Shown here piece after piece: positions 1-51,221 of a stretch of 51,221 nt of DNA. Source of the stretch: Terriglobia bacterium (lineage in GTDB: Bacteria; Acidobacteriota; Terriglobia; Bryobacterales; Bryobacteraceae). The position numbers and the translations under genes are program-made. Each line of letters starts with the position of its first letter. Position 1 is the first letter of the stretch. The stretch is taken from assembly GCA_025350105.1 (NCBI GenBank), contig JANXYJ010000194.1, positions 1 to 51,221 on the forward strand, written 5' to 3'. The notes below the pieces were generated by a model, which was not told the DNA's origin, did not search any database, and was given only the letters and a program-made list of their open reading frames with translations.

Positions 1-851
1 CCCGCGTTTTCGAACAAGCCGACAACGCTCTGGGCTTTTCGCTTTCTAAACTGTGTTTTGATGGCCCCGAAGAAGAACTGCGCCTGACCGAAAATACCCA
101 GCCTGCAATTTTGACCGCCTCGATCGCCGCCTTTGAAGTTCTCAAGGCCAAAGGTCTGGTTCCCGATTTTGTCGCCGGTCACAGTCTGGGTGAATACTCC
201 GCGCTGGTCGCCGCCAGTGCGCTGGATTTTTCCGACGCCGTAAAGTTGGTCCGCAAGCGCGGCCGCTTCATGCAGGAAGCGGTCCCCGCCGGGGTAGGCG
301 CCATGGCGGCTCTCCTGAAATTGCCCGAAGATAAACTTACACTAATTCTGCAGCAGGCCGCCCAAGGCGAAATCGTCACCGCCGCCAATTTCAATTCACC
401 GGATCAAATTGTGATCGCCGGGCACACCCAAGCCGTCGAGCGCGCCATGGAATTGGCCAAAGCCCACGGCGCCAAACGCTCTATCCTCCTGGCCGTCAGC
501 GCACCGTTCCACTGCCCCCTGATGACCCCCGCTCAGCAGAATCTCGCCCCCAGTTTGGACCTGACGCATTTCAGGGATCTCGCGATCCCCCTCGTCAACA
601 ACTGGCAAGCAAAACAGATCCACACCGCTTCCGAAGCCCGCCAAGGTCTGTACGAGCAAATCCCCAATCCGGTCCGCTGGTCGCAATCCATCCAACTCCT
701 GTCCCAGCTTGGGACCGCTCGCTTTGTCGAAGTGGGTCCTGGTGCCGTTCTTACCGGACTACTCAAAAACATCCTCCCCGCTGGCTTCGGCGCCGCAAAA
801 TTTGGTGAAGCTGCCGATTGGGAAAAGCTTGCGGCGGCGGCCGCCGCATAA
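1..851 (+). CDS. fabD: Malonyl-CoA:ACP transacylase, 3' part (left end outside window)
   Basis: Transfers malonyl from CoA to acyl carrier protein in type II fatty acid synthesis in the cytoplasm. The frame is open from base 3, so the start lies upstream of the window. The nucleophile elbow GHSLGEY is visible with its Ser codon at 183-185. It is preceded by the family block LTENTQPAIL and followed by the active-site His region (APFHCPLM, near 505). The C-terminus ends in an Ala-rich tail. No other fab gene follows: the next gene is a pilus-type gene 174 bp downstream, so fabD is the last gene of its operon. The family assignment is secure. Confidence 0.95.
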   Translation, partial: RVFEQADNALGFSLSKLCFDGPEEELRLTENTQPAILTASIAAFEVLKAKGLVPDFVAGHSLGEYSALVAASALDFSDAVKLVRKRGRFMQEAVPAGVGAMAALLKLPEDKLTLILQQAAQGEIVTAANFNSPDQIVIAGHTQAVERAMELAKAHGAKRSILLAVSAPFHCPLMTPAQQNLAPSLDLTHFRDLAIPLVNNWQAKQIHTASEARQGLYEQIPNPVRWSQSIQLLSQLGTARFVEVGPGAVLTGLLKNILPAGFGAAKFGEAADWEKLAAAAAA

Positions 852-1025
852 TCGCCGCCTACAAACCACGTCTTCCCCACCGCCCACTCTATCGGAACAG
901 GTACAAAAGTCCGATCAAACCCCTTACGGAAGTGTGATCGATTTTGTTACCCGGGCGCTATTTGTACTGCCACCCCGCACGCGAATCATTGGTAGTACCG
1001 ATAGAACCAGAAGGGAGCAGGCGAA

Positions 1026-1565
1026 ATGTTCAGGCGAATTTCCCCCGGAATAAGAGGCAACAGAAAAAGCAGCCGGCAAGCCCGTCAGGCTGGCAGCACC
1101 TGGGTGGAGGCCGCTTTGGTCATCATCCCTTTCTTCGCCCTGTTGTTTGGAATTGTCGATTTCGGCACTTCGCTCTTTATCCGCAGTACGGTTCAAAACG
1201 CCGTCGCCTCCGGGCTCCGCTACGCTGTTACCTATCAAACCAAAGCGGGACATTGCATGGACGATTCTATCCGTCTTGCCACCCAGGAAAATGCGCTGGG
1301 ATTTTTGGGTGACACCACTACCCCTAACACCACGGCGATTACCGTGAACTACTATTCCGCCAGCAACCTCAGCACTCCATTGGCCGGTTCATCGAACCAG
1401 CCCGGCAACGTTGTTGAGGTTACCGGCACTTATCAATGGCAGTGGCTTTCGTCTCTAAGCGGCGTCTTTGGGTCCCAGCGGAATACTACGCCCCTAAATA
1501 TCACGGCGTATTCGTCCGATAGATTGGGCGGGCTTGCTCCCGGCGTGGTACCCCCATGCCGCTAG
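1026..1565 (+). CDS. TadE-like pilus-assembly/pseudopilin protein
   Basis: A 179-residue protein with a short basic N-terminus, then a Ser-Thr-Trp-Val-Glu-Ala start to a hydrophobic segment (about residues 27-50) ending in GIVDFG. This is the TadE (PF07811) signature, in which a Glu follows the processing region and a single membrane helix anchors an outer domain. The start is supported by an AGGGAG-type ribosome site about 10 bp upstream. It is the first of three same-strand genes (1,026-3,809) with TadE/TadE/TadG architecture. In the family these are minor pilins or envelope proteins of Flp/Tad systems. No Tad ATPase or secretin is in the window, so a role in an actual pilus is inference. 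Confidence 0.8.
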   Translation: MFRRISPGIRGNRKSSRQARQAGSTWVEAALVIIPFFALLFGIVDFGTSLFIRSTVQNAVASGLRYAVTYQTKAGHCMDDSIRLATQENALGFLGDTTTPNTTAITVNYYSASNLSTPLAGSSNQPGNVVEVTGTYQWQWLSSLSGVFGSQRNTTPLNITAYSSDRLGGLAPGVVPPCR

Positions 1566-1606
1566 CGTTTGTGAATAGACCCTGAGTCGACATTCGTAAA
1601 ACAGTA

Positions 1607-2272
1607 ATGCCAACCGTTGCTAAGCAATCAAATTCGCATCAGCACGGCCGCCAAGAAGGCTTTGCCATCCTCGAGTTTGCGGCCGTCGCGCCGTTTCTGG
1701 TCATCGTGCTGTTAGGCGTGGTCAGCATCGGGTTTATGCTCAGCCGTTCCATCCAGGTTTCCCAAATCACCCGCGACGCCGCTCATATGTTTTTCGACGG
1801 CGTGGATTTTTCGGTGATCGGAAATCAAAAAGTAATTGGCCGCTTAGGCTTGGGCATCGGTTTGGCTTCCGATTCCAGCGGCACCATTGATACCGCCGGA
1901 AACGGCGTGGTGATTCTCACTCAAATGATTGTGGTAGGAGGGGGGCAATGCGCCGCGGCCGGCTATCCTTCGCCCTATTCTGCTTGCCCCAACTATCACC
2001 AATTGGTCATAGAGAAACGAATTGTCATCGGCAACTCGGACCTGCGCAGCAGTTCCTTCGGTGCCCCGCTGACCACTCTGATTCAGCCCGATGGCTCGCT
2101 TCGGCCTGTCGATTATTGTAATGATGCCAGCGTGCTGGTTCCCACCGGCGCTCCCCCGCTCAGCCTCGGTTTGGCGGACGGCCAGTACACCTATGGTGTT
2201 GAGTCGTATTTCCGGATGCCCGCGTTTTCACAATTCCTTTCCAAGGATTCCTACTCTTTTATCTTGATGTAG
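1607..2272 (+). CDS. TadE/TadF-like membrane-anchored protein
   Basis: A 221-residue protein whose N-terminus matches the TadE-type helix: GFAILEFAAVAPFLVIVLL at about residues 18-36, with the conserved Glu at its start. The remainder is an extracytoplasmic domain with Cys pairs (CAAAGYPSPYSAC near the middle) that could form disulfides. It lies 41 bp after the previous TadE-like gene and 19 bp before the TadG-like gene, so the three are probably co-transcribed. The ribosome site is weak. Beyond the TadE helix nothing is recognised. Function as a minor pilin or surface-assembly component is inferred from context. Confidence 0.75.
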   Translation: MPTVAKQSNSHQHGRQEGFAILEFAAVAPFLVIVLLGVVSIGFMLSRSIQVSQITRDAAHMFFDGVDFSVIGNQKVIGRLGLGIGLASDSSGTIDTAGNGVVILTQMIVVGGGQCAAAGYPSPYSACPNYHQLVIEKRIVIGNSDLRSSSFGAPLTTLIQPDGSLRPVDYCNDASVLVPTGAPPLSLGLADGQYTYGVESYFRMPAFSQFLSKDSYSFILM

Positions 2273-2291
2273 CGCCAAGTGGATCAAGCCC

Positions 2292-3809
2292 ATGACTTTC
2301 TCACGTAAACGACTTGCCCGCCGGCCGCAGTTTGGTGAATCGGCGTCAAACAGGCGCGGCTTCGTCATCCTGGTCTATACGCTTTCGGTCGCGCTGATCA
2401 TTTTGGTTTTGGGCTTGGCTGTCGATGCCGGTGTGTTGTATCTCATCAAGAACCGCTTGCAAGCCGCTTCCGATGCCGGCGCTCTTGCCGCAGCGCGCAG
2501 CTTGAATCTCAGCCTCAACCCTGCCCAGCAGGACTCCGACGCGCAAACCGCAGCCACCAACTTCTTTCACGCAAACTTTCCAGACTCGGTCTTCATTACC
2601 CAGAACAGCACCATCAACACCACGCTGGTTTACGGCACCGGTTCGTCTGTCAATACGCTTTTCCTCACCACCACGGCTACCACCAACGCGCCTACGTATT
2701 TCATGAAGTGGCTGGGCTACGCCAGCGTTCCTCTGCGCACCAGCGGAACTGCTTCTCGCCGCGATCTCAACCTCATCCTGGTGCTGGATCAATCCGGATC
2801 CATGAATAACGGCACCACGCCTTCCGCCTGCGATCAAATGAAAACGGCCGTCGCCAACTTCGTGGACATGTTCGCCAACAACCGCGATACAGTGGGGATG
2901 GTCACCTTCAATTCCGCCGCGCAGGTGCAGTTTGCGCCGGTCGGTAACTTCAATCCCAGTATCAAAACGCAAATCAGTGCAATTACCTGTGGCGGCCGCA
3001 CTGGCACTGCGAACGCCCTGCACTTGGGCTACCAGCAACTGACTAATCTCAATAATCCAACCAAAGTGAACGTCATCGTTTTGTTTACTGATGGCTTGGC
3101 GAATACCATCCAGAACGCTTTTCCAGTAAAAACCGTTTCGGACACTCGTTGGGATGTCGCAAATCCCAACAATCTGGTGCCAGTCGGCCCCAGTGGCTGC
3201 GCCGGCATGACAACCCCTCTCGGTTCTCTGCAGGGAGAAGGCGCGGTCAACGGCGCAACGAATGGTTTGTGGGTATATAACGATCAAACCGAACCCATCG
3301 TCCCCGCGGGCGGATGTTCCTTTGGATCCAATTCCGCGAATGTTCGCCAGGACGTCGCCTACATCCCCACCACCGATTACTGGAACAACCTGACCACCGG
3401 CCGCCGTACTGATTTCAACACCGCGACTGGCACCTACAATGCTGGTCAGGACACCTTTCCGTCGGGAAACTATATTGGGAAACTCCGTCCCGACCAACCG
3501 CAAACCATCGCCAACGCGGCCTTTAATGCGGTCGATTCTCAAGGGAGCACCATTCGCAACAACACCACCTACAACCCCATCATCCTCACCATCGGGCTCG
3601 GCGGCAATAGCACTACCCCAGTCGACGCCGAAATGCTCATCCGCCTGGCCAACGTCCCGGGCGGCGTCGACCCCTTGAACAATCCCATTACCAACACGAT
3701 TTTTGACGCCACCAAACCACAGGGCGTTTACGTCTACTCGCCAACTTCCGCGGACTTGCTCAACGCTTTTTCCAAAGTCGCGTCGTTCCTTGTTGAATTG
3801 AGCAAGTAA
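2292..3809 (+). CDS. TadG-like protein with von Willebrand factor A domain
   Basis: A 505-residue protein. The N-terminus has a putative Flp pilus-assembly TadE/G helix (GFVILVYTLSVALIILVLGL, about residues 23-42), followed by the typical DAGALAAA segment. A vWA domain starts near residue 160 with a complete MIDAS motif DQSGS (Asp166) and an LFTDG strand later. TadG-type proteins are membrane-anchored, with the vWA domain on the periplasmic side, where it may bind partners through a metal ion. It is the last gene of the TadE-TadE-TadG series. Its final codons lie in a 19-bp tandem repeat that carries the stop codon. A long open frame on the opposite strand is a shadow. Confidence 0.85.
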   Translation: MTFSRKRLARRPQFGESASNRRGFVILVYTLSVALIILVLGLAVDAGVLYLIKNRLQAASDAGALAAARSLNLSLNPAQQDSDAQTAATNFFHANFPDSVFITQNSTINTTLVYGTGSSVNTLFLTTTATTNAPTYFMKWLGYASVPLRTSGTASRRDLNLILVLDQSGSMNNGTTPSACDQMKTAVANFVDMFANNRDTVGMVTFNSAAQVQFAPVGNFNPSIKTQISAITCGGRTGTANALHLGYQQLTNLNNPTKVNVIVLFTDGLANTIQNAFPVKTVSDTRWDVANPNNLVPVGPSGCAGMTTPLGSLQGEGAVNGATNGLWVYNDQTEPIVPAGGCSFGSNSANVRQDVAYIPTTDYWNNLTTGRRTDFNTATGTYNAGQDTFPSGNYIGKLRPDQPQTIANAAFNAVDSQGSTIRNNTTYNPIILTIGLGGNSTTPVDAEMLIRLANVPGGVDPLNNPITNTIFDATKPQGVYVYSPTSADLLNAFSKVASFLVELSK

Positions 3810-3848
3810 GGTTGAGTTGAGCAAGTAAGGTTGAATTGAGCAAGCAGG
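3793..3848. repeat. 19-bp tandem repeat, three copies, spanning a stop codon
   Basis: The unit TTGAATTGAGCAAGTAAGG occupies 3793-3811. It repeats with one substitution at 3812-3830 and decays at 3831-3848. The first copy includes the last codons and TAA of the TadG-like gene, so the repeat duplicated the 3' end of the reading frame together with its stop. Confidence 0.9.
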
Positions 3849-3870
3849 AGGCGGACCTGAAACCGCCTCC
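3847..3870. terminator. Hairpin between convergent genes
   Basis: A perfect 8-bp inverted repeat, GGAGGCGG and CCGCCTCC, is separated by 8 nt. It lies between the plus-strand TadG-like gene and the minus-strand secreted-protein operon. Neither side has a good T-run, so it may work as a two-way stem-only terminator. Confidence 0.55.
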
Positions 3871-3888
3871 CTCCTACCGAAAAAACAG

Positions 3889-6800
3889 CTACCGCACTGT
3901 CACCATCTGCACCGGCCCGCCCACCCAATTGCCCAGCGCGTCCTGCCGCTCCGCTACGTAATACAACACCCGGCCCGCAATCGCCGGAATCGTGATCTTG
4001 CATCCTGTGGTGCAAACTTGCACCGTTTGTGTTTCGTCCGCCCACACAAACGGCAAGCTCCCGTTGGTGCTGGTTGTGCACGCCACCTGCCTTGGCGTAC
4101 AGAACAGGTTTTGCGGCGGCCCATTTTCGGAGTAGCCGAAACGTGCCCGCGCATTTGGATAACCACTGGCCGCTGCCAGCGTTATCGGCACCGGTACAAA
4201 ATCCCCCCGGTTGGTTGACTCCACGTCCGGGTACGGTGGCAGCTTTAACAGCATCAAATCGTTGCGCGCTTTCCCCAGTCCCGTCGTCAACCAGAACACC
4301 CACTTCGCATCCGGCGTCGCCCGCACATTCCAGAACGTACTCTCGGTTTTATAAGGACTGAATGCGCTGGTAAGGCGCCGTGACAACGCCCCGTTGTTGT
4401 CGTCGAAAATGACCGAAGTTTGAATCACGCGGTGGGCGGAGTCCCCGTTCGTCGTCACGCAAATATCACTGATCCCCGGCGTGCTGGAAAATCGTGACGT
4501 CGTACACGACGGCTGGGCCGCGTATTTCACGTTCACGTATACCTCGCCCTGCAAACTGCCCGCGTGGCAGTCCCCCGGCTTAATCACATAGCACCCCTTG
4601 TAGTTGTCCGCCGCAGTATCGGTTAAGACCGCTGGGCTCGCGTCCACCAAGGCTGAAGATCCGGAGGTCATGAGTAAAGGCCGCAGCCTCGGCTGCAGCA
4701 AAGTGGTAGCGGCCGCGCTCAACCTGTAAAGATAAGTGCTGCCCGGTACAGCCTGCATGGCTGACGGCGTCGCAATTGTCACGTCACCCAGATAGGGCCG
4801 GGCGTCGAAAGACGTCATCTTATCCAGCGCCGGAGCATTATATTGGGAACGGCTGGGATGGGACTCCAGCAAATTGTCGCTCATGCGATATTGGTCCACG
4901 CTAAATCCGGCATCGGTATTGGAAGCCACCGTCGGGCTGTGGAAAGAGTCGAAGGGTTTGCCTGCCGTCGGCAGATCCCCTACTCGCATCGCAATACCCG
5001 GCTTCTGGTTGGCTTTCAAACAGCCCGCCAGAAAAATTCCCGTCTGGTAAACCTGGTGGCAATCGATGGTGGCCGGATCCTCCAACATGGTTTTGCCATA
5101 CGCCTTGGTTAGCGTTTGCCCCAACGGATCGTCGGCAAAATTCCACCACATTTCCTCGCTGGCTCCCGGCACAACTTGCAGCGCCAGAGTTTGTCCGGCA
5201 TGATTGTTGTTCAACCCGTACACGTAGGTTCTCACCGCACGCTGCAATGTGATTACCGAACCGTTCACCGCCAGCGCACGCACTTGCTCTCCTGCGCCAT
5301 ACCAATTCGCGCCGGAAAGGGCCATCACCTGAAAGTAATCCCCCGGCAATAACGTTTGGCCATATAATGTGGAGCCATCCACCGGCGAAGTTGGCAACAA
5401 ACTGCTCACCGTCACCGTCGAGCACATCGTCTGGCCCGTTACGGTGGGGTCAATCGCATTGGGCGGACACACCGAATACGTTGGGGTCAGCGTTCCCGAA
5501 CTGATGGGCACTTGGAACGGAAGGTCGCCCGCTCCGCCGATGCTTACTAAAATCCAATCGGTGGCTCCCGTCGTGAAGATGGAATGTGCAACGCCCCACC
5601 GGTTGGGCGCACCCGCCGATCCATTGTAGGTGGACCCCGCGGCGACAATCTGACTGGTTTGCGTATTGAATACGGCCATCCACGTCGGTGTATTTTGCGT
5701 CGATTGCGCACACTGCAACGCCATGTTGGGGCCCGCCTGTCCTACCAACTGCCACCCGTACTGGCATTGGAACACCTGATAGGCGGGATTGAATGCCGTC
5801 ACCAGTGACGTGATGTTGCTGGCTACCTGTGTAACCGTTACCGGCGTCAGCCCCCCGTCGATCGGAATCGTCGTTGGACTGTTGTTGCCGGTATAATCCA
5901 CCCGGGAAATCGCATTGGACATCAGGCACCAGAAGCGCCCGGGCACTTGCGGATCCCAGGCCCACGAGCCACCAGAAAAGCACAACTGATTGTTCGCAGA
6001 ACCAGTGCCGATCAGGTTCGCCGTTCCATCCGCTCCCACCCAGTACATCGGAAATGCACTCAAATACTGCGCTACCAGACTCGATCCCACGCATTGATTT
6101 CCAGGACCGGTCGGTCCCGTCGTGGTGGTGGGCGCGCACAAATCGAAACTGCCCGTGGCGCCCATCGAGACATAGCCGCTGGTGCTTAAGGTCCAGCTAG
6201 CACCGCCAATTGTGATCGTATCGGTGGAGGCGCTCGCCTTGCCGATCAGAATGCCCCAGTTCCTCCCCTGATAGTTGTGCGCCCCTGCCGTTACACAAAA
6301 CGGCGTCGCCAGCGTCATTGTGTTTTCGTTGGTGACTGACGCTACCGTGCAATCGGTCCCGTCCAACGTCACCCTGCTGCCCGCGGCCAGTTTTAGACTG
6401 AATAGATCTCCGCCCTGCCGCGCCACCGTCAACCCATCGGCGCCCAGGGTAATCGAACTGATCTGTACTCGTAAGTCTTCGCGCACACTGGCCACCTCGC
6501 CAGACGCCGCCGGTAACGCGCCTTTCCAAAACTCGAGCACCGGTACCGCATTCCCAATCGTATAGTTTGCGCTGGTCTGCGTCAGCACCTGTTGCACTAT
6601 TTTGCTGGCGCAGGTCACGCCATTGTTGGTCAGGCAAACGTTAATCGTACGGTCCGCCGCACTTGCCGCGCTCCCCGATGCCCCAGTCAATTGAATTTGC
6701 ACCGAATCCGGCGACTTCAGGCCTGGCCATGCCGGATCGCTTGCGCGATAATACACCAAGGCCTGGCTGCTGGACGCCGAATAAGTCGCCTGCAGGCCGC

Positions 6801-7434
6801 TAATACTCCAGCCCGCGCCCAGGCTGTAGGCATTGGAGAAAGTCAATCCCGTAACCGTGGTCGGAACAATCTCTCCCGGTCCGCTCATCCGCTTCAACAA
6901 AACTCCGGACTGCGGATCTACGTACGTCGTGCCCTTATTCGCAAAATCAATCGTCGGATATTGCAAACTCCCCGGATAATTGCGATCGAACGGCACGTCG
7001 TTATAGTTATTGCCCAGCGCAACATTTCCCGTCACAAACGATCCCGTCGCCTGATCGGCTCCGCAGGTTACTCGATAGTAGTGCGTGGTCAGCGCCTGCA
7101 GCGCCCGTGAATGCCGTTTCCCGTCCAGCGCGATTTCGGCGCTGCGCTTCCCCATCACCACCTGCCGCAATTGGCCCGCAATCAGGCTCTCCGGCCGCGC
7201 GGTGTCCGTACCGGCGCCGCTGAAATATGCCGGGTCCACATCGAATGCCAGCGGCGCATAGCTAGGCGACTCGCTCACCTCCACGGTGCACGCACTCGCG
7301 CTCGGTGCCGTATAGTTCAGCACTACTTGTGTCGAGGTCGGTTGTCCCGCTACCCTCACGTTCGTGATCGCGGCCAAGCCCTGCGCGGCGCCTAACAAAA
7401 ATCCGAGCAGCAATCCCAAAGTAGTTCTTACCAT
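3889..7434 (-). CDS. Large exported protein of unknown function
   Basis: A 1,181-residue protein. The frame is open to 7,521, but the ATG at 7,432-7,434 is preferred: it begins a clean signal peptide (VRTTLGLLLGFLLGAAQGLA) and overlaps the stop of the upstream gene. After the signal comes a fibronectin-III-like segment (ITNVRVAG with alternating Thr/Val strands). A long, Gly/Thr/Ser-rich, mostly beta region with scattered Cys follows, and the end (VLYYVAERQDALGNWVGG) resembles another beta-sandwich. No catalytic motif was recognised. Composition and size suit a secreted or surface-attached protein of the kind common in acidobacterial genomes. It is translationally coupled to the smaller exported protein before it. 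Confidence 0.75.
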   Translation of the reverse strand: MVRTTLGLLLGFLLGAAQGLAAITNVRVAGQPTSTQVVLNYTAPSASACTVEVSESPSYAPLAFDVDPAYFSGAGTDTARPESLIAGQLRQVVMGKRSAEIALDGKRHSRALQALTTHYYRVTCGADQATGSFVTGNVALGNNYNDVPFDRNYPGSLQYPTIDFANKGTTYVDPQSGVLLKRMSGPGEIVPTTVTGLTFSNAYSLGAGWSISGLQATYSASSSQALVYYRASDPAWPGLKSPDSVQIQLTGASGSAASAADRTINVCLTNNGVTCASKIVQQVLTQTSANYTIGNAVPVLEFWKGALPAASGEVASVREDLRVQISSITLGADGLTVARQGGDLFSLKLAAGSRVTLDGTDCTVASVTNENTMTLATPFCVTAGAHNYQGRNWGILIGKASASTDTITIGGASWTLSTSGYVSMGATGSFDLCAPTTTTGPTGPGNQCVGSSLVAQYLSAFPMYWVGADGTANLIGTGSANNQLCFSGGSWAWDPQVPGRFWCLMSNAISRVDYTGNNSPTTIPIDGGLTPVTVTQVASNITSLVTAFNPAYQVFQCQYGWQLVGQAGPNMALQCAQSTQNTPTWMAVFNTQTSQIVAAGSTYNGSAGAPNRWGVAHSIFTTGATDWILVSIGGAGDLPFQVPISSGTLTPTYSVCPPNAIDPTVTGQTMCSTVTVSSLLPTSPVDGSTLYGQTLLPGDYFQVMALSGANWYGAGEQVRALAVNGSVITLQRAVRTYVYGLNNNHAGQTLALQVVPGASEEMWWNFADDPLGQTLTKAYGKTMLEDPATIDCHQVYQTGIFLAGCLKANQKPGIAMRVGDLPTAGKPFDSFHSPTVASNTDAGFSVDQYRMSDNLLESHPSRSQYNAPALDKMTSFDARPYLGDVTIATPSAMQAVPGSTYLYRLSAAATTLLQPRLRPLLMTSGSSALVDASPAVLTDTAADNYKGCYVIKPGDCHAGSLQGEVYVNVKYAAQPSCTTSRFSSTPGISDICVTTNGDSAHRVIQTSVIFDDNNGALSRRLTSAFSPYKTESTFWNVRATPDAKWVFWLTTGLGKARNDLMLLKLPPYPDVESTNRGDFVPVPITLAAASGYPNARARFGYSENGPPQNLFCTPRQVACTTSTNGSLPFVWADETQTVQVCTTGCKITIPAIAGRVLYYVAERQDALGNWVGGPVQMVTVR

Positions 7435-8318
7435 GCTGCTATGGCCGTCCTTTTCCAGGAATTGGTTGCGATGCACAGATAGTAAAAATTGCCGTCGGTG
7501 GCCCAGGAGCCCGTCGCGCATGCCGACGCCGCGGTCGCCGGAGCCGCCACTCGCAACCCCAGCACCGTGGTATCCGCACTTAGAGTCGCTACCCCGCCCA
7601 CATCCGTGCCCACTAACCCAACGCCGCTCGTAACCGTCTTACTCGCCAGAAAACTGCGGAAGTCCATCCCGCCCGACAAATCCCAACTGCCGCTCGTTGA
7701 ATTCCATGTCGCCAAAGGAATACTATCGCTTGGAAACGACGTTACACCCGCCGTCGCCGTACAACCTACATCACAACTGAGTGTCACGTTGTGGCCCACC
7801 GTCAGATTGCCGGCGCCGTCAATGTACACATACGCCGTGCCCGATCCACCGCTCAGCGTCACGTTGCCTGCCCGCATGATTGCATGCACCGTATTCCCGA
7901 ACCGCACATTGCAAGGCGTCGTTGCCGCGCAGCCGTTGCCCACCACCAGCGTGGTCGCACTGCTGCGTTGCACCGCGAAATCCGTCAGTTGAAACGTCGC
8001 ACCCGCGCCACCGCCACTGCCGCCGCCCGCCTGCAACGACCAAACGTTGGCCGCCGTACACCCGTAGAGGTTTTGTCCTGCAGTCGCGTCGGCCTTGAAA
8101 TACATATCGCCCACCGTGCAGGTGCCCGGCAACGACGTCCCGGTCTTGAACGGCCGGGTAAAATCCGCCGCCGAAAAATTGACATCCCGGTCCCCCTGCT
8201 GTCCCAGATTAATGCGGCCCCCAGGAACTTGTCCGGTAGCTTCGATCCCATGCCCCAGCCCTAGCAGCAACATCCCCATCACGAAACTCGCGCGCCAGCT
8301 CACCATCCTGTTTGGCAT
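7428..8318 (-). CDS. Exported protein with two C-x(n)-Y-x-C-x-A-x-N-x-W motifs
   Basis: A 296-residue protein with a signal peptide (about residues 1-30, ending at IEATGQ), preceded by a strong GGAGG ribosome site. It carries a motif twice: CTVGDMYFKADATAG...LYGCTAANVW near residue 65, and CATGSW...FYYLCIATNSW at the C-terminus. The motif has two Cys and a Trp and resembles segments seen in tail-fibre-like and other bacterial surface proteins. Between them lies a Gly/Thr-rich beta region. Its stop overlaps the ATG of the 1,181-residue gene (ATGGTAA), so the two are translationally coupled. Function unknown. Confidence 0.75.
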   Translation of the reverse strand: MPNRMVSWRASFVMGMLLLGLGHGIEATGQVPGGRINLGQQGDRDVNFSAADFTRPFKTGTSLPGTCTVGDMYFKADATAGQNLYGCTAANVWSLQAGGGSGGGAGATFQLTDFAVQRSSATTLVVGNGCAATTPCNVRFGNTVHAIMRAGNVTLSGGSGTAYVYIDGAGNLTVGHNVTLSCDVGCTATAGVTSFPSDSIPLATWNSTSGSWDLSGGMDFRSFLASKTVTSGVGLVGTDVGGVATLSADTTVLGLRVAAPATAASACATGSWATDGNFYYLCIATNSWKRTAIAAW

Positions 8319-8763
8319 TCCTTCTCCTCCGCCCGCAGGATCGATCAGCTTTTCCCCGCTGCCATTTCACCCGAACTCCCTTGTCCATGATTCCAGGTTA
8401 AATATCGCGCGCATCAACCAGGGCTTCGCCTGGCGGGAACCGGCACCAGATCACTTTTTCACCAGCACAAGTCCAGCGCCATTGGCGTGCCGGACCAACT
8501 GCTACCTCACGTCAGATCCATGCTGGTGGCAGATCAACCTCGAAAGTAAATTCAGATAATGATGAACAACATTGGGCAACAAATAGAGTGGCGATAGTGC
8601 CCACGGGCCGACGTCATTTACGCGTCCTCGACACTTTGCTAAACGAAGTAGCCACAAGCGCGTTCGCTGGCGACGCCGAAGCTCTGGTTACCAACGGGCA
8701 GTTCCTGCAAAGTAAGTTTTCGGAGAAGGCCGCCTTCTAAAACTCGAGTCGCATGCACCGAGG
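8319..8763. other. Intergenic region, no gene seen
   Basis: 445 bp between two minus-strand genes. It must hold the promoter of the exported-protein pair, starting with the ribosome site just above 8,318. A short inverted repeat (AGAAGG-CCG-CCTTCT, 8724-8738) lies below the glycosyltransferase stop and could help end that transcript, though no T-run follows. No convincing ORF or RNA gene is visible. Confidence 0.5.
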
Positions 8764-9858
8764 TCAGATGCCCGCGACCTCCAGAGCCTTCCACGCCACT
8801 GGCCAGGTGAAGCGCTCCCGATACAGCGCATGCCCGGCATCTCCCATTTCCCGTCGCATTGCTGGCGAACGAAGGGCCGTATCAACAGTTTGTTGAAATG
8901 TTGCGGCGTCATCGGCGATGCGGATCTGCCTGCCGTCTTGCGCTCCCAGTCCCTCGGCGCCAATAGTGGTGGAAACCACCGCACGTTTAGCTGCCCAGGC
9001 TTCCAGAATTTTGAATCGCGTCCCGCTGCCGGACCGTAACGGCACCACCACAACCTTTGCCTGCGCAATCAACGGAAGCGCGTCGCCCACTTCGCCGGTC
9101 ATGCGAATGCGCTGGTCTCCGGCGACCATGTTTGCTACCGCATGCGGGTTCCGCCCCACCAGACACCACTGGAGCGTGGGAAAATCTGTCCGCAGTTTCG
9201 GCCATATTTCTTGCTGAAACCAGCGCACGGCCACAACGTTGGGATGATATTCAAGATTGCCGCTGAATACGATGCAGTCGGCTTCCGGCGCTTCCGCTAC
9301 CTCACGGGGTGGCAGCGCGTTGGGATACACAGCAATGTTGGGATGCCTGACTCTGGCGCGATCCGCCTCCGATGTCACCAATACCAAATCAAATCCCGGC
9401 AGCCATTCCCGCTCCAGCTTTTCATAGGCGACGGCGAACCGCGCAAACGCCGCAGACTCCAACCCCGTCGTTGCAATAGCTTGACTCTTTGCCAGTTCGC
9501 TTTCGATATTGTGTAGATCCAGCACCAGTAAATCCGCCTTAGGCCGCAACAGATCCGCGTAGCTGGCGCACCAAAAATGTTCGATCACAGCCACTCGGTA
9601 ATGGCCCCGCATCTGTTGTTCAACCTGCTTTTCAAATCCTGAATAGCGATCAAACAACGGAGGACGCCCTCGAATCAAGCGCAACGAGTTTCGGCCCGCG
9701 CGCGCCAGCGTGGCGCGGGAATGAACCGGCAGCGTGAATCCCGCTAGATCGACTTCGTATTTTTGATGCAGGTACTCCAGAACCGACGCTGTGCGCATGC
9801 CGCCGCCACCGGGCCCTGGCTGTTCAGGACTGAGAAAAAACGCGGATGGCCTGTTCAT
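8764..9858 (-). CDS. GT4-type glycosyltransferase
   Basis: A 364-residue GT-B glycosyltransferase. The N-terminus begins FFLSPEQPGPGGGGMRTASV, the glycine-rich acceptor-side loop. The C-terminal half has the GT4 nucleotide-sugar pattern: IVFSGNLEYHPN, then VVVPLRSGSGTRFKILEAWAAKRAVVST with the E-x7-E-like region. Such enzymes add sugars to lipid-linked or cell-surface glycans at the cytoplasmic face of the membrane. Donor and acceptor cannot be read from the sequence. The start overlaps the preceding glycosyltransferase by 35 bp, so the pair is one operon. Confidence 0.85.
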   Translation of the reverse strand: MNRPSAFFLSPEQPGPGGGGMRTASVLEYLHQKYEVDLAGFTLPVHSRATLARAGRNSLRLIRGRPPLFDRYSGFEKQVEQQMRGHYRVAVIEHFWCASYADLLRPKADLLVLDLHNIESELAKSQAIATTGLESAAFARFAVAYEKLEREWLPGFDLVLVTSEADRARVRHPNIAVYPNALPPREVAEAPEADCIVFSGNLEYHPNVVAVRWFQQEIWPKLRTDFPTLQWCLVGRNPHAVANMVAGDQRIRMTGEVGDALPLIAQAKVVVVPLRSGSGTRFKILEAWAAKRAVVSTTIGAEGLGAQDGRQIRIADDAATFQQTVDTALRSPAMRREMGDAGHALYRERFTWPVAWKALEVAGI

Positions 9859-10897
9859 AAACCTCTCTGGTGCGGTGCGCCGTGATCTTCCAATCGAATT
9901 GCCGCGCGCGCAGCAGAGCCGATTCCCGCCACTCCGGTGGATTCCGCAACGCCACGGTCATGGCTTCGAATAACTCTCGCGTATCTTCTCCGTTCACTTG
10001 TAGCGCCGCGCAACCGCCAGTCACTTCGGAAATCGCAGCATCACGCGAGGTGATTACCAACGCTCCGCACTGCATGGCTTCTAAAACGGGCAAGCCGAAT
10101 CCCTCATACAATGATGGGTACACAAACGCGGCGGCATTCGAATAGAGCGCTGGTAAAGCATCATCGGAAACCGCACCCAGTAGTTGTAACCCGGGTTCAG
10201 GCGACGGAGCGGGGAAGTGAGAGCTGGGCCGGCCAGCCAAGACAAGATCCACGTCCTGCGTTTTTCTTATTTCGCGCCACGCTTCGATCAGCCGTGCTAG
10301 ATTCTTGCGGGGCTCCAGCGTGCCCACGAAAAGAAAATACGGTTTGGCTGGCGGCGCGGAAACAACGGGTTTGAAGTGAGCCGCCGCAGCCAATGGAATT
10401 GCCACCACACGGCTCGGATTCAATTTGAAGTGATTGATTGCCGCGCGGCGCACCGTTTCAGACGGCGCAATCACCATGGTGGCGACCCCACTGCGCAGCA
10501 AAAGCGGCGTCCGTTGGCGCACCCGGCGCGAGGCACTGCTGCCGTGCGACGCCTTACTTATGTCTAGCCACGGTGAAAGATCATGCAAAGTCATTACGCT
10601 GGGGCGCGTTGGCAGATAAGGAACCGCAAAATCCGTTCCATGAAAAATCGCAGCGTTCAGCTGCGATAATGCGCGTGGCAAGCCCAGTGCCCACCAGCGG
10701 CGGCTAGTATAGACTTTGCTGCGCAACCGCCGGTGCAGCGGAGCGGTAAACGCTGGTTCGGGAATCACCTGATCGGAAATCAGATGAAGCTCATCATCCG
10801 GAAATTCTTCGGCCAGAGTGTTTGCTAATACTTCTGTATAGCGCCGGATGCCGCCGGTGGGAACGCTAAGCGGGGTGGCGTCAAGGGCTACAATCAT
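9824..10897 (-). CDS. GT4-type glycosyltransferase (group 1)
   Basis: A 357-residue GT4 enzyme. The ATG at 10,895-10,897 is chosen because MIVALDATPLSVPTGGIRRY is the usual family N-terminus; the frame is open further upstream but without family sequence. The C-terminal Rossmann domain shows FLFVGTLEPRKNLARLIEAW (donor-binding strand and loop) and FVYPSLYEGFGLPVLEAMQCG, which contains the E-G-F-G-L-P-x-L-E motif of retaining GT4 enzymes. It is first in a two-gene operon with the next glycosyltransferase and divergent from the PEGA operon, sharing an 86-bp promoter region. Role: assembly of a cell-surface glycan, exact sugar unknown. Confidence 0.9.
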   Translation of the reverse strand: MIVALDATPLSVPTGGIRRYTEVLANTLAEEFPDDELHLISDQVIPEPAFTAPLHRRLRSKVYTSRRWWALGLPRALSQLNAAIFHGTDFAVPYLPTRPSVMTLHDLSPWLDISKASHGSSASRRVRQRTPLLLRSGVATMVIAPSETVRRAAINHFKLNPSRVVAIPLAAAAHFKPVVSAPPAKPYFLFVGTLEPRKNLARLIEAWREIRKTQDVDLVLAGRPSSHFPAPSPEPGLQLLGAVSDDALPALYSNAAAFVYPSLYEGFGLPVLEAMQCGALVITSRDAAISEVTGGCAALQVNGEDTRELFEAMTVALRNPPEWRESALLRARQFDWKITAHRTREVYEQAIRVFSQS

Positions 10898-10983
10898 TTC
10901 TAATCGTGTGGCGCGGCGACAGGAACGGCTCCACCCCGATACGTGCAGGCTAGTGTAGGATAACATCGTAGGCCCCTACATTA

Positions 10984-13419
10984 ATGAACCCGCTCGATGA
11001 GTTGAAGTCGCTGGACCGGCAAATCGACGAAATTCGCGAATTGGCTGCGCTGAAACCGATTTTTTATCGGTTGGACGAAATCGCCAAGCAACACGCCGAC
11101 GATTTTGAAGTTCAACTGGCGGCCAGCGAAGTGAAGCAGCGAATCGTTGCGCGCGGCACCACGCTACGTGCTCTCGGGCAGACCTTACAGAGCGCGCCCG
11201 CCGTGCCGCCGTCGATACCCGCACCCCTGCCAAGGCAGGACGAACCTTTTCAACCGTTTTCGTCAACCGGCCCATCGCCTCTGCCTACACAGCCTTTTTC
11301 GGCGACACAATCTCCCAAAACAGATTTTCCCACTTCTGATTTCAGCGCGACACAGCCTACCCGCACATCCCCCTTGCGCCCCATGGCGCCGCCAAGGACC
11401 GAAGCACCTTTTCCGGTACCGCAAAATGTGAATTCCGCTGCCCCTAATCCTTTAAAACGGGCGTTGTTGATGGGCGGCTTGGCCGGATTGCTGATTGCTG
11501 GCGGCCTGATCGCATTTTTGGTGAATCGCAGCAAGGCGAAAACCGCGGCCACCACAGCGGTTCCGTTGGCGATCGTGACGGCGCCCGACGGCGCCTCCGT
11601 GCGCGTGAACGGGGAGGTCAAATGCGTTTCCAACTGCAGCGTCGCGGTGCGGCCGGGTGATTATCAGGTGACGGCGTTTTTGGATGGCTACGAACCCGCA
11701 GCCGGTAGTGTGCACGTGACGGCGAAGCAGCCCGCCGAATTGAGTTTGACGTTGGCTCCCCAAGCGCCAACCATTCGCATTGTCAGCGACGTAATCAGCG
11801 GCAAAGTGACGGTGGATGACAAAACGCCCGTCGATCTTCAGGACGGCCAATTTGTATTGGACAAAGTGGCGGCAGGCACGCATCGCATAAAAGTGACAAG
11901 CCCCGATGGTGAGGCCGCTTTTGCCGTGGAGATAGCCGGCGCGGCACTACCAAAAATAAACGGCCCGGTAACCGTGCGGGATTTTAGCGCGCTGCTGGTA
12001 TCGAGCGTTGGCAGCCACGCGCGTGCCGTGGCAAATGCACCGGCGAAATTGGCCGTGAACGGGCAGCCGCAAAACGACGTGGGTCCGGACGGCGTCGATC
12101 TTACTGGCTTCAAACCCGGTGTTGGTGAGTTTGCCTTGGGTGACGGTCCAAGCCGCAAAACCATGTCGGAAACATTTGGCCCAGCTCCTGCTTTAACTGT
12201 TTTCTTGAAGGCGGACGTCAGTATTGGTACGCTGATTGTCTCGACCGGCGAAGACGATGCGCGCGTGTTTCTGAATGGAAAAGAATATTCGCGCAAAACC
12301 AAAAAGGGCGAACTGCGTATCCAGACTTTGGGCAATATGGCTGTGCGTGTGGCCAAAGACGGCTATGAGGTAGCACCGCCGCAAAACGCCGATGTGAAAA
12401 AGGGGGCGGAAACCCGGCTGGCCTTTAAGCTGATACCCATTCCCCAAGTGGGTAGTCTGCAGATTCGCGCCGCGACGCCGGGCGCCGAAGTGTTGCTGGA
12501 TCAAAAATCGGTGGGCATAGTGGGAGACGACGGTAACTTCACGGCGAATGCGGTAACCCCGGGCGATCACACCATTGAACTCCGTAAGGATCAGTTTGTG
12601 GCCAAACGCTTTCAGCGTCCGTTTCAAGCCGGCCTCAGCGTGAGCCTGACTGGTGCCGATGTGGTCCTGGCGTCGGCCTTGGGGACGGTGCGAGTGACAC
12701 GCCTCCCAGCGGATGCACAAGTCAGCTACCGCCGCGGCGACGAAGCGCAGTTACATGAGTTGCGCGGCAACCAAGTGGAACTGGCTCCAGGGACCTACGT
12801 TTTCTTGGCCCACTCGCCGGGGTTTACCGATAAAACAGAACGGGTGCAAGTTGCTTTGGGCGAGGCTCGCACGGTGGAGTTGAGCCTGGCGCGTATTGTC
12901 GTGGCTCCGCCACCCGCGCCCAAGCTCGGCGGCATGACCGATTTCGATGATCCCAACGCCTGGAGCAAGCAGGGCGATTTGTGGGTGCACAAAGGCGCTG
13001 GCTTCATTCCATTCCGCTTGCCGGCCAACGGAACGTTTACCTTTACCGTGCGGCTGCTGAAGGGTGGCAGCCTGTTTCGCGGCGGCAAAATCCGCTGGGC
13101 GTTGCAGTATGTGGATGCCAAAAATTATGCGTTGTTTGAATTGGACCGAAAGAACCTTTCCTCCAAAGTGATTGAGGCGGGCAAGAATTTCGATCGCGAC
13201 CGTTTCGCGCACAGCCTGAGCGACAAGGATATGTCGTACACCATTCAAATCGACGCGGCCTCCGGACAGTTGGTGCATCGCGTGAAGAACGGCGAACAAT
13301 GGATGGTTCTGGACACATGGAAAGAGCCAGGCCGCAATTTCACCGAAGGCAAATTCGGGTTCCTGGTGCAGGGCAACGACGAAATTGGACTTACGGATTT
13401 CAAGTTCACGCCCAGGTAG
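10984..13419 (+). CDS. Membrane-anchored PEGA-repeat protein
   Basis: An 811-residue protein. An N-terminal helical, likely cytoplasmic segment (1-60) is followed by a Pro/Ser/Thr-rich linker (65-155) with repeated FSATQ units and a single membrane helix (about 160-181). A long outer region then has several PEGA-type beta repeats; the first is clear at about 195-255 (IVTAPDGASVRVNGEVKC...GDYQVTAFLDGYEPA). The last 160 residues look like a beta-jelly-roll (concanavalin-like) domain. PEGA domains are surface or wall-associated in many bacteria. It is the first gene of an operon: the next gene starts 3 bp after its stop. A function in envelope or glycan interaction is inferred. Confidence 0.8.
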   Translation: MNPLDELKSLDRQIDEIRELAALKPIFYRLDEIAKQHADDFEVQLAASEVKQRIVARGTTLRALGQTLQSAPAVPPSIPAPLPRQDEPFQPFSSTGPSPLPTQPFSATQSPKTDFPTSDFSATQPTRTSPLRPMAPPRTEAPFPVPQNVNSAAPNPLKRALLMGGLAGLLIAGGLIAFLVNRSKAKTAATTAVPLAIVTAPDGASVRVNGEVKCVSNCSVAVRPGDYQVTAFLDGYEPAAGSVHVTAKQPAELSLTLAPQAPTIRIVSDVISGKVTVDDKTPVDLQDGQFVLDKVAAGTHRIKVTSPDGEAAFAVEIAGAALPKINGPVTVRDFSALLVSSVGSHARAVANAPAKLAVNGQPQNDVGPDGVDLTGFKPGVGEFALGDGPSRKTMSETFGPAPALTVFLKADVSIGTLIVSTGEDDARVFLNGKEYSRKTKKGELRIQTLGNMAVRVAKDGYEVAPPQNADVKKGAETRLAFKLIPIPQVGSLQIRAATPGAEVLLDQKSVGIVGDDGNFTANAVTPGDHTIELRKDQFVAKRFQRPFQAGLSVSLTGADVVLASALGTVRVTRLPADAQVSYRRGDEAQLHELRGNQVELAPGTYVFLAHSPGFTDKTERVQVALGEARTVELSLARIVVAPPPAPKLGGMTDFDDPNAWSKQGDLWVHKGAGFIPFRLPANGTFTFTVRLLKGGSLFRGGKIRWALQYVDAKNYALFELDRKNLSSKVIEAGKNFDRDRFAHSLSDKDMSYTIQIDAASGQLVHRVKNGEQWMVLDTWKEPGRNFTEGKFGFLVQGNDEIGLTDFKFTPR

Positions 13420-13422
13420 TTT

Positions 13423-14061
13423 GTGTACAACCCTCCACTATTTCGCGAGAACAACAAGGAAATTTTGCACGCGTTAATGGCGCAACATTCTTTGGCAACC
13501 TTGGTTACGCTCACTGACGATGGTTTAGTGGCAAACCATATTCCCCTGGTGCTGCATTCCGAAGAAGGGCCGCACGGGGTTCTGCGCGGACATGTGGCGC
13601 GGGCGAATTCGCAATGGCAAAGTTTGCGTACCCAGGTGCATGCGTTGGCAGTTTTTCAAGGACCATCGGCGTACATCACACCATCCTGGTACGCAACGAA
13701 AGAGGAGACAGGCAAGGTAGTGCCTACTTATAATTATGCGGTGGTGCACGCCCACGGCCCCTTGCGCGTGGTGGAGGATGCGGATCAACTGGAAATGCAT
13801 GTCCGAACGCTTACCGAGGTCCACGAAACGCGGCAGGGAACAACGTGGAGCGTCGGTGACGCTCCGCGCGATTTTATTCGCCAGCAACTGAAGAATATTG
13901 TCGGTATTGAAATGACGATTGCCAAACTGGAAGGCAAGTGGAAGGTGAGCCAGAACCGCGTCGCGGCCGACCGGGCGGGTGCGGCCCGCGGCCTGCGGCA
14001 GTCTGGTGAGGCAGCCAGCGCCGCGATGGCCGACTTGATTGACCTGCATTCGCCGTTATGA
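13423..14061 (+). CDS. paiB: PaiB-like FMN-binding protein
   Basis: A 212-residue protein matching the PaiB family (FMN-binding split-barrel, annotated as negative transcriptional regulator). It has the N-terminal MYNPPLFREN, then GLVANHIPLVL, GHVARANSQW and the signature PSWYATKEETGKVVPTYNY. It starts at GTG 13,423, three bases after the PEGA-gene stop, because MYxPxxF is the family N-terminus. Its stop overlaps the next ATG (ATGA). In Bacillus, PaiB affects sporulation and degradative enzymes; here the context is glycan modification and transport, so its role is open. Confidence 0.9.
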   Translation: MYNPPLFRENNKEILHALMAQHSLATLVTLTDDGLVANHIPLVLHSEEGPHGVLRGHVARANSQWQSLRTQVHALAVFQGPSAYITPSWYATKEETGKVVPTYNYAVVHAHGPLRVVEDADQLEMHVRTLTEVHETRQGTTWSVGDAPRDFIRQQLKNIVGIEMTIAKLEGKWKVSQNRVAADRAGAARGLRQSGEAASAAMADLIDLHSPL

Positions 14062-14762
14062 TTTATCTGTTGCTGGCCTGCGTCATCCTAGCGACGGGAT
14101 TTGCTTATGCGGTGCGCGGACGCTCGTCTCAGGCTTTCGGTCCATCGATGTATCGCGGTGATCGCGCGCAGTCGGCCATTGCCCTGACTTTCGACGACGG
14201 GCCTAGCGAGTCTACTCCCGCCTTGCTCGAATTATTGAAGCAACATGATGTGCGCGCTACGTTTTTTATGTGCGGTAAAAACGTCGAGCGCCTGCCGGAG
14301 ATCGCTCGCGCGGTGGTCGAAGCCGGGCACGAAATTGGCAATCACACCGACACCCATCCGCGCTTTGATTTTTGTTCCCGCGCATTCATTTACGACGAGT
14401 TGGCCCGCACGCAGGTGAAGATCGCCAACGCAACCAGCGTTACGCCGAAACTTTTTCGCGCTTCCTATGGCGTACGTTGGTTCGGCTTAAGATCGGCGCA
14501 AGCACAGCTAAATTTAACCGGTGTGATGTGGACCCTGATGGGGCATGACTGGAAGTGGCCCGCGGAACGGGTGGCGAAATTTCTTATTGAACGCACGCGC
14601 GGTGGCGATGTAATCTGTCTGCATGACGGGCGCGAAATGCAAATAGCCCCCGACATTCGCTCAACTGTGGACGCGTTGCGAACTGTTATTCCCGTTCTGC
14701 AGCGGAAAGGCTTGCGCTTCCAAACGGTCAGTGCATTGGCCGGGCTGGACAGAAAGCCGTGA
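14058..14762 (+). CDS. NodB-type polysaccharide deacetylase
   Basis: A 234-residue carbohydrate esterase 4 protein. An N-terminal hydrophobic segment (1-20) suggests a signal anchor. The NodB domain has TFDDGP (residues 44-49, catalytic and metal Asp46/Asp47) and the metal-binding HxxxH (His96 and His100 in NHTDTHP). The later RASYGVRW and ICLHDG motifs correspond to catalytic motifs 3 and 5. Family members remove N-acetyl groups from peptidoglycan, chitin-like or exopolysaccharide substrates. It overlaps paiB by 4 bp and the MFS gene by 4 bp (GTGA), giving tight coupling. Confidence 0.92.
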   Translation: MIYLLLACVILATGFAYAVRGRSSQAFGPSMYRGDRAQSAIALTFDDGPSESTPALLELLKQHDVRATFFMCGKNVERLPEIARAVVEAGHEIGNHTDTHPRFDFCSRAFIYDELARTQVKIANATSVTPKLFRASYGVRWFGLRSAQAQLNLTGVMWTLMGHDWKWPAERVAKFLIERTRGGDVICLHDGREMQIAPDIRSTVDALRTVIPVLQRKGLRFQTVSALAGLDRKP

Positions 14763-15955
14763 AGACTTTGCGCTGGCTTCCGGTGAGCGCCATGATGCTC
14801 GTCAGCGTCATCAGCTATATTGATCGCACCACCCTGGCGATTCTCGCGCCGACCATCCTTCGCGAAACGCACCTCAGCAACCAGCAGTATGGCTTTGTCG
14901 TTTCTGCGTTTTCTCTGGCCTATATGCTGGGCAATCCCGTGTGGGGCATGATTCTGGATCGTATTGGAACCAAGCCGGGGATGCTGTTTTCGGTGACGCT
15001 CTGGAGCGTTGCCTCCGCCAGCCATGCCTTTGCGGCGAGTTTCTCCAGCTTTGCCGCAGCGCGTGCGGTGCTGGGCTTCGGCGAAGGTGCGACGTTTCCT
15101 GGCTCTATGCGAACGGCTACGGAAACGCTGCCGGCAGTGCAACGATCGCGGGGCATCGCGCTGTCCTACAGCGGAGGATCATTGGGCGCGATCATCACGC
15201 CGTTGATCGTCACGCCACTGGCGATAGCCTTCGGTTGGCGCGCGGCGTTTTGGTTCACGGGTGCCGTCGGGGCGGCGTGGCTACTCCTATGGCTGCTGAT
15301 TCCGCGCCCGGAACCGGTCGAAAGAATGCTTCACACTCGAAGTCCATTCCCATGGTTCGACGCTCCGGTTTGGGCATTCATCGCGGCGTATGCGTTGGGT
15401 TCGCTGCCCTTGGGCTTTGTGCTGAATGGCGCGTCTCTCTACTTGAGTGGCGCTCTACACAAATCGCAAGCGCAAATTGGTGCCGTGTTGTGGATTCCGC
15501 CGCTTGGCTGGGAAGTAGGCTATTTCTTTTGGGGTTGGGCTACGGACCGCTATCTTGGCTCCGGCGCAAACGTCAGCGGTATGCGTGGAGTTTTTGCAGG
15601 CTTGGCGGGTGCCAGCCTTGCGCTGGCATTGGTGCCGCGCATCGCCTCATTTGCCTTGACCATGCTGGTGATGTTTCTGATGATGTTCCTTGCCGCGGGC
15701 TTTATTATCGGGAGTCTGGCCTACGCAAATCACTATTACCAGCGCCGCCACGCGGGGTTGATTGCGGGACTGGGCGCGGGCAGTTGGTCCGCTGTGGTAG
15801 CCCTGGTGATGCCCGGAGTCGGGAGGTTGTTTGATTTGCACATGTACCAGACGGCCTTTGCGCTCGCTAGTCTGGGCCCTGCGCTGGGTGTTTTGTGTTG
15901 GTGGTGGTTGTCGAGTCTAACGAGCCGCAACCGTGGGGCTACGGCTCCTGCGTAA
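14759..15955 (+). CDS. MFS transporter, probably anion:cation symporter type
   Basis: A 398-residue protein with about 12 hydrophobic segments. The first helices contain SYIDRTTLAILAPTI, followed by YGFVVSAFSLAYMLGNPVWGMILDRIGTKPG. The loop 2-3 motif D-R-I-G-T-K is typical of MFS, and the whole block resembles the ACS (hexuronate/organic-anion) subfamily. The start is GTG 14,759, overlapping the deacetylase stop. It closes a four-gene operon, so its substrate may be a sugar acid or glycan breakdown product. That is inference. Confidence 0.85.
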   Translation: MKTLRWLPVSAMMLVSVISYIDRTTLAILAPTILRETHLSNQQYGFVVSAFSLAYMLGNPVWGMILDRIGTKPGMLFSVTLWSVASASHAFAASFSSFAAARAVLGFGEGATFPGSMRTATETLPAVQRSRGIALSYSGGSLGAIITPLIVTPLAIAFGWRAAFWFTGAVGAAWLLLWLLIPRPEPVERMLHTRSPFPWFDAPVWAFIAAYALGSLPLGFVLNGASLYLSGALHKSQAQIGAVLWIPPLGWEVGYFFWGWATDRYLGSGANVSGMRGVFAGLAGASLALALVPRIASFALTMLVMFLMMFLAAGFIIGSLAYANHYYQRRHAGLIAGLGAGSWSAVVALVMPGVGRLFDLHMYQTAFALASLGPALGVLCWWWLSSLTSRNRGATAPA

Positions 15956-15968
15956 TTGCGTAATTTAG

Positions 15969-17327
15969 TTACGCCACTACCCTCTTCGCTTCTTCCAGCG
16001 CCGCTTCCACTTCTCTTTGGTATTCGGCCAGTAGCTTTTCGGTGGGCGCTTCGAAGCGCATAACCAACACCGGTTGGGTATTTGACGCGCGCAGCAGACC
16101 CCAGCCTTCGCCGAACAATACGCGCACGCCATCCACGTCGATGGTGCTATATTTCTTTTTCAAAGCCTGCGAAACGCGGCTGACGACTGCAAACTTGGTC
16201 TCGTCGGGGCAATCCACGCGAATTTCCGGCGTCGATACCAGTTTGGGGAAGCCCGCCATTTGCGCCGACAGCGGCTTGCCGGATTTAGCGACGATTTCGA
16301 TCAAGCGGCACGCGGCATAAATGGCATCATCGTAACCGAAATAGCGGTCGCCGAAAAACATGTGGCCGGACATTTCGCCCGCTAGCTCCGCGTGCTCCTC
16401 TTTCATCTTGGCCTTGATCAGCGAGTGGCCAGTTTTATACATGATCGGGTTGCCGCCCAGGCGCTTCAACTCGTCGTAAAGCAATTGCGAGCACTTCACT
16501 TCGCCAATGAAGGTCGCACCAGGTTTGCGGGTGAGGATCTCGCGCCCGTAGATCAGCAACAGCATGTCGCCGTAAATCACCTCGCCGTTTTCGTCCACCG
16601 CGCCAATGCGGTCGGAGTCGCCGTCGAACGCAATACCTAGGTCGGCCTTCTGTTCGCGGACGGCGTCCTGCAGATGCTTTAGATTTTTGGGAACGGTCGG
16701 ATCCGGATGGTGGTTGGGAAAGCGGCCGTCCATCTCAAAAAACAGCTCGGTCACCTCCACGTTCAGGCGCTGCATCAATTGATGCACCACGGGCCCAGCG
16801 GTGCCGTTGCCGGCATCCAGCACCACTTTCACGCGACGCTCCAGTTTGAATTGTTCCGCCACGGTGTCGAGATAGTCGGGAACCAGGTCCGCCGATTGGA
16901 GGGTTCCATTGCCTGTAGCAAAATCGCGCTTTTGAATCAGATGCAGTACGTCCTGAATGGTTTCGCCGTGCAGTGTGCCGCTGCCGCACACGGTTTTGAA
17001 ACCATTGAACTCCGCGGGATTGTGGCTGCCGGTGATCATGATGGCGCCGTCGGCCTTCAGGTGCACGGCCGAAAAATAGGTGAGTGGAGTTGGCACCACG
17101 CCAATGTCGGTGATTTCGCAACCGGTGGAAAGCAGGCCCTCAATCAGGGCGTCGTGCAAGCGCGGCGAGCTTAAGCGGCAATCGCGGCCCAGATTGATGC
17201 GGCGGCCGCTGGCCCGCAGCAAAAAAGTTCCCAGCCCGCGGCCTAGGTCGGCGACGTCGGCGCTGAGCAGTTCGGTATCGGCAATGCCGCGAATATCGTA
17301 CTCGCGGAAGATGGTGGGTTTAAGCAT
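15969..17327 (-). CDS. manB: Phosphomannomutase/phosphoglucomutase
   Basis: A 452-residue alpha-D-phosphohexomutase of the AlgC/ManB group, which interconverts hexose-1- and hexose-6-phosphates for glycan precursor supply. It shows IFREYDIRGIAD at the N-terminus and the phosphoserine loop ITGSHNP (Ser101 from this start). The metal-binding loop DGDSDR, the sugar-specificity loop GEMSGHMFF and a C-terminal phosphate-binding SNTQP follow. The frame continues upstream to a TTG at 17,345, but the ATG at 17,327 sits directly before the conserved LKPTIFREYD. It converges on the MFS gene, 13 bp apart. Confidence 0.92.
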   Translation of the reverse strand: MLKPTIFREYDIRGIADTELLSADVADLGRGLGTFLLRASGRRINLGRDCRLSSPRLHDALIEGLLSTGCEITDIGVVPTPLTYFSAVHLKADGAIMITGSHNPAEFNGFKTVCGSGTLHGETIQDVLHLIQKRDFATGNGTLQSADLVPDYLDTVAEQFKLERRVKVVLDAGNGTAGPVVHQLMQRLNVEVTELFFEMDGRFPNHHPDPTVPKNLKHLQDAVREQKADLGIAFDGDSDRIGAVDENGEVIYGDMLLLIYGREILTRKPGATFIGEVKCSQLLYDELKRLGGNPIMYKTGHSLIKAKMKEEHAELAGEMSGHMFFGDRYFGYDDAIYAACRLIEIVAKSGKPLSAQMAGFPKLVSTPEIRVDCPDETKFAVVSRVSQALKKKYSTIDVDGVRVLFGEGWGLLRASNTQPVLVMRFEAPTEKLLAEYQREVEAALEEAKRVVA

Positions 17328-17563
17328 CACTTCTGAAGGTAGCAAATGGAGCGGCCCATTGGGTGATGAAACCGCTGAAGTGCGCCGGTGACTTTGCTGG
17401 GTGACATGACGGGTTAACTTAAATAGTGGCCGATCAGTGGCTTACCAAGGTCATTTGTGGCGATTGTTTTCTGCGCTATTCTTGTGCGTTGAGCAGTAGC
17501 GATGTTGGTTAGCCACTCTATCTTCGGTGGGCTTGACTCATCAGACAAGGCAGGAGGATATTC

Positions 17564-17935
17564 TTGAAGAAGTTCGCCATCGTGTTCGGTTGTTTTGCAG
17601 GCACTCTTTTGTCCAGCACTTTCTTGCCAGGGCAATCCGTGGCTCAACCGCCCGGTAAAGTGGCACCGGCGAAAGTGATCGCCGCTCCGCCCACAGACCG
17701 CGAGATCGCCGAAGCCAAGGCAAAGGGTTTGGTGTGGACCAATCCCACCACCAAGGTCTATCACAAGGGTGGGGACTTTTATGGCAAGACGACCTCCGGG
17801 AAATTCATGACGGAGGCGGACGCGATTAAGCAATACTATCGCCCCTCACCCGATGCCATGAAGGAAACGGCGAAACAGGCCGGCGCGGCACCGCCCGCAG
17901 CAAAGGCCGTGACAATCTCTAGCAAAAAGAAGTAA
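17564..17935 (+). CDS. Small exported protein, acidobacterial type
   Basis: A 123-residue protein starting at TTG 17,564, supported by a perfect AGGAGG at 17,552-17,557 with 6-nt spacing. Residues 1-28 form a signal peptide (MKKFAIVFGCFAGTLL...). The core VWTNPTTKVYHKGGDFYGKT followed by GKFMTEADAIKQYYR is a short conserved block found in many small secreted acidobacterial proteins. The tail is Ala/Lys-rich. No enzymatic motif. It stands alone with a strong hairpin terminator just downstream. Confidence 0.8.
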   Translation: MKKFAIVFGCFAGTLLSSTFLPGQSVAQPPGKVAPAKVIAAPPTDREIAEAKAKGLVWTNPTTKVYHKGGDFYGKTTSGKFMTEADAIKQYYRPSPDAMKETAKQAGAAPPAAKAVTISSKKK

Positions 17936-17949
17936 CTGCTTGCACAAAT

Positions 17950-17993
17950 ACAAAACCGGCGCCGCCTCCGTAGGGAGACCGCGCCGGCTTTTG
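17950..17993. terminator. Bidirectional hairpin terminator
   Basis: The arms ACAAAACCGGCGC and GCGCCGGCTTTTGT pair almost perfectly around a loop that can itself pair (CTCC/GGAG). A-rich and T-rich flanks serve both strands. It separates the small exported protein gene from the convergent DUF481 gene. Confidence 0.85.
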
Positions 17994-18006
17994 TGTTTGC
18001 GCCGTC

Positions 18007-19062
18007 TTACCTGGCGAACGACACACCAATGCCTGTGGAGTAGATGAAATCGTTGCTCTTGCGGCCGGCCACCGGTTGCGCCAGATAACGATCACTGATG
18101 CCGACGTTCCAGCTCAACCACTTAGTGATCTGCGTATTGGCCCCCGCATCAAAATTCATGCGGTATGCCCCAAAATCCGTGAAGTTGTGGAACATGCGCC
18201 AGCTCTGCGAGAACGACGTGCGGGCGTTCAGCTTGTAGCCAAAGTCGTCACCATAGTAAAGTTCCGCGTTGCTGGTGGTCTTCTCTGGAATCACCGGCAG
18301 CGGTAGCAGGATGGCGCCGAATTTACTGTGCGCGTAATCGACACCGCCCACCAGATCAAAGAAACCTTTGGGTGATTTCCAGACGTGGTAACCGACGCCG
18401 CCGCCGAATACGTAGCGCAAGTCCAGGTCCTGAAACTTGTCGTATTCCCAGTCGTTAAAAACGTTCAAGAACATTTTTGGTCTCAGATTGCGCGAATAGC
18501 CGATACCGCCGCGAACGGCCTCCGCTGTGTCCGTGCTCACGTTGTTGATCGTGGCCGACGACTTGATCGCCGTGAAATAGATGCTGGTTTTGTCAGTGCG
18601 GGTGGCGCGTGCGGCATTCATGTTCACCACGAACGACTTCGTTTCCGAGTTACCGGTGGTTCCCGCCAGGTTCAGGCCCGCGGTTCCGGCCCACAGTTCA
18701 CCCCAAGTAGGATGCTCCAGGCGCTCGAAAGCCTTTTGCTCGGCGGCATCGCGAATGTTGGTGATGTCCGCCAAAGCTACGGGACTTCCCGCCACCAGCA
18801 CGCGTCCGCCCCCAGCCGAAGTCAGTACCGACTGAACCGTCTTACCGCCGGTTACCACGTTCAACGTCATGTCGGAAGTGATGGTGTCTACCTGATCCCA
18901 CGGAATGGTGATGGGGCCTGCCGCGGCGCTCTTCATCACCAGGTTCGCTCCGTCTTTCTTGACGATGGCGCCCGTGATTTTGTCGCCATTCTTCAGGGTG
19001 ACCTGATCGGCCCAGGCAAGACTGGCCGTCAAAAACACGAAAATGATTCTGCTCAATTTCAA
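18007..19062 (-). CDS. DUF481 outer-membrane beta-barrel protein
   Basis: A 351-residue protein. The chosen start is TTG 19,062, with an AAGGAGAG ribosome site and a signal peptide immediately after (LSRIIFVFLTASLAWA). Upstream extension of the frame has no signal-like sequence. The N-terminal part (DQVTLKNGDKITGAIVKKDGA...) is a short SH3-like/LSm-type domain often fused to DUF481. The rest has alternating beta strands with the DUF481 pattern (GNSETKSF, YSRNLRPKMFLN, YDKFQDLDLR) and ends in an aromatic residue before SFAR. Likely a 12-strand barrel-like outer-membrane protein; the substrate is not known. Confidence 0.85.
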   Translation of the reverse strand: MKLSRIIFVFLTASLAWADQVTLKNGDKITGAIVKKDGANLVMKSAAAGPITIPWDQVDTITSDMTLNVVTGGKTVQSVLTSAGGGRVLVAGSPVALADITNIRDAAEQKAFERLEHPTWGELWAGTAGLNLAGTTGNSETKSFVVNMNAARATRTDKTSIYFTAIKSSATINNVSTDTAEAVRGGIGYSRNLRPKMFLNVFNDWEYDKFQDLDLRYVFGGGVGYHVWKSPKGFFDLVGGVDYAHSKFGAILLPLPVIPEKTTSNAELYYGDDFGYKLNARTSFSQSWRMFHNFTDFGAYRMNFDAGANTQITKWLSWNVGISDRYLAQPVAGRKSNDFIYSTGIGVSFAR

Positions 19063-19321
19063 GGTTATTCTCTCCTTGCCGCTCCCGCGACGGGCTAATC
19101 GCCCCGCGCTTCGGCGGACTTCTCTATTGTAATTTGAACCAACTCGTTTTGGACACAAATACGGTGCAATTGACAGGCCAAGTGGTACCGTCCAACGTAG
19201 GGTCTTTTTAAGCTGATGCAAAAAAGCCGGTTAATGTGAAAGCAACTTAGATTAATTTCACATCATGCGGGCGCCTAAGTCTTAGGGGCGAGAACGGCGC
19301 CTCAAATGTTTCACACCAGTC

Positions 19322-20095
19322 TTACAGAACGTCCGCAAACCCGCGCTTCAAGTGGCGAAAGAACAAGCCACCAGAGACGAAGACGGCTAATGAAAATAGA
19401 GTGAGAACCCCCAGTTCCTGCCAACTGGGCCATTGCGAGGAGAGCAAACGTTCACGATAGGCTCGCACTACCCATGTCATGGGGTTCAGCGCCATCCATC
19501 CCCGAAAACGTTGCGGGATTTGCCGTTCGTTGATCATGATGGGTGTGAAATAAAACCACAGAGTCATAATCACCGCGAATACTTGCGCGGTATCGCGCAG
19601 ATACACATGCAGACTGGCGGCAAACCAGGCAACTCCCACCGCCAATAAGCCCACGAACAACATATAAACCGGCAGTAGCAGGATCATAGGGCTGATGGTT
19701 TTCAGCCAAATAGCGGAAGTAACCGCAAACAGCGCCAGCGCGATCAAGTGATGAATCAGCGACGACAGAAAAATAGATAGGGGCACCACCTCAGCCGGGA
19801 ACACGGTCCGCGTGATCAGGTTGGCGTTCTCCACCATGCTGGGCGCCGAACGCAGCACCGTCTCCTGAAACAACAACCAGGGTAGAATGCCTCCAAACAG
19901 GAACATCGTGTAGTTCTGCGTGATGGAGCCGGCCGGCAGTGTCACGTGCAGGCAGATTTGAAATATGAAGATCCAACTGGCCAGCAGCACCAGCGGATGA
20001 ATCACGCCCCACAACCATCCGGCGGCGGACCCCACATAGCGCTGTTTAAAATCGCGCTTCACCAATTGCACCAGGAGTGCACGGCCGGTGACCAT
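19322..20095 (-). CDS. ABC-2 type permease (Wzm-like), without adjacent ATPase
   Basis: A 257-residue, six-helix ABC-2 permease. The ATG at 20,093-20,095 is preferred since MVTGRALLVQLVKRDFKQRY is the usual start of polysaccharide/O-antigen exporter permeases. The frame is open further upstream but that part overlaps the divergent gene. Motifs include GWLWGVIHPLVLLA, LFGGILPWLLFQET, YLRDTAQVFAVIMTLWFYFTPI and NPMTWVVRAYR. In this family it pairs with a Wzt-like ATPase, and none is found on either side. It may have its ATPase elsewhere or use a shared one. Confidence 0.88.
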   Translation of the reverse strand: MVTGRALLVQLVKRDFKQRYVGSAAGWLWGVIHPLVLLASWIFIFQICLHVTLPAGSITQNYTMFLFGGILPWLLFQETVLRSAPSMVENANLITRTVFPAEVVPLSIFLSSLIHHLIALALFAVTSAIWLKTISPMILLLPVYMLFVGLLAVGVAWFAASLHVYLRDTAQVFAVIMTLWFYFTPIMINERQIPQRFRGWMALNPMTWVVRAYRERLLSSQWPSWQELGVLTLFSLAVFVSGGLFFRHLKRGFADVL

Positions 20096-20189
20096 GTTGC
20101 GCAGAAAGTGCTGTCCAGGAATGCGATCCACGTTTTGAGTGTAGACTGAAACAGTGCGCGCTGTCCCCGTCGCGATAAGACATATCACC

Positions 20190-20972
20190 ATGAAATTGTT
20201 CTGCTGCGCCGTAGGTGTACTGATCGCAGGGCTAGTACGGTTAGCCGCTGCGGAGCCACCACCGCTGCCGGATACCGCCGACCTGGGCAAGCTTTCCTAT
20301 TCAGTGGAATGGCGCCTGATCCGCGGGGGCACGGTTGTGATTGAGACGCGGCCAGCAGCGGGCGATGAAGCCAGCAGCGGGGGCGCGCCAGGGGCCGTAG
20401 GAAAGGTCAAGCTGGAATCGGCGGGCCTGGTGTCTGCCCTGTACAAGGTAGAGGACGACTATACCGCTCGCTTTGACCACAATCTTTGCGCCAGCTCCAC
20501 CACCCTGGAATCACACGAAGGCAAACGCGTCCGCCGTACGGAGCTCGCCGTGGATCGCGAAGCCGGCAAGTCCAATTATGTGGAGCGCGAAATGGCGAAG
20601 GGGAACGTGCTGCGATCCGTGCAACTGGAAATCCCGGCTTGCGTGCACGATGTCTTCGGGGCCCTGCTAACGCTGCGCACTTTGCCGTTGCAACCCGGGC
20701 AATCTACCCAAGTTCCCATCACCGACGGGCGCAAATTTGCCCAAGTGAAGGTGGAGGCGCAGGAGCGCGAGGAAGTCTCCACCCCCGCCGGAACCTTCAA
20801 AACCATTCGCTACGAGGCGAATTTGATGAACAATGTAGTTTATATGCGGCCGGGTAGGGTTTTCATCTGGGTGACCGACGACGCCAACCGGGTTCCTGTG
20901 CAGTTTCGGCTGCGCCTGGCATTTCCGGTGGGCGCGGTGACCTTGCAGCTGGAAAAACGTTTATCACACTGA
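20190..20972 (+). CDS. DUF3108 exported protein
   Basis: A 260-residue protein. ATG 20,190 starts a signal peptide (KLFCCAVGVLIAGLVRLAAA). The body fits DUF3108: LSYSVEWRLIRGGTVVIET, FDHNLCASSTTLESHEGKR, a middle VHDVFGALLTLRTLPL and a C-terminal strand-rich half with VYMRPGRVFIWVTDD. The family is periplasmic or outer-membrane-associated with an unknown molecular role. It is divergent from the permease gene, with the starts 95 bp apart. Confidence 0.85.
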   Translation: MKLFCCAVGVLIAGLVRLAAAEPPPLPDTADLGKLSYSVEWRLIRGGTVVIETRPAAGDEASSGGAPGAVGKVKLESAGLVSALYKVEDDYTARFDHNLCASSTTLESHEGKRVRRTELAVDREAGKSNYVEREMAKGNVLRSVQLEIPACVHDVFGALLTLRTLPLQPGQSTQVPITDGRKFAQVKVEAQEREEVSTPAGTFKTIRYEANLMNNVVYMRPGRVFIWVTDDANRVPVQFRLRLAFPVGAVTLQLEKRLSH

Positions 20973-21025
20973 TCGTATGTGAAACGTTCTGGGCCAGTCG
21001 ATACGTCTACAGTAAGGGTAGTTGG

Positions 21026-22108
21026 ATGAACAAACGAATCCTCATATCGGCCCTTCTATTGGGCGCAAGTGCGGCGGCTTGGGCCCAGGCCACGCTCACC
21101 GTGGATCAGTTGGTTTCGTTTGTGCAGTCTTCGGTTCGTTTGCGGCATGATGACCGCAAAGTGGCGGATTATATTCGCAAGGCAATCAAGCTTTCGAACA
21201 AATTGGATGCCCGCACGGTAGAGGACTTGCAGGGCATGGGGGCAGGGCCACAGACGGTGCAGGCATTGCGTTTGTTGATCTCCACCACGGCGCAGTTGCC
21301 GCCGCCTCCGCCGCCCGCTCCGAAGCCTGTGGTGGAGGGGCCGCCGCCGCCCAATTCGATTCAGCAGGCCGCGATTTTAGAGCGCATCACCCAAAATGCG
21401 CTCAGCTATTCGCGCAATCTCCCGGACTTCATCTGTATGCAGGTGACCCGGCGCTATGTGGACAACACGGGCCTGGAAAACTATCACCTGATCGACACCA
21501 TTGGCGAACGGTTGAGCTATACCGAACAAAAAGAAGACTACAAAGTGGTGCTGGTGAATAACAAGCCGGTAACCAGCGTGCAGCACGAGAAGCTGGGCGG
21601 TGCCACCTCGTCGGGCGAATTTGGATCGATGTTGAAAGAGATTTTCAGCCGGGAGTCTGAGACTAAATTTGCATGGGAGCGATGGGCTACTTTGCGCGGC
21701 CAACGCGATTATGTTTTTCACTTCCGGGTTCCGCAGGCGACATCCAAATACGACATCCAGCATGGCCCCTCAGGGCGCACCATTATTGCAGGCTACAGCG
21801 GGCTGATCTACGCTGATCAACAAACTGGCATGGTGATGCGCATCAAAATGGAAGCCGACGATCTACCGGTGGATTTCCCGATTCAAAACGTAACTTTGGA
21901 TTTGAACTACGACTATGCCTCCATTTCAGGGCACGAATTTTTGTTGCCCCTGAAGTCTGAGTTGCGCTCGCGCGAAGGGAAGTACCTGGTGAAGAACGAA
22001 ACCGAATTCCGCCTGTACAATAAGTTTGGCGCGGAGTCGACGATTCAGTTCGAAACGGAACCCGACGCGTTGCCTGCCGACAAGACCACCGAACAACCCC
22101 TGAAGTAG
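21026..22108 (+). CDS. Exported protein of unknown function
   Basis: A 360-residue protein with a signal peptide (residues 1-20, ending AWAQ), a helical segment (25-85) and a Pro-rich linker with PPPPPPAP (about 92-110). A beta-rich domain follows, with strands such as LPDFICMQVTRRYVD and YSGLIYADQQTGMVMRIKMEADD. The latter resembles lipoprotein-localisation (LolA/LolB-like) strand patterns, but I cannot assign the family. It follows the DUF3108 gene by 53 bp on the same strand, so co-transcription is plausible. Confidence 0.75.
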   Translation: MNKRILISALLLGASAAAWAQATLTVDQLVSFVQSSVRLRHDDRKVADYIRKAIKLSNKLDARTVEDLQGMGAGPQTVQALRLLISTTAQLPPPPPPAPKPVVEGPPPPNSIQQAAILERITQNALSYSRNLPDFICMQVTRRYVDNTGLENYHLIDTIGERLSYTEQKEDYKVVLVNNKPVTSVQHEKLGGATSSGEFGSMLKEIFSRESETKFAWERWATLRGQRDYVFHFRVPQATSKYDIQHGPSGRTIIAGYSGLIYADQQTGMVMRIKMEADDLPVDFPIQNVTLDLNYDYASISGHEFLLPLKSELRSREGKYLVKNETEFRLYNKFGAESTIQFETEPDALPADKTTEQPLK

Positions 22109-22360
22109 TGCGCTCGGCGTGGAATCGAGGCGGTGGCACGTTCTTCCTAAGAATGACGTATGTAAGCGCTTCCCAACCAATTTCCGTTTGTAGGTGGCTG
22201 GCGCGTCGTTAAACGCGGTGTCGCAAGTTTCCGCACACTTACCCTGGAAACATCGTGTCCGGCTCGTCTTTTTTGCGAAATTCGCCCGTATTCCGCTGAT
22301 TTTTAACCGCTTGCCCAAAACGGCACTCCTATTTCTGCACCGATTCAACCCGTCAGCGGT

Positions 22361-22398
22361 TTGTAGTAAGGAGCCTTCAGCGGCTTATCATTTATCAT
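22361..22398 (+). promoter_or_regulatory. Possible promoter directly before uvrB
   Basis: TTGTAG (22361-22366) and TATCAT (22386-22391, repeated at 22393-22398) resemble -35 and -10 elements with a long 19-nt spacer. The -10-like hexamers end 6-13 nt before the uvrB ATG, so the transcript would have almost no leader. No LexA-type box is recognised. Confidence 0.3.
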
Positions 22399-22404
22399 AA
22401 TGAG

Positions 22405-24399
22405 ATGTCCTTCCGTCTCGGTATTGACTATCAACCGGCCGGCGATCAGGCCAGCGCCATTGAGTCTCTGGTTCGCGGCTTAAAAGACGGCGAGCAACAT
22501 CAGGTTTTGTTGGGAGTAACCGGTAGCGGCAAAACCTTCACCATGGCCAAAGTGATCGAAGCCACCGGCCGCCCGGCGCTAATTCTGGCGCACAACAAAA
22601 CCCTAGCCGCGCAGTTGTATCAGGAGTTCAAGTCGTACTTTCCCAGCAACGCCGTTGAATATTTCGTCAGTTACTACGATTACTACCAGCCGGAAGCCTA
22701 CATTCCTTCTGGCGATGTCTACATCGAAAAAGAAGCCACCACAAATGACGAATTGGATAAGCTGCGCCTTTCCGCTACCCGTTCGTTGTTTGAGCGCCGC
22801 GATTGCATCATCATCGCGAGTGTCAGTTGCATTTATGGCCTGGGATCGCCCGAAGCCTACTACGGCATGCTGCTGCTGCTCGAAAAAGGCCAGAAGATTT
22901 CGCGTGAGGAAATCACGGCGCGGCTGGTGGAGATTCTCTACGAACGCCACGAGGGTGATTTTCGACGCGGGACTTTCCGGGTGCGCGGCGATGTGGTCGA
23001 AATCTTTCCCACCTACGACGACCTGGCGTTCCGCATCAACATGTGGGGCGATGAAATTGAGACCCTGGAGCAAATCGATCCGCTTACCGGCCAGGTGAAG
23101 CAGACCTATTTGCGTCTGCCGATCTATCCCAAAACGCACTATGTGATGACGCCGGAATCGCGCCAGAGCGCCATGCGCAGCATTGAAAACGAGCTGCAGT
23201 GGTGGAAAGAAGAGCTGGAAAAAGACGGACGGCGCATCGAAGCCGCTCGGCTATGGCAGCGCACCAAGTTCGATCTGGAAATGATCAAGCAGATTGGCTA
23301 CTGCCACGGTATTGAAAACTATTCGCGCCATTTTTCCGGACGCCTGCCGGGGCAGGCCCCGCCCACTCTGCTGGATTACCTTCCGCACGATGCGCTGATG
23401 TTCATTGACGAAAGCCACCAGACCATTCCGCAGATTGGCGGCATGTATCACGGCGACCGTTCGCGCAAAGAAAATCTGGTGAAGTACGGTTTCCGTTTAC
23501 CCAGCGCGTTGGACAATCGTCCGCTGACGTTCGAGGAATTTCAGAATCGCGTCAGTCAGGCAGTGTATGTTTCGGCCACGCCCGGCCCGTACGAATTGAC
23601 CAAGACCTCTGGCGCGGTGATTGAACAGATTATCCGTCCTACGGGCCTGGTGGATCCCGAAATCACCATCCGGCAAATTCGCGGGCAGGTGGACGACCTG
23701 CTGCATGAAATTCGCCTGCGGACGGAGTTGAACGAACGCACGTTGGTTACCACCCTGACCAAACGCATGTCGGAAGATCTGGCGCAGCATTTCACCGAGG
23801 CCGGTGTGAAGTGCGCCTATCTGCATTCGGAAGTAAGCACGCTTGATCGCGTCAAAATCTTGCGCGACTTGCGGCGCGGTATCTACGATGTGTTGATCGG
23901 CGTGAATCTGCTGCGCGAAGGTTTGGATTTGCCGGAAGTTTCGCTGGTGGCGGTGCTGGATGCGGATAAAGAGGGTTTCCTGCGTTCCGCCGGCGCATTG
24001 ATTCAGACCATGGGCCGGGCCGCGCGCAACTTAAACGGCCACGTGATATTGTATGCAGACGTGATGACCGATTCCATGCGCCGGGCCATCGACGAGACTA
24101 CGCGCCGCCGGGTGATTCAAACTGCCTACAACGTAGCCAACGGCATCACGCCACAATCCATCATCAAACCGATTGATGCGAATCTGGTGGCCCTTGCCGA
24201 GGCCGACTACGTTACGATTCCCTTGGAACTGGACGAAGAGGTGGCCGACGTTCCGCCGGAGGAAATGGCCAAGTACGTAAGTGAGCTGGATCAGCGCATG
24301 CGGGCGGCAGCGGCGAAGTTCGACTTCAAGCAAGCCGCCTTGATTCGCGATCGCATTCAGGAACTGAAGTCACGCATGGTGACAGGCGCCGTGAGTTAG
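22405..24399 (+). CDS. uvrB: Excinuclease ABC subunit B
   Basis: A 664-residue DNA helicase-like subunit of nucleotide excision repair; it receives damaged DNA from UvrA and recruits UvrC. It shows Walker A GVTGSGKT (about residue 39), the beta-hairpin [12 protein letters not shown] used for strand insertion, [10 protein letters not shown] (DEAD-type motif), [12 protein letters not shown] and GRAARN (motif VI). The C-terminal UVR motif that binds UvrC spans about 625-655. Length is normal. No good ribosome site precedes the ATG. The next gene starts 4 bp after the stop. Confidence 0.98.
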
Positions 24400-24402
24400 A
24401 AA

Positions 24403-25272
24403 ATGCGGCTAAGGGGCGTAGGTCTGATCGCGCAAGGCGCGATTTCGCAATCGTTTCTTGCGCGCGTGCCCGCGTTCCTCAATCGCTTAACGCTGCTCAT
24501 GAACCCTCGCCCGCAGGTGGCCGCGCGCATGACCAACGCACTCCGCGCCGGGCGTTCGGTTCACACTTATGCTGGGCTGCAGCAGATGAAATCGATTTGG
24601 GTGTTGGTGGGCGAAGACTTGCTGGACACTGCAGCCGCCGGGCTCGCGGACAGCATTCGGCTGCAGGGCCGCACGGTGATCCTTTGCAAAACGATACGTA
24701 ACAGCGCGGACTTTACGCCTTTGCATCTTGCTGGCGCACGCGTGGCAACCCTATTCATGATGCCTGAGGCAGACGAGCGCATTTTTATCGTCGAAGGCCA
24801 TCCGATTGCCGTGAGCGAAGTGACGGCAATATTGCACGAAGCCAACCGAAAGGTGATGGTGTTGCGGCCGGCGACCAAACCGCTGTATATTTCCGGCCTG
24901 CATTTGAGCGCACACCTCCTGCTTCCCTGGTTTGGCGCCGCGGTGGAAAGTTTTAGGCTCGCCGGGTTGTCGCGTCCAGAGGCCACGCTGGCCGTGCAGG
25001 CCATTGCGAGCGCAGCGCTGCGGGCCTATATTCGTGCAGGCGAAAAGGCGCTCCCTCGGGAAGAAGCTTTTCACATGCAGCGCTTTTTGGAGCAGTCGCG
25101 TGAGCAAATCCGCCAGGTGAACCCGCGCCTGGCCGAGTTCTACGATGCAGATGCAGGCATGTGGTTAAACATGGTTGGCGGCAAGCGATTTTGGAAAGGG
25201 AACAAAGCAGCGAAAACGTTTGCGGCGGCGGCTGCGGAGCACCTTGCCGGTGATCCGTCAAACGGCGGTTGA
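24403..25272 (+). CDS. Rossmann-fold / DUF2520-like protein
   Basis: A 289-residue protein. The first 140 residues look like a nucleotide-binding Rossmann domain without a standard GxGxxG: VGLIAQGAIS at the N-terminus, then IWVLVGEDLL and GRTVILCKTI strands. The second half is helical (ISGLHLSAHLLLPWFGAAVESFRLAGLSRPEATLAVQAI), fitting the C-terminal helical domain of ketopantoate-reductase/ProC-like DUF2520 proteins. Missing the glycine motif, it may not bind NAD(P) normally. It is coupled to uvrB and its stop lies inside a 15-bp inverted repeat. Confidence 0.65.
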   Translation: MRLRGVGLIAQGAISQSFLARVPAFLNRLTLLMNPRPQVAARMTNALRAGRSVHTYAGLQQMKSIWVLVGEDLLDTAAAGLADSIRLQGRTVILCKTIRNSADFTPLHLAGARVATLFMMPEADERIFIVEGHPIAVSEVTAILHEANRKVMVLRPATKPLYISGLHLSAHLLLPWFGAAVESFRLAGLSRPEATLAVQAIASAALRAYIRAGEKALPREEAFHMQRFLEQSREQIRQVNPRLAEFYDADAGMWLNMVGGKRFWKGNKAAKTFAAAAAEHLAGDPSNGG

Positions 25273-25283
25273 CGGATCACCGG
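25247..25283. terminator. Perfect 15-bp inverted repeat at the end of the uvrB operon
   Basis: CCGGTGATCCGTCAA (25247-25261) and its exact complement TTGACGGATCACCGG (25269-25283) flank a 7-nt loop. The stop of the DUF2520-like gene (25270-25272) is in the right arm. There is no T-run, so it may act as a stem terminator or an mRNA 3'-end stabiliser. Confidence 0.7.
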
Positions 25284-25363
25284 AATCTAGTATCCTCATG
25301 AAAGCGAGTTTGCCTTTTCGGGCTTCGCGCGAGATATTTTCAGGTGTGGGAGGAAGCAGCCGA

Positions 25364-27619
25364 ATGTCGTCATCGAAAGACCAGAACCAATCAGGCGTGA
25401 ATCGCCGCGAGTTTGCCCGTGAATTGAGTGGCATTGCCGCCGCCGGCGCGGCGCTGACTGCCTTGGCCACCAAGCCTGCCGCCGGCCAGAGCGGCTATTC
25501 GGCGTTCGCCGGTTCCAACGAAAAGATTCCGCTTGATCTAGCCGAGTACAGCTATTTTTGGGTTGGTGTGGAGCGTGCGGAGTTGGCCCGCGGCACCGTA
25601 GTGAGCGGCAAGCAAATGTATGTGGAATACGCCGTGCCCACGCAGTTACGGCATCCCTATCCAATTGTGTTGGTGCACGGTGGCGGTGGACAAGGTTTGG
25701 ATTGGATGGGCACGCCGGACGGGCGTCCCGGTTGGTTCTCGCACTTGTTGGCGGAAGGGTACGCGGTTTATGTGGTTGATCGGCCGGGGCATGGGCGCTC
25801 GCCGTATCATCCGGAAGTGATGGGCGGATGGCCTGCTCGCCACTTGTCGCTGGAGGCCATGTCCGGCCGCTTCACGCCGCCGAACGCGGGCACGCCCATC
25901 GCAGCCCAGCAAGCCGCCAGCGAATATCAGAAAAAATATCACAACCAGTGGCCGGGCACGGGCCTGGTTGGCTCGCCGGATTTGGCTCAACTGGTTTCTT
26001 CGCAAGGCGGAGCGTATGTGCAGGCGGGCCTGCAGAGTGCGGCGGTAGCGCATCAGGTCTGGCGTGAACGCGGAGCCATGCTATTGGACAAAATTGGCCC
26101 GGCCATCATCATGACCCATTCTGCGGGCGGGCCGTTCGGCTGGCTGGTGGCGGAAATCCGTCCAAAATTGGTGAAAGGCATTGTGGCCATTGAAGGCGGC
26201 GGCCAACCATTTGCAGGCGCGAATGTTTGGGGCATGTCCACGGTGCCGGTGGAGTTCGACCCTCCGGTGAAAGATCCGTCGGAGATCAAGCTGGTGACGG
26301 TGAATTCGCCGGAACCCGGCGTACAGCCGTACAAGCTGCAGGTTGAGCCCGCGCGCAAGTTGAAAAATCTGCAAGGCATCCCGATTGTGATTGTGACCGC
26401 CGAAGGGTCGTTTGCATCACCGGGGAATCCGGGCGGCGTGGCGATGCTGAAGCAAGCCGGATGCATGGCGGAAGAGTTACGGCTGGTGAACAAGAACATT
26501 CACGGCAACGGACACATGATGATGGTGGAGAAGAACAACAAACAGGTTCTCTCCGCGATTCTTGATTGGGTGAGGGTGAAAGTGGAGAAGGGCATGGCGG
26601 TAAGCCAACAGCCGCGCCAGACGGAAACCGCGATGAAGCTGGCCGACCGCGGTTACTTCTGGGTGGGCACCGAACATAAGAAAGTCGATTACGGCACCCT
26701 GATCGCCGGACAAATGTATGTGCAGTATTTTACGCCGGAAAACGTCCGCCATCAAACGCCGATTGTGTTGGTGCATGGCGGCGGCGGATCGATGCTGCAC
26801 TACATGGGCGTGGATCAAAAAGCCGGCTGGATGCACTATTACCTGAACGAAGGCTACCAGGTGTATTTGGTGGATCGGCCGGGTCACGGGCGTGTGCCTT
26901 ATCATCCGGATTCGTTAGGCGCCATGACGCCGATGGTGACTTATCAAACGGTGGACTTTGATTTTCAGCGCGCAGTGAAGGGTTCTCCGCGACGGTGGGA
27001 AGGCACGGGGAAGGTGGGCGATCCTTGGCTGGATCAGTTTCAAGCGGGCCAGCAAGCACTGCCCGTCGATAGTGTGATGGCGCATGGATTGTGGGCTCGC
27101 GATGGAGCTGAACTTCTCGACAAGATCGGGCCCGCCATCATTCAAGTGCATTCGGCGGGTGGACCGTTCGGTGTTCTCGTCGCCAATCAACGGCCCAATT
27201 TAGTGAAGGCTGTGGTGAACGTGGAAGGCGCGGGCAATCCGTTTTCTGAACAGACGCCATGGGGCATCACTACAGTTCCCTTAACGATGGACCCGCCGGT
27301 GAGCGATCCCAAAGAGTTTGCACTGCGCGAAGTGAAGCCTGCCAGCGGTCCATCGTATAAACTGCAGGCCGATGGCAACGTGCGGAAGTTCAAAAATCTG
27401 CAAGGCGTGCCCATGGTGTTTGTGACGGCGGAAAATTCCAATCGCCTGCAGGGAACGGGGCAAGTGGCCATGCTTCGGCAGGGCGGCGTGGAGATTGACG
27501 ATTTGCAATTGAAGAGCAAAGGTATCAATGGGAATGGGCACTTCATGATGTTGGAGACCAATCGCAAAGAGGTTTTTGGGGTGATCAAGGGGTGGTTGGA
27601 GGAGAAGGTGAAGGGGTGA
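25364..27619 (+). CDS. Exported two-domain esterase-713-like alpha/beta-hydrolase
   Basis: A 751-residue protein. ATG 25,364 has GGGAGGA 9 nt upstream and opens a Tat-type signal: NRREFA with Arg14-Arg15, then an Ala-rich hydrophobic stretch to about 42. Two homologous hydrolase domains follow. Domain 1 has VLVHGGGGQGLDWMGTPDGR, VDRPGHGRSPY, nucleophile Ser253 (THSAGG), Glu277 (AIEGGG) and His384 (GNGH). Domain 2 has VLVHGGGGSMLHYMG, VDRPGHGRVPY, Ser597, Glu621 and His726. The HGGGG oxyanion loop and Glu 24 residues after Ser fit the esterase-713 group, where the acid is Glu. Both domains look active. Export and the substrate are inferred; an ester or lactone is likely. Confidence 0.85.
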   Translation: MSSSKDQNQSGVNRREFARELSGIAAAGAALTALATKPAAGQSGYSAFAGSNEKIPLDLAEYSYFWVGVERAELARGTVVSGKQMYVEYAVPTQLRHPYPIVLVHGGGGQGLDWMGTPDGRPGWFSHLLAEGYAVYVVDRPGHGRSPYHPEVMGGWPARHLSLEAMSGRFTPPNAGTPIAAQQAASEYQKKYHNQWPGTGLVGSPDLAQLVSSQGGAYVQAGLQSAAVAHQVWRERGAMLLDKIGPAIIMTHSAGGPFGWLVAEIRPKLVKGIVAIEGGGQPFAGANVWGMSTVPVEFDPPVKDPSEIKLVTVNSPEPGVQPYKLQVEPARKLKNLQGIPIVIVTAEGSFASPGNPGGVAMLKQAGCMAEELRLVNKNIHGNGHMMMVEKNNKQVLSAILDWVRVKVEKGMAVSQQPRQTETAMKLADRGYFWVGTEHKKVDYGTLIAGQMYVQYFTPENVRHQTPIVLVHGGGGSMLHYMGVDQKAGWMHYYLNEGYQVYLVDRPGHGRVPYHPDSLGAMTPMVTYQTVDFDFQRAVKGSPRRWEGTGKVGDPWLDQFQAGQQALPVDSVMAHGLWARDGAELLDKIGPAIIQVHSAGGPFGVLVANQRPNLVKAVVNVEGAGNPFSEQTPWGITTVPLTMDPPVSDPKEFALREVKPASGPSYKLQADGNVRKFKNLQGVPMVFVTAENSNRLQGTGQVAMLRQGGVEIDDLQLKSKGINGNGHFMMLETNRKEVFGVIKGWLEEKVKG

Positions 27620-27649
27620 TGTCTTCCGCGATCTAATATCATCTGTGAT

Positions 27650-28075
27650 GTGAGGCTGATCCTCGACGCCGATGTCGTCGTTGCCGCTATGCGCAGTCCG
27701 GGTGGGGCTTCGGCGGCGATTCTCGGCGAGGTTCGTGCGGGTCGAATCGTGTTGGCGCTCACGGTTGCCCTGGCGCTGGAATACGAAGCAGTTTGCCTGA
27801 GGCCCGAACATCGGTTAGCGGCGGGTCTTAGCCGTGCCGAAGCGGATGTGTTTGTGGATGCGGTTCTGGCGAGGGTGGAGCCAGTGGAAACGCATTATCG
27901 TTGGCGCCCTCAATTGAACGATCCAGTGGATGAAATGGTATTGGAGGCGGCCATAAACGGCGAAGTGGATGCTTTCGTGACTTTCAATACGAAAGACTAT
28001 GGCGACGCGCCCCTGCGATTTGGAATTGAAATCTTGCTTCCACGTGAAGCAAGCAGGAGGATTCGGACCCAGTGA
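27650..28075 (+). CDS. PIN-domain toxin of a toxin-antitoxin pair
   Basis: A 141-residue PIN-family protein of the COG1569 type, a likely metal-dependent ribonuclease. It starts at GTG 27,650. The acidic centre is visible: LILDADVVVA (Asp6, Asp8, where most relatives have DTNV), LEYEAV (Glu44/Glu46) and NDPVDEMVLEAA (Asp91, Asp94), followed by VTFNTKDY. It comes before its antitoxin, overlapping it by 4 bp (GTGA). It sits 30 bp after one double-hydrolase gene, and the pair interrupts two paralogous hydrolase genes. Confidence 0.85.
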   Translation: MRLILDADVVVAAMRSPGGASAAILGEVRAGRIVLALTVALALEYEAVCLRPEHRLAAGLSRAEADVFVDAVLARVEPVETHYRWRPQLNDPVDEMVLEAAINGEVDAFVTFNTKDYGDAPLRFGIEILLPREASRRIRTQ

Positions 28076-28326
28076 CAAAAACCTATCCCTTACGTTTGCC
28101 GCAATCGTTGAAGGATGCAGTTGAGCGTTTGAGTCAACAAGATGGCACCAGCATGAATCAGTTTATGGCGATGGCTGTGGCGGAGAAAGTATCCGCCATG
28201 GAGACCGTTCAATTTTTTGAAAACCGCAAGGCGCGGGCGGATTTCAAGGCGTTTGACAAGATCATGAAGCGGCACGTCTCCGGTAAGAAACGCGGTGAAG
28301 TGCCGCGCGCGGGCGACGAACTGTAG
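28072..28326 (+). CDS. Ribbon-helix-helix antitoxin
   Basis: An 84-residue protein starting at GTG 28,072. The N-terminus KTYPLRLPQSLKDAVERLS followed by GTSMNQFMAMAVAEKV is a typical Arc/HicB-like ribbon-helix-helix DNA-binding fold: one beta strand and two helices. The C-terminal half (FFENRKARADFKAFDKIMKR) is basic and helical and probably binds the toxin. It overlaps the PIN gene by 4 bp and would repress the pair. The next hydrolase gene begins 20 bp downstream, so regulation by this antitoxin could reach that gene. Confidence 0.82.
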   Translation: MTKTYPLRLPQSLKDAVERLSQQDGTSMNQFMAMAVAEKVSAMETVQFFENRKARADFKAFDKIMKRHVSGKKRGEVPRAGDEL

Positions 28327-28346
28327 CCGAAACGGGAGTGATTCAG

Positions 28347-30335
28347 ATGGAATCGAACAAACCAATCAACCTGGCTGCCTGGAGCTACTTCTGGCTCGGC
28401 GTGGAACGTGAAGTTTTGGCGCGCGGCACGGTGACCAGCGGCCGCCAGATGTACGTTGAATATTGGACGCCGGCACAGGTGCGGCACCCGTATCCGATCG
28501 TGATGATTCACGGGGGTGGAGGGCAGGGCACGGACTGGATGGGCCGGCCGGATGGAGGTCTTTCTGATAACAAGCGGGGTTGGGCCATGTACTTTATCGA
28601 AGAGGGCTATCGCGTCTACGTCGTCGATCGGCCAGGGCATGGGCGTTCGCCGTTTCATCCGGACGTACATGGTCCGTTCCCGCAAGGCGCCACAACTTAT
28701 ACACAAGTAGCCCGGCAATTCACGGCTCCCGAAAAAGCAGAAAAGCCGTATGGGCCGCAGGCGGCCAAACACACGCAGTGGCCAGGTACCGGAGTGGAGG
28801 GCGATCCCACCGTCGATCAGGTGATTCCCGGACAGGGTGGGTCTTTTTTAGCGGACCTGGAAGCCACGCACAATGTGTGGAAACAGAGATTGGGCGAATT
28901 GTTTGATCGTATTGGTCCGGCCTTCATCATGACGCATTCGATGGGTGGACCCAATGCCTGGATCGCGGGAGAAGTCCGCCCGGATTTGGTGAAAGGGATG
29001 ATTGGCATTGAGCCAGCGGGGCCGCCGTTTGGCAATCTTAAATATGGATTGACGGCATGCAAGATGACCTTCGATCCTCCAGTCAATGATGCGTCGGAAT
29101 TGAAGACCGTGAAAGTGACGCAGCCGGAGAGTAGCGGCCTGGATCCGTATCTTATTCAAGCGGAACCGGCGCGTAAGCTAAAAAATCTGGCGAATATTCC
29201 GGCCGTGGTGGTGACCTCGGAGGCTTCGTATCACGCACCCTATGATGCAGGCAGCGTAGCATTCTTGCGGCAGGCCGGCGTAAAGGTGGATCACATCAAG
29301 CTCGCGGACAGCGGGGCTTTTATTGCCAAACCCATACGGGGCAACGCGCATTTCATGATGATGGAGAAGAACAATCGCGAAGTGCTGCAGCCAGTGCTCG
29401 ATTGGATGCGGACGCGTGAGGGGAAAGCGCAAGCCGCCGCCCCAAAGTCCACCGAGACCGCGCTAAATCTGGCCGATTTGGGCCATTTTTGGGTAGGTGT
29501 GAACAAGAAAAAGATGCCCTATGGCACCATCGTCAGCGGGCAAATGTTCGTGCAGTATCTGATTCCGCAACAAGTGCGCCATCCCTATCCGATTGTGTTG
29601 GTGCATGGCGGTGGTGCGCAAATGTTGCACTACATGGGCCAGGGCGATTTGGGTGGTGAAAATGTGGAGGCCGGCTGGGCCCACTATTTCGTGCAAGCAG
29701 GCTATCGCGTGTATTTGATCGATCGCCCCGGCCATGGTCGCGCTCCGTATCATCCCGATGCGCTGGGGCCGATTGGCATGTTGCCAACCTACGAACAAAT
29801 TGCAGGAGATTTGTTGCGGACCTCCAATGGTCCTAACAAACGCTGGCAGGGCACGGGCGTGGTGGGAAAAGACGCACGGCTCGATCAACTGTTCGCTCAG
29901 CAGAATGCCGCGCCGCAGGATACAGCCATGGCGCATCGCATGTGGGCCGCCGGTGGCGCAGAGTTGTTGGATAAAATCGGTCCCGCGATCGTCCTGAGTC
30001 ATTCGGCAGCCGGGCCGTTTGGTTATTTGGTGGCCAATCAGCGCCCGAAGCTCGTAAAGGGAATCGTCGCGGTGGAAGGCGGTTTGCCCACACCGGGTTC
30101 GGTCCAGATGGACAACCTGAAGGGCATTCCCATAGCCATCGTAACCGCCGAAAATTCCGGCCGTAATTCCACGCCCAGCGTGACTACTTTGAAAGATGCC
30201 GGGTGCGATGTCGACGATGTGACGCTGAAGTCCAAGGGCATTTTGGGCAACGGCCACTTTATGATGCTGGAGAACAACCGCCAGCAGGTTTTTGACCTGA
30301 TTAGCGGCTGGTTGAACGATAAAGTGAAAGCCTAG
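28347..30335 (+). CDS. Two-domain esterase-713-like alpha/beta-hydrolase without signal peptide
   Basis: A 662-residue paralog of the exported double hydrolase. ATG 28,347 has GGGAG 8 nt upstream; the GTG at 28,338 overlaps this ribosome site and is less likely. It starts at once with NKPINLAAWSYFWLGVERE, so it lacks an export signal. Domain 1 has Ser198 (THSMGG), Glu222 (IEPAG) and His335 (GNAH). Domain 2 has Ser553 (SHSAAG), Glu577 and His637. The second domain is short: about 50 residues between Glu and the LKGIP strand present in all other copies are missing, reducing Glu-His spacing to 60. It ends 5 bp before the convergent cluster. Confidence 0.85.
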   Translation: MESNKPINLAAWSYFWLGVEREVLARGTVTSGRQMYVEYWTPAQVRHPYPIVMIHGGGGQGTDWMGRPDGGLSDNKRGWAMYFIEEGYRVYVVDRPGHGRSPFHPDVHGPFPQGATTYTQVARQFTAPEKAEKPYGPQAAKHTQWPGTGVEGDPTVDQVIPGQGGSFLADLEATHNVWKQRLGELFDRIGPAFIMTHSMGGPNAWIAGEVRPDLVKGMIGIEPAGPPFGNLKYGLTACKMTFDPPVNDASELKTVKVTQPESSGLDPYLIQAEPARKLKNLANIPAVVVTSEASYHAPYDAGSVAFLRQAGVKVDHIKLADSGAFIAKPIRGNAHFMMMEKNNREVLQPVLDWMRTREGKAQAAAPKSTETALNLADLGHFWVGVNKKKMPYGTIVSGQMFVQYLIPQQVRHPYPIVLVHGGGAQMLHYMGQGDLGGENVEAGWAHYFVQAGYRVYLIDRPGHGRAPYHPDALGPIGMLPTYEQIAGDLLRTSNGPNKRWQGTGVVGKDARLDQLFAQQNAAPQDTAMAHRMWAAGGAELLDKIGPAIVLSHSAAGPFGYLVANQRPKLVKGIVAVEGGLPTPGSVQMDNLKGIPIAIVTAENSGRNSTPSVTTLKDAGCDVDDVTLKSKGILGNGHFMMLENNRQQVFDLISGWLNDKVKA

Positions 30336-30340
30336 CGGGT

Positions 30341-31150
30341 TTAACGTGCGCTACACGGAGCCGGGCTGAATTTCGCTCCGTCTGCTTCCTTCTTAAAGTC
30401 GGTTGTGGTGACGAAGGGCGCGGCCAGATACACCGGGTCATTCACGATGGTGGTGACGGTGAGCCATTCATCACCATTGGGTTCGCCGAAGCGGTCGTAA
30501 TATTCAGTAAGCGTAGTTTTATCGCTGTAGGGCACGCCGTTTCTACGCAGGTAGCCCTCGCGAAGATTCGTCGTGACCGCTTCTAGCGACCGTGACTTCG
30601 CTCCGTAACGCGCCGAAACTCCCAGGGCCAATCCTCCCGCAGTAGGCGTTTGCGCCGGTTCCCAACGCGCAGCCGAAAAACCTTGCCATGAGGCCTGGGT
30701 GCCGGCAGGCGCGGTCAGCATCGTCGTTAGTCCGGGCGGTGAAAAATGAAACAGGCGTGTTTGCGTCCCTGCGTCAGTTTCAATTTTTAGCGTGCTCTCG
30801 TCCTGCCAGGTGATGCGCAGGCGTCCCGGCACTCGCATGATCGCGGCCGCGCCATAGGCTTTGCATTGTAGTCCGGCAGTCTCGTCTTTCGCCGGATCCC
30901 ATGCATCGATCACTTTGCGTGCCTCGGCTTTGTAGGGAATACTTGCGGCGTCACCCTTTAACGGCGTTACCATCCGCCAGCGATAATCCTCTGTCACCAC
31001 GGAAACCCAATTGCCCGTGAGGTCCACCGGTGCTGCGGCTTTCCCCGTGCGCGCAGGCGGCGGCGGGCCGGGAGCCCCGGGAAACTGTGCGCAAAGTGAA
31101 GTAGCCAGTCCGCAGGCCAATGCCAATGTCAAAAGCATTCGGTTCATCAT
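30341..31150 (-). CDS. Exported protein, paralog of the gene at 32,085-33,017
   Basis: A 269-residue protein with a signal peptide (about 1-21, ending SLCAQ) and a Pro/Gly-rich linker, then DLTGNWVSVVTEDYRWRM. The C-terminal half contains REGYLRRNGVPYSDKTTLTE and a later VNDPVYLAAPFV. These blocks are shared with the first exported gene of the cluster. The family is common in acidobacterial genomes, and no catalytic motif is visible. It begins 3 bp after the metallo-beta-lactamase-fold gene, so it is third in that transcript after the regulator. Confidence 0.8.
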   Translation of the reverse strand: MMNRMLLTLALACGLATSLCAQFPGAPGPPPPARTGKAAAPVDLTGNWVSVVTEDYRWRMVTPLKGDAASIPYKAEARKVIDAWDPAKDETAGLQCKAYGAAAIMRVPGRLRITWQDESTLKIETDAGTQTRLFHFSPPGLTTMLTAPAGTQASWQGFSAARWEPAQTPTAGGLALGVSARYGAKSRSLEAVTTNLREGYLRRNGVPYSDKTTLTEYYDRFGEPNGDEWLTVTTIVNDPVYLAAPFVTTTDFKKEADGAKFSPAPCSAR

Positions 31151-31153
31151 GTC

Positions 31154-32083
31154 CTATTTCCTCAGGCTCTTGTAGATGGCTTCGACGAACGCGTCCGCCT
31201 TCACGAAGCTATTGGCGGAAACGTATTCGGTGTCGTAGTCCAAGGTGGGCTTTGCGGCTTTCACTTGATCGAGCGTCTGACCTTTCTTGATCAGATCCTG
31301 TACGCGATCACGCACGATGACGATCATATCGCGGTATTCCACCACGTCTGCTTCGTCGCACAGCCGGCCGTGGCCGGGAATTACCAGAGTCCCGCCCTCT
31401 TGCGTGTGGCCGGGAACGGTGAGATCCAGAATATGATTCAGCGCCGCGATTTCACCTTGCACGCTGCCGCCGCGTTCGATGTCGATGAACGGGTAACCGC
31501 CCGGCGTGAAGATGTCGCCGGTGCTAATCACGTCAGAGCCGCGGAACAGAACGATGCTATCGCCATCGGTGTGCGCGTTGGGCTCGTGGTAAATAATAAT
31601 CGCTTCGTTGTTGAAGCGCAGGTCCTTGAACGGCGTGGAGAATTCGTCTTCGGGAAGGCCCGCGCCGGTAGCGGGAGTCTCTCCCGGCTTGGCCGGCTGC
31701 GTCATCCGGTTCAAAACATTTTCGTGAGCGATGATTTTCAACGGCTGGCCCCCGTCCTGCCTGCCCAATGCGTTGATATCCAGACTGGCCACCGCGTTCG
31801 CAAACGCATCATTGCCGCCTACATGATCCGGGTGGACGTGTGTATTGATGATCCAGTAAACGCCCGCGCGGGAAAGTTTTCGCACTTCACTCATCGCCTT
31901 CGGCGCCATGGCCGCTAGTCCGGTGTCTACCAGCAGATTTCCGTCCTTGCCGGTTTGCACCGTTATGTTGCCGCCGTCGCCGGCGATCACGTAGATATTT
32001 CCCTGAACCGGGATCACCCGCAGCTCCGCGGTCTGCGCCCCGGCGAAACGAGCCAAAACCAATACTGCCCAAAATGATTTCAT
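31154..32083 (-). CDS. Exported metallo-beta-lactamase-fold hydrolase
   Basis: A 309-residue protein with a short signal peptide (about 1-16). It has the MBL motif THVHPDH (His82, His84, Asp86, His87), then the third metal ligand region in PNAHTDGDS, Asp in ISTGDIF and the final His in VIPGHGR. These make a full two-metal site. Relatives hydrolyse lactones, thioesters or beta-lactams, so activity cannot be fixed. The gene lies between two related exported proteins with gaps of 1 and 3 bp. The three genes are therefore coexpressed downstream of a MarR regulator. Confidence 0.9.
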   Translation of the reverse strand: MKSFWAVLVLARFAGAQTAELRVIPVQGNIYVIAGDGGNITVQTGKDGNLLVDTGLAAMAPKAMSEVRKLSRAGVYWIINTHVHPDHVGGNDAFANAVASLDINALGRQDGGQPLKIIAHENVLNRMTQPAKPGETPATGAGLPEDEFSTPFKDLRFNNEAIIIYHEPNAHTDGDSIVLFRGSDVISTGDIFTPGGYPFIDIERGGSVQGEIAALNHILDLTVPGHTQEGGTLVIPGHGRLCDEADVVEYRDMIVIVRDRVQDLIKKGQTLDQVKAAKPTLDYDTEYVSANSFVKADAFVEAIYKSLRK

Positions 32084-32084
32084 G

Positions 32085-33017
32085 TTATCGGCCCTGTTCC
32101 CGGCGCTGCGTCGGACCCAGCAGGCACGCTATATTCGCACCCATGCCGCAATCGCAATAGCGGTCGCAGACCTGTTTGGGATGCTCGGGTTGAGGTATCT
32201 TCTTCTGATACTCCGGATACAGCGTCTCGGCACCGCCGCGGGTGATCTCATACGGCAAGCCATACCAGTCTGAGATTTCATGCAGGAATGCGTTGGTTCC
32301 GGGCAGATGATTTGGCACATAGTCAGCGCGAACTTTGGGCACTTCCTGTCCGTATTCGCAGATGTCGCGGCCCATGCGCTGGCCGGGATCCAGCACCCAG
32401 GTCTGGCTGCGCACCAGCGGCTCGGTCAAAAACGCAGGGTCGGTGATCACCGTAATCACGTTCAGATAATTTCCGTGGCGCACCCAATGTTCGGTGAACG
32501 TTGCTTTGTCGCTGCGCGGCAACCCATTGCGGCGCATGTAATTTTCTTTCAGATGCGTCGTATAGATATTCAACATGTTGTCCTGCCAGGTGCCCGTGGA
32601 AAATCCCTGCCAGGTGTGTTGCGCCAGCTCACCGGGATGCGGGCGGTCGTCCATCCAAATGGTGCGCTCCATTTCCTGAAAACCCATTCGCGTGTGCCAG
32701 GCAACCACCTGCTGCGTCACCGGATCGAGCACCGCGTCCACCCTCATGTTCGATAAACCGCGCATGGAGTAATCGCCCCCATGCGGCCGGCACTGATATT
32801 CCGGCACGATGGAGATGCGGTCCGCATCATAACTATCGGCACGCAAACGTGCCGCGGCATTGATGGGGAAGCCCATGTAATCGCCCAGTTCTGGACCTGG
32901 GATGCGCTCCGGCAGGTCTTCATGAAACAGAGGTGCCCAGGCGCCGGCAAAATCGGATTGCGCCAGCCCCGGCAAGCCAAACCCAAAAAGTGCCGCCACA
33001 AGAATTGCTTTTTTCAT
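32085..33017 (-). CDS. Exported protein, paralog of the gene at 30,341-31,150
   Basis: A 310-residue protein. ATG 33,015-33,017 is chosen because a signal peptide follows directly (KKAILVAALFGFGLPGLAQ). The mature part begins SDFAGAWAPLFHEDLPER. It shares WQGFS, KENYMRRNGLPRSDKATFTE and TDPAFLTEPLV with the other exported protein. The C-terminal end is Cys-rich (VCDRYCDCGMGANIACL), a possible metal or disulfide site absent from its partner. It lies one base before the MBL gene and 71 bp after marR, where operator-like repeats occur. Confidence 0.8.
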   Translation of the reverse strand: MKKAILVAALFGFGLPGLAQSDFAGAWAPLFHEDLPERIPGPELGDYMGFPINAAARLRADSYDADRISIVPEYQCRPHGGDYSMRGLSNMRVDAVLDPVTQQVVAWHTRMGFQEMERTIWMDDRPHPGELAQHTWQGFSTGTWQDNMLNIYTTHLKENYMRRNGLPRSDKATFTEHWVRHGNYLNVITVITDPAFLTEPLVRSQTWVLDPGQRMGRDICEYGQEVPKVRADYVPNHLPGTNAFLHEISDWYGLPYEITRGGAETLYPEYQKKIPQPEHPKQVCDRYCDCGMGANIACLLGPTQRREQGR

Positions 33018-33036
33018 AGTGAACCGTGTCCGTCTT

Positions 33037-33072
33037 AATCTATGTCGTAATCTATATCGTTTAGTTGTAAAC
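33037..33072. promoter_or_regulatory. Operator-like repeats between marR and its downstream genes
   Basis: A tandem 12-bp repeat (AATCTATGTCGT at 33037-33048, AATCTATATCGT at 33049-33060) runs into an inverted repeat GTTTA-GTTG-TAAAC (33059-33072). It lies just upstream of the exported-protein start and downstream of marR, a plausible MarR binding region. Binding is inference. Confidence 0.45.
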
Positions 33073-33088
33073 CAATTACCCTGGCAAG

Positions 33089-33595
33089 TCAACCGGCGCG
33101 GCGCTGCGCGGAAGGAGTGACCTTTGCCTCTGGCTTCAAAGCCCGCAGCCGTGTCAACATTGTTTCCAGCGACTGTGCTTGCCGGTCGTTTAGCGGCCGC
33201 ATCAATTGCTCGATCAATTGCATCTGACGCGGCAGGATGCGGTCGACGGCGCGTTGGCCTGCACGGGTCAGTTTCAATAGGTTCACGCGGCGGTCGTCAT
33301 CGGAGGGTTTGCGCTCCAGCAAGCCTCGCGCACTCAATTTGTCGACCAGCCCCACCACATTGCCTTTGGTCACCATCAGTTGATCGGCCAGGGCCTGTTG
33401 GCTCATGGGGCCGAACTTGGCAAGCGCCGCCAAAACATGAAAGCGGGCCAGCGTGAGCTTGTCAGGGCGCAAATCTCCAGAAACAATGGCCTCCATGTAG
33501 TTGTAGGCGCGCACCAATTGCAGCCAGGCCAGAAAACCTGGGCCCGGTAAATCCGGAAGAGGGCACGGTGTTTCGGTGCGGATGGGTTCGGCCAT
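33089..33595 (-). CDS. MarR-family transcriptional regulator
   Basis: A 168-residue winged-helix regulator. It contains LTLARFHVLAALAKFGPMSQQALADQLMVTKGNVVGLVDKLSARGLLERKPSDDDRRVNLLKLT as one continuous MarR core: the recognition helix includes TKGNVVGLVDKL and the wing includes DDDRR. The N- and C-terminal helices form the dimer interface. Such proteins respond to phenolic or other small ligands. It is the first gene of the minus-strand cluster and probably controls the exported proteins and the MBL gene, perhaps also the convergent hydrolases. Confidence 0.92.
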   Translation of the reverse strand: MAEPIRTETPCPLPDLPGPGFLAWLQLVRAYNYMEAIVSGDLRPDKLTLARFHVLAALAKFGPMSQQALADQLMVTKGNVVGLVDKLSARGLLERKPSDDDRRVNLLKLTRAGQRAVDRILPRQMQLIEQLMRPLNDRQAQSLETMLTRLRALKPEAKVTPSAQRRAG

Positions 33596-33913
33596 GCGTG
33601 AATTTCTTCAACAGTAGCATGATGGACAAGAGCTCAAACGGTGACCCGTGACCGTTCTCGCTATCACTCCTGGCAATCAACCCTGTCTATCGAATTGATA
33701 AAACGAATCATTTTCAAAAAACCGTGGCTAAAACATTTTTGCCTCTCCGCGGTTTGCGCTGGGAAAGCACCAACTACCACGCCTATCAGGACTTGACACC
33801 GCGTGGGAACGGTGCAAAATAGATTATCCCTATATCCAGGGACGCTTGTACGATCACTTATTTTCGCGGCAATATCGTTTGAACTGCTGGTCTAAATTAC
33901 GGGGAGGCGTTTC
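33596..33913. other. Divergent intergenic region between marR and the ompA-like gene
   Basis: 318 bp holding promoters for both directions. The plus-strand promoter and a 5-bp inverted repeat (TCCCT-ATATCC-AGGGA, 33827-33842) are the only structures seen. No ORF. Confidence 0.5.
33793..33820 (+). promoter_or_regulatory. Sigma-70-like promoter for the BON-OmpA operon
   Basis: A perfect TTGACA at 33793-33798 is followed after 16 nt by CAAAAT (33815-33820), matching four of six -10 positions. The start codon is at 33,914, leaving a leader of roughly 85 nt with a small inverted repeat. Confidence 0.5.
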
Positions 33914-34597
33914 ATGAGGACTGCCCTGCTATCGCTCGTAGGGTTGCTTGGTATCGGGCTTTTAACCTGGATGTGCACCGACGCGCACAAGCCAATGATC
34001 GAAGCCGATTTGAGAAGTAAGATGCAATTGGCCTTGGGTACCGCCAAGACTCCCGGCGTGGTTGTCTCCGCCGATGGCCAGTTAATTACGCTGCGCGGCG
34101 TGGTTCCCGATCAGGCCACCAAGACTGCCGCGGGCAATGCCGCAGCCATGGTTTACGGCGTTTCCGAAGTCAATAATCTTCTGGAAGTAAAGGCCGGCGC
34201 CATCATGATGACCACCGAGGAACGCAAAGCAGCGGTAGATTGCCAAGCTCAATTCAAGGACCTGCTGAACCAGCCCATTCTGTTTGCTACCGCCAGTGCC
34301 GCTATTCATCCCGCTAGCTACGCATTGATGGACAAGCTAGCCGCGGCCGCGAAGTTGTGTCCGGCGGCGCAGATTGAAATTGGCGGCCACACCGATTCCG
34401 CCGGCGCGCTGGATAGCAACATGAAACTGAGCCAGGCCCGCGCCGAGTCCGTGCGCGCGTACCTAGCGAACAAAGGAATTAGTGCGAATCAATTGACCGC
34501 CGTAGGCTACGGTCCCACCAAGCCGATTGCCGACAATCGAACGCCCGCAGGGATGCAGAAGAATCGCCGCACCGAATTTATTGTGAAAGGACTCTAA
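33914..34597 (+). CDS. BON-OmpA family envelope protein
   Basis: A 227-residue protein with an N-terminal hydrophobic segment (about 4-20) serving as signal anchor. A BON domain follows (about 30-95: VVVSADGQLITLRGVVPDQATK...VYGVSEVNNLLEV), then an OmpA-like peptidoglycan-binding domain (about 115-227). The latter has ILFATASAAIHPASYALMDKLA, the GGHTDSAG motif and the closing NRRTEFIV. It probably ties the cell wall to the membrane. A GGGGAGG ribosome site lies 7 nt before the ATG. The next gene starts 9 bp later and encodes a long coiled-coil protein, its likely partner. Confidence 0.9.
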   Translation: MRTALLSLVGLLGIGLLTWMCTDAHKPMIEADLRSKMQLALGTAKTPGVVVSADGQLITLRGVVPDQATKTAAGNAAAMVYGVSEVNNLLEVKAGAIMMTTEERKAAVDCQAQFKDLLNQPILFATASAAIHPASYALMDKLAAAAKLCPAAQIEIGGHTDSAGALDSNMKLSQARAESVRAYLANKGISANQLTAVGYGPTKPIADNRTPAGMQKNRRTEFIVKGL

Positions 34598-34606
34598 GGA
34601 CAAATC

Positions 34607-36706
34607 ATGACACCGGGTACTTGGTACGTAGCGGAACACATCTTTACTTGCCTGCTGGCCGCATTGGTGCTGGGCGGCATTCTGGGTTATCTGATTCATT
34701 GGTTCAGTAGCAAAAGTTTAGCGGCCAACCTGGAAGGCGAGTGGGCGCGCAAACTGGGGTTGGTGAACGACGAAAGATCGAACCTGGCGGTGCAGTTGAA
34801 AGCCGCCGAAGGCAGCGTGACGGATTGGAAGACCAAATTCGCCGGGCTTGATGGCGATCACAAAACGCTCACCGCGAAGTTTGCTGATCTAACTGGAAAG
34901 ATTCCCGCGCTGGAAGCCGCTATCGCCGGTTGGGTTGCCAAGTCCGCTGTGTGGGATAGCGATCGCGCCAAGCTGCAGATGGACTTGAAGGCTTGCGCGG
35001 AGGCTCGCGGAAAGCTGGAAACCGAAGTTGCCGATTGGGTGACCAAAGGCAAAGCTTGGGACACGCAACGCGCCAGTCTGGATGCGGAGTGGAACAATAA
35101 ACTAATTGCTGCCAATGACGGCCGCGCAAAACTCCAAGCCAGCCTGACTGCATTGCAGGATGATCATGCAAAGATCAAGACCAGTTTTGCCGATGTGCAG
35201 GGAAAAATCGCGCCGCTCGAAGGCGTGGTGGCCGGATGGGTTGCCAAGTCGGCGTTGTGGGATGGCGACAAATCCAAATTGCAGGCGGACTTGAAGTCAG
35301 CCACCGATGTGCGCAGCAAGTTGGAAATGGAAGTGACCGAGCTTTCGGCGCGCTTGAGTTCCACCGATGCGCAACTGAAGAAGGCAATCGCCGATGACAA
35401 GGCCGACGATTCTGCCTACGAGAAAACCATCGCCGACCTGCGTATGCGGCTCTCTGCTCTGGATGCCGAGAAAACCAGGGCGCAAGCGGGCGTTGCCGAT
35501 CTGACGGCACGCTTGAACTCCGCCCAGGCGCAATTGCAGAAGGCCATTGCCGACGACAAAGCGGACGATTCTGCTTACGAAAAGACCATTGCCGAGTTGC
35601 ACGCCAAGCTGGCCACGGCCGATACCACTCATCATCAATGGGTATTGCGCGTGAAGGAAACGGAAGCGCATGTGCACGAATGGCAGCAGCGCTTCAACGC
35701 CCTAGAAGCCGAGCACGGCAAGACCAAGCATCACTTTGCAGAGGTGTCCAGTAAGCTTGGTCCGCTGGAAGGGGCCATTGCAGGCTGGGTGGCGAAGTCC
35801 GCGTTGTGGGATTCCGATCGCGCCAAGCTGCAAGTGGAAATCCGCGATCTTACGGCGCGCCTGCACAGCACCGATGCGCAGCTGAAAAAGGCAATCGACG
35901 ACGATAAGGCCCGTGATTTGGAAAGCGCCGCCACTTACGAAAAAACCATTGCCGACCTGCGGGGCCGCATCACCGCGATGACATCGGCGGTGGACGATTG
36001 GACCGCACGTGGCCGCACGTGGGAAGCCCGCGAGGCCGATTACAACAGTAAGCTGCAGGCTGCCGCTGGCTTACAAGCAAGCGGCGCCGTGCAGGAGCGG
36101 ACGATCACTGATTTACGCGCCCGTGTGGCGATGCTGGAACAAGACTGGCGCGCCCGTTATACGTCATTGGAGACTGAACATGCCCAGTGCGTCACCAGAT
36201 ACGCCGTGCTGGAATCCAAATTGGCTGCCGCGCCGATGGCCATGGCGGCAACTGCAACGTCATCGGGCACGGCCGGAATGGCTAATAAGACGGGTGGCGA
36301 CATTGAAGACATCGAAGGCATCGGTCCGGTTTATGGCGGTAAGCTGCGCGGCATTGGGATCTACTGGATTCACGAACTGCTGGAAGCTGGCAAGGACCCC
36401 GAAGGCCGTGCCCGCATTGTGGAGGGCACGGGCATTGAAAAGCACCTGGTTCTGAAATGGGTGAATCATGCGGACCTGCTGCGCGTTTCGGGCGTCACTC
36501 CCAATTGGGCTGAATTGCTGGAAGCTTCCGGCGTGGATACGGTGAAGGAATTGCGCAACCGCGTGCCGGCGAATCTCCAAAAGAAGATGGAGGAGACCAA
36601 TCCCACCAATGGCAACGGCCGTTACGCGCCTACCGTGCCGGACTTGGAAACGGTCACACGGTGGGTGGAGCAGGCGAAGACGATGACGCCGAAGCTGACG
36701 TACTAA
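34607..36706 (+). CDS. Membrane-anchored coiled-coil repeat protein with C-terminal DUF4332/HhH domain
   Basis: A 699-residue protein. A single membrane helix (about 12-32) is followed by a long heptad-rich coiled coil (50-545) and an Ala/Thr linker. The C-terminal DUF4332-type helix-hairpin-helix region (about 563-690) shows IEDIEGIGPVYGGKLRGIGI and VSGVTPNWAELLEASGVDTVKEL. The coiled coil contains two repeat families, three copies each: a 25-residue unit around GWVAKSALWDSDRAKLQ and a unit around AQLKKAIADDKADDSAYEKT. Tandem HhH motifs of this sort usually bind DNA or self-assemble. It is cotranscribed with BON-OmpA, suggesting a wall-to-cytoplasm tether. Confidence 0.85.
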   Translation: MTPGTWYVAEHIFTCLLAALVLGGILGYLIHWFSSKSLAANLEGEWARKLGLVNDERSNLAVQLKAAEGSVTDWKTKFAGLDGDHKTLTAKFADLTGKIPALEAAIAGWVAKSAVWDSDRAKLQMDLKACAEARGKLETEVADWVTKGKAWDTQRASLDAEWNNKLIAANDGRAKLQASLTALQDDHAKIKTSFADVQGKIAPLEGVVAGWVAKSALWDGDKSKLQADLKSATDVRSKLEMEVTELSARLSSTDAQLKKAIADDKADDSAYEKTIADLRMRLSALDAEKTRAQAGVADLTARLNSAQAQLQKAIADDKADDSAYEKTIAELHAKLATADTTHHQWVLRVKETEAHVHEWQQRFNALEAEHGKTKHHFAEVSSKLGPLEGAIAGWVAKSALWDSDRAKLQVEIRDLTARLHSTDAQLKKAIDDDKARDLESAATYEKTIADLRGRITAMTSAVDDWTARGRTWEAREADYNSKLQAAAGLQASGAVQERTITDLRARVAMLEQDWRARYTSLETEHAQCVTRYAVLESKLAAAPMAMAATATSSGTAGMANKTGGDIEDIEGIGPVYGGKLRGIGIYWIHELLEAGKDPEGRARIVEGTGIEKHLVLKWVNHADLLRVSGVTPNWAELLEASGVDTVKELRNRVPANLQKKMEETNPTNGNGRYAPTVPDLETVTRWVEQAKTMTPKLTY
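34904..35962 (+). repeat. Two interleaved coding repeat families in the coiled-coil gene
   Basis: Family A is 75 bp (25 codons), at 34904-34978, about 35210-35284 and 35759-35833; each copy encodes a GWVAKS(A/V)xWD core. Family B encodes an AQL(K/Q)KAI(A/D)DDKA...YEKTIA core, at 35351-35443, 35510-35602 and 35858-35962; the third copy has a 12-bp insertion. They look like ancient internal duplications. Confidence 0.85.
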
Positions 36707-36730
36707 TCAGCAAACGGTAAGCAACAAAGG

Positions 36731-36772
36731 CCGGGCGCTCCGCATAAAACGGGGCGCCGGGTTTCTGGTTTT
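36731..36772 (+). terminator. Rho-independent terminator
   Basis: CCGGGCGCTCCG pairs with CGGGGCGCCGGG around a short A-rich loop, followed by GTTTCTGGTTTT. It ends the BON-OmpA/coiled-coil operon just before the convergent rapZ. Confidence 0.75.
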
Positions 36773-36780
36773 AAACATTC

Positions 36781-37725
36781 TTACTTCAAAATGTCGCGGT
36801 GGGTTTCTTTCACGCGGAACCCCGCGGCTGCCAGCCGCTTGCGGATTTCCGAAGTGATCAGCACGCTGCGATGGTGGCCACCCGTGCAGCCGAACGAAAT
36901 CGTCAGATAGCTTTTGCCCTCGCTGATATAGTGCGGGATCAGGTAGATTAGCAGCTCTGAAATCCGTTCGATAAATTCAATCGATTGCGGGAAGGACCGG
37001 ATGTAACGCGCCACCCCGGGATGCTTTCCGGTTTTGTGCTTGAACTCCGGAATGTAGTTGGGGTTGGGCAGAAAGCGGACGTCAAACACCAGATCGCTAT
37101 CGGGCGGGACGCCGTGCCGGTAGCCGAAGCTGGTCACTTGCACCAGCACATCCGGTCCGCCCTTCTTCTCACCAAAGCTGCGGTGAATGGTCTCGCGCAG
37201 TTCGTGCACGTTGAACTTGGTGGTGTTGATGATGGGGTCGGCCAGCTTGCGAATGGGCTCCAGAAACTGGCGCTCCCGGCGCACGTTCTTGGCCACGCTG
37301 TGTCCCAGCCCCAGCGGATGCGGCCGGCGCGTTTCGCTGAAGCGCCGCACAATGGTGTCTTCTTCGGCTTCCAGAAACACCAGCCGCGTGGGCACAATGC
37401 GGCGGATTTTCTTGAACAACGCGGGGAAGCGTTCCAGCGCCTCGCCTTCGCGAATGTCCACCACCAGCGCGGCGTGGCGGATGTTGGGTGCGTGCTTGGT
37501 CAGTTCGGCGAATTTGGGAATCAGGTCAATCGGCAGATTATCCACCGAGTAGTATCCCAAATCCTCGAACGCCTTGAGCACGGTCCCCTTGCCGGATCCG
37601 CTCAGCCCGGTAATGATCACCAGATCCGTAGCGGCGGCAAGTGCAGGCGTAGCCGGTGCGGCAGCCGCCGGCAAGGCGGCCGCCACCGTTTGCGCAGTTG
37701 TTTTCGCAGGCCTTTTCGCGGGCAT
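36781..37725 (-). CDS. rapZ: RapZ-type nucleotide-binding protein
   Basis: A 314-residue P-loop protein; in E. coli, RapZ (YvcJ in Bacillus) controls amino-sugar synthesis by steering a small RNA. Walker A TGLSGSGKG is at residues 39-47, followed by AFEDLGYYSVDNLP. The C-terminal domain has VFDVRFLPNPNY and TISFGCTGGHHRSV, the conserved ligand-binding region. The first 34 residues (KRPAKTTAQTVAAALPAAAA...) are an Ala/Pro-rich, basic extension not found in the usual 280-290-residue forms. It starts 3 bp after the hpf stop. Confidence 0.95.
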   Translation of the reverse strand: MPAKRPAKTTAQTVAAALPAAAAPATPALAAATDLVIITGLSGSGKGTVLKAFEDLGYYSVDNLPIDLIPKFAELTKHAPNIRHAALVVDIREGEALERFPALFKKIRRIVPTRLVFLEAEEDTIVRRFSETRRPHPLGLGHSVAKNVRRERQFLEPIRKLADPIINTTKFNVHELRETIHRSFGEKKGGPDVLVQVTSFGYRHGVPPDSDLVFDVRFLPNPNYIPEFKHKTGKHPGVARYIRSFPQSIEFIERISELLIYLIPHYISEGKSYLTISFGCTGGHHRSVLITSEIRKRLAAAGFRVKETHRDILK

Positions 37726-37728
37726 GTC

Positions 37729-38307
37729 TTACCCCTCGATCATATCCAAGTGTCCGTCCGGCCGGCGGATCAACATCGTGATGCGATCCTGGGTGATGCG
37801 ATCCGGCGCCACGCTGCGAAACACGATGTATTGGCGGCCGTCTTCCATCAGCAGCAGTGCTTCCTCCTGCGTGATGGGTTTGCGGCGCTCATGGGTACGC
37901 ACTCGAAAAATTCGCGGCTTGGGCCTGTCGATAGTGATCCCCGGAACCGGCGGTTGAACTTTGCGCGAGCCAACATCCGCGGTTTCGCGCTTGGCTACCG
38001 ACTGGCGGCGCCGCAGCTCCCGTCCCCGCGCATTGTGTTTCAGCGCTTGTTTTTCCAGCTTCAACAGAGCCGCGCTCACCGCGTGGAACAAGTCCGCGTC
38101 GCCGCCCAGGCCCACTAACGTGTGATCGTGGATCTGCAGCGTCACTTCCGCCTTGTGCAGATGCCGTTCGTTGGTAAGCACCACGTGGGCGGATTTTTCA
38201 CCCGCGGCGCTATCCAGCAGCTTGGCCAGTTTGCCGAACTTGGTGTCCAGCTTTTCTTGAACCTTGGCGGGTAAATCGTGGGGGAGTCCTTTGTAGGTAA
38301 CTTTCAT
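37729..38307 (-). CDS. hpf: Long-form ribosome hibernation-promoting factor
   Basis: A 192-residue protein. The N-terminal S30AE domain (1-100) contains KVTYKGLPHDLPAKVQEKLDTK and KAEVTLQIHDHTLVG, which bind the 30S decoding centre. A variable linker leads to the C-terminal dimerisation domain (about 140-192: KPITQEEALLLMEDGRQYIVF...MLIRRPDGHLDMIEG), which forms 100S ribosome dimers. The C-terminal domain has an inserted RSVAPDRITQDRI in place of the usual short turn. It lies between rpoN and rapZ, a conserved order in many Gram-negative bacteria. Confidence 0.94.
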   Translation of the reverse strand: MKVTYKGLPHDLPAKVQEKLDTKFGKLAKLLDSAAGEKSAHVVLTNERHLHKAEVTLQIHDHTLVGLGGDADLFHAVSAALLKLEKQALKHNARGRELRRRQSVAKRETADVGSRKVQPPVPGITIDRPKPRIFRVRTHERRKPITQEEALLLMEDGRQYIVFRSVAPDRITQDRITMLIRRPDGHLDMIEG

Positions 38308-38363
38308 GAATTTGATGGAATGGATTTGGCGGTAGGAATCTGCCGGATGGTTTTCGTTGCTGC

Positions 38364-39974
38364 CTAGCTCCGCACCCGGCGCTGGTGCGTTGACGGAATC
38401 CGCATATCCTCCCGATACTTGGCTACCGTGCGGCGCGTCACCTGAATTCCTTCCGATTGCAGCCGCTCGGTAATCTGTTCGTCGGTCAGCGGATGCGCCT
38501 GATCCTCTTCGTCGATCATTTTCTTTACCCGGCGTTTCAGCAGCAGCAACGGCGTGCCGCCGCCGGAGGGACCCTGCACCGCCTCCGAGAAGAAATACCG
38601 CAGTTCAAAAACGCCTTGCGGGGTGTGTGCGTACTTGCTGGACACCGCGCGGCTCACCGTGGAAGGATGCACGCCGATCTCTTCGGCAATCTCCTTGATC
38701 ATCATTGGCTTCAGAAAGTCCAGGCCGTGTTCCAGGAAATCCATCTGGCGGCTGACGATGGAGTGGCAAACTTTCAGAATCGTCTGCTTGCGCTGCTCGA
38801 TGTTCTTCATCAACTGGATGGCGCTGGCGTAACGCTCCTTCACGTAGTTGCGCACGTCCTTGTCGGGCTGCTGATCGCGATTCAGCATGCTGCGGTACTG
38901 CGAATTCAAGCGCAGTTGCGGAACATCGTCGTCGTTGATTTGAATCAGATATTCTTCGCCGTCTTTGGTGATATAGACGTCCGGCTCCACCTGGCGCGCG
39001 CCGGGTCCCGAATAACGAATCCCGGGCCGCGGGTCCAGATGACGAATTACGTGAAGCGCAATTTCAATGTGCGCCATGGGCCGCTTCAACAAGCGCGCCA
39101 GCTCCTTGAACTGGCGTGCTTCCACCAGTTTCAAATGATCCGCCACAATGTTCCAGGCCACCCCGCCGCGCGCTCCCCGGCTTTCCAGCTGAACCAGCAA
39201 ACATTCGCGCAGATCCGTGCAGCCCACTCCCGCCGGATCCAGACTGTGCACCACTCGCTGGGCTTCGGCCATAGCGGCTTCGCTGTGCCCGTCGGCGGCG
39301 GCGATCTCCGCTAACGAGGACGTCAGGTAGCCGTTCTCGTCCAGATTGCCCAAGATACTATCGGCCGCCGACCGCACATTTTCGCTGATGGCCACCAGCG
39401 CTAGTTGCGAATTCAGGTGATCGGTCAGCGTCACCGGCGATGACAGGAACATCTCAAACGACGGCTTTTCACTGATCTCCGACGCCGGGCTCTTGTAGCC
39501 AGGATCCAGATAGTCGTCAAAATAGCTGCCGAAGTCGATCTCGTCGAAGGGATCGGCGACTTTAGCGTCCACATTGTCTACCGCATCGCTGCCCGCCACT
39601 GTGTCGCCGATGCTGGTAGTTTCGGCGGGCGAAACCAAGGCTGCCGCCTCGGGTATACCGCTTGCCTCACCGTAATTCGGTTCGCCGTCGGCATCCAGAA
39701 ATTCGCGCGGCCCCGCGGTGACCTCAAGTATCGATTGGTCGGAGGGATCGGCTACGCGCTCCGCTTCCAGCAGCGGCTGCAATTCCTCTGCCGTTAGTTC
39801 CTCGCCGCCTTCGCCCGCCTCTTCCAGCACGGGGTTCTCGGCAATCTCGGCCGCAATCATGTCCTTCAACTCCAGCTTGTTCAACTGAAGAAGGCTCACC
39901 ATCTGCACCAGGCCGGGGGTGAGGATCTGCTTTTGCGCGACGCGGATCTGAAGTCTTGGTGAAAGCGTGCCCAT
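38364..39974 (-). CDS. rpoN: RNA polymerase sigma-54 factor
   Basis: A 536-residue sigma factor that recognises -24/-12 promoters and needs an AAA+ activator. Region I at the N-terminus is present (PRLQIRVAQKQILTPGLVQMVSLLQLNKLEL). An acidic, Glu-rich region II (about 50-150) is longer than usual. The core-binding region III follows, and the RpoN box RRTVAKYREDM is at the end. The helix-turn-helix KEIAEEIGVHPSTVSRAVSSKY is visible before it. No -24/-12 promoter was recognised in this window, so its targets lie elsewhere. Confidence 0.97.
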   Translation of the reverse strand: MGTLSPRLQIRVAQKQILTPGLVQMVSLLQLNKLELKDMIAAEIAENPVLEEAGEGGEELTAEELQPLLEAERVADPSDQSILEVTAGPREFLDADGEPNYGEASGIPEAAALVSPAETTSIGDTVAGSDAVDNVDAKVADPFDEIDFGSYFDDYLDPGYKSPASEISEKPSFEMFLSSPVTLTDHLNSQLALVAISENVRSAADSILGNLDENGYLTSSLAEIAAADGHSEAAMAEAQRVVHSLDPAGVGCTDLRECLLVQLESRGARGGVAWNIVADHLKLVEARQFKELARLLKRPMAHIEIALHVIRHLDPRPGIRYSGPGARQVEPDVYITKDGEEYLIQINDDDVPQLRLNSQYRSMLNRDQQPDKDVRNYVKERYASAIQLMKNIEQRKQTILKVCHSIVSRQMDFLEHGLDFLKPMMIKEIAEEIGVHPSTVSRAVSSKYAHTPQGVFELRYFFSEAVQGPSGGGTPLLLLKRRVKKMIDEEDQAHPLTDEQITERLQSEGIQVTRRTVAKYREDMRIPSTHQRRVRS

Positions 39975-40149
39975 GTACTAATCTATCTGGTCGTCTACCT
40001 GAACGTCGTTTCTGTAAACGTCTTTTTTTGAAGAACGCTGACGCTTGGCGGCGGAATGCTTGCCGCCTGCTTTCATGCTAACACTTGACTGTTCCTTTCC
40101 ACGCCAAAGAATGATGAAGAAAAAGCTGTAGGCGGGTGGCGAAAAGCGA

Positions 40150-40155
40150 TATAAT
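40150..40155 (+). promoter_or_regulatory. Consensus -10 element of the PP2C gene
   Basis: TATAAT ends 10 nt before the ATG at 40,166, with no clear -35 and no ribosome site between. The transcript would be leaderless or nearly so. Confidence 0.4.
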
Positions 40156-40165
40156 AAGCGCTTCC

Positions 40166-41173
40166 ATGCGTTATCTGTCGGCGAACGCGCAACATGTCGG
40201 GGCGCGGGAGTATCAGCAGGACTTCTTTGGTCTGGCCGGGCCAGAACACGCGCAGATGGAACCCGGGCAACGCCTGGCCGACCCGCAGTTCGCCGCACAC
40301 GCTGGTTTCCTGGCGGTTCTATGCGATGGCATGGGTGGCATGGCCCATGGCGACGTGGCCAGCAAAACCGCGGTTCAATCCATGTTGCGGGCCTACGCGC
40401 GTAAGACTCCGCAGGAAAGCATTCCCGATGCCCTTGAGCGCAGCGTCCGTGAGGCCAATCAACAAGTCCTGATTGCCGCCAACGATCTGGGCATGCCGGA
40501 AGCGGTAGGGACGACGCTGGTGGCGGCGGTCCTGCACACTGCGCCGGAGGGCCAGGAGTTCTTATACTTCGCATCGGTAGGCGATAGCGGTTTGTTTCAT
40601 GTCACTGGAGGCGTCAGCGGAGGACTTGGGGGCGGTCAGTTGCACACCGTCAATCAGCCTCATGTTTACGCCAACGTGCTGGACCGCGCCGTCGCCAATG
40701 GTGCAATCTCCCAGCAACAAGCCGAACAGCATCCGGAGCGCGAATCGCTTACCAGCTTCGTCGGCATTCAGAATTTGACCGAGATCGATCGCAACACGGA
40801 GCCCTGGCCCGTCGCTGCCGGCGATACCATCCTGCTGGCCAGTGATGGCATGTTCAAAACCCTGGAGGCGCACGAAATTGCCGCCGCGCTGGATGGTGAC
40901 CCGCGCCGTTGGCCCCAGACGCTGGTCGATCAGGTGCTTGCCAAGCAAAGGCCGGGGCAGGACAACGTCACGGTTGTTTCGGTGACTTTGGACAATGGAT
41001 GGTTTGCCCCGTTGGAGGTTCCTGCAGCCAGCGTGTTCCAGGACGGGCAACCTTCGCTTGCCGATTTGTCCGCCGCATCCTCCACGCCTTCACGCTTTCT
41101 GATGCTGGCGATTTTATTCCTGATCGTGGCGCTGGGGCTTGCCGGGCTATGGTTTTTCCACGCCCGCCGTTAA
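40166..41173 (+). CDS. Membrane-anchored PP2C-type Ser/Thr phosphatase
   Basis: A 335-residue protein phosphatase. Metal-binding and catalytic motifs of the PP2C fold are present: VGAREYQQDFFGL near 12, LCDGMGGMAHGDVAS (about 50-65), VGTTLVAA, VGDSGLF, LLASDGMFKTL and GQDNVTVV. The C-terminus is a single membrane helix (FLMLAILFLIVALGLAGLWFF) with a short basic tail, so the catalytic domain faces the cytoplasm. It likely opposes a Ser/Thr kinase that is not in the window. ATG 40,166 is used; an upstream in-frame GTG at 40,136 would add ten residues. Confidence 0.93.
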   Translation: MRYLSANAQHVGAREYQQDFFGLAGPEHAQMEPGQRLADPQFAAHAGFLAVLCDGMGGMAHGDVASKTAVQSMLRAYARKTPQESIPDALERSVREANQQVLIAANDLGMPEAVGTTLVAAVLHTAPEGQEFLYFASVGDSGLFHVTGGVSGGLGGGQLHTVNQPHVYANVLDRAVANGAISQQQAEQHPERESLTSFVGIQNLTEIDRNTEPWPVAAGDTILLASDGMFKTLEAHEIAAALDGDPRRWPQTLVDQVLAKQRPGQDNVTVVSVTLDNGWFAPLEVPAASVFQDGQPSLADLSAASSTPSRFLMLAILFLIVALGLAGLWFFHARR

Positions 41174-41205
41174 CCCTCAGTGGCCTTTAAACCAAAATTA
41201 GAACG

Positions 41206-41808
41206 TCAGGGCGCTTCGCTGCGCTCATCGCCGCGTTTCACCTGCGCCCTCCGCCGGCCTTCCGTCAGGTTAGCCGCCGCCTGCTGCCTGGCGGCGTCAC
41301 TGATTTTGATATTATTCACCACCTGCCTGGCGCCGGCCGTTCTGGCCATTCGCGTGGCCGCACCCTTGTGCTGAGCCACGCTGGTTTGCCCTTCCCAGAA
41401 GGCAACCCCGCCTTGCACCCGAACCTTGAACCCGTCCAGGCCAATTTTTGAGCGGGCTAGCTTCGCCCGAATGACCGCTTCCAACGCCTTATCCTGCTGC
41501 GCCGTCGTCCCCATGGAAGGAACCGGATTGCGCCCAGAACCGCCCTTGGATGAAACCCCGTTGGAAGAAGCCACGCGGGAAACCGCCTTGGGCGCAGGGG
41601 CAACGGCCGCGGGACCTGGGGTGGGTTTATTCTGGTTTGTTCCACTGGACGAGGCATTGCCAGATTCAACCCCAGCCGGGGTTGCCCCCGCCGGTAGCCG
41701 TCGCACCGGAACGGGTGACCCGCCCGGGGGGCTGGCTTGCCCCAACAGCACTACGCACGATAACATCCACGAAAGCAAGCACCTGACGCCGACCCGGGTA
41801 GAATCCAT
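41206..41808 (-). CDS. Exported BON-domain protein
   Basis: A 200-residue protein with an N-terminal signal peptide (about 1-26, LLSWMLSCVVLLGQAS). A Pro/Ser/Asn-rich linker (27-100) leads to a BON domain (about 103-175): LEAVIRAKLARSKIGLDGFKVRVQGGVAFWEG then ARTAGARQVVNNIKI. The tail is basic. BON proteins attach to membranes or the wall in the periplasm. It converges on the PP2C gene, 32 bp apart. A competing plus-strand frame across it has no family sequence and is a shadow. Confidence 0.8.
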   Translation of the reverse strand: MDSTRVGVRCLLSWMLSCVVLLGQASPPGGSPVPVRRLPAGATPAGVESGNASSSGTNQNKPTPGPAAVAPAPKAVSRVASSNGVSSKGGSGRNPVPSMGTTAQQDKALEAVIRAKLARSKIGLDGFKVRVQGGVAFWEGQTSVAQHKGAATRMARTAGARQVVNNIKISDAARQQAAANLTEGRRRAQVKRGDERSEAP

Positions 41809-42041
41809 GTACCTTAGTTGGCGCTGCGAGCTAGTATTCTCAGATTTTCTTTAGGGCGTACGACAGCGCCACTGCAAACCCGCCAATCCCCGTTCCACCA
41901 AGCAGGGTAACAAGTCGGTGAATATCCCGCGAATCATCCGTGAATTAGCGCAGGCGCCCGCCTTTTGCGCGGCGAACTTGTTAGGCTTAAAACGAAACCA
42001 ACCGCACGCCTGAAATTGGCTCCAGTACCAAAACAACGTAG

Positions 42042-43475
42042 ATGAACAGTTCCCTTTTCCGCAAGCTTCTGGTGGCCGCCCTGGCGCTTCTTGCCGTGAC
42101 CGTGGTTCTGGTCTACTACACGTTGACCTCTTACGCCGAACAGTTGGGAAATCCGGTATCGGGGATGGTTCGCAATCGCGTCCTTTGGATCGCGCTCAGC
42201 GCTTCGGCGCTGGCTGTCGTGGTTGCCGGCATTGTCGCGCATTCGCTCACCAACCGGGTCATCCGGCTAAAGCACCTGGCGGACGGCATGTTGGGCCTGG
42301 CTCCAGAAAAACGAAACATGATTGGGGAGCAGGACGATTTGGGATCGCTCGAACGGTCCCTGTCCGGTGTCGCCAGTGAACTCAGCACCCTGGTGCAGGA
42401 TCTGCGCTTTGAATCCGCTCGGCGCGAGGCTGTGCTGGCGGGAATGACCGAAGGCGTCTTGGCCGTTGACCGCGAAACCCGCGTCACCTTTTGCAATCAG
42501 CCGCTGTTGCGCGCCATCGGGTACCGCGGTGAAAAGTACGAAGGCCTGGGGTTGCTGGAGTTGGTGCGCGACCCCGTGTTGCATGATTTAATTCGCCGCA
42601 CGCTCAATACCGGCGAACCGGCGAAGTTGCGCTTTCACCTGTTTGCCGATACCCCGCGCACCTTTGAGGTGCAGGCTACTCCCTTCGCCATGCCCAGCGG
42701 GCGCGGCGCCATGGCCGTGTTCCATGACATTACCGATCTCGAACGCCTGGAACAGGTCCGCAAGGATTTCGTAGCCAACGTTTCCCACGAATTGCGCACG
42801 CCCTTGGCCGGTATCATCGGGTACGCTGATACTTTGCTCGAAGGCGCGCTCGAAGACGAACGGAATCGCCGCCGTTTCGTCGAAATTATCCGCTCCAATG
42901 CGGTTCGCCTGGGTAGCATTTCCTCCGATCTGCTTTCGCTTTCCGAGCTCGAATCCGGCGCCGATCGCGAGGAGGCCGAAGTGGTTTCCCTGCGTGGGGT
43001 GCTGGAATCGGTTCTGCAAACCATGGAGGCCGAAGCCCAAGCCCGTCAGGTACACCTGATCCGCGGCCCGCTGCCGGATCTGTTTGTCAGCGGTAGCCGC
43101 CTGCGCCTGGAACAAGCGCTTTTGAATCTGGTGGCCAATGCGGTCAAGTTCAATAAAACTGGCGGCGAGGTGCGTGTGGGCATTGAAACCAAACCGGCCG
43201 GCCGCGTTGCCATTACCGTTGCCGATACTGGCGTCGGCATCCCGTCGCAGGATGTACCGCGCATTTTTGAACGCTTCTATCGTGTCGATAAGGCCCGCTC
43301 ACGGCAAGTGGGCGGGACGGGTTTGGGGCTTTCGATTGTGAAACACGCAGTGGAAAGAATGAACGGAACCGTCAGCGTAGAAAGCCAATTGGGCAAGGGC
43401 TCGATTTTTACCATTCTACTGCCCATGGCATCTCCTACAGATACCAAGCCCCCCCAAAAAGTTACACCTTTGTAA
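42042..43475 (+). CDS. phoR: PhoR-type sensor histidine kinase
   Basis: A 477-residue kinase with two membrane helices (about 8-28 and 47-68) around a short periplasmic loop, HAMP (68-120), PAS (about 128-235), HisKA with phosphoacceptor His249 (NVSHELRTPLAG) and HATPase. The last has NLVANAVKFNK, VADTGVGIP, FERFY and GGTGLGLSIVKH. Domain order and the position directly upstream of a porin-pst-phoU block support phosphate sensing. Unlike most phoR genes it has no phoB next to it: upstream is the BON gene on the other strand. Confidence 0.92.
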   Translation: MNSSLFRKLLVAALALLAVTVVLVYYTLTSYAEQLGNPVSGMVRNRVLWIALSASALAVVVAGIVAHSLTNRVIRLKHLADGMLGLAPEKRNMIGEQDDLGSLERSLSGVASELSTLVQDLRFESARREAVLAGMTEGVLAVDRETRVTFCNQPLLRAIGYRGEKYEGLGLLELVRDPVLHDLIRRTLNTGEPAKLRFHLFADTPRTFEVQATPFAMPSGRGAMAVFHDITDLERLEQVRKDFVANVSHELRTPLAGIIGYADTLLEGALEDERNRRRFVEIIRSNAVRLGSISSDLLSLSELESGADREEAEVVSLRGVLESVLQTMEAEAQARQVHLIRGPLPDLFVSGSRLRLEQALLNLVANAVKFNKTGGEVRVGIETKPAGRVAITVADTGVGIPSQDVPRIFERFYRVDKARSRQVGGTGLGLSIVKHAVERMNGTVSVESQLGKGSIFTILLPMASPTDTKPPQKVTPL

Positions 43476-43604
43476 CTCAACCTTCATTTGATAGCTATGA
43501 TTCGTTCGCTAAAGTCGTAACGGCCCCCAAACGTTGTAATACGAATTCGCTTATCAGTGTCTCAGTACGCGGTCACTCACTTGTCATTTTTTGTTCATGA
43601 CAAG
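43461..43604. promoter_or_regulatory. Cluster of PHO-like half sites before the porin gene
   Basis: GTTACA-CCTT-TGTAAC (43461-43476) is an inverted repeat. TCGTAAC (43515-43521) and TTGTAAT (43534-43540) lie further along. CTTGTCAT-N9-ATGACAAG (43580-43604) is a perfect 8-bp inverted repeat whose left half equals the E. coli-like PHO half site (T)TGTCAT. These resemble the half sites before pstS. Confidence 0.5.
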
Positions 43605-43682
43605 AGCACGTAGTCCCGCTAATCTTGACGCACAGTGGGTTGAAGACGCTGCCGTCGGTGGCTAAGTAGAGGAGTGAACCAA

Positions 43683-43745
43683 ATGAATAAAGGTCGCATG
43701 ACCCAGTCCCAAATTTTTGGACAGGAAAGTCGAGTTGGAAAATGA
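43683..43745 (+). CDS. 20-codon leader ORF coupled to the porin gene
   Basis: A short frame ATG AAT AAA GGT ... AAA TGA. It has a strong AGAGGAG ribosome site (43668-43674) with 8-nt spacing, and its TGA overlaps the porin ATG as ATGA (43742-43745). The porin itself has no good ribosome site, so translation of this peptide may deliver ribosomes to the porin. The peptide (MNKGRMTQSQIFG...) has no recognised motif. Confidence 0.55.
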   Translation: MNKGRMTQSQIFGQESRVGK

Positions 43746-45385
43746 AACGCGCTAGTATAGCCTGCCTGCTCATCGGTTTAGTCAGTGGCTTGTCGCCCCT
43801 TCCGGCAGCGGAACAACCCGCCGCCGACACCAAAACGGCGTCACCCAGCCAACCGGCTTCCGAAATTGAACAGCTTAAGCAGTTGCTGCTGGACCAGCAA
43901 CGCCAGATCAACGAATTACGCAAAGAATTAGCCCAGCACGCAACCGAAGTGAAGGACGGAACCAAGACAGAGGCTGCCGCGGTCCCCGCCCCGCAGTTCC
44001 CCAGCACCGGTCAAGTGGCCAGCACCGCCGCGATTTTGCCGCCTTCGTCCAGTGTGATGATCGCGCCGCTAGCGGGTTTGGGCGGACTGCCCCAGGCTGC
44101 CGCTGCACCGGCTGCTGCTGGCCCCACCCTTGCTGACGTCAATAAGCGGGTGGACGGACTGATCCGCAACTTGAACGGGTTTCGCTTTACTGGCGATTTT
44201 CGCTACCGGTTTGACTTGCAGGATCGGGCGGCGAACGCCACTGCTGCCGCGTTGCAAAACGCGCGTTCGCGTTACCGCCTTCGTTTGAACGTCGACAGAG
44301 ATTTGTTGTACAGCGACAAGTCGGAGCGCCCGTTGGCCCACATGCATTTCCAGTTGTCCACCGCTCCCTACAACAACGATCTGACGAATGATACCGACTT
44401 TACTGGCGTTGGGACCAAGGCCCCATTTTCAATTGCGGAAGCTTACATGGATGTAATGCCGGTGAACGGACTTACGCTGCGGATTGGCCGCATGCAGGAA
44501 GTTTTCGCCGACAACCGCCAGTTCGTTTGGGATGACGATCTTCGCTTGAACGGTTTTCAGGAAAACTACCGCTTCGCTGGGAAGAAGAATGGACTGTTTG
44601 TGGATTTCCGCGCCGGCCAATACATTCTTACCAACCCAAATGTCCTGGTGGTGCCGGCCGGCTCGCCTTATCTGAACGCCGGCTACCTGCTGGGTCAACG
44701 CATAGCTTCCTCGGATCTCTTCGATCAGGGTGTGGTTGTCGGCGGCAATTTCAACAAAAAGTGGCGCAGTGATTTCACCTTCGGCTATTCCTCGGTGCGT
44801 GAGCCCAATCAGATTCAGTTGGCCTCTACCGCGGCCGGCCAGGGCCTGGTCACCAACGCCGTTCTGGGTGCGACGATTTCCAGCGCGTTGGGTCAGTCCG
44901 GTAATGCCACCACCACTTCGGGCGGTGCAATCTACTCCGCGGGTGGCTTCGACGTTCTCCATTACGGGTTGAATTTGAACTACTCCGGCAGCGCGCTGCA
45001 CGGGCATAACTTTCCGGTGGCCATCTTCCTGCAGGGAACCCACAACAAAGCTGCCAGCGATCAGAACAACGGCTATATGTTGGGCGCCTCCATCGGCCAG
45101 GCCGCTCGCCTGGGCGACGTCCAATTTCAGTATGCGTACTTCTATAAGCCGGCCAACGGGTTTGTTTCCCAGTTCACCGACGATGACGTAGGGACCGGCA
45201 GCGGCGTCAACATCAAGGACAATACTCTGCGCGTGAACTTCGGCATCACGCGGTGGTTGGCCTGGGAAAACCGCCTGTTTATCCAGAAGGGAATTGCCCG
45301 CAATGGCCCTAACTTCTTCCTGCCCCTGCAACAGGGCTATAACACTACCTTCCGCTATCAGTCGCACTTGGCATTTACGTTCTGA
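43742..45385 (+). CDS. Putative outer-membrane porin of the phosphate operon
   Basis: A 547-residue protein with a signal peptide (about 1-23), a coiled coil (about 38-66: EIEQLKQLLLDQQRQINELRKEL), an Ala/Pro linker and a beta-barrel from about residue 145. The barrel starts at FRFTGDFRYRFDLQDRA and ends in the aromatic HLAFTF, the usual barrel-assembly signal. It resembles the Porin_5 group. A coiled coil before the barrel is typical of trimeric anion porins. Placed between phoR and pstS, it is likely to take up phosphate or phosphate esters. Confidence 0.88.
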   Translation: MKRASIACLLIGLVSGLSPLPAAEQPAADTKTASPSQPASEIEQLKQLLLDQQRQINELRKELAQHATEVKDGTKTEAAAVPAPQFPSTGQVASTAAILPPSSSVMIAPLAGLGGLPQAAAAPAAAGPTLADVNKRVDGLIRNLNGFRFTGDFRYRFDLQDRAANATAAALQNARSRYRLRLNVDRDLLYSDKSERPLAHMHFQLSTAPYNNDLTNDTDFTGVGTKAPFSIAEAYMDVMPVNGLTLRIGRMQEVFADNRQFVWDDDLRLNGFQENYRFAGKKNGLFVDFRAGQYILTNPNVLVVPAGSPYLNAGYLLGQRIASSDLFDQGVVVGGNFNKKWRSDFTFGYSSVREPNQIQLASTAAGQGLVTNAVLGATISSALGQSGNATTTSGGAIYSAGGFDVLHYGLNLNYSGSALHGHNFPVAIFLQGTHNKAASDQNNGYMLGASIGQAARLGDVQFQYAYFYKPANGFVSQFTDDDVGTGSGVNIKDNTLRVNFGITRWLAWENRLFIQKGIARNGPNFFLPLQQGYNTTFRYQSHLAFTF

Positions 45386-45389
45386 AATT

Positions 45390-45420
45390 CTGTAACTGGG
45401 CTGTAATACAACGATGTAAC
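45390..45420 (+). promoter_or_regulatory. PHO box before pstS
   Basis: Direct repeats CTGTAAC (45390-45396) and CTGTAAT (45401-45407) are separated by 4 nt, the 7-4-7 geometry and 11-bp period of PhoB boxes. A third ATGTAAC lies at 45414-45420. The site lies 17 bp before the pstS ATG, so it could also include the promoter. Confidence 0.7.
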
Positions 45421-45437
45421 ACTAGGGGTGAAAAGAC

Positions 45438-46463
45438 ATGAAACGCACATTACAAATCTTGCTACCTTTCCTGGCACTGGCCGGCGCGGCCATGGCACAG
45501 GACATCTTGATCAACGGGGCGGGTGCTACCTTCCCGTATCCTATGTACTCCAAGTGGTTTGACGAATACCACAAGAAGAATCCGCACATGCAGTTCAACT
45601 ATCAGTCCATCGGTTCCGGCGGCGGTATCAAGCAGGTGACCGAAGGCACGGTAGACTTCGGCGCCACCGACGGTCCGATGAACGACACGCAGCTGAAGGA
45701 TTTTGAAGCCAAGCACATGTCGGGCATTCTGCACTTCCCCACCGTGATGGGCGCGGATGTGCCGGTATACAACCTGGCCGGCGTGACCGCGCAGTTGAAC
45801 TTTACCGGAGACGCGTTGGCCGGTATCTTCCTGGGCAAGATCACCAAATGGAACGATCCGGAAATTGCCAAGGCGAACCCGGGCGTGACGCTGCCAGCGT
45901 CGGACATCATTGTGGTCCATCGCTCTGATGGCAGCGGAACCACCTTTATTTGGGTGGACTACCTCTCCAAAGTAAGCAAGGAATGGGAAACCAAAGTGGG
46001 CAAGGGAACTTCGGTGAACTGGCCTGTCGGTTTGGGCGGCAAAGGGAACGAGGGTGTTTCGGGAACCGTGAAACAAACCCCCAACTCCATCGGCTACGTG
46101 GAGTTGATTTTCGCCCGCCAGAACAAAATGCAGTTCGGTAAAGTCAAGAACTCGGCTGGTGTCTTCGTAGAAGGCAGCCTGGCGGGTGTAACCGCCGCGG
46201 CGGCGGGCGCGGTCAAAGAGATTCCGGACGATTTCCGCGTGTCTATCACCAACGCTCCCGGTAAGGATGTGTACCCAATCTCCAGCTTCACCTGGCTACT
46301 GGTGCCGGAGAAAATCGCCGATGCCAAGAAGAAAGCGGCCATCAAGGACTTCCTCAGCTGGATGTTGGGCCCGGGTCAGGCGATGACGGCGGCGCTGGAC
46401 TACGCTCCGCTGCCGAAAGCTGTGGTCGCGAAAGAAACCAAAGCGATCGCCAAAATTAATTAA
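45438..46463 (+). CDS. pstS: Phosphate-binding protein PstS
   Basis: A 341-residue periplasmic phosphate-binding protein. The signal peptide is residues 1-20 (ALAGAAMAQ). The mature N-terminus INGAGATFPYPMYSKWFDEY is the family hallmark, followed by YQSIGSGGGIKQ, FGATDGPM, VVHRSDGSGTTFIW (phosphate contacts with Arg, Asp, Ser) and NSIGYVEL. It delivers phosphate to PstC/PstA. It is the first pst gene, directly behind a PHO box. Confidence 0.97.
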   Translation: MKRTLQILLPFLALAGAAMAQDILINGAGATFPYPMYSKWFDEYHKKNPHMQFNYQSIGSGGGIKQVTEGTVDFGATDGPMNDTQLKDFEAKHMSGILHFPTVMGADVPVYNLAGVTAQLNFTGDALAGIFLGKITKWNDPEIAKANPGVTLPASDIIVVHRSDGSGTTFIWVDYLSKVSKEWETKVGKGTSVNWPVGLGGKGNEGVSGTVKQTPNSIGYVELIFARQNKMQFGKVKNSAGVFVEGSLAGVTAAAAGAVKEIPDDFRVSITNAPGKDVYPISSFTWLLVPEKIADAKKKAAIKDFLSWMLGPGQAMTAALDYAPLPKAVVAKETKAIAKIN

Positions 46464-46598
46464 GATAATATGGCGCTCCCTCACGGTCGCGGCTTGGTGC
46501 TGTCATCTAAGATCAATGAAGTCGCACCTAGCCGCTACTGCCGGGGAACGCTGGAATCAATCGCATCGACAACATCAGGGTGTTTCTAGTATCCGCAA

Positions 46599-47579
46599 AT
46601 GGCAACTTCTCCGACAATCGAATCTGTAAACGCGATGGGCGCGGGCCCTAAACCCGCGTCCTCGTTTTTGCAGCGGCTGAAAGGCGGCGATGAAGTTGCC
46701 TATCTGATCACTTGTATTGCCGCTTCCACCATTCTGGCGCTTACCGCGCTGATTGTATTTGAGCTGTATCACAACTCCGCCGCATCGCGCGGCAAATTCG
46801 GCTTTGCTTTTCTCTTTTCTTCAACCTGGGACCCGGTGAACGATCAATACGGGGCTTTGCCTTTTATTTACGGAACCGTGGTGACGTCCGCTGTGGCGCT
46901 GCTGATCGGCATCCCCTTGGGCGTGGGCGCGGCCATTTTTCTGGCGGAAATGGCTCCGCCGAAAGTCTCCGAAGCCCTCACCTTCATGATTGAGTTGCTG
47001 GCCGCCGTGCCCAGCGTTATCTTTGGTCTATTAGGAATTTTTGTCCTGGTGCCCATTCTGAAATGGCTGGAACCCGCCATCCGCGCGGTGCTCGGTTGGA
47101 CGCCCCTATTTTCCGGGCCTTTTTATGGCGTTAGTCTCTTTGCCGCCGGCGTGGTGATGTCGGTGATGATCATTCCGTTTATTATTTCGATTTCCCGCGA
47201 AGTGATCCTGGCGGTCCCCAACGACCAGCGCGAAGCGGCGTTGGCCCTGGGCGCGACGCGCTGGGAATCCACCTGGGACGTGGTACTCCCGAATGCCTTC
47301 CGCGGCATCATGGGATCTGTTTTTCTGGCGCTGGCCCGTGCGCTGGGTGAGACGATGGCCGTAACCATGGTGGTGGGCAACGATCCTAAAATCAAAGCTA
47401 GCCTGTTCGCCCCCGGCTATTCCATCGCGGCCGTCATCGCCAACGAATTCACCGAAGCCACCGGAGAGATGTACACCAGCGCGCTGATTGAACTGGGCTT
47501 GGTCCTGTTCGCCCTCACCGTGGTGATCAACGGTGGCGCCCGTCTGCTGGTGGCAGCCGGCGAAAGGAACAAAACATGA
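46599..47579 (+). CDS. pstC: Phosphate ABC permease PstC
   Basis: A 326-residue permease with six or seven membrane helices. Recognised segments are GALPFIYGTVVTSAVALLIGIPLG, ELLAAVPSVIFGLLGIFVLVP and the EAA loop EAALALGATRWESTWDVVLPNA that contacts PstB. The start is preceded by 135 bp of non-coding DNA without obvious structure. The stop overlaps the pstA ATG. Confidence 0.96.
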   Translation: MATSPTIESVNAMGAGPKPASSFLQRLKGGDEVAYLITCIAASTILALTALIVFELYHNSAASRGKFGFAFLFSSTWDPVNDQYGALPFIYGTVVTSAVALLIGIPLGVGAAIFLAEMAPPKVSEALTFMIELLAAVPSVIFGLLGIFVLVPILKWLEPAIRAVLGWTPLFSGPFYGVSLFAAGVVMSVMIIPFIISISREVILAVPNDQREAALALGATRWESTWDVVLPNAFRGIMGSVFLALARALGETMAVTMVVGNDPKIKASLFAPGYSIAAVIANEFTEATGEMYTSALIELGLVLFALTVVINGGARLLVAAGERNKT

Positions 47580-48463
47580 CGGCATCTAACTCACCCCACG
47601 CGCCGGCTTCGCATTTCGATTTTCTCCACTTCCGCCGCAAGACGGTGAACTTCGTCATGCTGAGCCTGACCGCTATCTGCACTTTTGTCGCCCTCGGCGT
47701 ACTGCTCTACATTTTGGGTTATCTCTTTGTTCACGGCGCCAGTTCGCTTTCGCTGGATTTTTTTACCAAATTGCCCACTCCCGTGGGTGAAGCGGGCGGC
47801 GGCATGGCCAACGCCATCGTTGGCAGTGGCAAACTCCTGCTCATCGCCATGTGCCTGGGTGTGCCGATTGGATTTCTCGGCGGAGTCTATCTGGCGGAAT
47901 TCGCCGGCGGAAAATTTGCCTTCCTCATCCGCTACGTGACCGACCTTTTAAATGGCGTTCCCTCCATCGTAATGGGCATTTTCGCCTACACCATCATCGT
48001 GCTCCCGCAGAAACATTTTTCTACTTTGGCGGGCGGCCTGGCGTTGGGCGTGATGATGATTCCCATTGCCGTGCGCAGCTCCGAGGAATTTCTGCGCGCA
48101 GTGCCTTTGAACCTGCGCGAAGGTTCCATGGCCTTGGGCGCCTCCAAGACGCGGGCAATTTTAACGGTGGTGATTCCCGCCGCCAAAAACGGCATCATCA
48201 CCGGTGTCATGTTGAATCTGGCTCGCGTGGCGGGGGAAACCGCGCCGCTGCTGTTTACCAGTTTCGGCAATCGCTATTGGAGCCACGGATGGAACGAACC
48301 CACGGCAGCGCTTCCGGTAATGATTTTTACCTACGCCATCGCGCCGTATGAAGACTGGCATCGTCAGGCATGGTCGGCGGGTTTTGTGCTGCTCAGCTTA
48401 GTGTTGGCGATTAACGTTTTCGCGCGTTTGGTACTATCCAATAAAAAGCATGTGGCTCGGTGA
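47576..48463 (+). CDS. pstA: Phosphate ABC permease PstA
   Basis: A 295-residue permease; it forms the membrane channel with PstC. It shows [36 protein letters not shown] and the EAA loop [22 protein letters not shown]. Overlaps pstC by 4 bp (ATGA). Length and helix number are normal. Confidence 0.96.
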
Positions 48464-48479
48464 GTCTCAAGGTGATAAA

Positions 48480-49349
48480 ATGCAAGCTCCAAGTCGGCAA
48501 ACTTCCGCGGACAAACAATCGGCCAGCAAGGTAGAGGATATGGACTCCGTCATTCCGGAATCTCACGCGGCTGGTTCTTCTCAAGCCCAGTCAGGCAGCG
48601 GCGCCGTCAAGCTCAGCGCCACCAACTTAAACTTTTTCTACGCAAAATTTCAAGCCCTGCATGGAATTTCGATGAAGATTTTGGCCAATCAGGTGACGGC
48701 TTTCATCGGTCCCTCCGGTTGCGGCAAGTCCACCTTCCTGCGCACGCTGAACCGCATGAACGAAACCATCAAAAGCAGCCGTGTTGAAGGCGAAATTCTG
48801 CTGGACGGGGAAGACATCTTCACACAGGAAGTTTCCGCAGTGCGCCGCCGCGTCGGCATGGTGTTTCAACGCTCCAATCCGTTTCCTAAATCCATTTTTG
48901 ACAACATCGCTTACGGCCCGCGCATCAACGGCAGCCCCAGCCGCAGCGAACTGCGCGATAAGGTAGAGCAAAGCCTGCGCCGCGCTGCTTTGTGGGACGA
49001 GGTGAAGGACAAACTGAACCAATCCGCCTATGGCCTTTCCGGCGGCCAACAGCAGCGCCTGTGCATTGCCCGCGCTTTGGCGGTGGATCCCGAAGTGCTT
49101 TTATTGGATGAGCCCTGCTCTGCGCTTGACCCTATCGCCACTGCTAAGATTGAGGATCTGATTTTTCAGCTGAAAAGCAGCTGCACCCTGGTGATCGTCA
49201 CCCACAGCATGCAACAGGCCGCCCGCGTGGCCGATAACACCGGATTCTTTTTGTTGGGAAAGTTGATCGAGTTCGATAGCACGGCGGTGATCTTTAAGAC
49301 ACCCAATAAGAAGGAAACGGAAGATTACGTCACGGGCCGTTTCGGTTGA
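48480..49349 (+). CDS. pstB: Phosphate ABC transporter ATPase PstB
   Basis: A 289-residue ATPase. ATG 48,480 is chosen because AAGGTG lies 5 nt upstream; ATG 48,450 is in frame but inside pstA with no ribosome site. The first 40 residues are a Ser/Gln-rich extension not usual for PstB. Walker [10 protein letters not shown] is near 77, Q-loop in [15 protein letters not shown], signature LSGGQQQRL, Walker [14 protein letters not shown] and H-loop [13 protein letters not shown]. It powers the PstSCA importer. Confidence 0.96.
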
Positions 49350-49359
49350 TCGGCATTTC

Positions 49360-49397
49360 CCGCTCGCAGGAACAGCCTGCGCAAGCGGCAAGATTTT
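49360..49397 (+). terminator. Hairpin between pstB and phoU
   Basis: CCGCTCGCAGG and CCTGCG-CA-AGCGG pair with a 2-nt bulge around loop AACAG, followed by CAAGATTTTT. It may reduce read-through into phoU. A single TTGTAAC half site (49412-49418) follows just before the phoU ribosome site. Confidence 0.5.
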
Positions 49398-49431
49398 TGC
49401 AGCCCCGATTTTTGTAACCTTCAGGAGCACT

Positions 49432-50094
49432 GTGCGCCACTTTGTTGAAGAACTAGAGACGTTGAAAACCAGCTTGCTGGAAATGAGCGCACTTGTGGAA
49501 GTGGCCATCCAGCGCAGCGTCATTGCCGTGACGCAGAAAGATCGTAGCGCCGCCGAAGAAGTCTTTCTCAACGAAGCCAAAATCAACGCCAAGGAAATTC
49601 AGATTGACGACGCAGCCGTCAGCCTGCTGGCTTTGCAGCAACCCATGGCCGCGGATCTGCGGCTGATCGTCGCCGTACTGAAAATCAATACGGACCTGGA
49701 ACGCATGGGTGACCTGGCGGCCAACACCGCGCAGCGTGCCATGTCATTAATGGAAGTCCCGGTGATCAAGCCCATGATCGACATTCCGCACATCGCGGGT
49801 CTGGTCCAGTCGATGGTGCGAAAGGCCCTGGACGCCTTCGTGCAGCGCGATCCGGTTCTGGCGCGCAGCGTATTGGCCTCCGATGATGCCGTGGACAGCC
49901 TGCGCACCGCCAGCTATCACGAACTGGTCAGCTTCATGGAACAGGACCCGCAGAATATTCAACAGGCCCTGGATCTATTGGCCGTTACCCGCAATCTGGA
50001 ACGCATCGCCGATCATTCCACCAACATTGCCGAGGACGTCCTGTTCCTGGTGAAAGGCATCGACGTCCGCCATCACGCCGAGACGCATTCATAG
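49432..50094 (+). CDS. phoU: Phosphate signalling regulator PhoU
   Basis: A 220-residue, all-helical protein of two similar three-helix bundles. The repeated metal-binding pattern appears as INTDLERMGDLAANTAQR in the first half and VTRNLERIADHSTNIAEDV in the second. PhoU keeps PhoR in phosphatase mode when PstSCAB is saturated. It starts at GTG 49,432 with CAGGAG upstream and closes the phosphate operon. Confidence 0.96.
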   Translation: MRHFVEELETLKTSLLEMSALVEVAIQRSVIAVTQKDRSAAEEVFLNEAKINAKEIQIDDAAVSLLALQQPMAADLRLIVAVLKINTDLERMGDLAANTAQRAMSLMEVPVIKPMIDIPHIAGLVQSMVRKALDAFVQRDPVLARSVLASDDAVDSLRTASYHELVSFMEQDPQNIQQALDLLAVTRNLERIADHSTNIAEDVLFLVKGIDVRHHAETHS

Positions 50095-50124
50095 CGATCC
50101 TGGGCGCCGCCCGGAAAACATGCG

Positions 50125-50676
50125 CTAGACCGCTTGCAACGCTCCACTGTGGGAGTTTTCCGTGCGTGCATGGCACTGGGCACTGTTGCGTGACGGCATG
50201 ATATAGAACCGCACTTCAAACACCTCCCCGCCGGATTGAAACGGAACCACCGTCCATGCCGTGACGCCGCTGGAACGGGTTTGATAGTTGCGGCCGAACA
50301 CCACCGTTGGAATGCTCAATCCCAAGGGCCCCAGCTTTTCTTCAAAGCTGGTCTTCACGTTGCCGATGATCATGTTGGCTACTTCGGAAATGGCGTCCAG
50401 CACGTCTTCGTTCAGCGAATCGCATTCCATCATCAACAGCCCCCCAGCCAAGGCGCACGCGAAATTGGCGCTGCAGCAGATCCGTCCGGTTCCGCTCCAG
50501 GAACCGCCAATCCCCACCAACGCCTCCACCCCATCGTAGCTGGGAGCCGGACTGGAAACGGCCTCCTGGAACGCCAGACAGTCTTCGAGCGGCAGGCCCA
50601 GCATTGTCGAAAACACCTCATGCGCGGCCGTACGCACTACCGTGGTGATTTCCTCAGGGCTAATTCTGTCGATCAT
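50125..50676 (-). CDS. CheX/CheC-like chemotaxis phosphatase
   Basis: A 183-residue protein of the CheX/CheC/FliY phosphatase group, which dephosphorylates CheY-P. The catalytic helix is visible as LDAISEVANMIIGNVKTSFEE with the Glu-x2-Asn pair, after a SGGSW-like strand-rich half. Only one such helix is clear, as in CheX. It overlaps the stop of the CheY gene (ATGA), so the two proteins are made together and probably act on each other. It converges on phoU, 30 bp apart. Confidence 0.85.
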   Translation of the reverse strand: MIDRISPEEITTVVRTAAHEVFSTMLGLPLEDCLAFQEAVSSPAPSYDGVEALVGIGGSWSGTGRICCSANFACALAGGLLMMECDSLNEDVLDAISEVANMIIGNVKTSFEEKLGPLGLSIPTVVFGRNYQTRSSGVTAWTVVPFQSGGEVFEVRFYIMPSRNSAQCHARTENSHSGALQAV

Positions 50677-51038
50677 ATGATCCCTGTCAACTTTTCTTTT
50701 ATTTGTTCCGCCGTAAACGGTTTGCGAACATAGCCGGCCGCGCCCAATTCCAGTGCCTGCAGCACTCGCGCCTGGCTGCCTTCGGTGGTCACCATCACGA
50801 TGGGGACGAATTTCAAAGCGTCGTCCGCCTTACACCGGCTAAGGAACTCAATGCCGTCCATAGTCGGCATATTGATGTCCGACAGGATCAAGCCGACCTT
50901 CGCCGTCTTCAGCTTTTCCAGCGCCTCCGCTCCATCTCCGGCTTCATGTACCGTTCCCAGTGGCACTTCCGCCTGTACCAACACCCGTTGTAATATCTTT
51001 CGGATTGCAGCCGAGTCGTCGACAATCATTACATCCAT
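50673..51038 (-). CDS. CheY-like single-domain response regulator
   Basis: A 121-residue receiver domain without an output domain. Acid pair Asp7-Asp8, phosphoacceptor Asp54 (LSDINMPTMDG), switch Thr84/Thr85 (MVTTEG) and Lys106 (YVRKPF) are all present. A GGAGGGGAGG-type ribosome site precedes the ATG. It could mediate motility or another partner-switch response and is not a PhoB (no DNA-binding domain). It is translationally coupled to the CheX-like gene. Confidence 0.93.
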   Translation of the reverse strand: MDVMIVDDSAAIRKILQRVLVQAEVPLGTVHEAGDGAEALEKLKTAKVGLILSDINMPTMDGIEFLSRCKADDALKFVPIVMVTTEGSQARVLQALELGAAGYVRKPFTAEQIKEKLTGII

Positions 51039-51166
51039 GGAATTCCCGCCTCCCCTCCTATCAGGTTTCTTATCGGTGGGAACTCAGAAGTGTGAGCCAG
51101 AACGGCGTCTTAGGAAGTGAGTGAGAAGACGAAAATAGAAACCAGCCGAATCGGCAGAAGGCGCCC

Positions 51167-51221
51167 GACCAGAGGTGAATGATCAGAGGTGAATGATCAG
51201 AGGTGAATGATCAGAGGTGAA
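51167..51221. repeat. 14-bp tandem repeat running off the window
   Basis: The unit GATCAGAGGTGAAT occurs at 51167-51180 (with C for T at position 3), 51181-51194, 51195-51208 and, cut by the window end, 51209-51221. The unit is not a multiple of three and lies upstream of cheY. No spacers, so not a CRISPR array. Confidence 0.9.

Follow-up and report, generated by a model that had tools for sequence, protein, structure and literature searches.

Two esterase domains in each of two neighbouring genes

The window analysed here, 51,221 nucleotides of contig JANXYJ010000194.1 from a Terriglobia bacterium (assembly GCA_025350105.1), holds two neighbouring genes, A and B, which raise the question why a hydrolase chain should carry two active sites and how such a chain came to be present twice at one locus. 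A sequence-only reading had described them as paralogous genes with four domains like that of esterase 713, and both genes and all four halves are present as described (Table 1). With a profile built from the halves, two alpha/beta-hydrolase domains of the esterase-713/SulE type are found in each chain. In a phmmer search against the PDB, esterase 713 (1qlw) is matched by A at E 6.2e-24 and by B at E 2e-21, values which, with two domains per chain, exclude a chance match. Among solved structures, the closest in sequence are esterase 713, 4q34 and SulE. Judged by homology, A and B are members of the esterase 713/SulE group, and variants of it by architecture, with two domains per chain.

The HGGG(G/A), DRPGHGR and GNxH motifs are common to all four halves, and Ser, Glu and His are retained at homologous positions in each; the complete motifs and triads reported earlier are thus confirmed at the level of sequence. 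The nucleophile Ser lies outside a GxSxG motif, the residue at Ser-2 being Thr, Val, Thr and Ser in the four halves and never Gly. Glu follows Ser by 24 residues in A1, A2, B1 and B2, as well as in 118 of 118 domains of the relative set that retain both residues. The spacing is the same in esterase 713, as counting on an ungapped alignment bears out. Identity between halves is 53% for A1-B1, 59% for A2-B2, 50% for A1-A2, 51% for A1-B2, 44% for A2-B1 and 42% for B1-B2. About 40 residues after Glu, present in A1, A2 and B1, are absent from B2. Since loop 240-262 of SulE is reported to be absent from esterase 713 (PMC10356948), the shortening of B2 looks like a known variable loop. Compared with their nearest relatives, the halves of A and B show pN of 0.18-0.26 and pS of 0.66-0.73, the latter near saturation.

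Table 1. Positions of the tandem esterase genes, their halves and neighbours in the window, and of the split gene pair at two other loci (last line, locus coordinates)
Feature	Position	Strand	Remarks
Gene A, tandem esterase with twin-arginine motif	25364..27619	+	ATG start, 751 aa
Approximate twin-arginine (Tat) signal region of A	25364..25489	+	N-R14-R15-E-F motif
Half A1	25526..26593	+	residues ~55-410; S253, E277, H384
Half A2	26615..27616	+	residues ~418-751; S597, E621, H726
PIN_3-domain protein, candidate toxin	27650..28075	+	Pfam PIN_3, 61.8 bits (cut-off 27), E 1.3e-16
Candidate antitoxin-like small protein	28072..28326	+	GTG start; 4-base overlap with PIN gene
Gene B, tandem esterase without signal peptide	28347..30335	+	ATG 28347, alternative GTG 28338; 665 aa from GTG
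Half B1	28359..29435	+	S201, E225, H338 (GTG numbering)
Half B2	29457..30332	+	S556, E580, H640 (GTG numbering); lacks ~40 residues after Glu
Convergent neighbours of A and B, whole block	30341..33595	-	Pfam and family comparison
Two related proteins without Pfam family	30341-31150 and 32085-33092	-	no Pfam match at E 0.01
MBL-fold protein, between the two family-less proteins	31154-32083	-	domain match
MarR-type regulator	33089-33595	-	domain match
Split pair	L013 7403-9656; L021 4764-7023		adjacent separate genes, Tat motif in one only

Relatives and their distribution

A scan of genomes yielded 129 relatives; 80 of these were retained as 79 loci (L012-L090), and further relatives were added from more genomes; after removal of 10 duplicates the set comprised 106 proteins, a few of them cut by contig ends. 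Fifty-four have two domains and 52 have one, in line with the earlier statement that single-domain relatives exist, and the share of tandem forms in the set is inflated because the search queries were made from A/B-type proteins. Judged by record title or kinship, the tandems are mostly acidobacterial. Both triads are intact in 33 of the 54 (18 of type 1 and 15 of type 2, as defined by the tree below), the Ser is lost from both halves in 21, and no tandem combines one dead half with an intact one. A full triad is present in 51 of the 52 one-domain proteins, the remaining one being cut by a contig end.

The genome of A and B (G000; 4.7 Mb in 206 contigs) encodes two further tandem proteins: P0003 (L011), a type-2 protein of 766 aa with both triads intact, and P0004 (L010, 2912-5086), in which both Ser and both His are replaced. 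The RpoB of this genome, compared over a 187-aa piece, shares 93.6% identity with that of a Bryobacterales MAG. Overall, the group is patchy across genomes and not universal. With G000 counted in each, a match at E 1e-30 or better was found in 6 of 297 genomes of a phylum-wide draw and in 17 of 200 genomes of a family draw. In the phylum of a Bradyrhizobium, 3 of 398 genomes gave a match, each a single domain-sized one, in open frames of 359, 625 and 360 aa. In each genome of these surveys, scoring covered the top two to five candidates. Among plasmids, 21 records matched; each match is about 1 kb long among the 15 listed of the 21, and these are therefore single-domain.

Confinement of the tandem form to Acidobacteriota was considered and rejected. 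The search for two-domain forms outside this phylum, proposed in the earlier reading, gave two carriers, the genomes of L013 and L028, which are Pseudomonadota by RpoB. RpoB of the L013 genome shares 73% identity with that of a Pseudomonas and 53-56% with its counterparts in the Acidobacteriota of the set (L039 counted among them), and a 337-aa piece from the L028 genome is 79% identical to RpoB of the L013 genome, 70% to that of Pseudomonas and 53-59% to those of Acidobacteriota. As esterase and RpoB lie on different contigs in both genomes, a binning error may be involved. L021 comes from a second MAG with the L013 gene arrangement, and no RpoB match was obtained in its genome. The record of L039 is titled Acidimicrobiia; its RpoB is 90% identical to that of an Acidobacteria gp6 MAG, so that this title is doubtful. 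Among the papers listed in searches of open PMC, no title or abstract opening described tandem esterase-713-type proteins.

Ancestry of the halves

To place the halves, a careful domain tree was constructed from 67 halves and single domains picked from the 122 rows of a quick tree, from which L053 d1 and L069 had been left out. In the careful tree, the type-1 N-halves and two split genes (described below) form one clade (100/98), and the type-1 C-halves and the other two split genes form another (100/98). Type 2, which includes P0003 and its relatives, is a separate clade (100/100), and single-domain proteins lie between both types. A single origin of all tandems is rejected: a tree constrained to unite all N-halves is worse by 196 log units (p-AU 3.8e-5), in a test that covered 67 of the 122 rows and whose groups were defined with the quick tree already in view. 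Judging from the careful tree, the chain appears to have doubled twice, separately in type 1 and type 2, and A, B and the group of tandems without Ser appear to descend from one type-1 doubling. In the domain tree the halves are orthologous, with one type-1 duplication, and the earlier claim that the double-headed form was itself duplicated stands. The branch of B2 is long (0.41). In the quick tree, a long-branched single-domain protein of Streptomyces (L070) groups next to the type-1 N-halves (support 88), and the N- and C-half of the type-2 protein L038 fall together (97); both proteins are outside the careful tree.

A conserved group of tandems without nucleophiles

In the 21 type-1 tandems without nucleophiles, referred to as the dead form, the Ser of the N-half is replaced by Gly in 17, Ala in 3 and Thr in 1. 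The Glu or the domain end is often lost from this half, and the His is kept in one case (L028). In the C-half, Ala takes the place of Ser in 21 of 21, Glu is found in 20 of 20 readable sequences, and Asn takes the place of His in 19 of 19 readable ones. For four dead copies (L105, L107, L109 and L117), dN/dS is 0.081-0.102, and for the active tandems of the same four genomes (L019, L018, L020 and L017) it is 0.056-0.074; in more distant pairs it reaches 0.27 in the dead and 0.26 in the active form, with dS near saturation. Where tested, the dead form is thus under purifying selection and does not look like a set of decaying genes. Mean pairwise identity of the C-half is 0.73 in the dead form versus 0.62 in the active form, and that of the N-half is 0.57 versus 0.62, both rough comparisons since group memberships differ. 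Twelve C-half sites are fixed differently in the two forms, including S597A and H726N (A numbering).

Strict co-occurrence of the active and dead type-1 forms was also considered and rejected, since the dead form is present in 11 of the 16 active carriers examined and missing from the genomes of L012, L013, L016, L021 and L023. In the family draw, with at most five candidates scored per genome, it is present in 7 of 7 active carriers, and 7 further genomes have the dead form alone; both forms are present in G088. At three loci a dienelactone-hydrolase-family protein accompanies a dead-type tandem: in L107 this protein (3037-3942) directly precedes the tandem, and in L105 and L109 a member of the same cluster lies within the locus but is not immediately next to it.

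The dead form could be a binding or regulatory partner protein. Taken further, a tentative scheme, to which we give appreciably less than even chances, would hold that two natural dimer fusions took place, that the sites of type 1 then specialised, and that a Tat-exported double-dead paralogue came to bind the same class of ligand as an extracytoplasmic partner of the active enzyme. Among the best 8 of 12 matches listed in a search of the pseudoenzyme literature in open PMC, nothing concerned this esterase group.

Export signals and the split gene pair

The N-terminus of A, examined by pattern and by inspection, has NRREF followed by an Ala-rich stretch, as expected of a Tat substrate, and the Tat motif is absent from B. 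Among type-1 proteins whose 5' end is complete, 36 of 37 have an RR-x-[FLM] motif ahead of the first domain: 16 of the 17 active ones, B being the sole exception, and all 20 dead ones (L023 and L099, which are cut, were excluded from this count). None of 15 type-2 proteins has the motif, L053 being cut and L036 having an RR outside the pattern. B starts approximately where its domain starts, directly downstream of the gene pair for the PIN_3 and antitoxin-like proteins that separates it from A, and from this position it may be guessed that the arrival of the pair removed the signal of B. The small protein of the pair resembles YlcI/YnfO_N (E 5.8e-5) and RelB (E 0.0043), both weak matches under the cut-off, and no second match to the PIN protein was found in its own genome at E 0.001.

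At two loci, L013 and L021, from MAGs titled proteobacterial, a tandem gene of the A type is followed by two single-domain type-1 genes. The order of this split pair is swapped relative to the tandem: the C-half type comes first (344 aa, no signal), and the N-half type, with a Tat motif, comes second. The split N-half type groups with B1 (99/98), and the split C-half type branches as sister to the active C-halves, apart from B2. For other proteins, a hitchhiker mechanism by which a signal-less partner is exported with a Tat-bearing one is reported as established (PMC10924467). The presence of one Tat motif in the split pair fits such co-export as a heterodimer. The simplest reading is that the split halves would form an exported heterodimer, of which the tandem chain would be the one-piece counterpart.

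Predicted structure and nearest known systems

An AlphaFold2 model of A (23-row alignment) has a pLDDT of 85.8 and a pTM of 0.88 over 751 residues. For a two-domain chain, such a pTM indicates a confident prediction of how the domains are placed relative to each other, confidence being what pTM measures. Each half is predicted to begin with hairpin strands (57-80 and 424-448). In a Foldseek search with this model, SulE, 4q34 and esterase 713 rank at the top (E ~1e-16, TMt 0.66-0.75), and with an rmsd of 4.7-7.2 A the alignment is not tight. The model of the dead-type protein L026 (pLDDT 78.7, pTM 0.84) is likewise a confident domain pair, for which esterase 713 ranks first. The hairpin of the N-half is about equally conserved in the dead and active forms (0.68 vs 0.69), compared with 0.57 vs 0.62 for the rest of the N-half, and the C-half hairpin is also conserved; as a test for crossed lids, this comparison is too weak to count either way.

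Esterase 713 of Alcaligenes (PDB codes: 1qlw, 2wkw) shares with A and B the fold, the Ser/Glu/His triad, the Ser-to-Glu spacing of 24 and GNxH, and its loop after Glu is short, as in B2. Unlike A and B, it has one domain and one site per chain, and its identity in Foldseek is 24-26%. SulE of Hansschlegelia zhihuaiae (PDB codes: 7y0l, 8gol and others) has the same fold and triad and an N-terminal hairpin, with the lid. In its account (PMC10356948), it is a homodimer of single-domain chains, in contrast to A and B, with the lid of one subunit lying over the active site of its partner and a Ser-to-Glu spacing of 23 (Ser209/Glu232); its loop 240-262 follows Glu, where A1, A2 and B1 likewise have a longer stretch. 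BDI_1566, a putative esterase (PDB code: 4q34), belongs to the same group by sequence and fold, and unlike A and B it has a single domain. Two alpha/beta-hydrolase esterase domains in one chain with a signal peptide are also described for DmCE1B (PMC8040265), in which the domains differ in activity. That protein differs in belonging to family CE1 and in having a carbohydrate-binding module between the domains (CE1-CBM48-CE1), its C-domain being described as minimally active on model substrates.

Neighbouring genes

Relatives of the two family-less proteins downstream of B are present at 10 of 35 type-1 loci (8 active, 2 dead), and those of the MBL-fold protein at 6 of 35 (5 active, 1 dead), the window being included in both counts; as many contigs are short, these are lower bounds. 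DUF6152 and membrane proteins weakly similar to DUF2214 and DUF6644 also turn up repeatedly, for the most part at L017-L020, which are closely related loci. These recurring neighbours suggest a pathway shared with the tandem esterases. No Rfam match was obtained in the window.

Two sites in one chain

Taken together, A and B are probably tandem carboxylic-ester hydrolases of the esterase-713/SulE group with both sites active; they would go back to a single type-1 fusion, later duplicated, and A would be exported by Tat and B cytoplasmic. A possible course of events can be described as follows. The tandem would have arisen once in the type-1 lineage and would later have been duplicated to give A and B; A would be exported in the folded state through Tat, and B, which has no signal, would act in the cytoplasm. 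The two sites of the tandem are perhaps simply those of the ancestral dimer. The earlier reading had left the choice between a substrate with two ester bonds and a pseudo-dimer, and it is the latter that is favoured, by the reported position of the SulE lid over the partner's site (PMC10356948), by the pTM of A and by the split pair. A covalent pseudo-dimer with two working sites, in which the halves would pack like the two subunits and the lids would be crossed, is therefore the most likely reading of A and B, and a two-ester substrate is not required for it.

Such a substrate was proposed to account for the two heads: each half would cut one ester of a diester or a short polyester, and the product would be passed between the sites. 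Both sites are indeed intact in 33 of the 54 tandems and none is half-dead, the N- and C-halves have been distinct since the duplication, so that their pockets may differ, and the differing activities reported for the two domains of DmCE1B (PMC8040265) offer a precedent. However, the pseudo-dimer accounts for two sites by itself, no identified neighbour gene points to a diester, and, as the split pair shows, a common chain is not needed to carry both halves; the two-ester substrate is rather unlikely, and its necessity is unsupported. The suspicion that two single-domain genes were fused by an assembly or annotation error, named in the earlier reading as what would overturn it, can be set aside as refuted, since 54 distinct tandems from many genomes (a few cut by contig ends) have frames open through both domains, with halves that are orthologous in the tree.

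It is improbable that one or both heads of A and B are non-hydrolytic in practice, with a binding or structural role as is presumably the case in the dead sister clade. The purifying selection on these 21 proteins, where tested, suggests that the fold is useful without this catalysis, but Ser, Glu and His are retained in both halves of 18 of 18 active type-1 proteins, from which hydrolysis would be expected in both. A further possibility, compatible with the pseudo-dimer and given a lesser though serious chance, is a division of labour by place, in which A would act outside the cytoplasm and B inside it, on the same or on successive esters. The Tat motif of A, the position of B as the one complete type-1 protein in 37 without it, and the PIN/antitoxin-like pair directly before its start are in keeping with this. 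On the other hand, B may be a shortened copy in the course of being lost, given the long branch of B2 and the residues missing from it, although esterase 713 is also reported to be without the corresponding SulE loop (PMC10356948) and the shortening need not be harmful.

Implications

The novelty of A and B most likely lies in their architecture and not in their chemistry; what was unexpected is the conserved double-dead group, together with a second fusion of separate origin. Single-domain relatives of a crossed-lid dimer, adjacent split genes, two separate fusions and a double-dead fusion make up a natural series, in which one can test directly what is gained by uniting two active sites and by sharing a lid between them. 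The series includes a conserved pseudoenzyme group, mainly from Acidobacteriota, that sequence annotation would call alpha/beta hydrolase. The tandem proteins also provide natural scaffolds for the engineering of SulE-like, ester-detoxifying enzymes.
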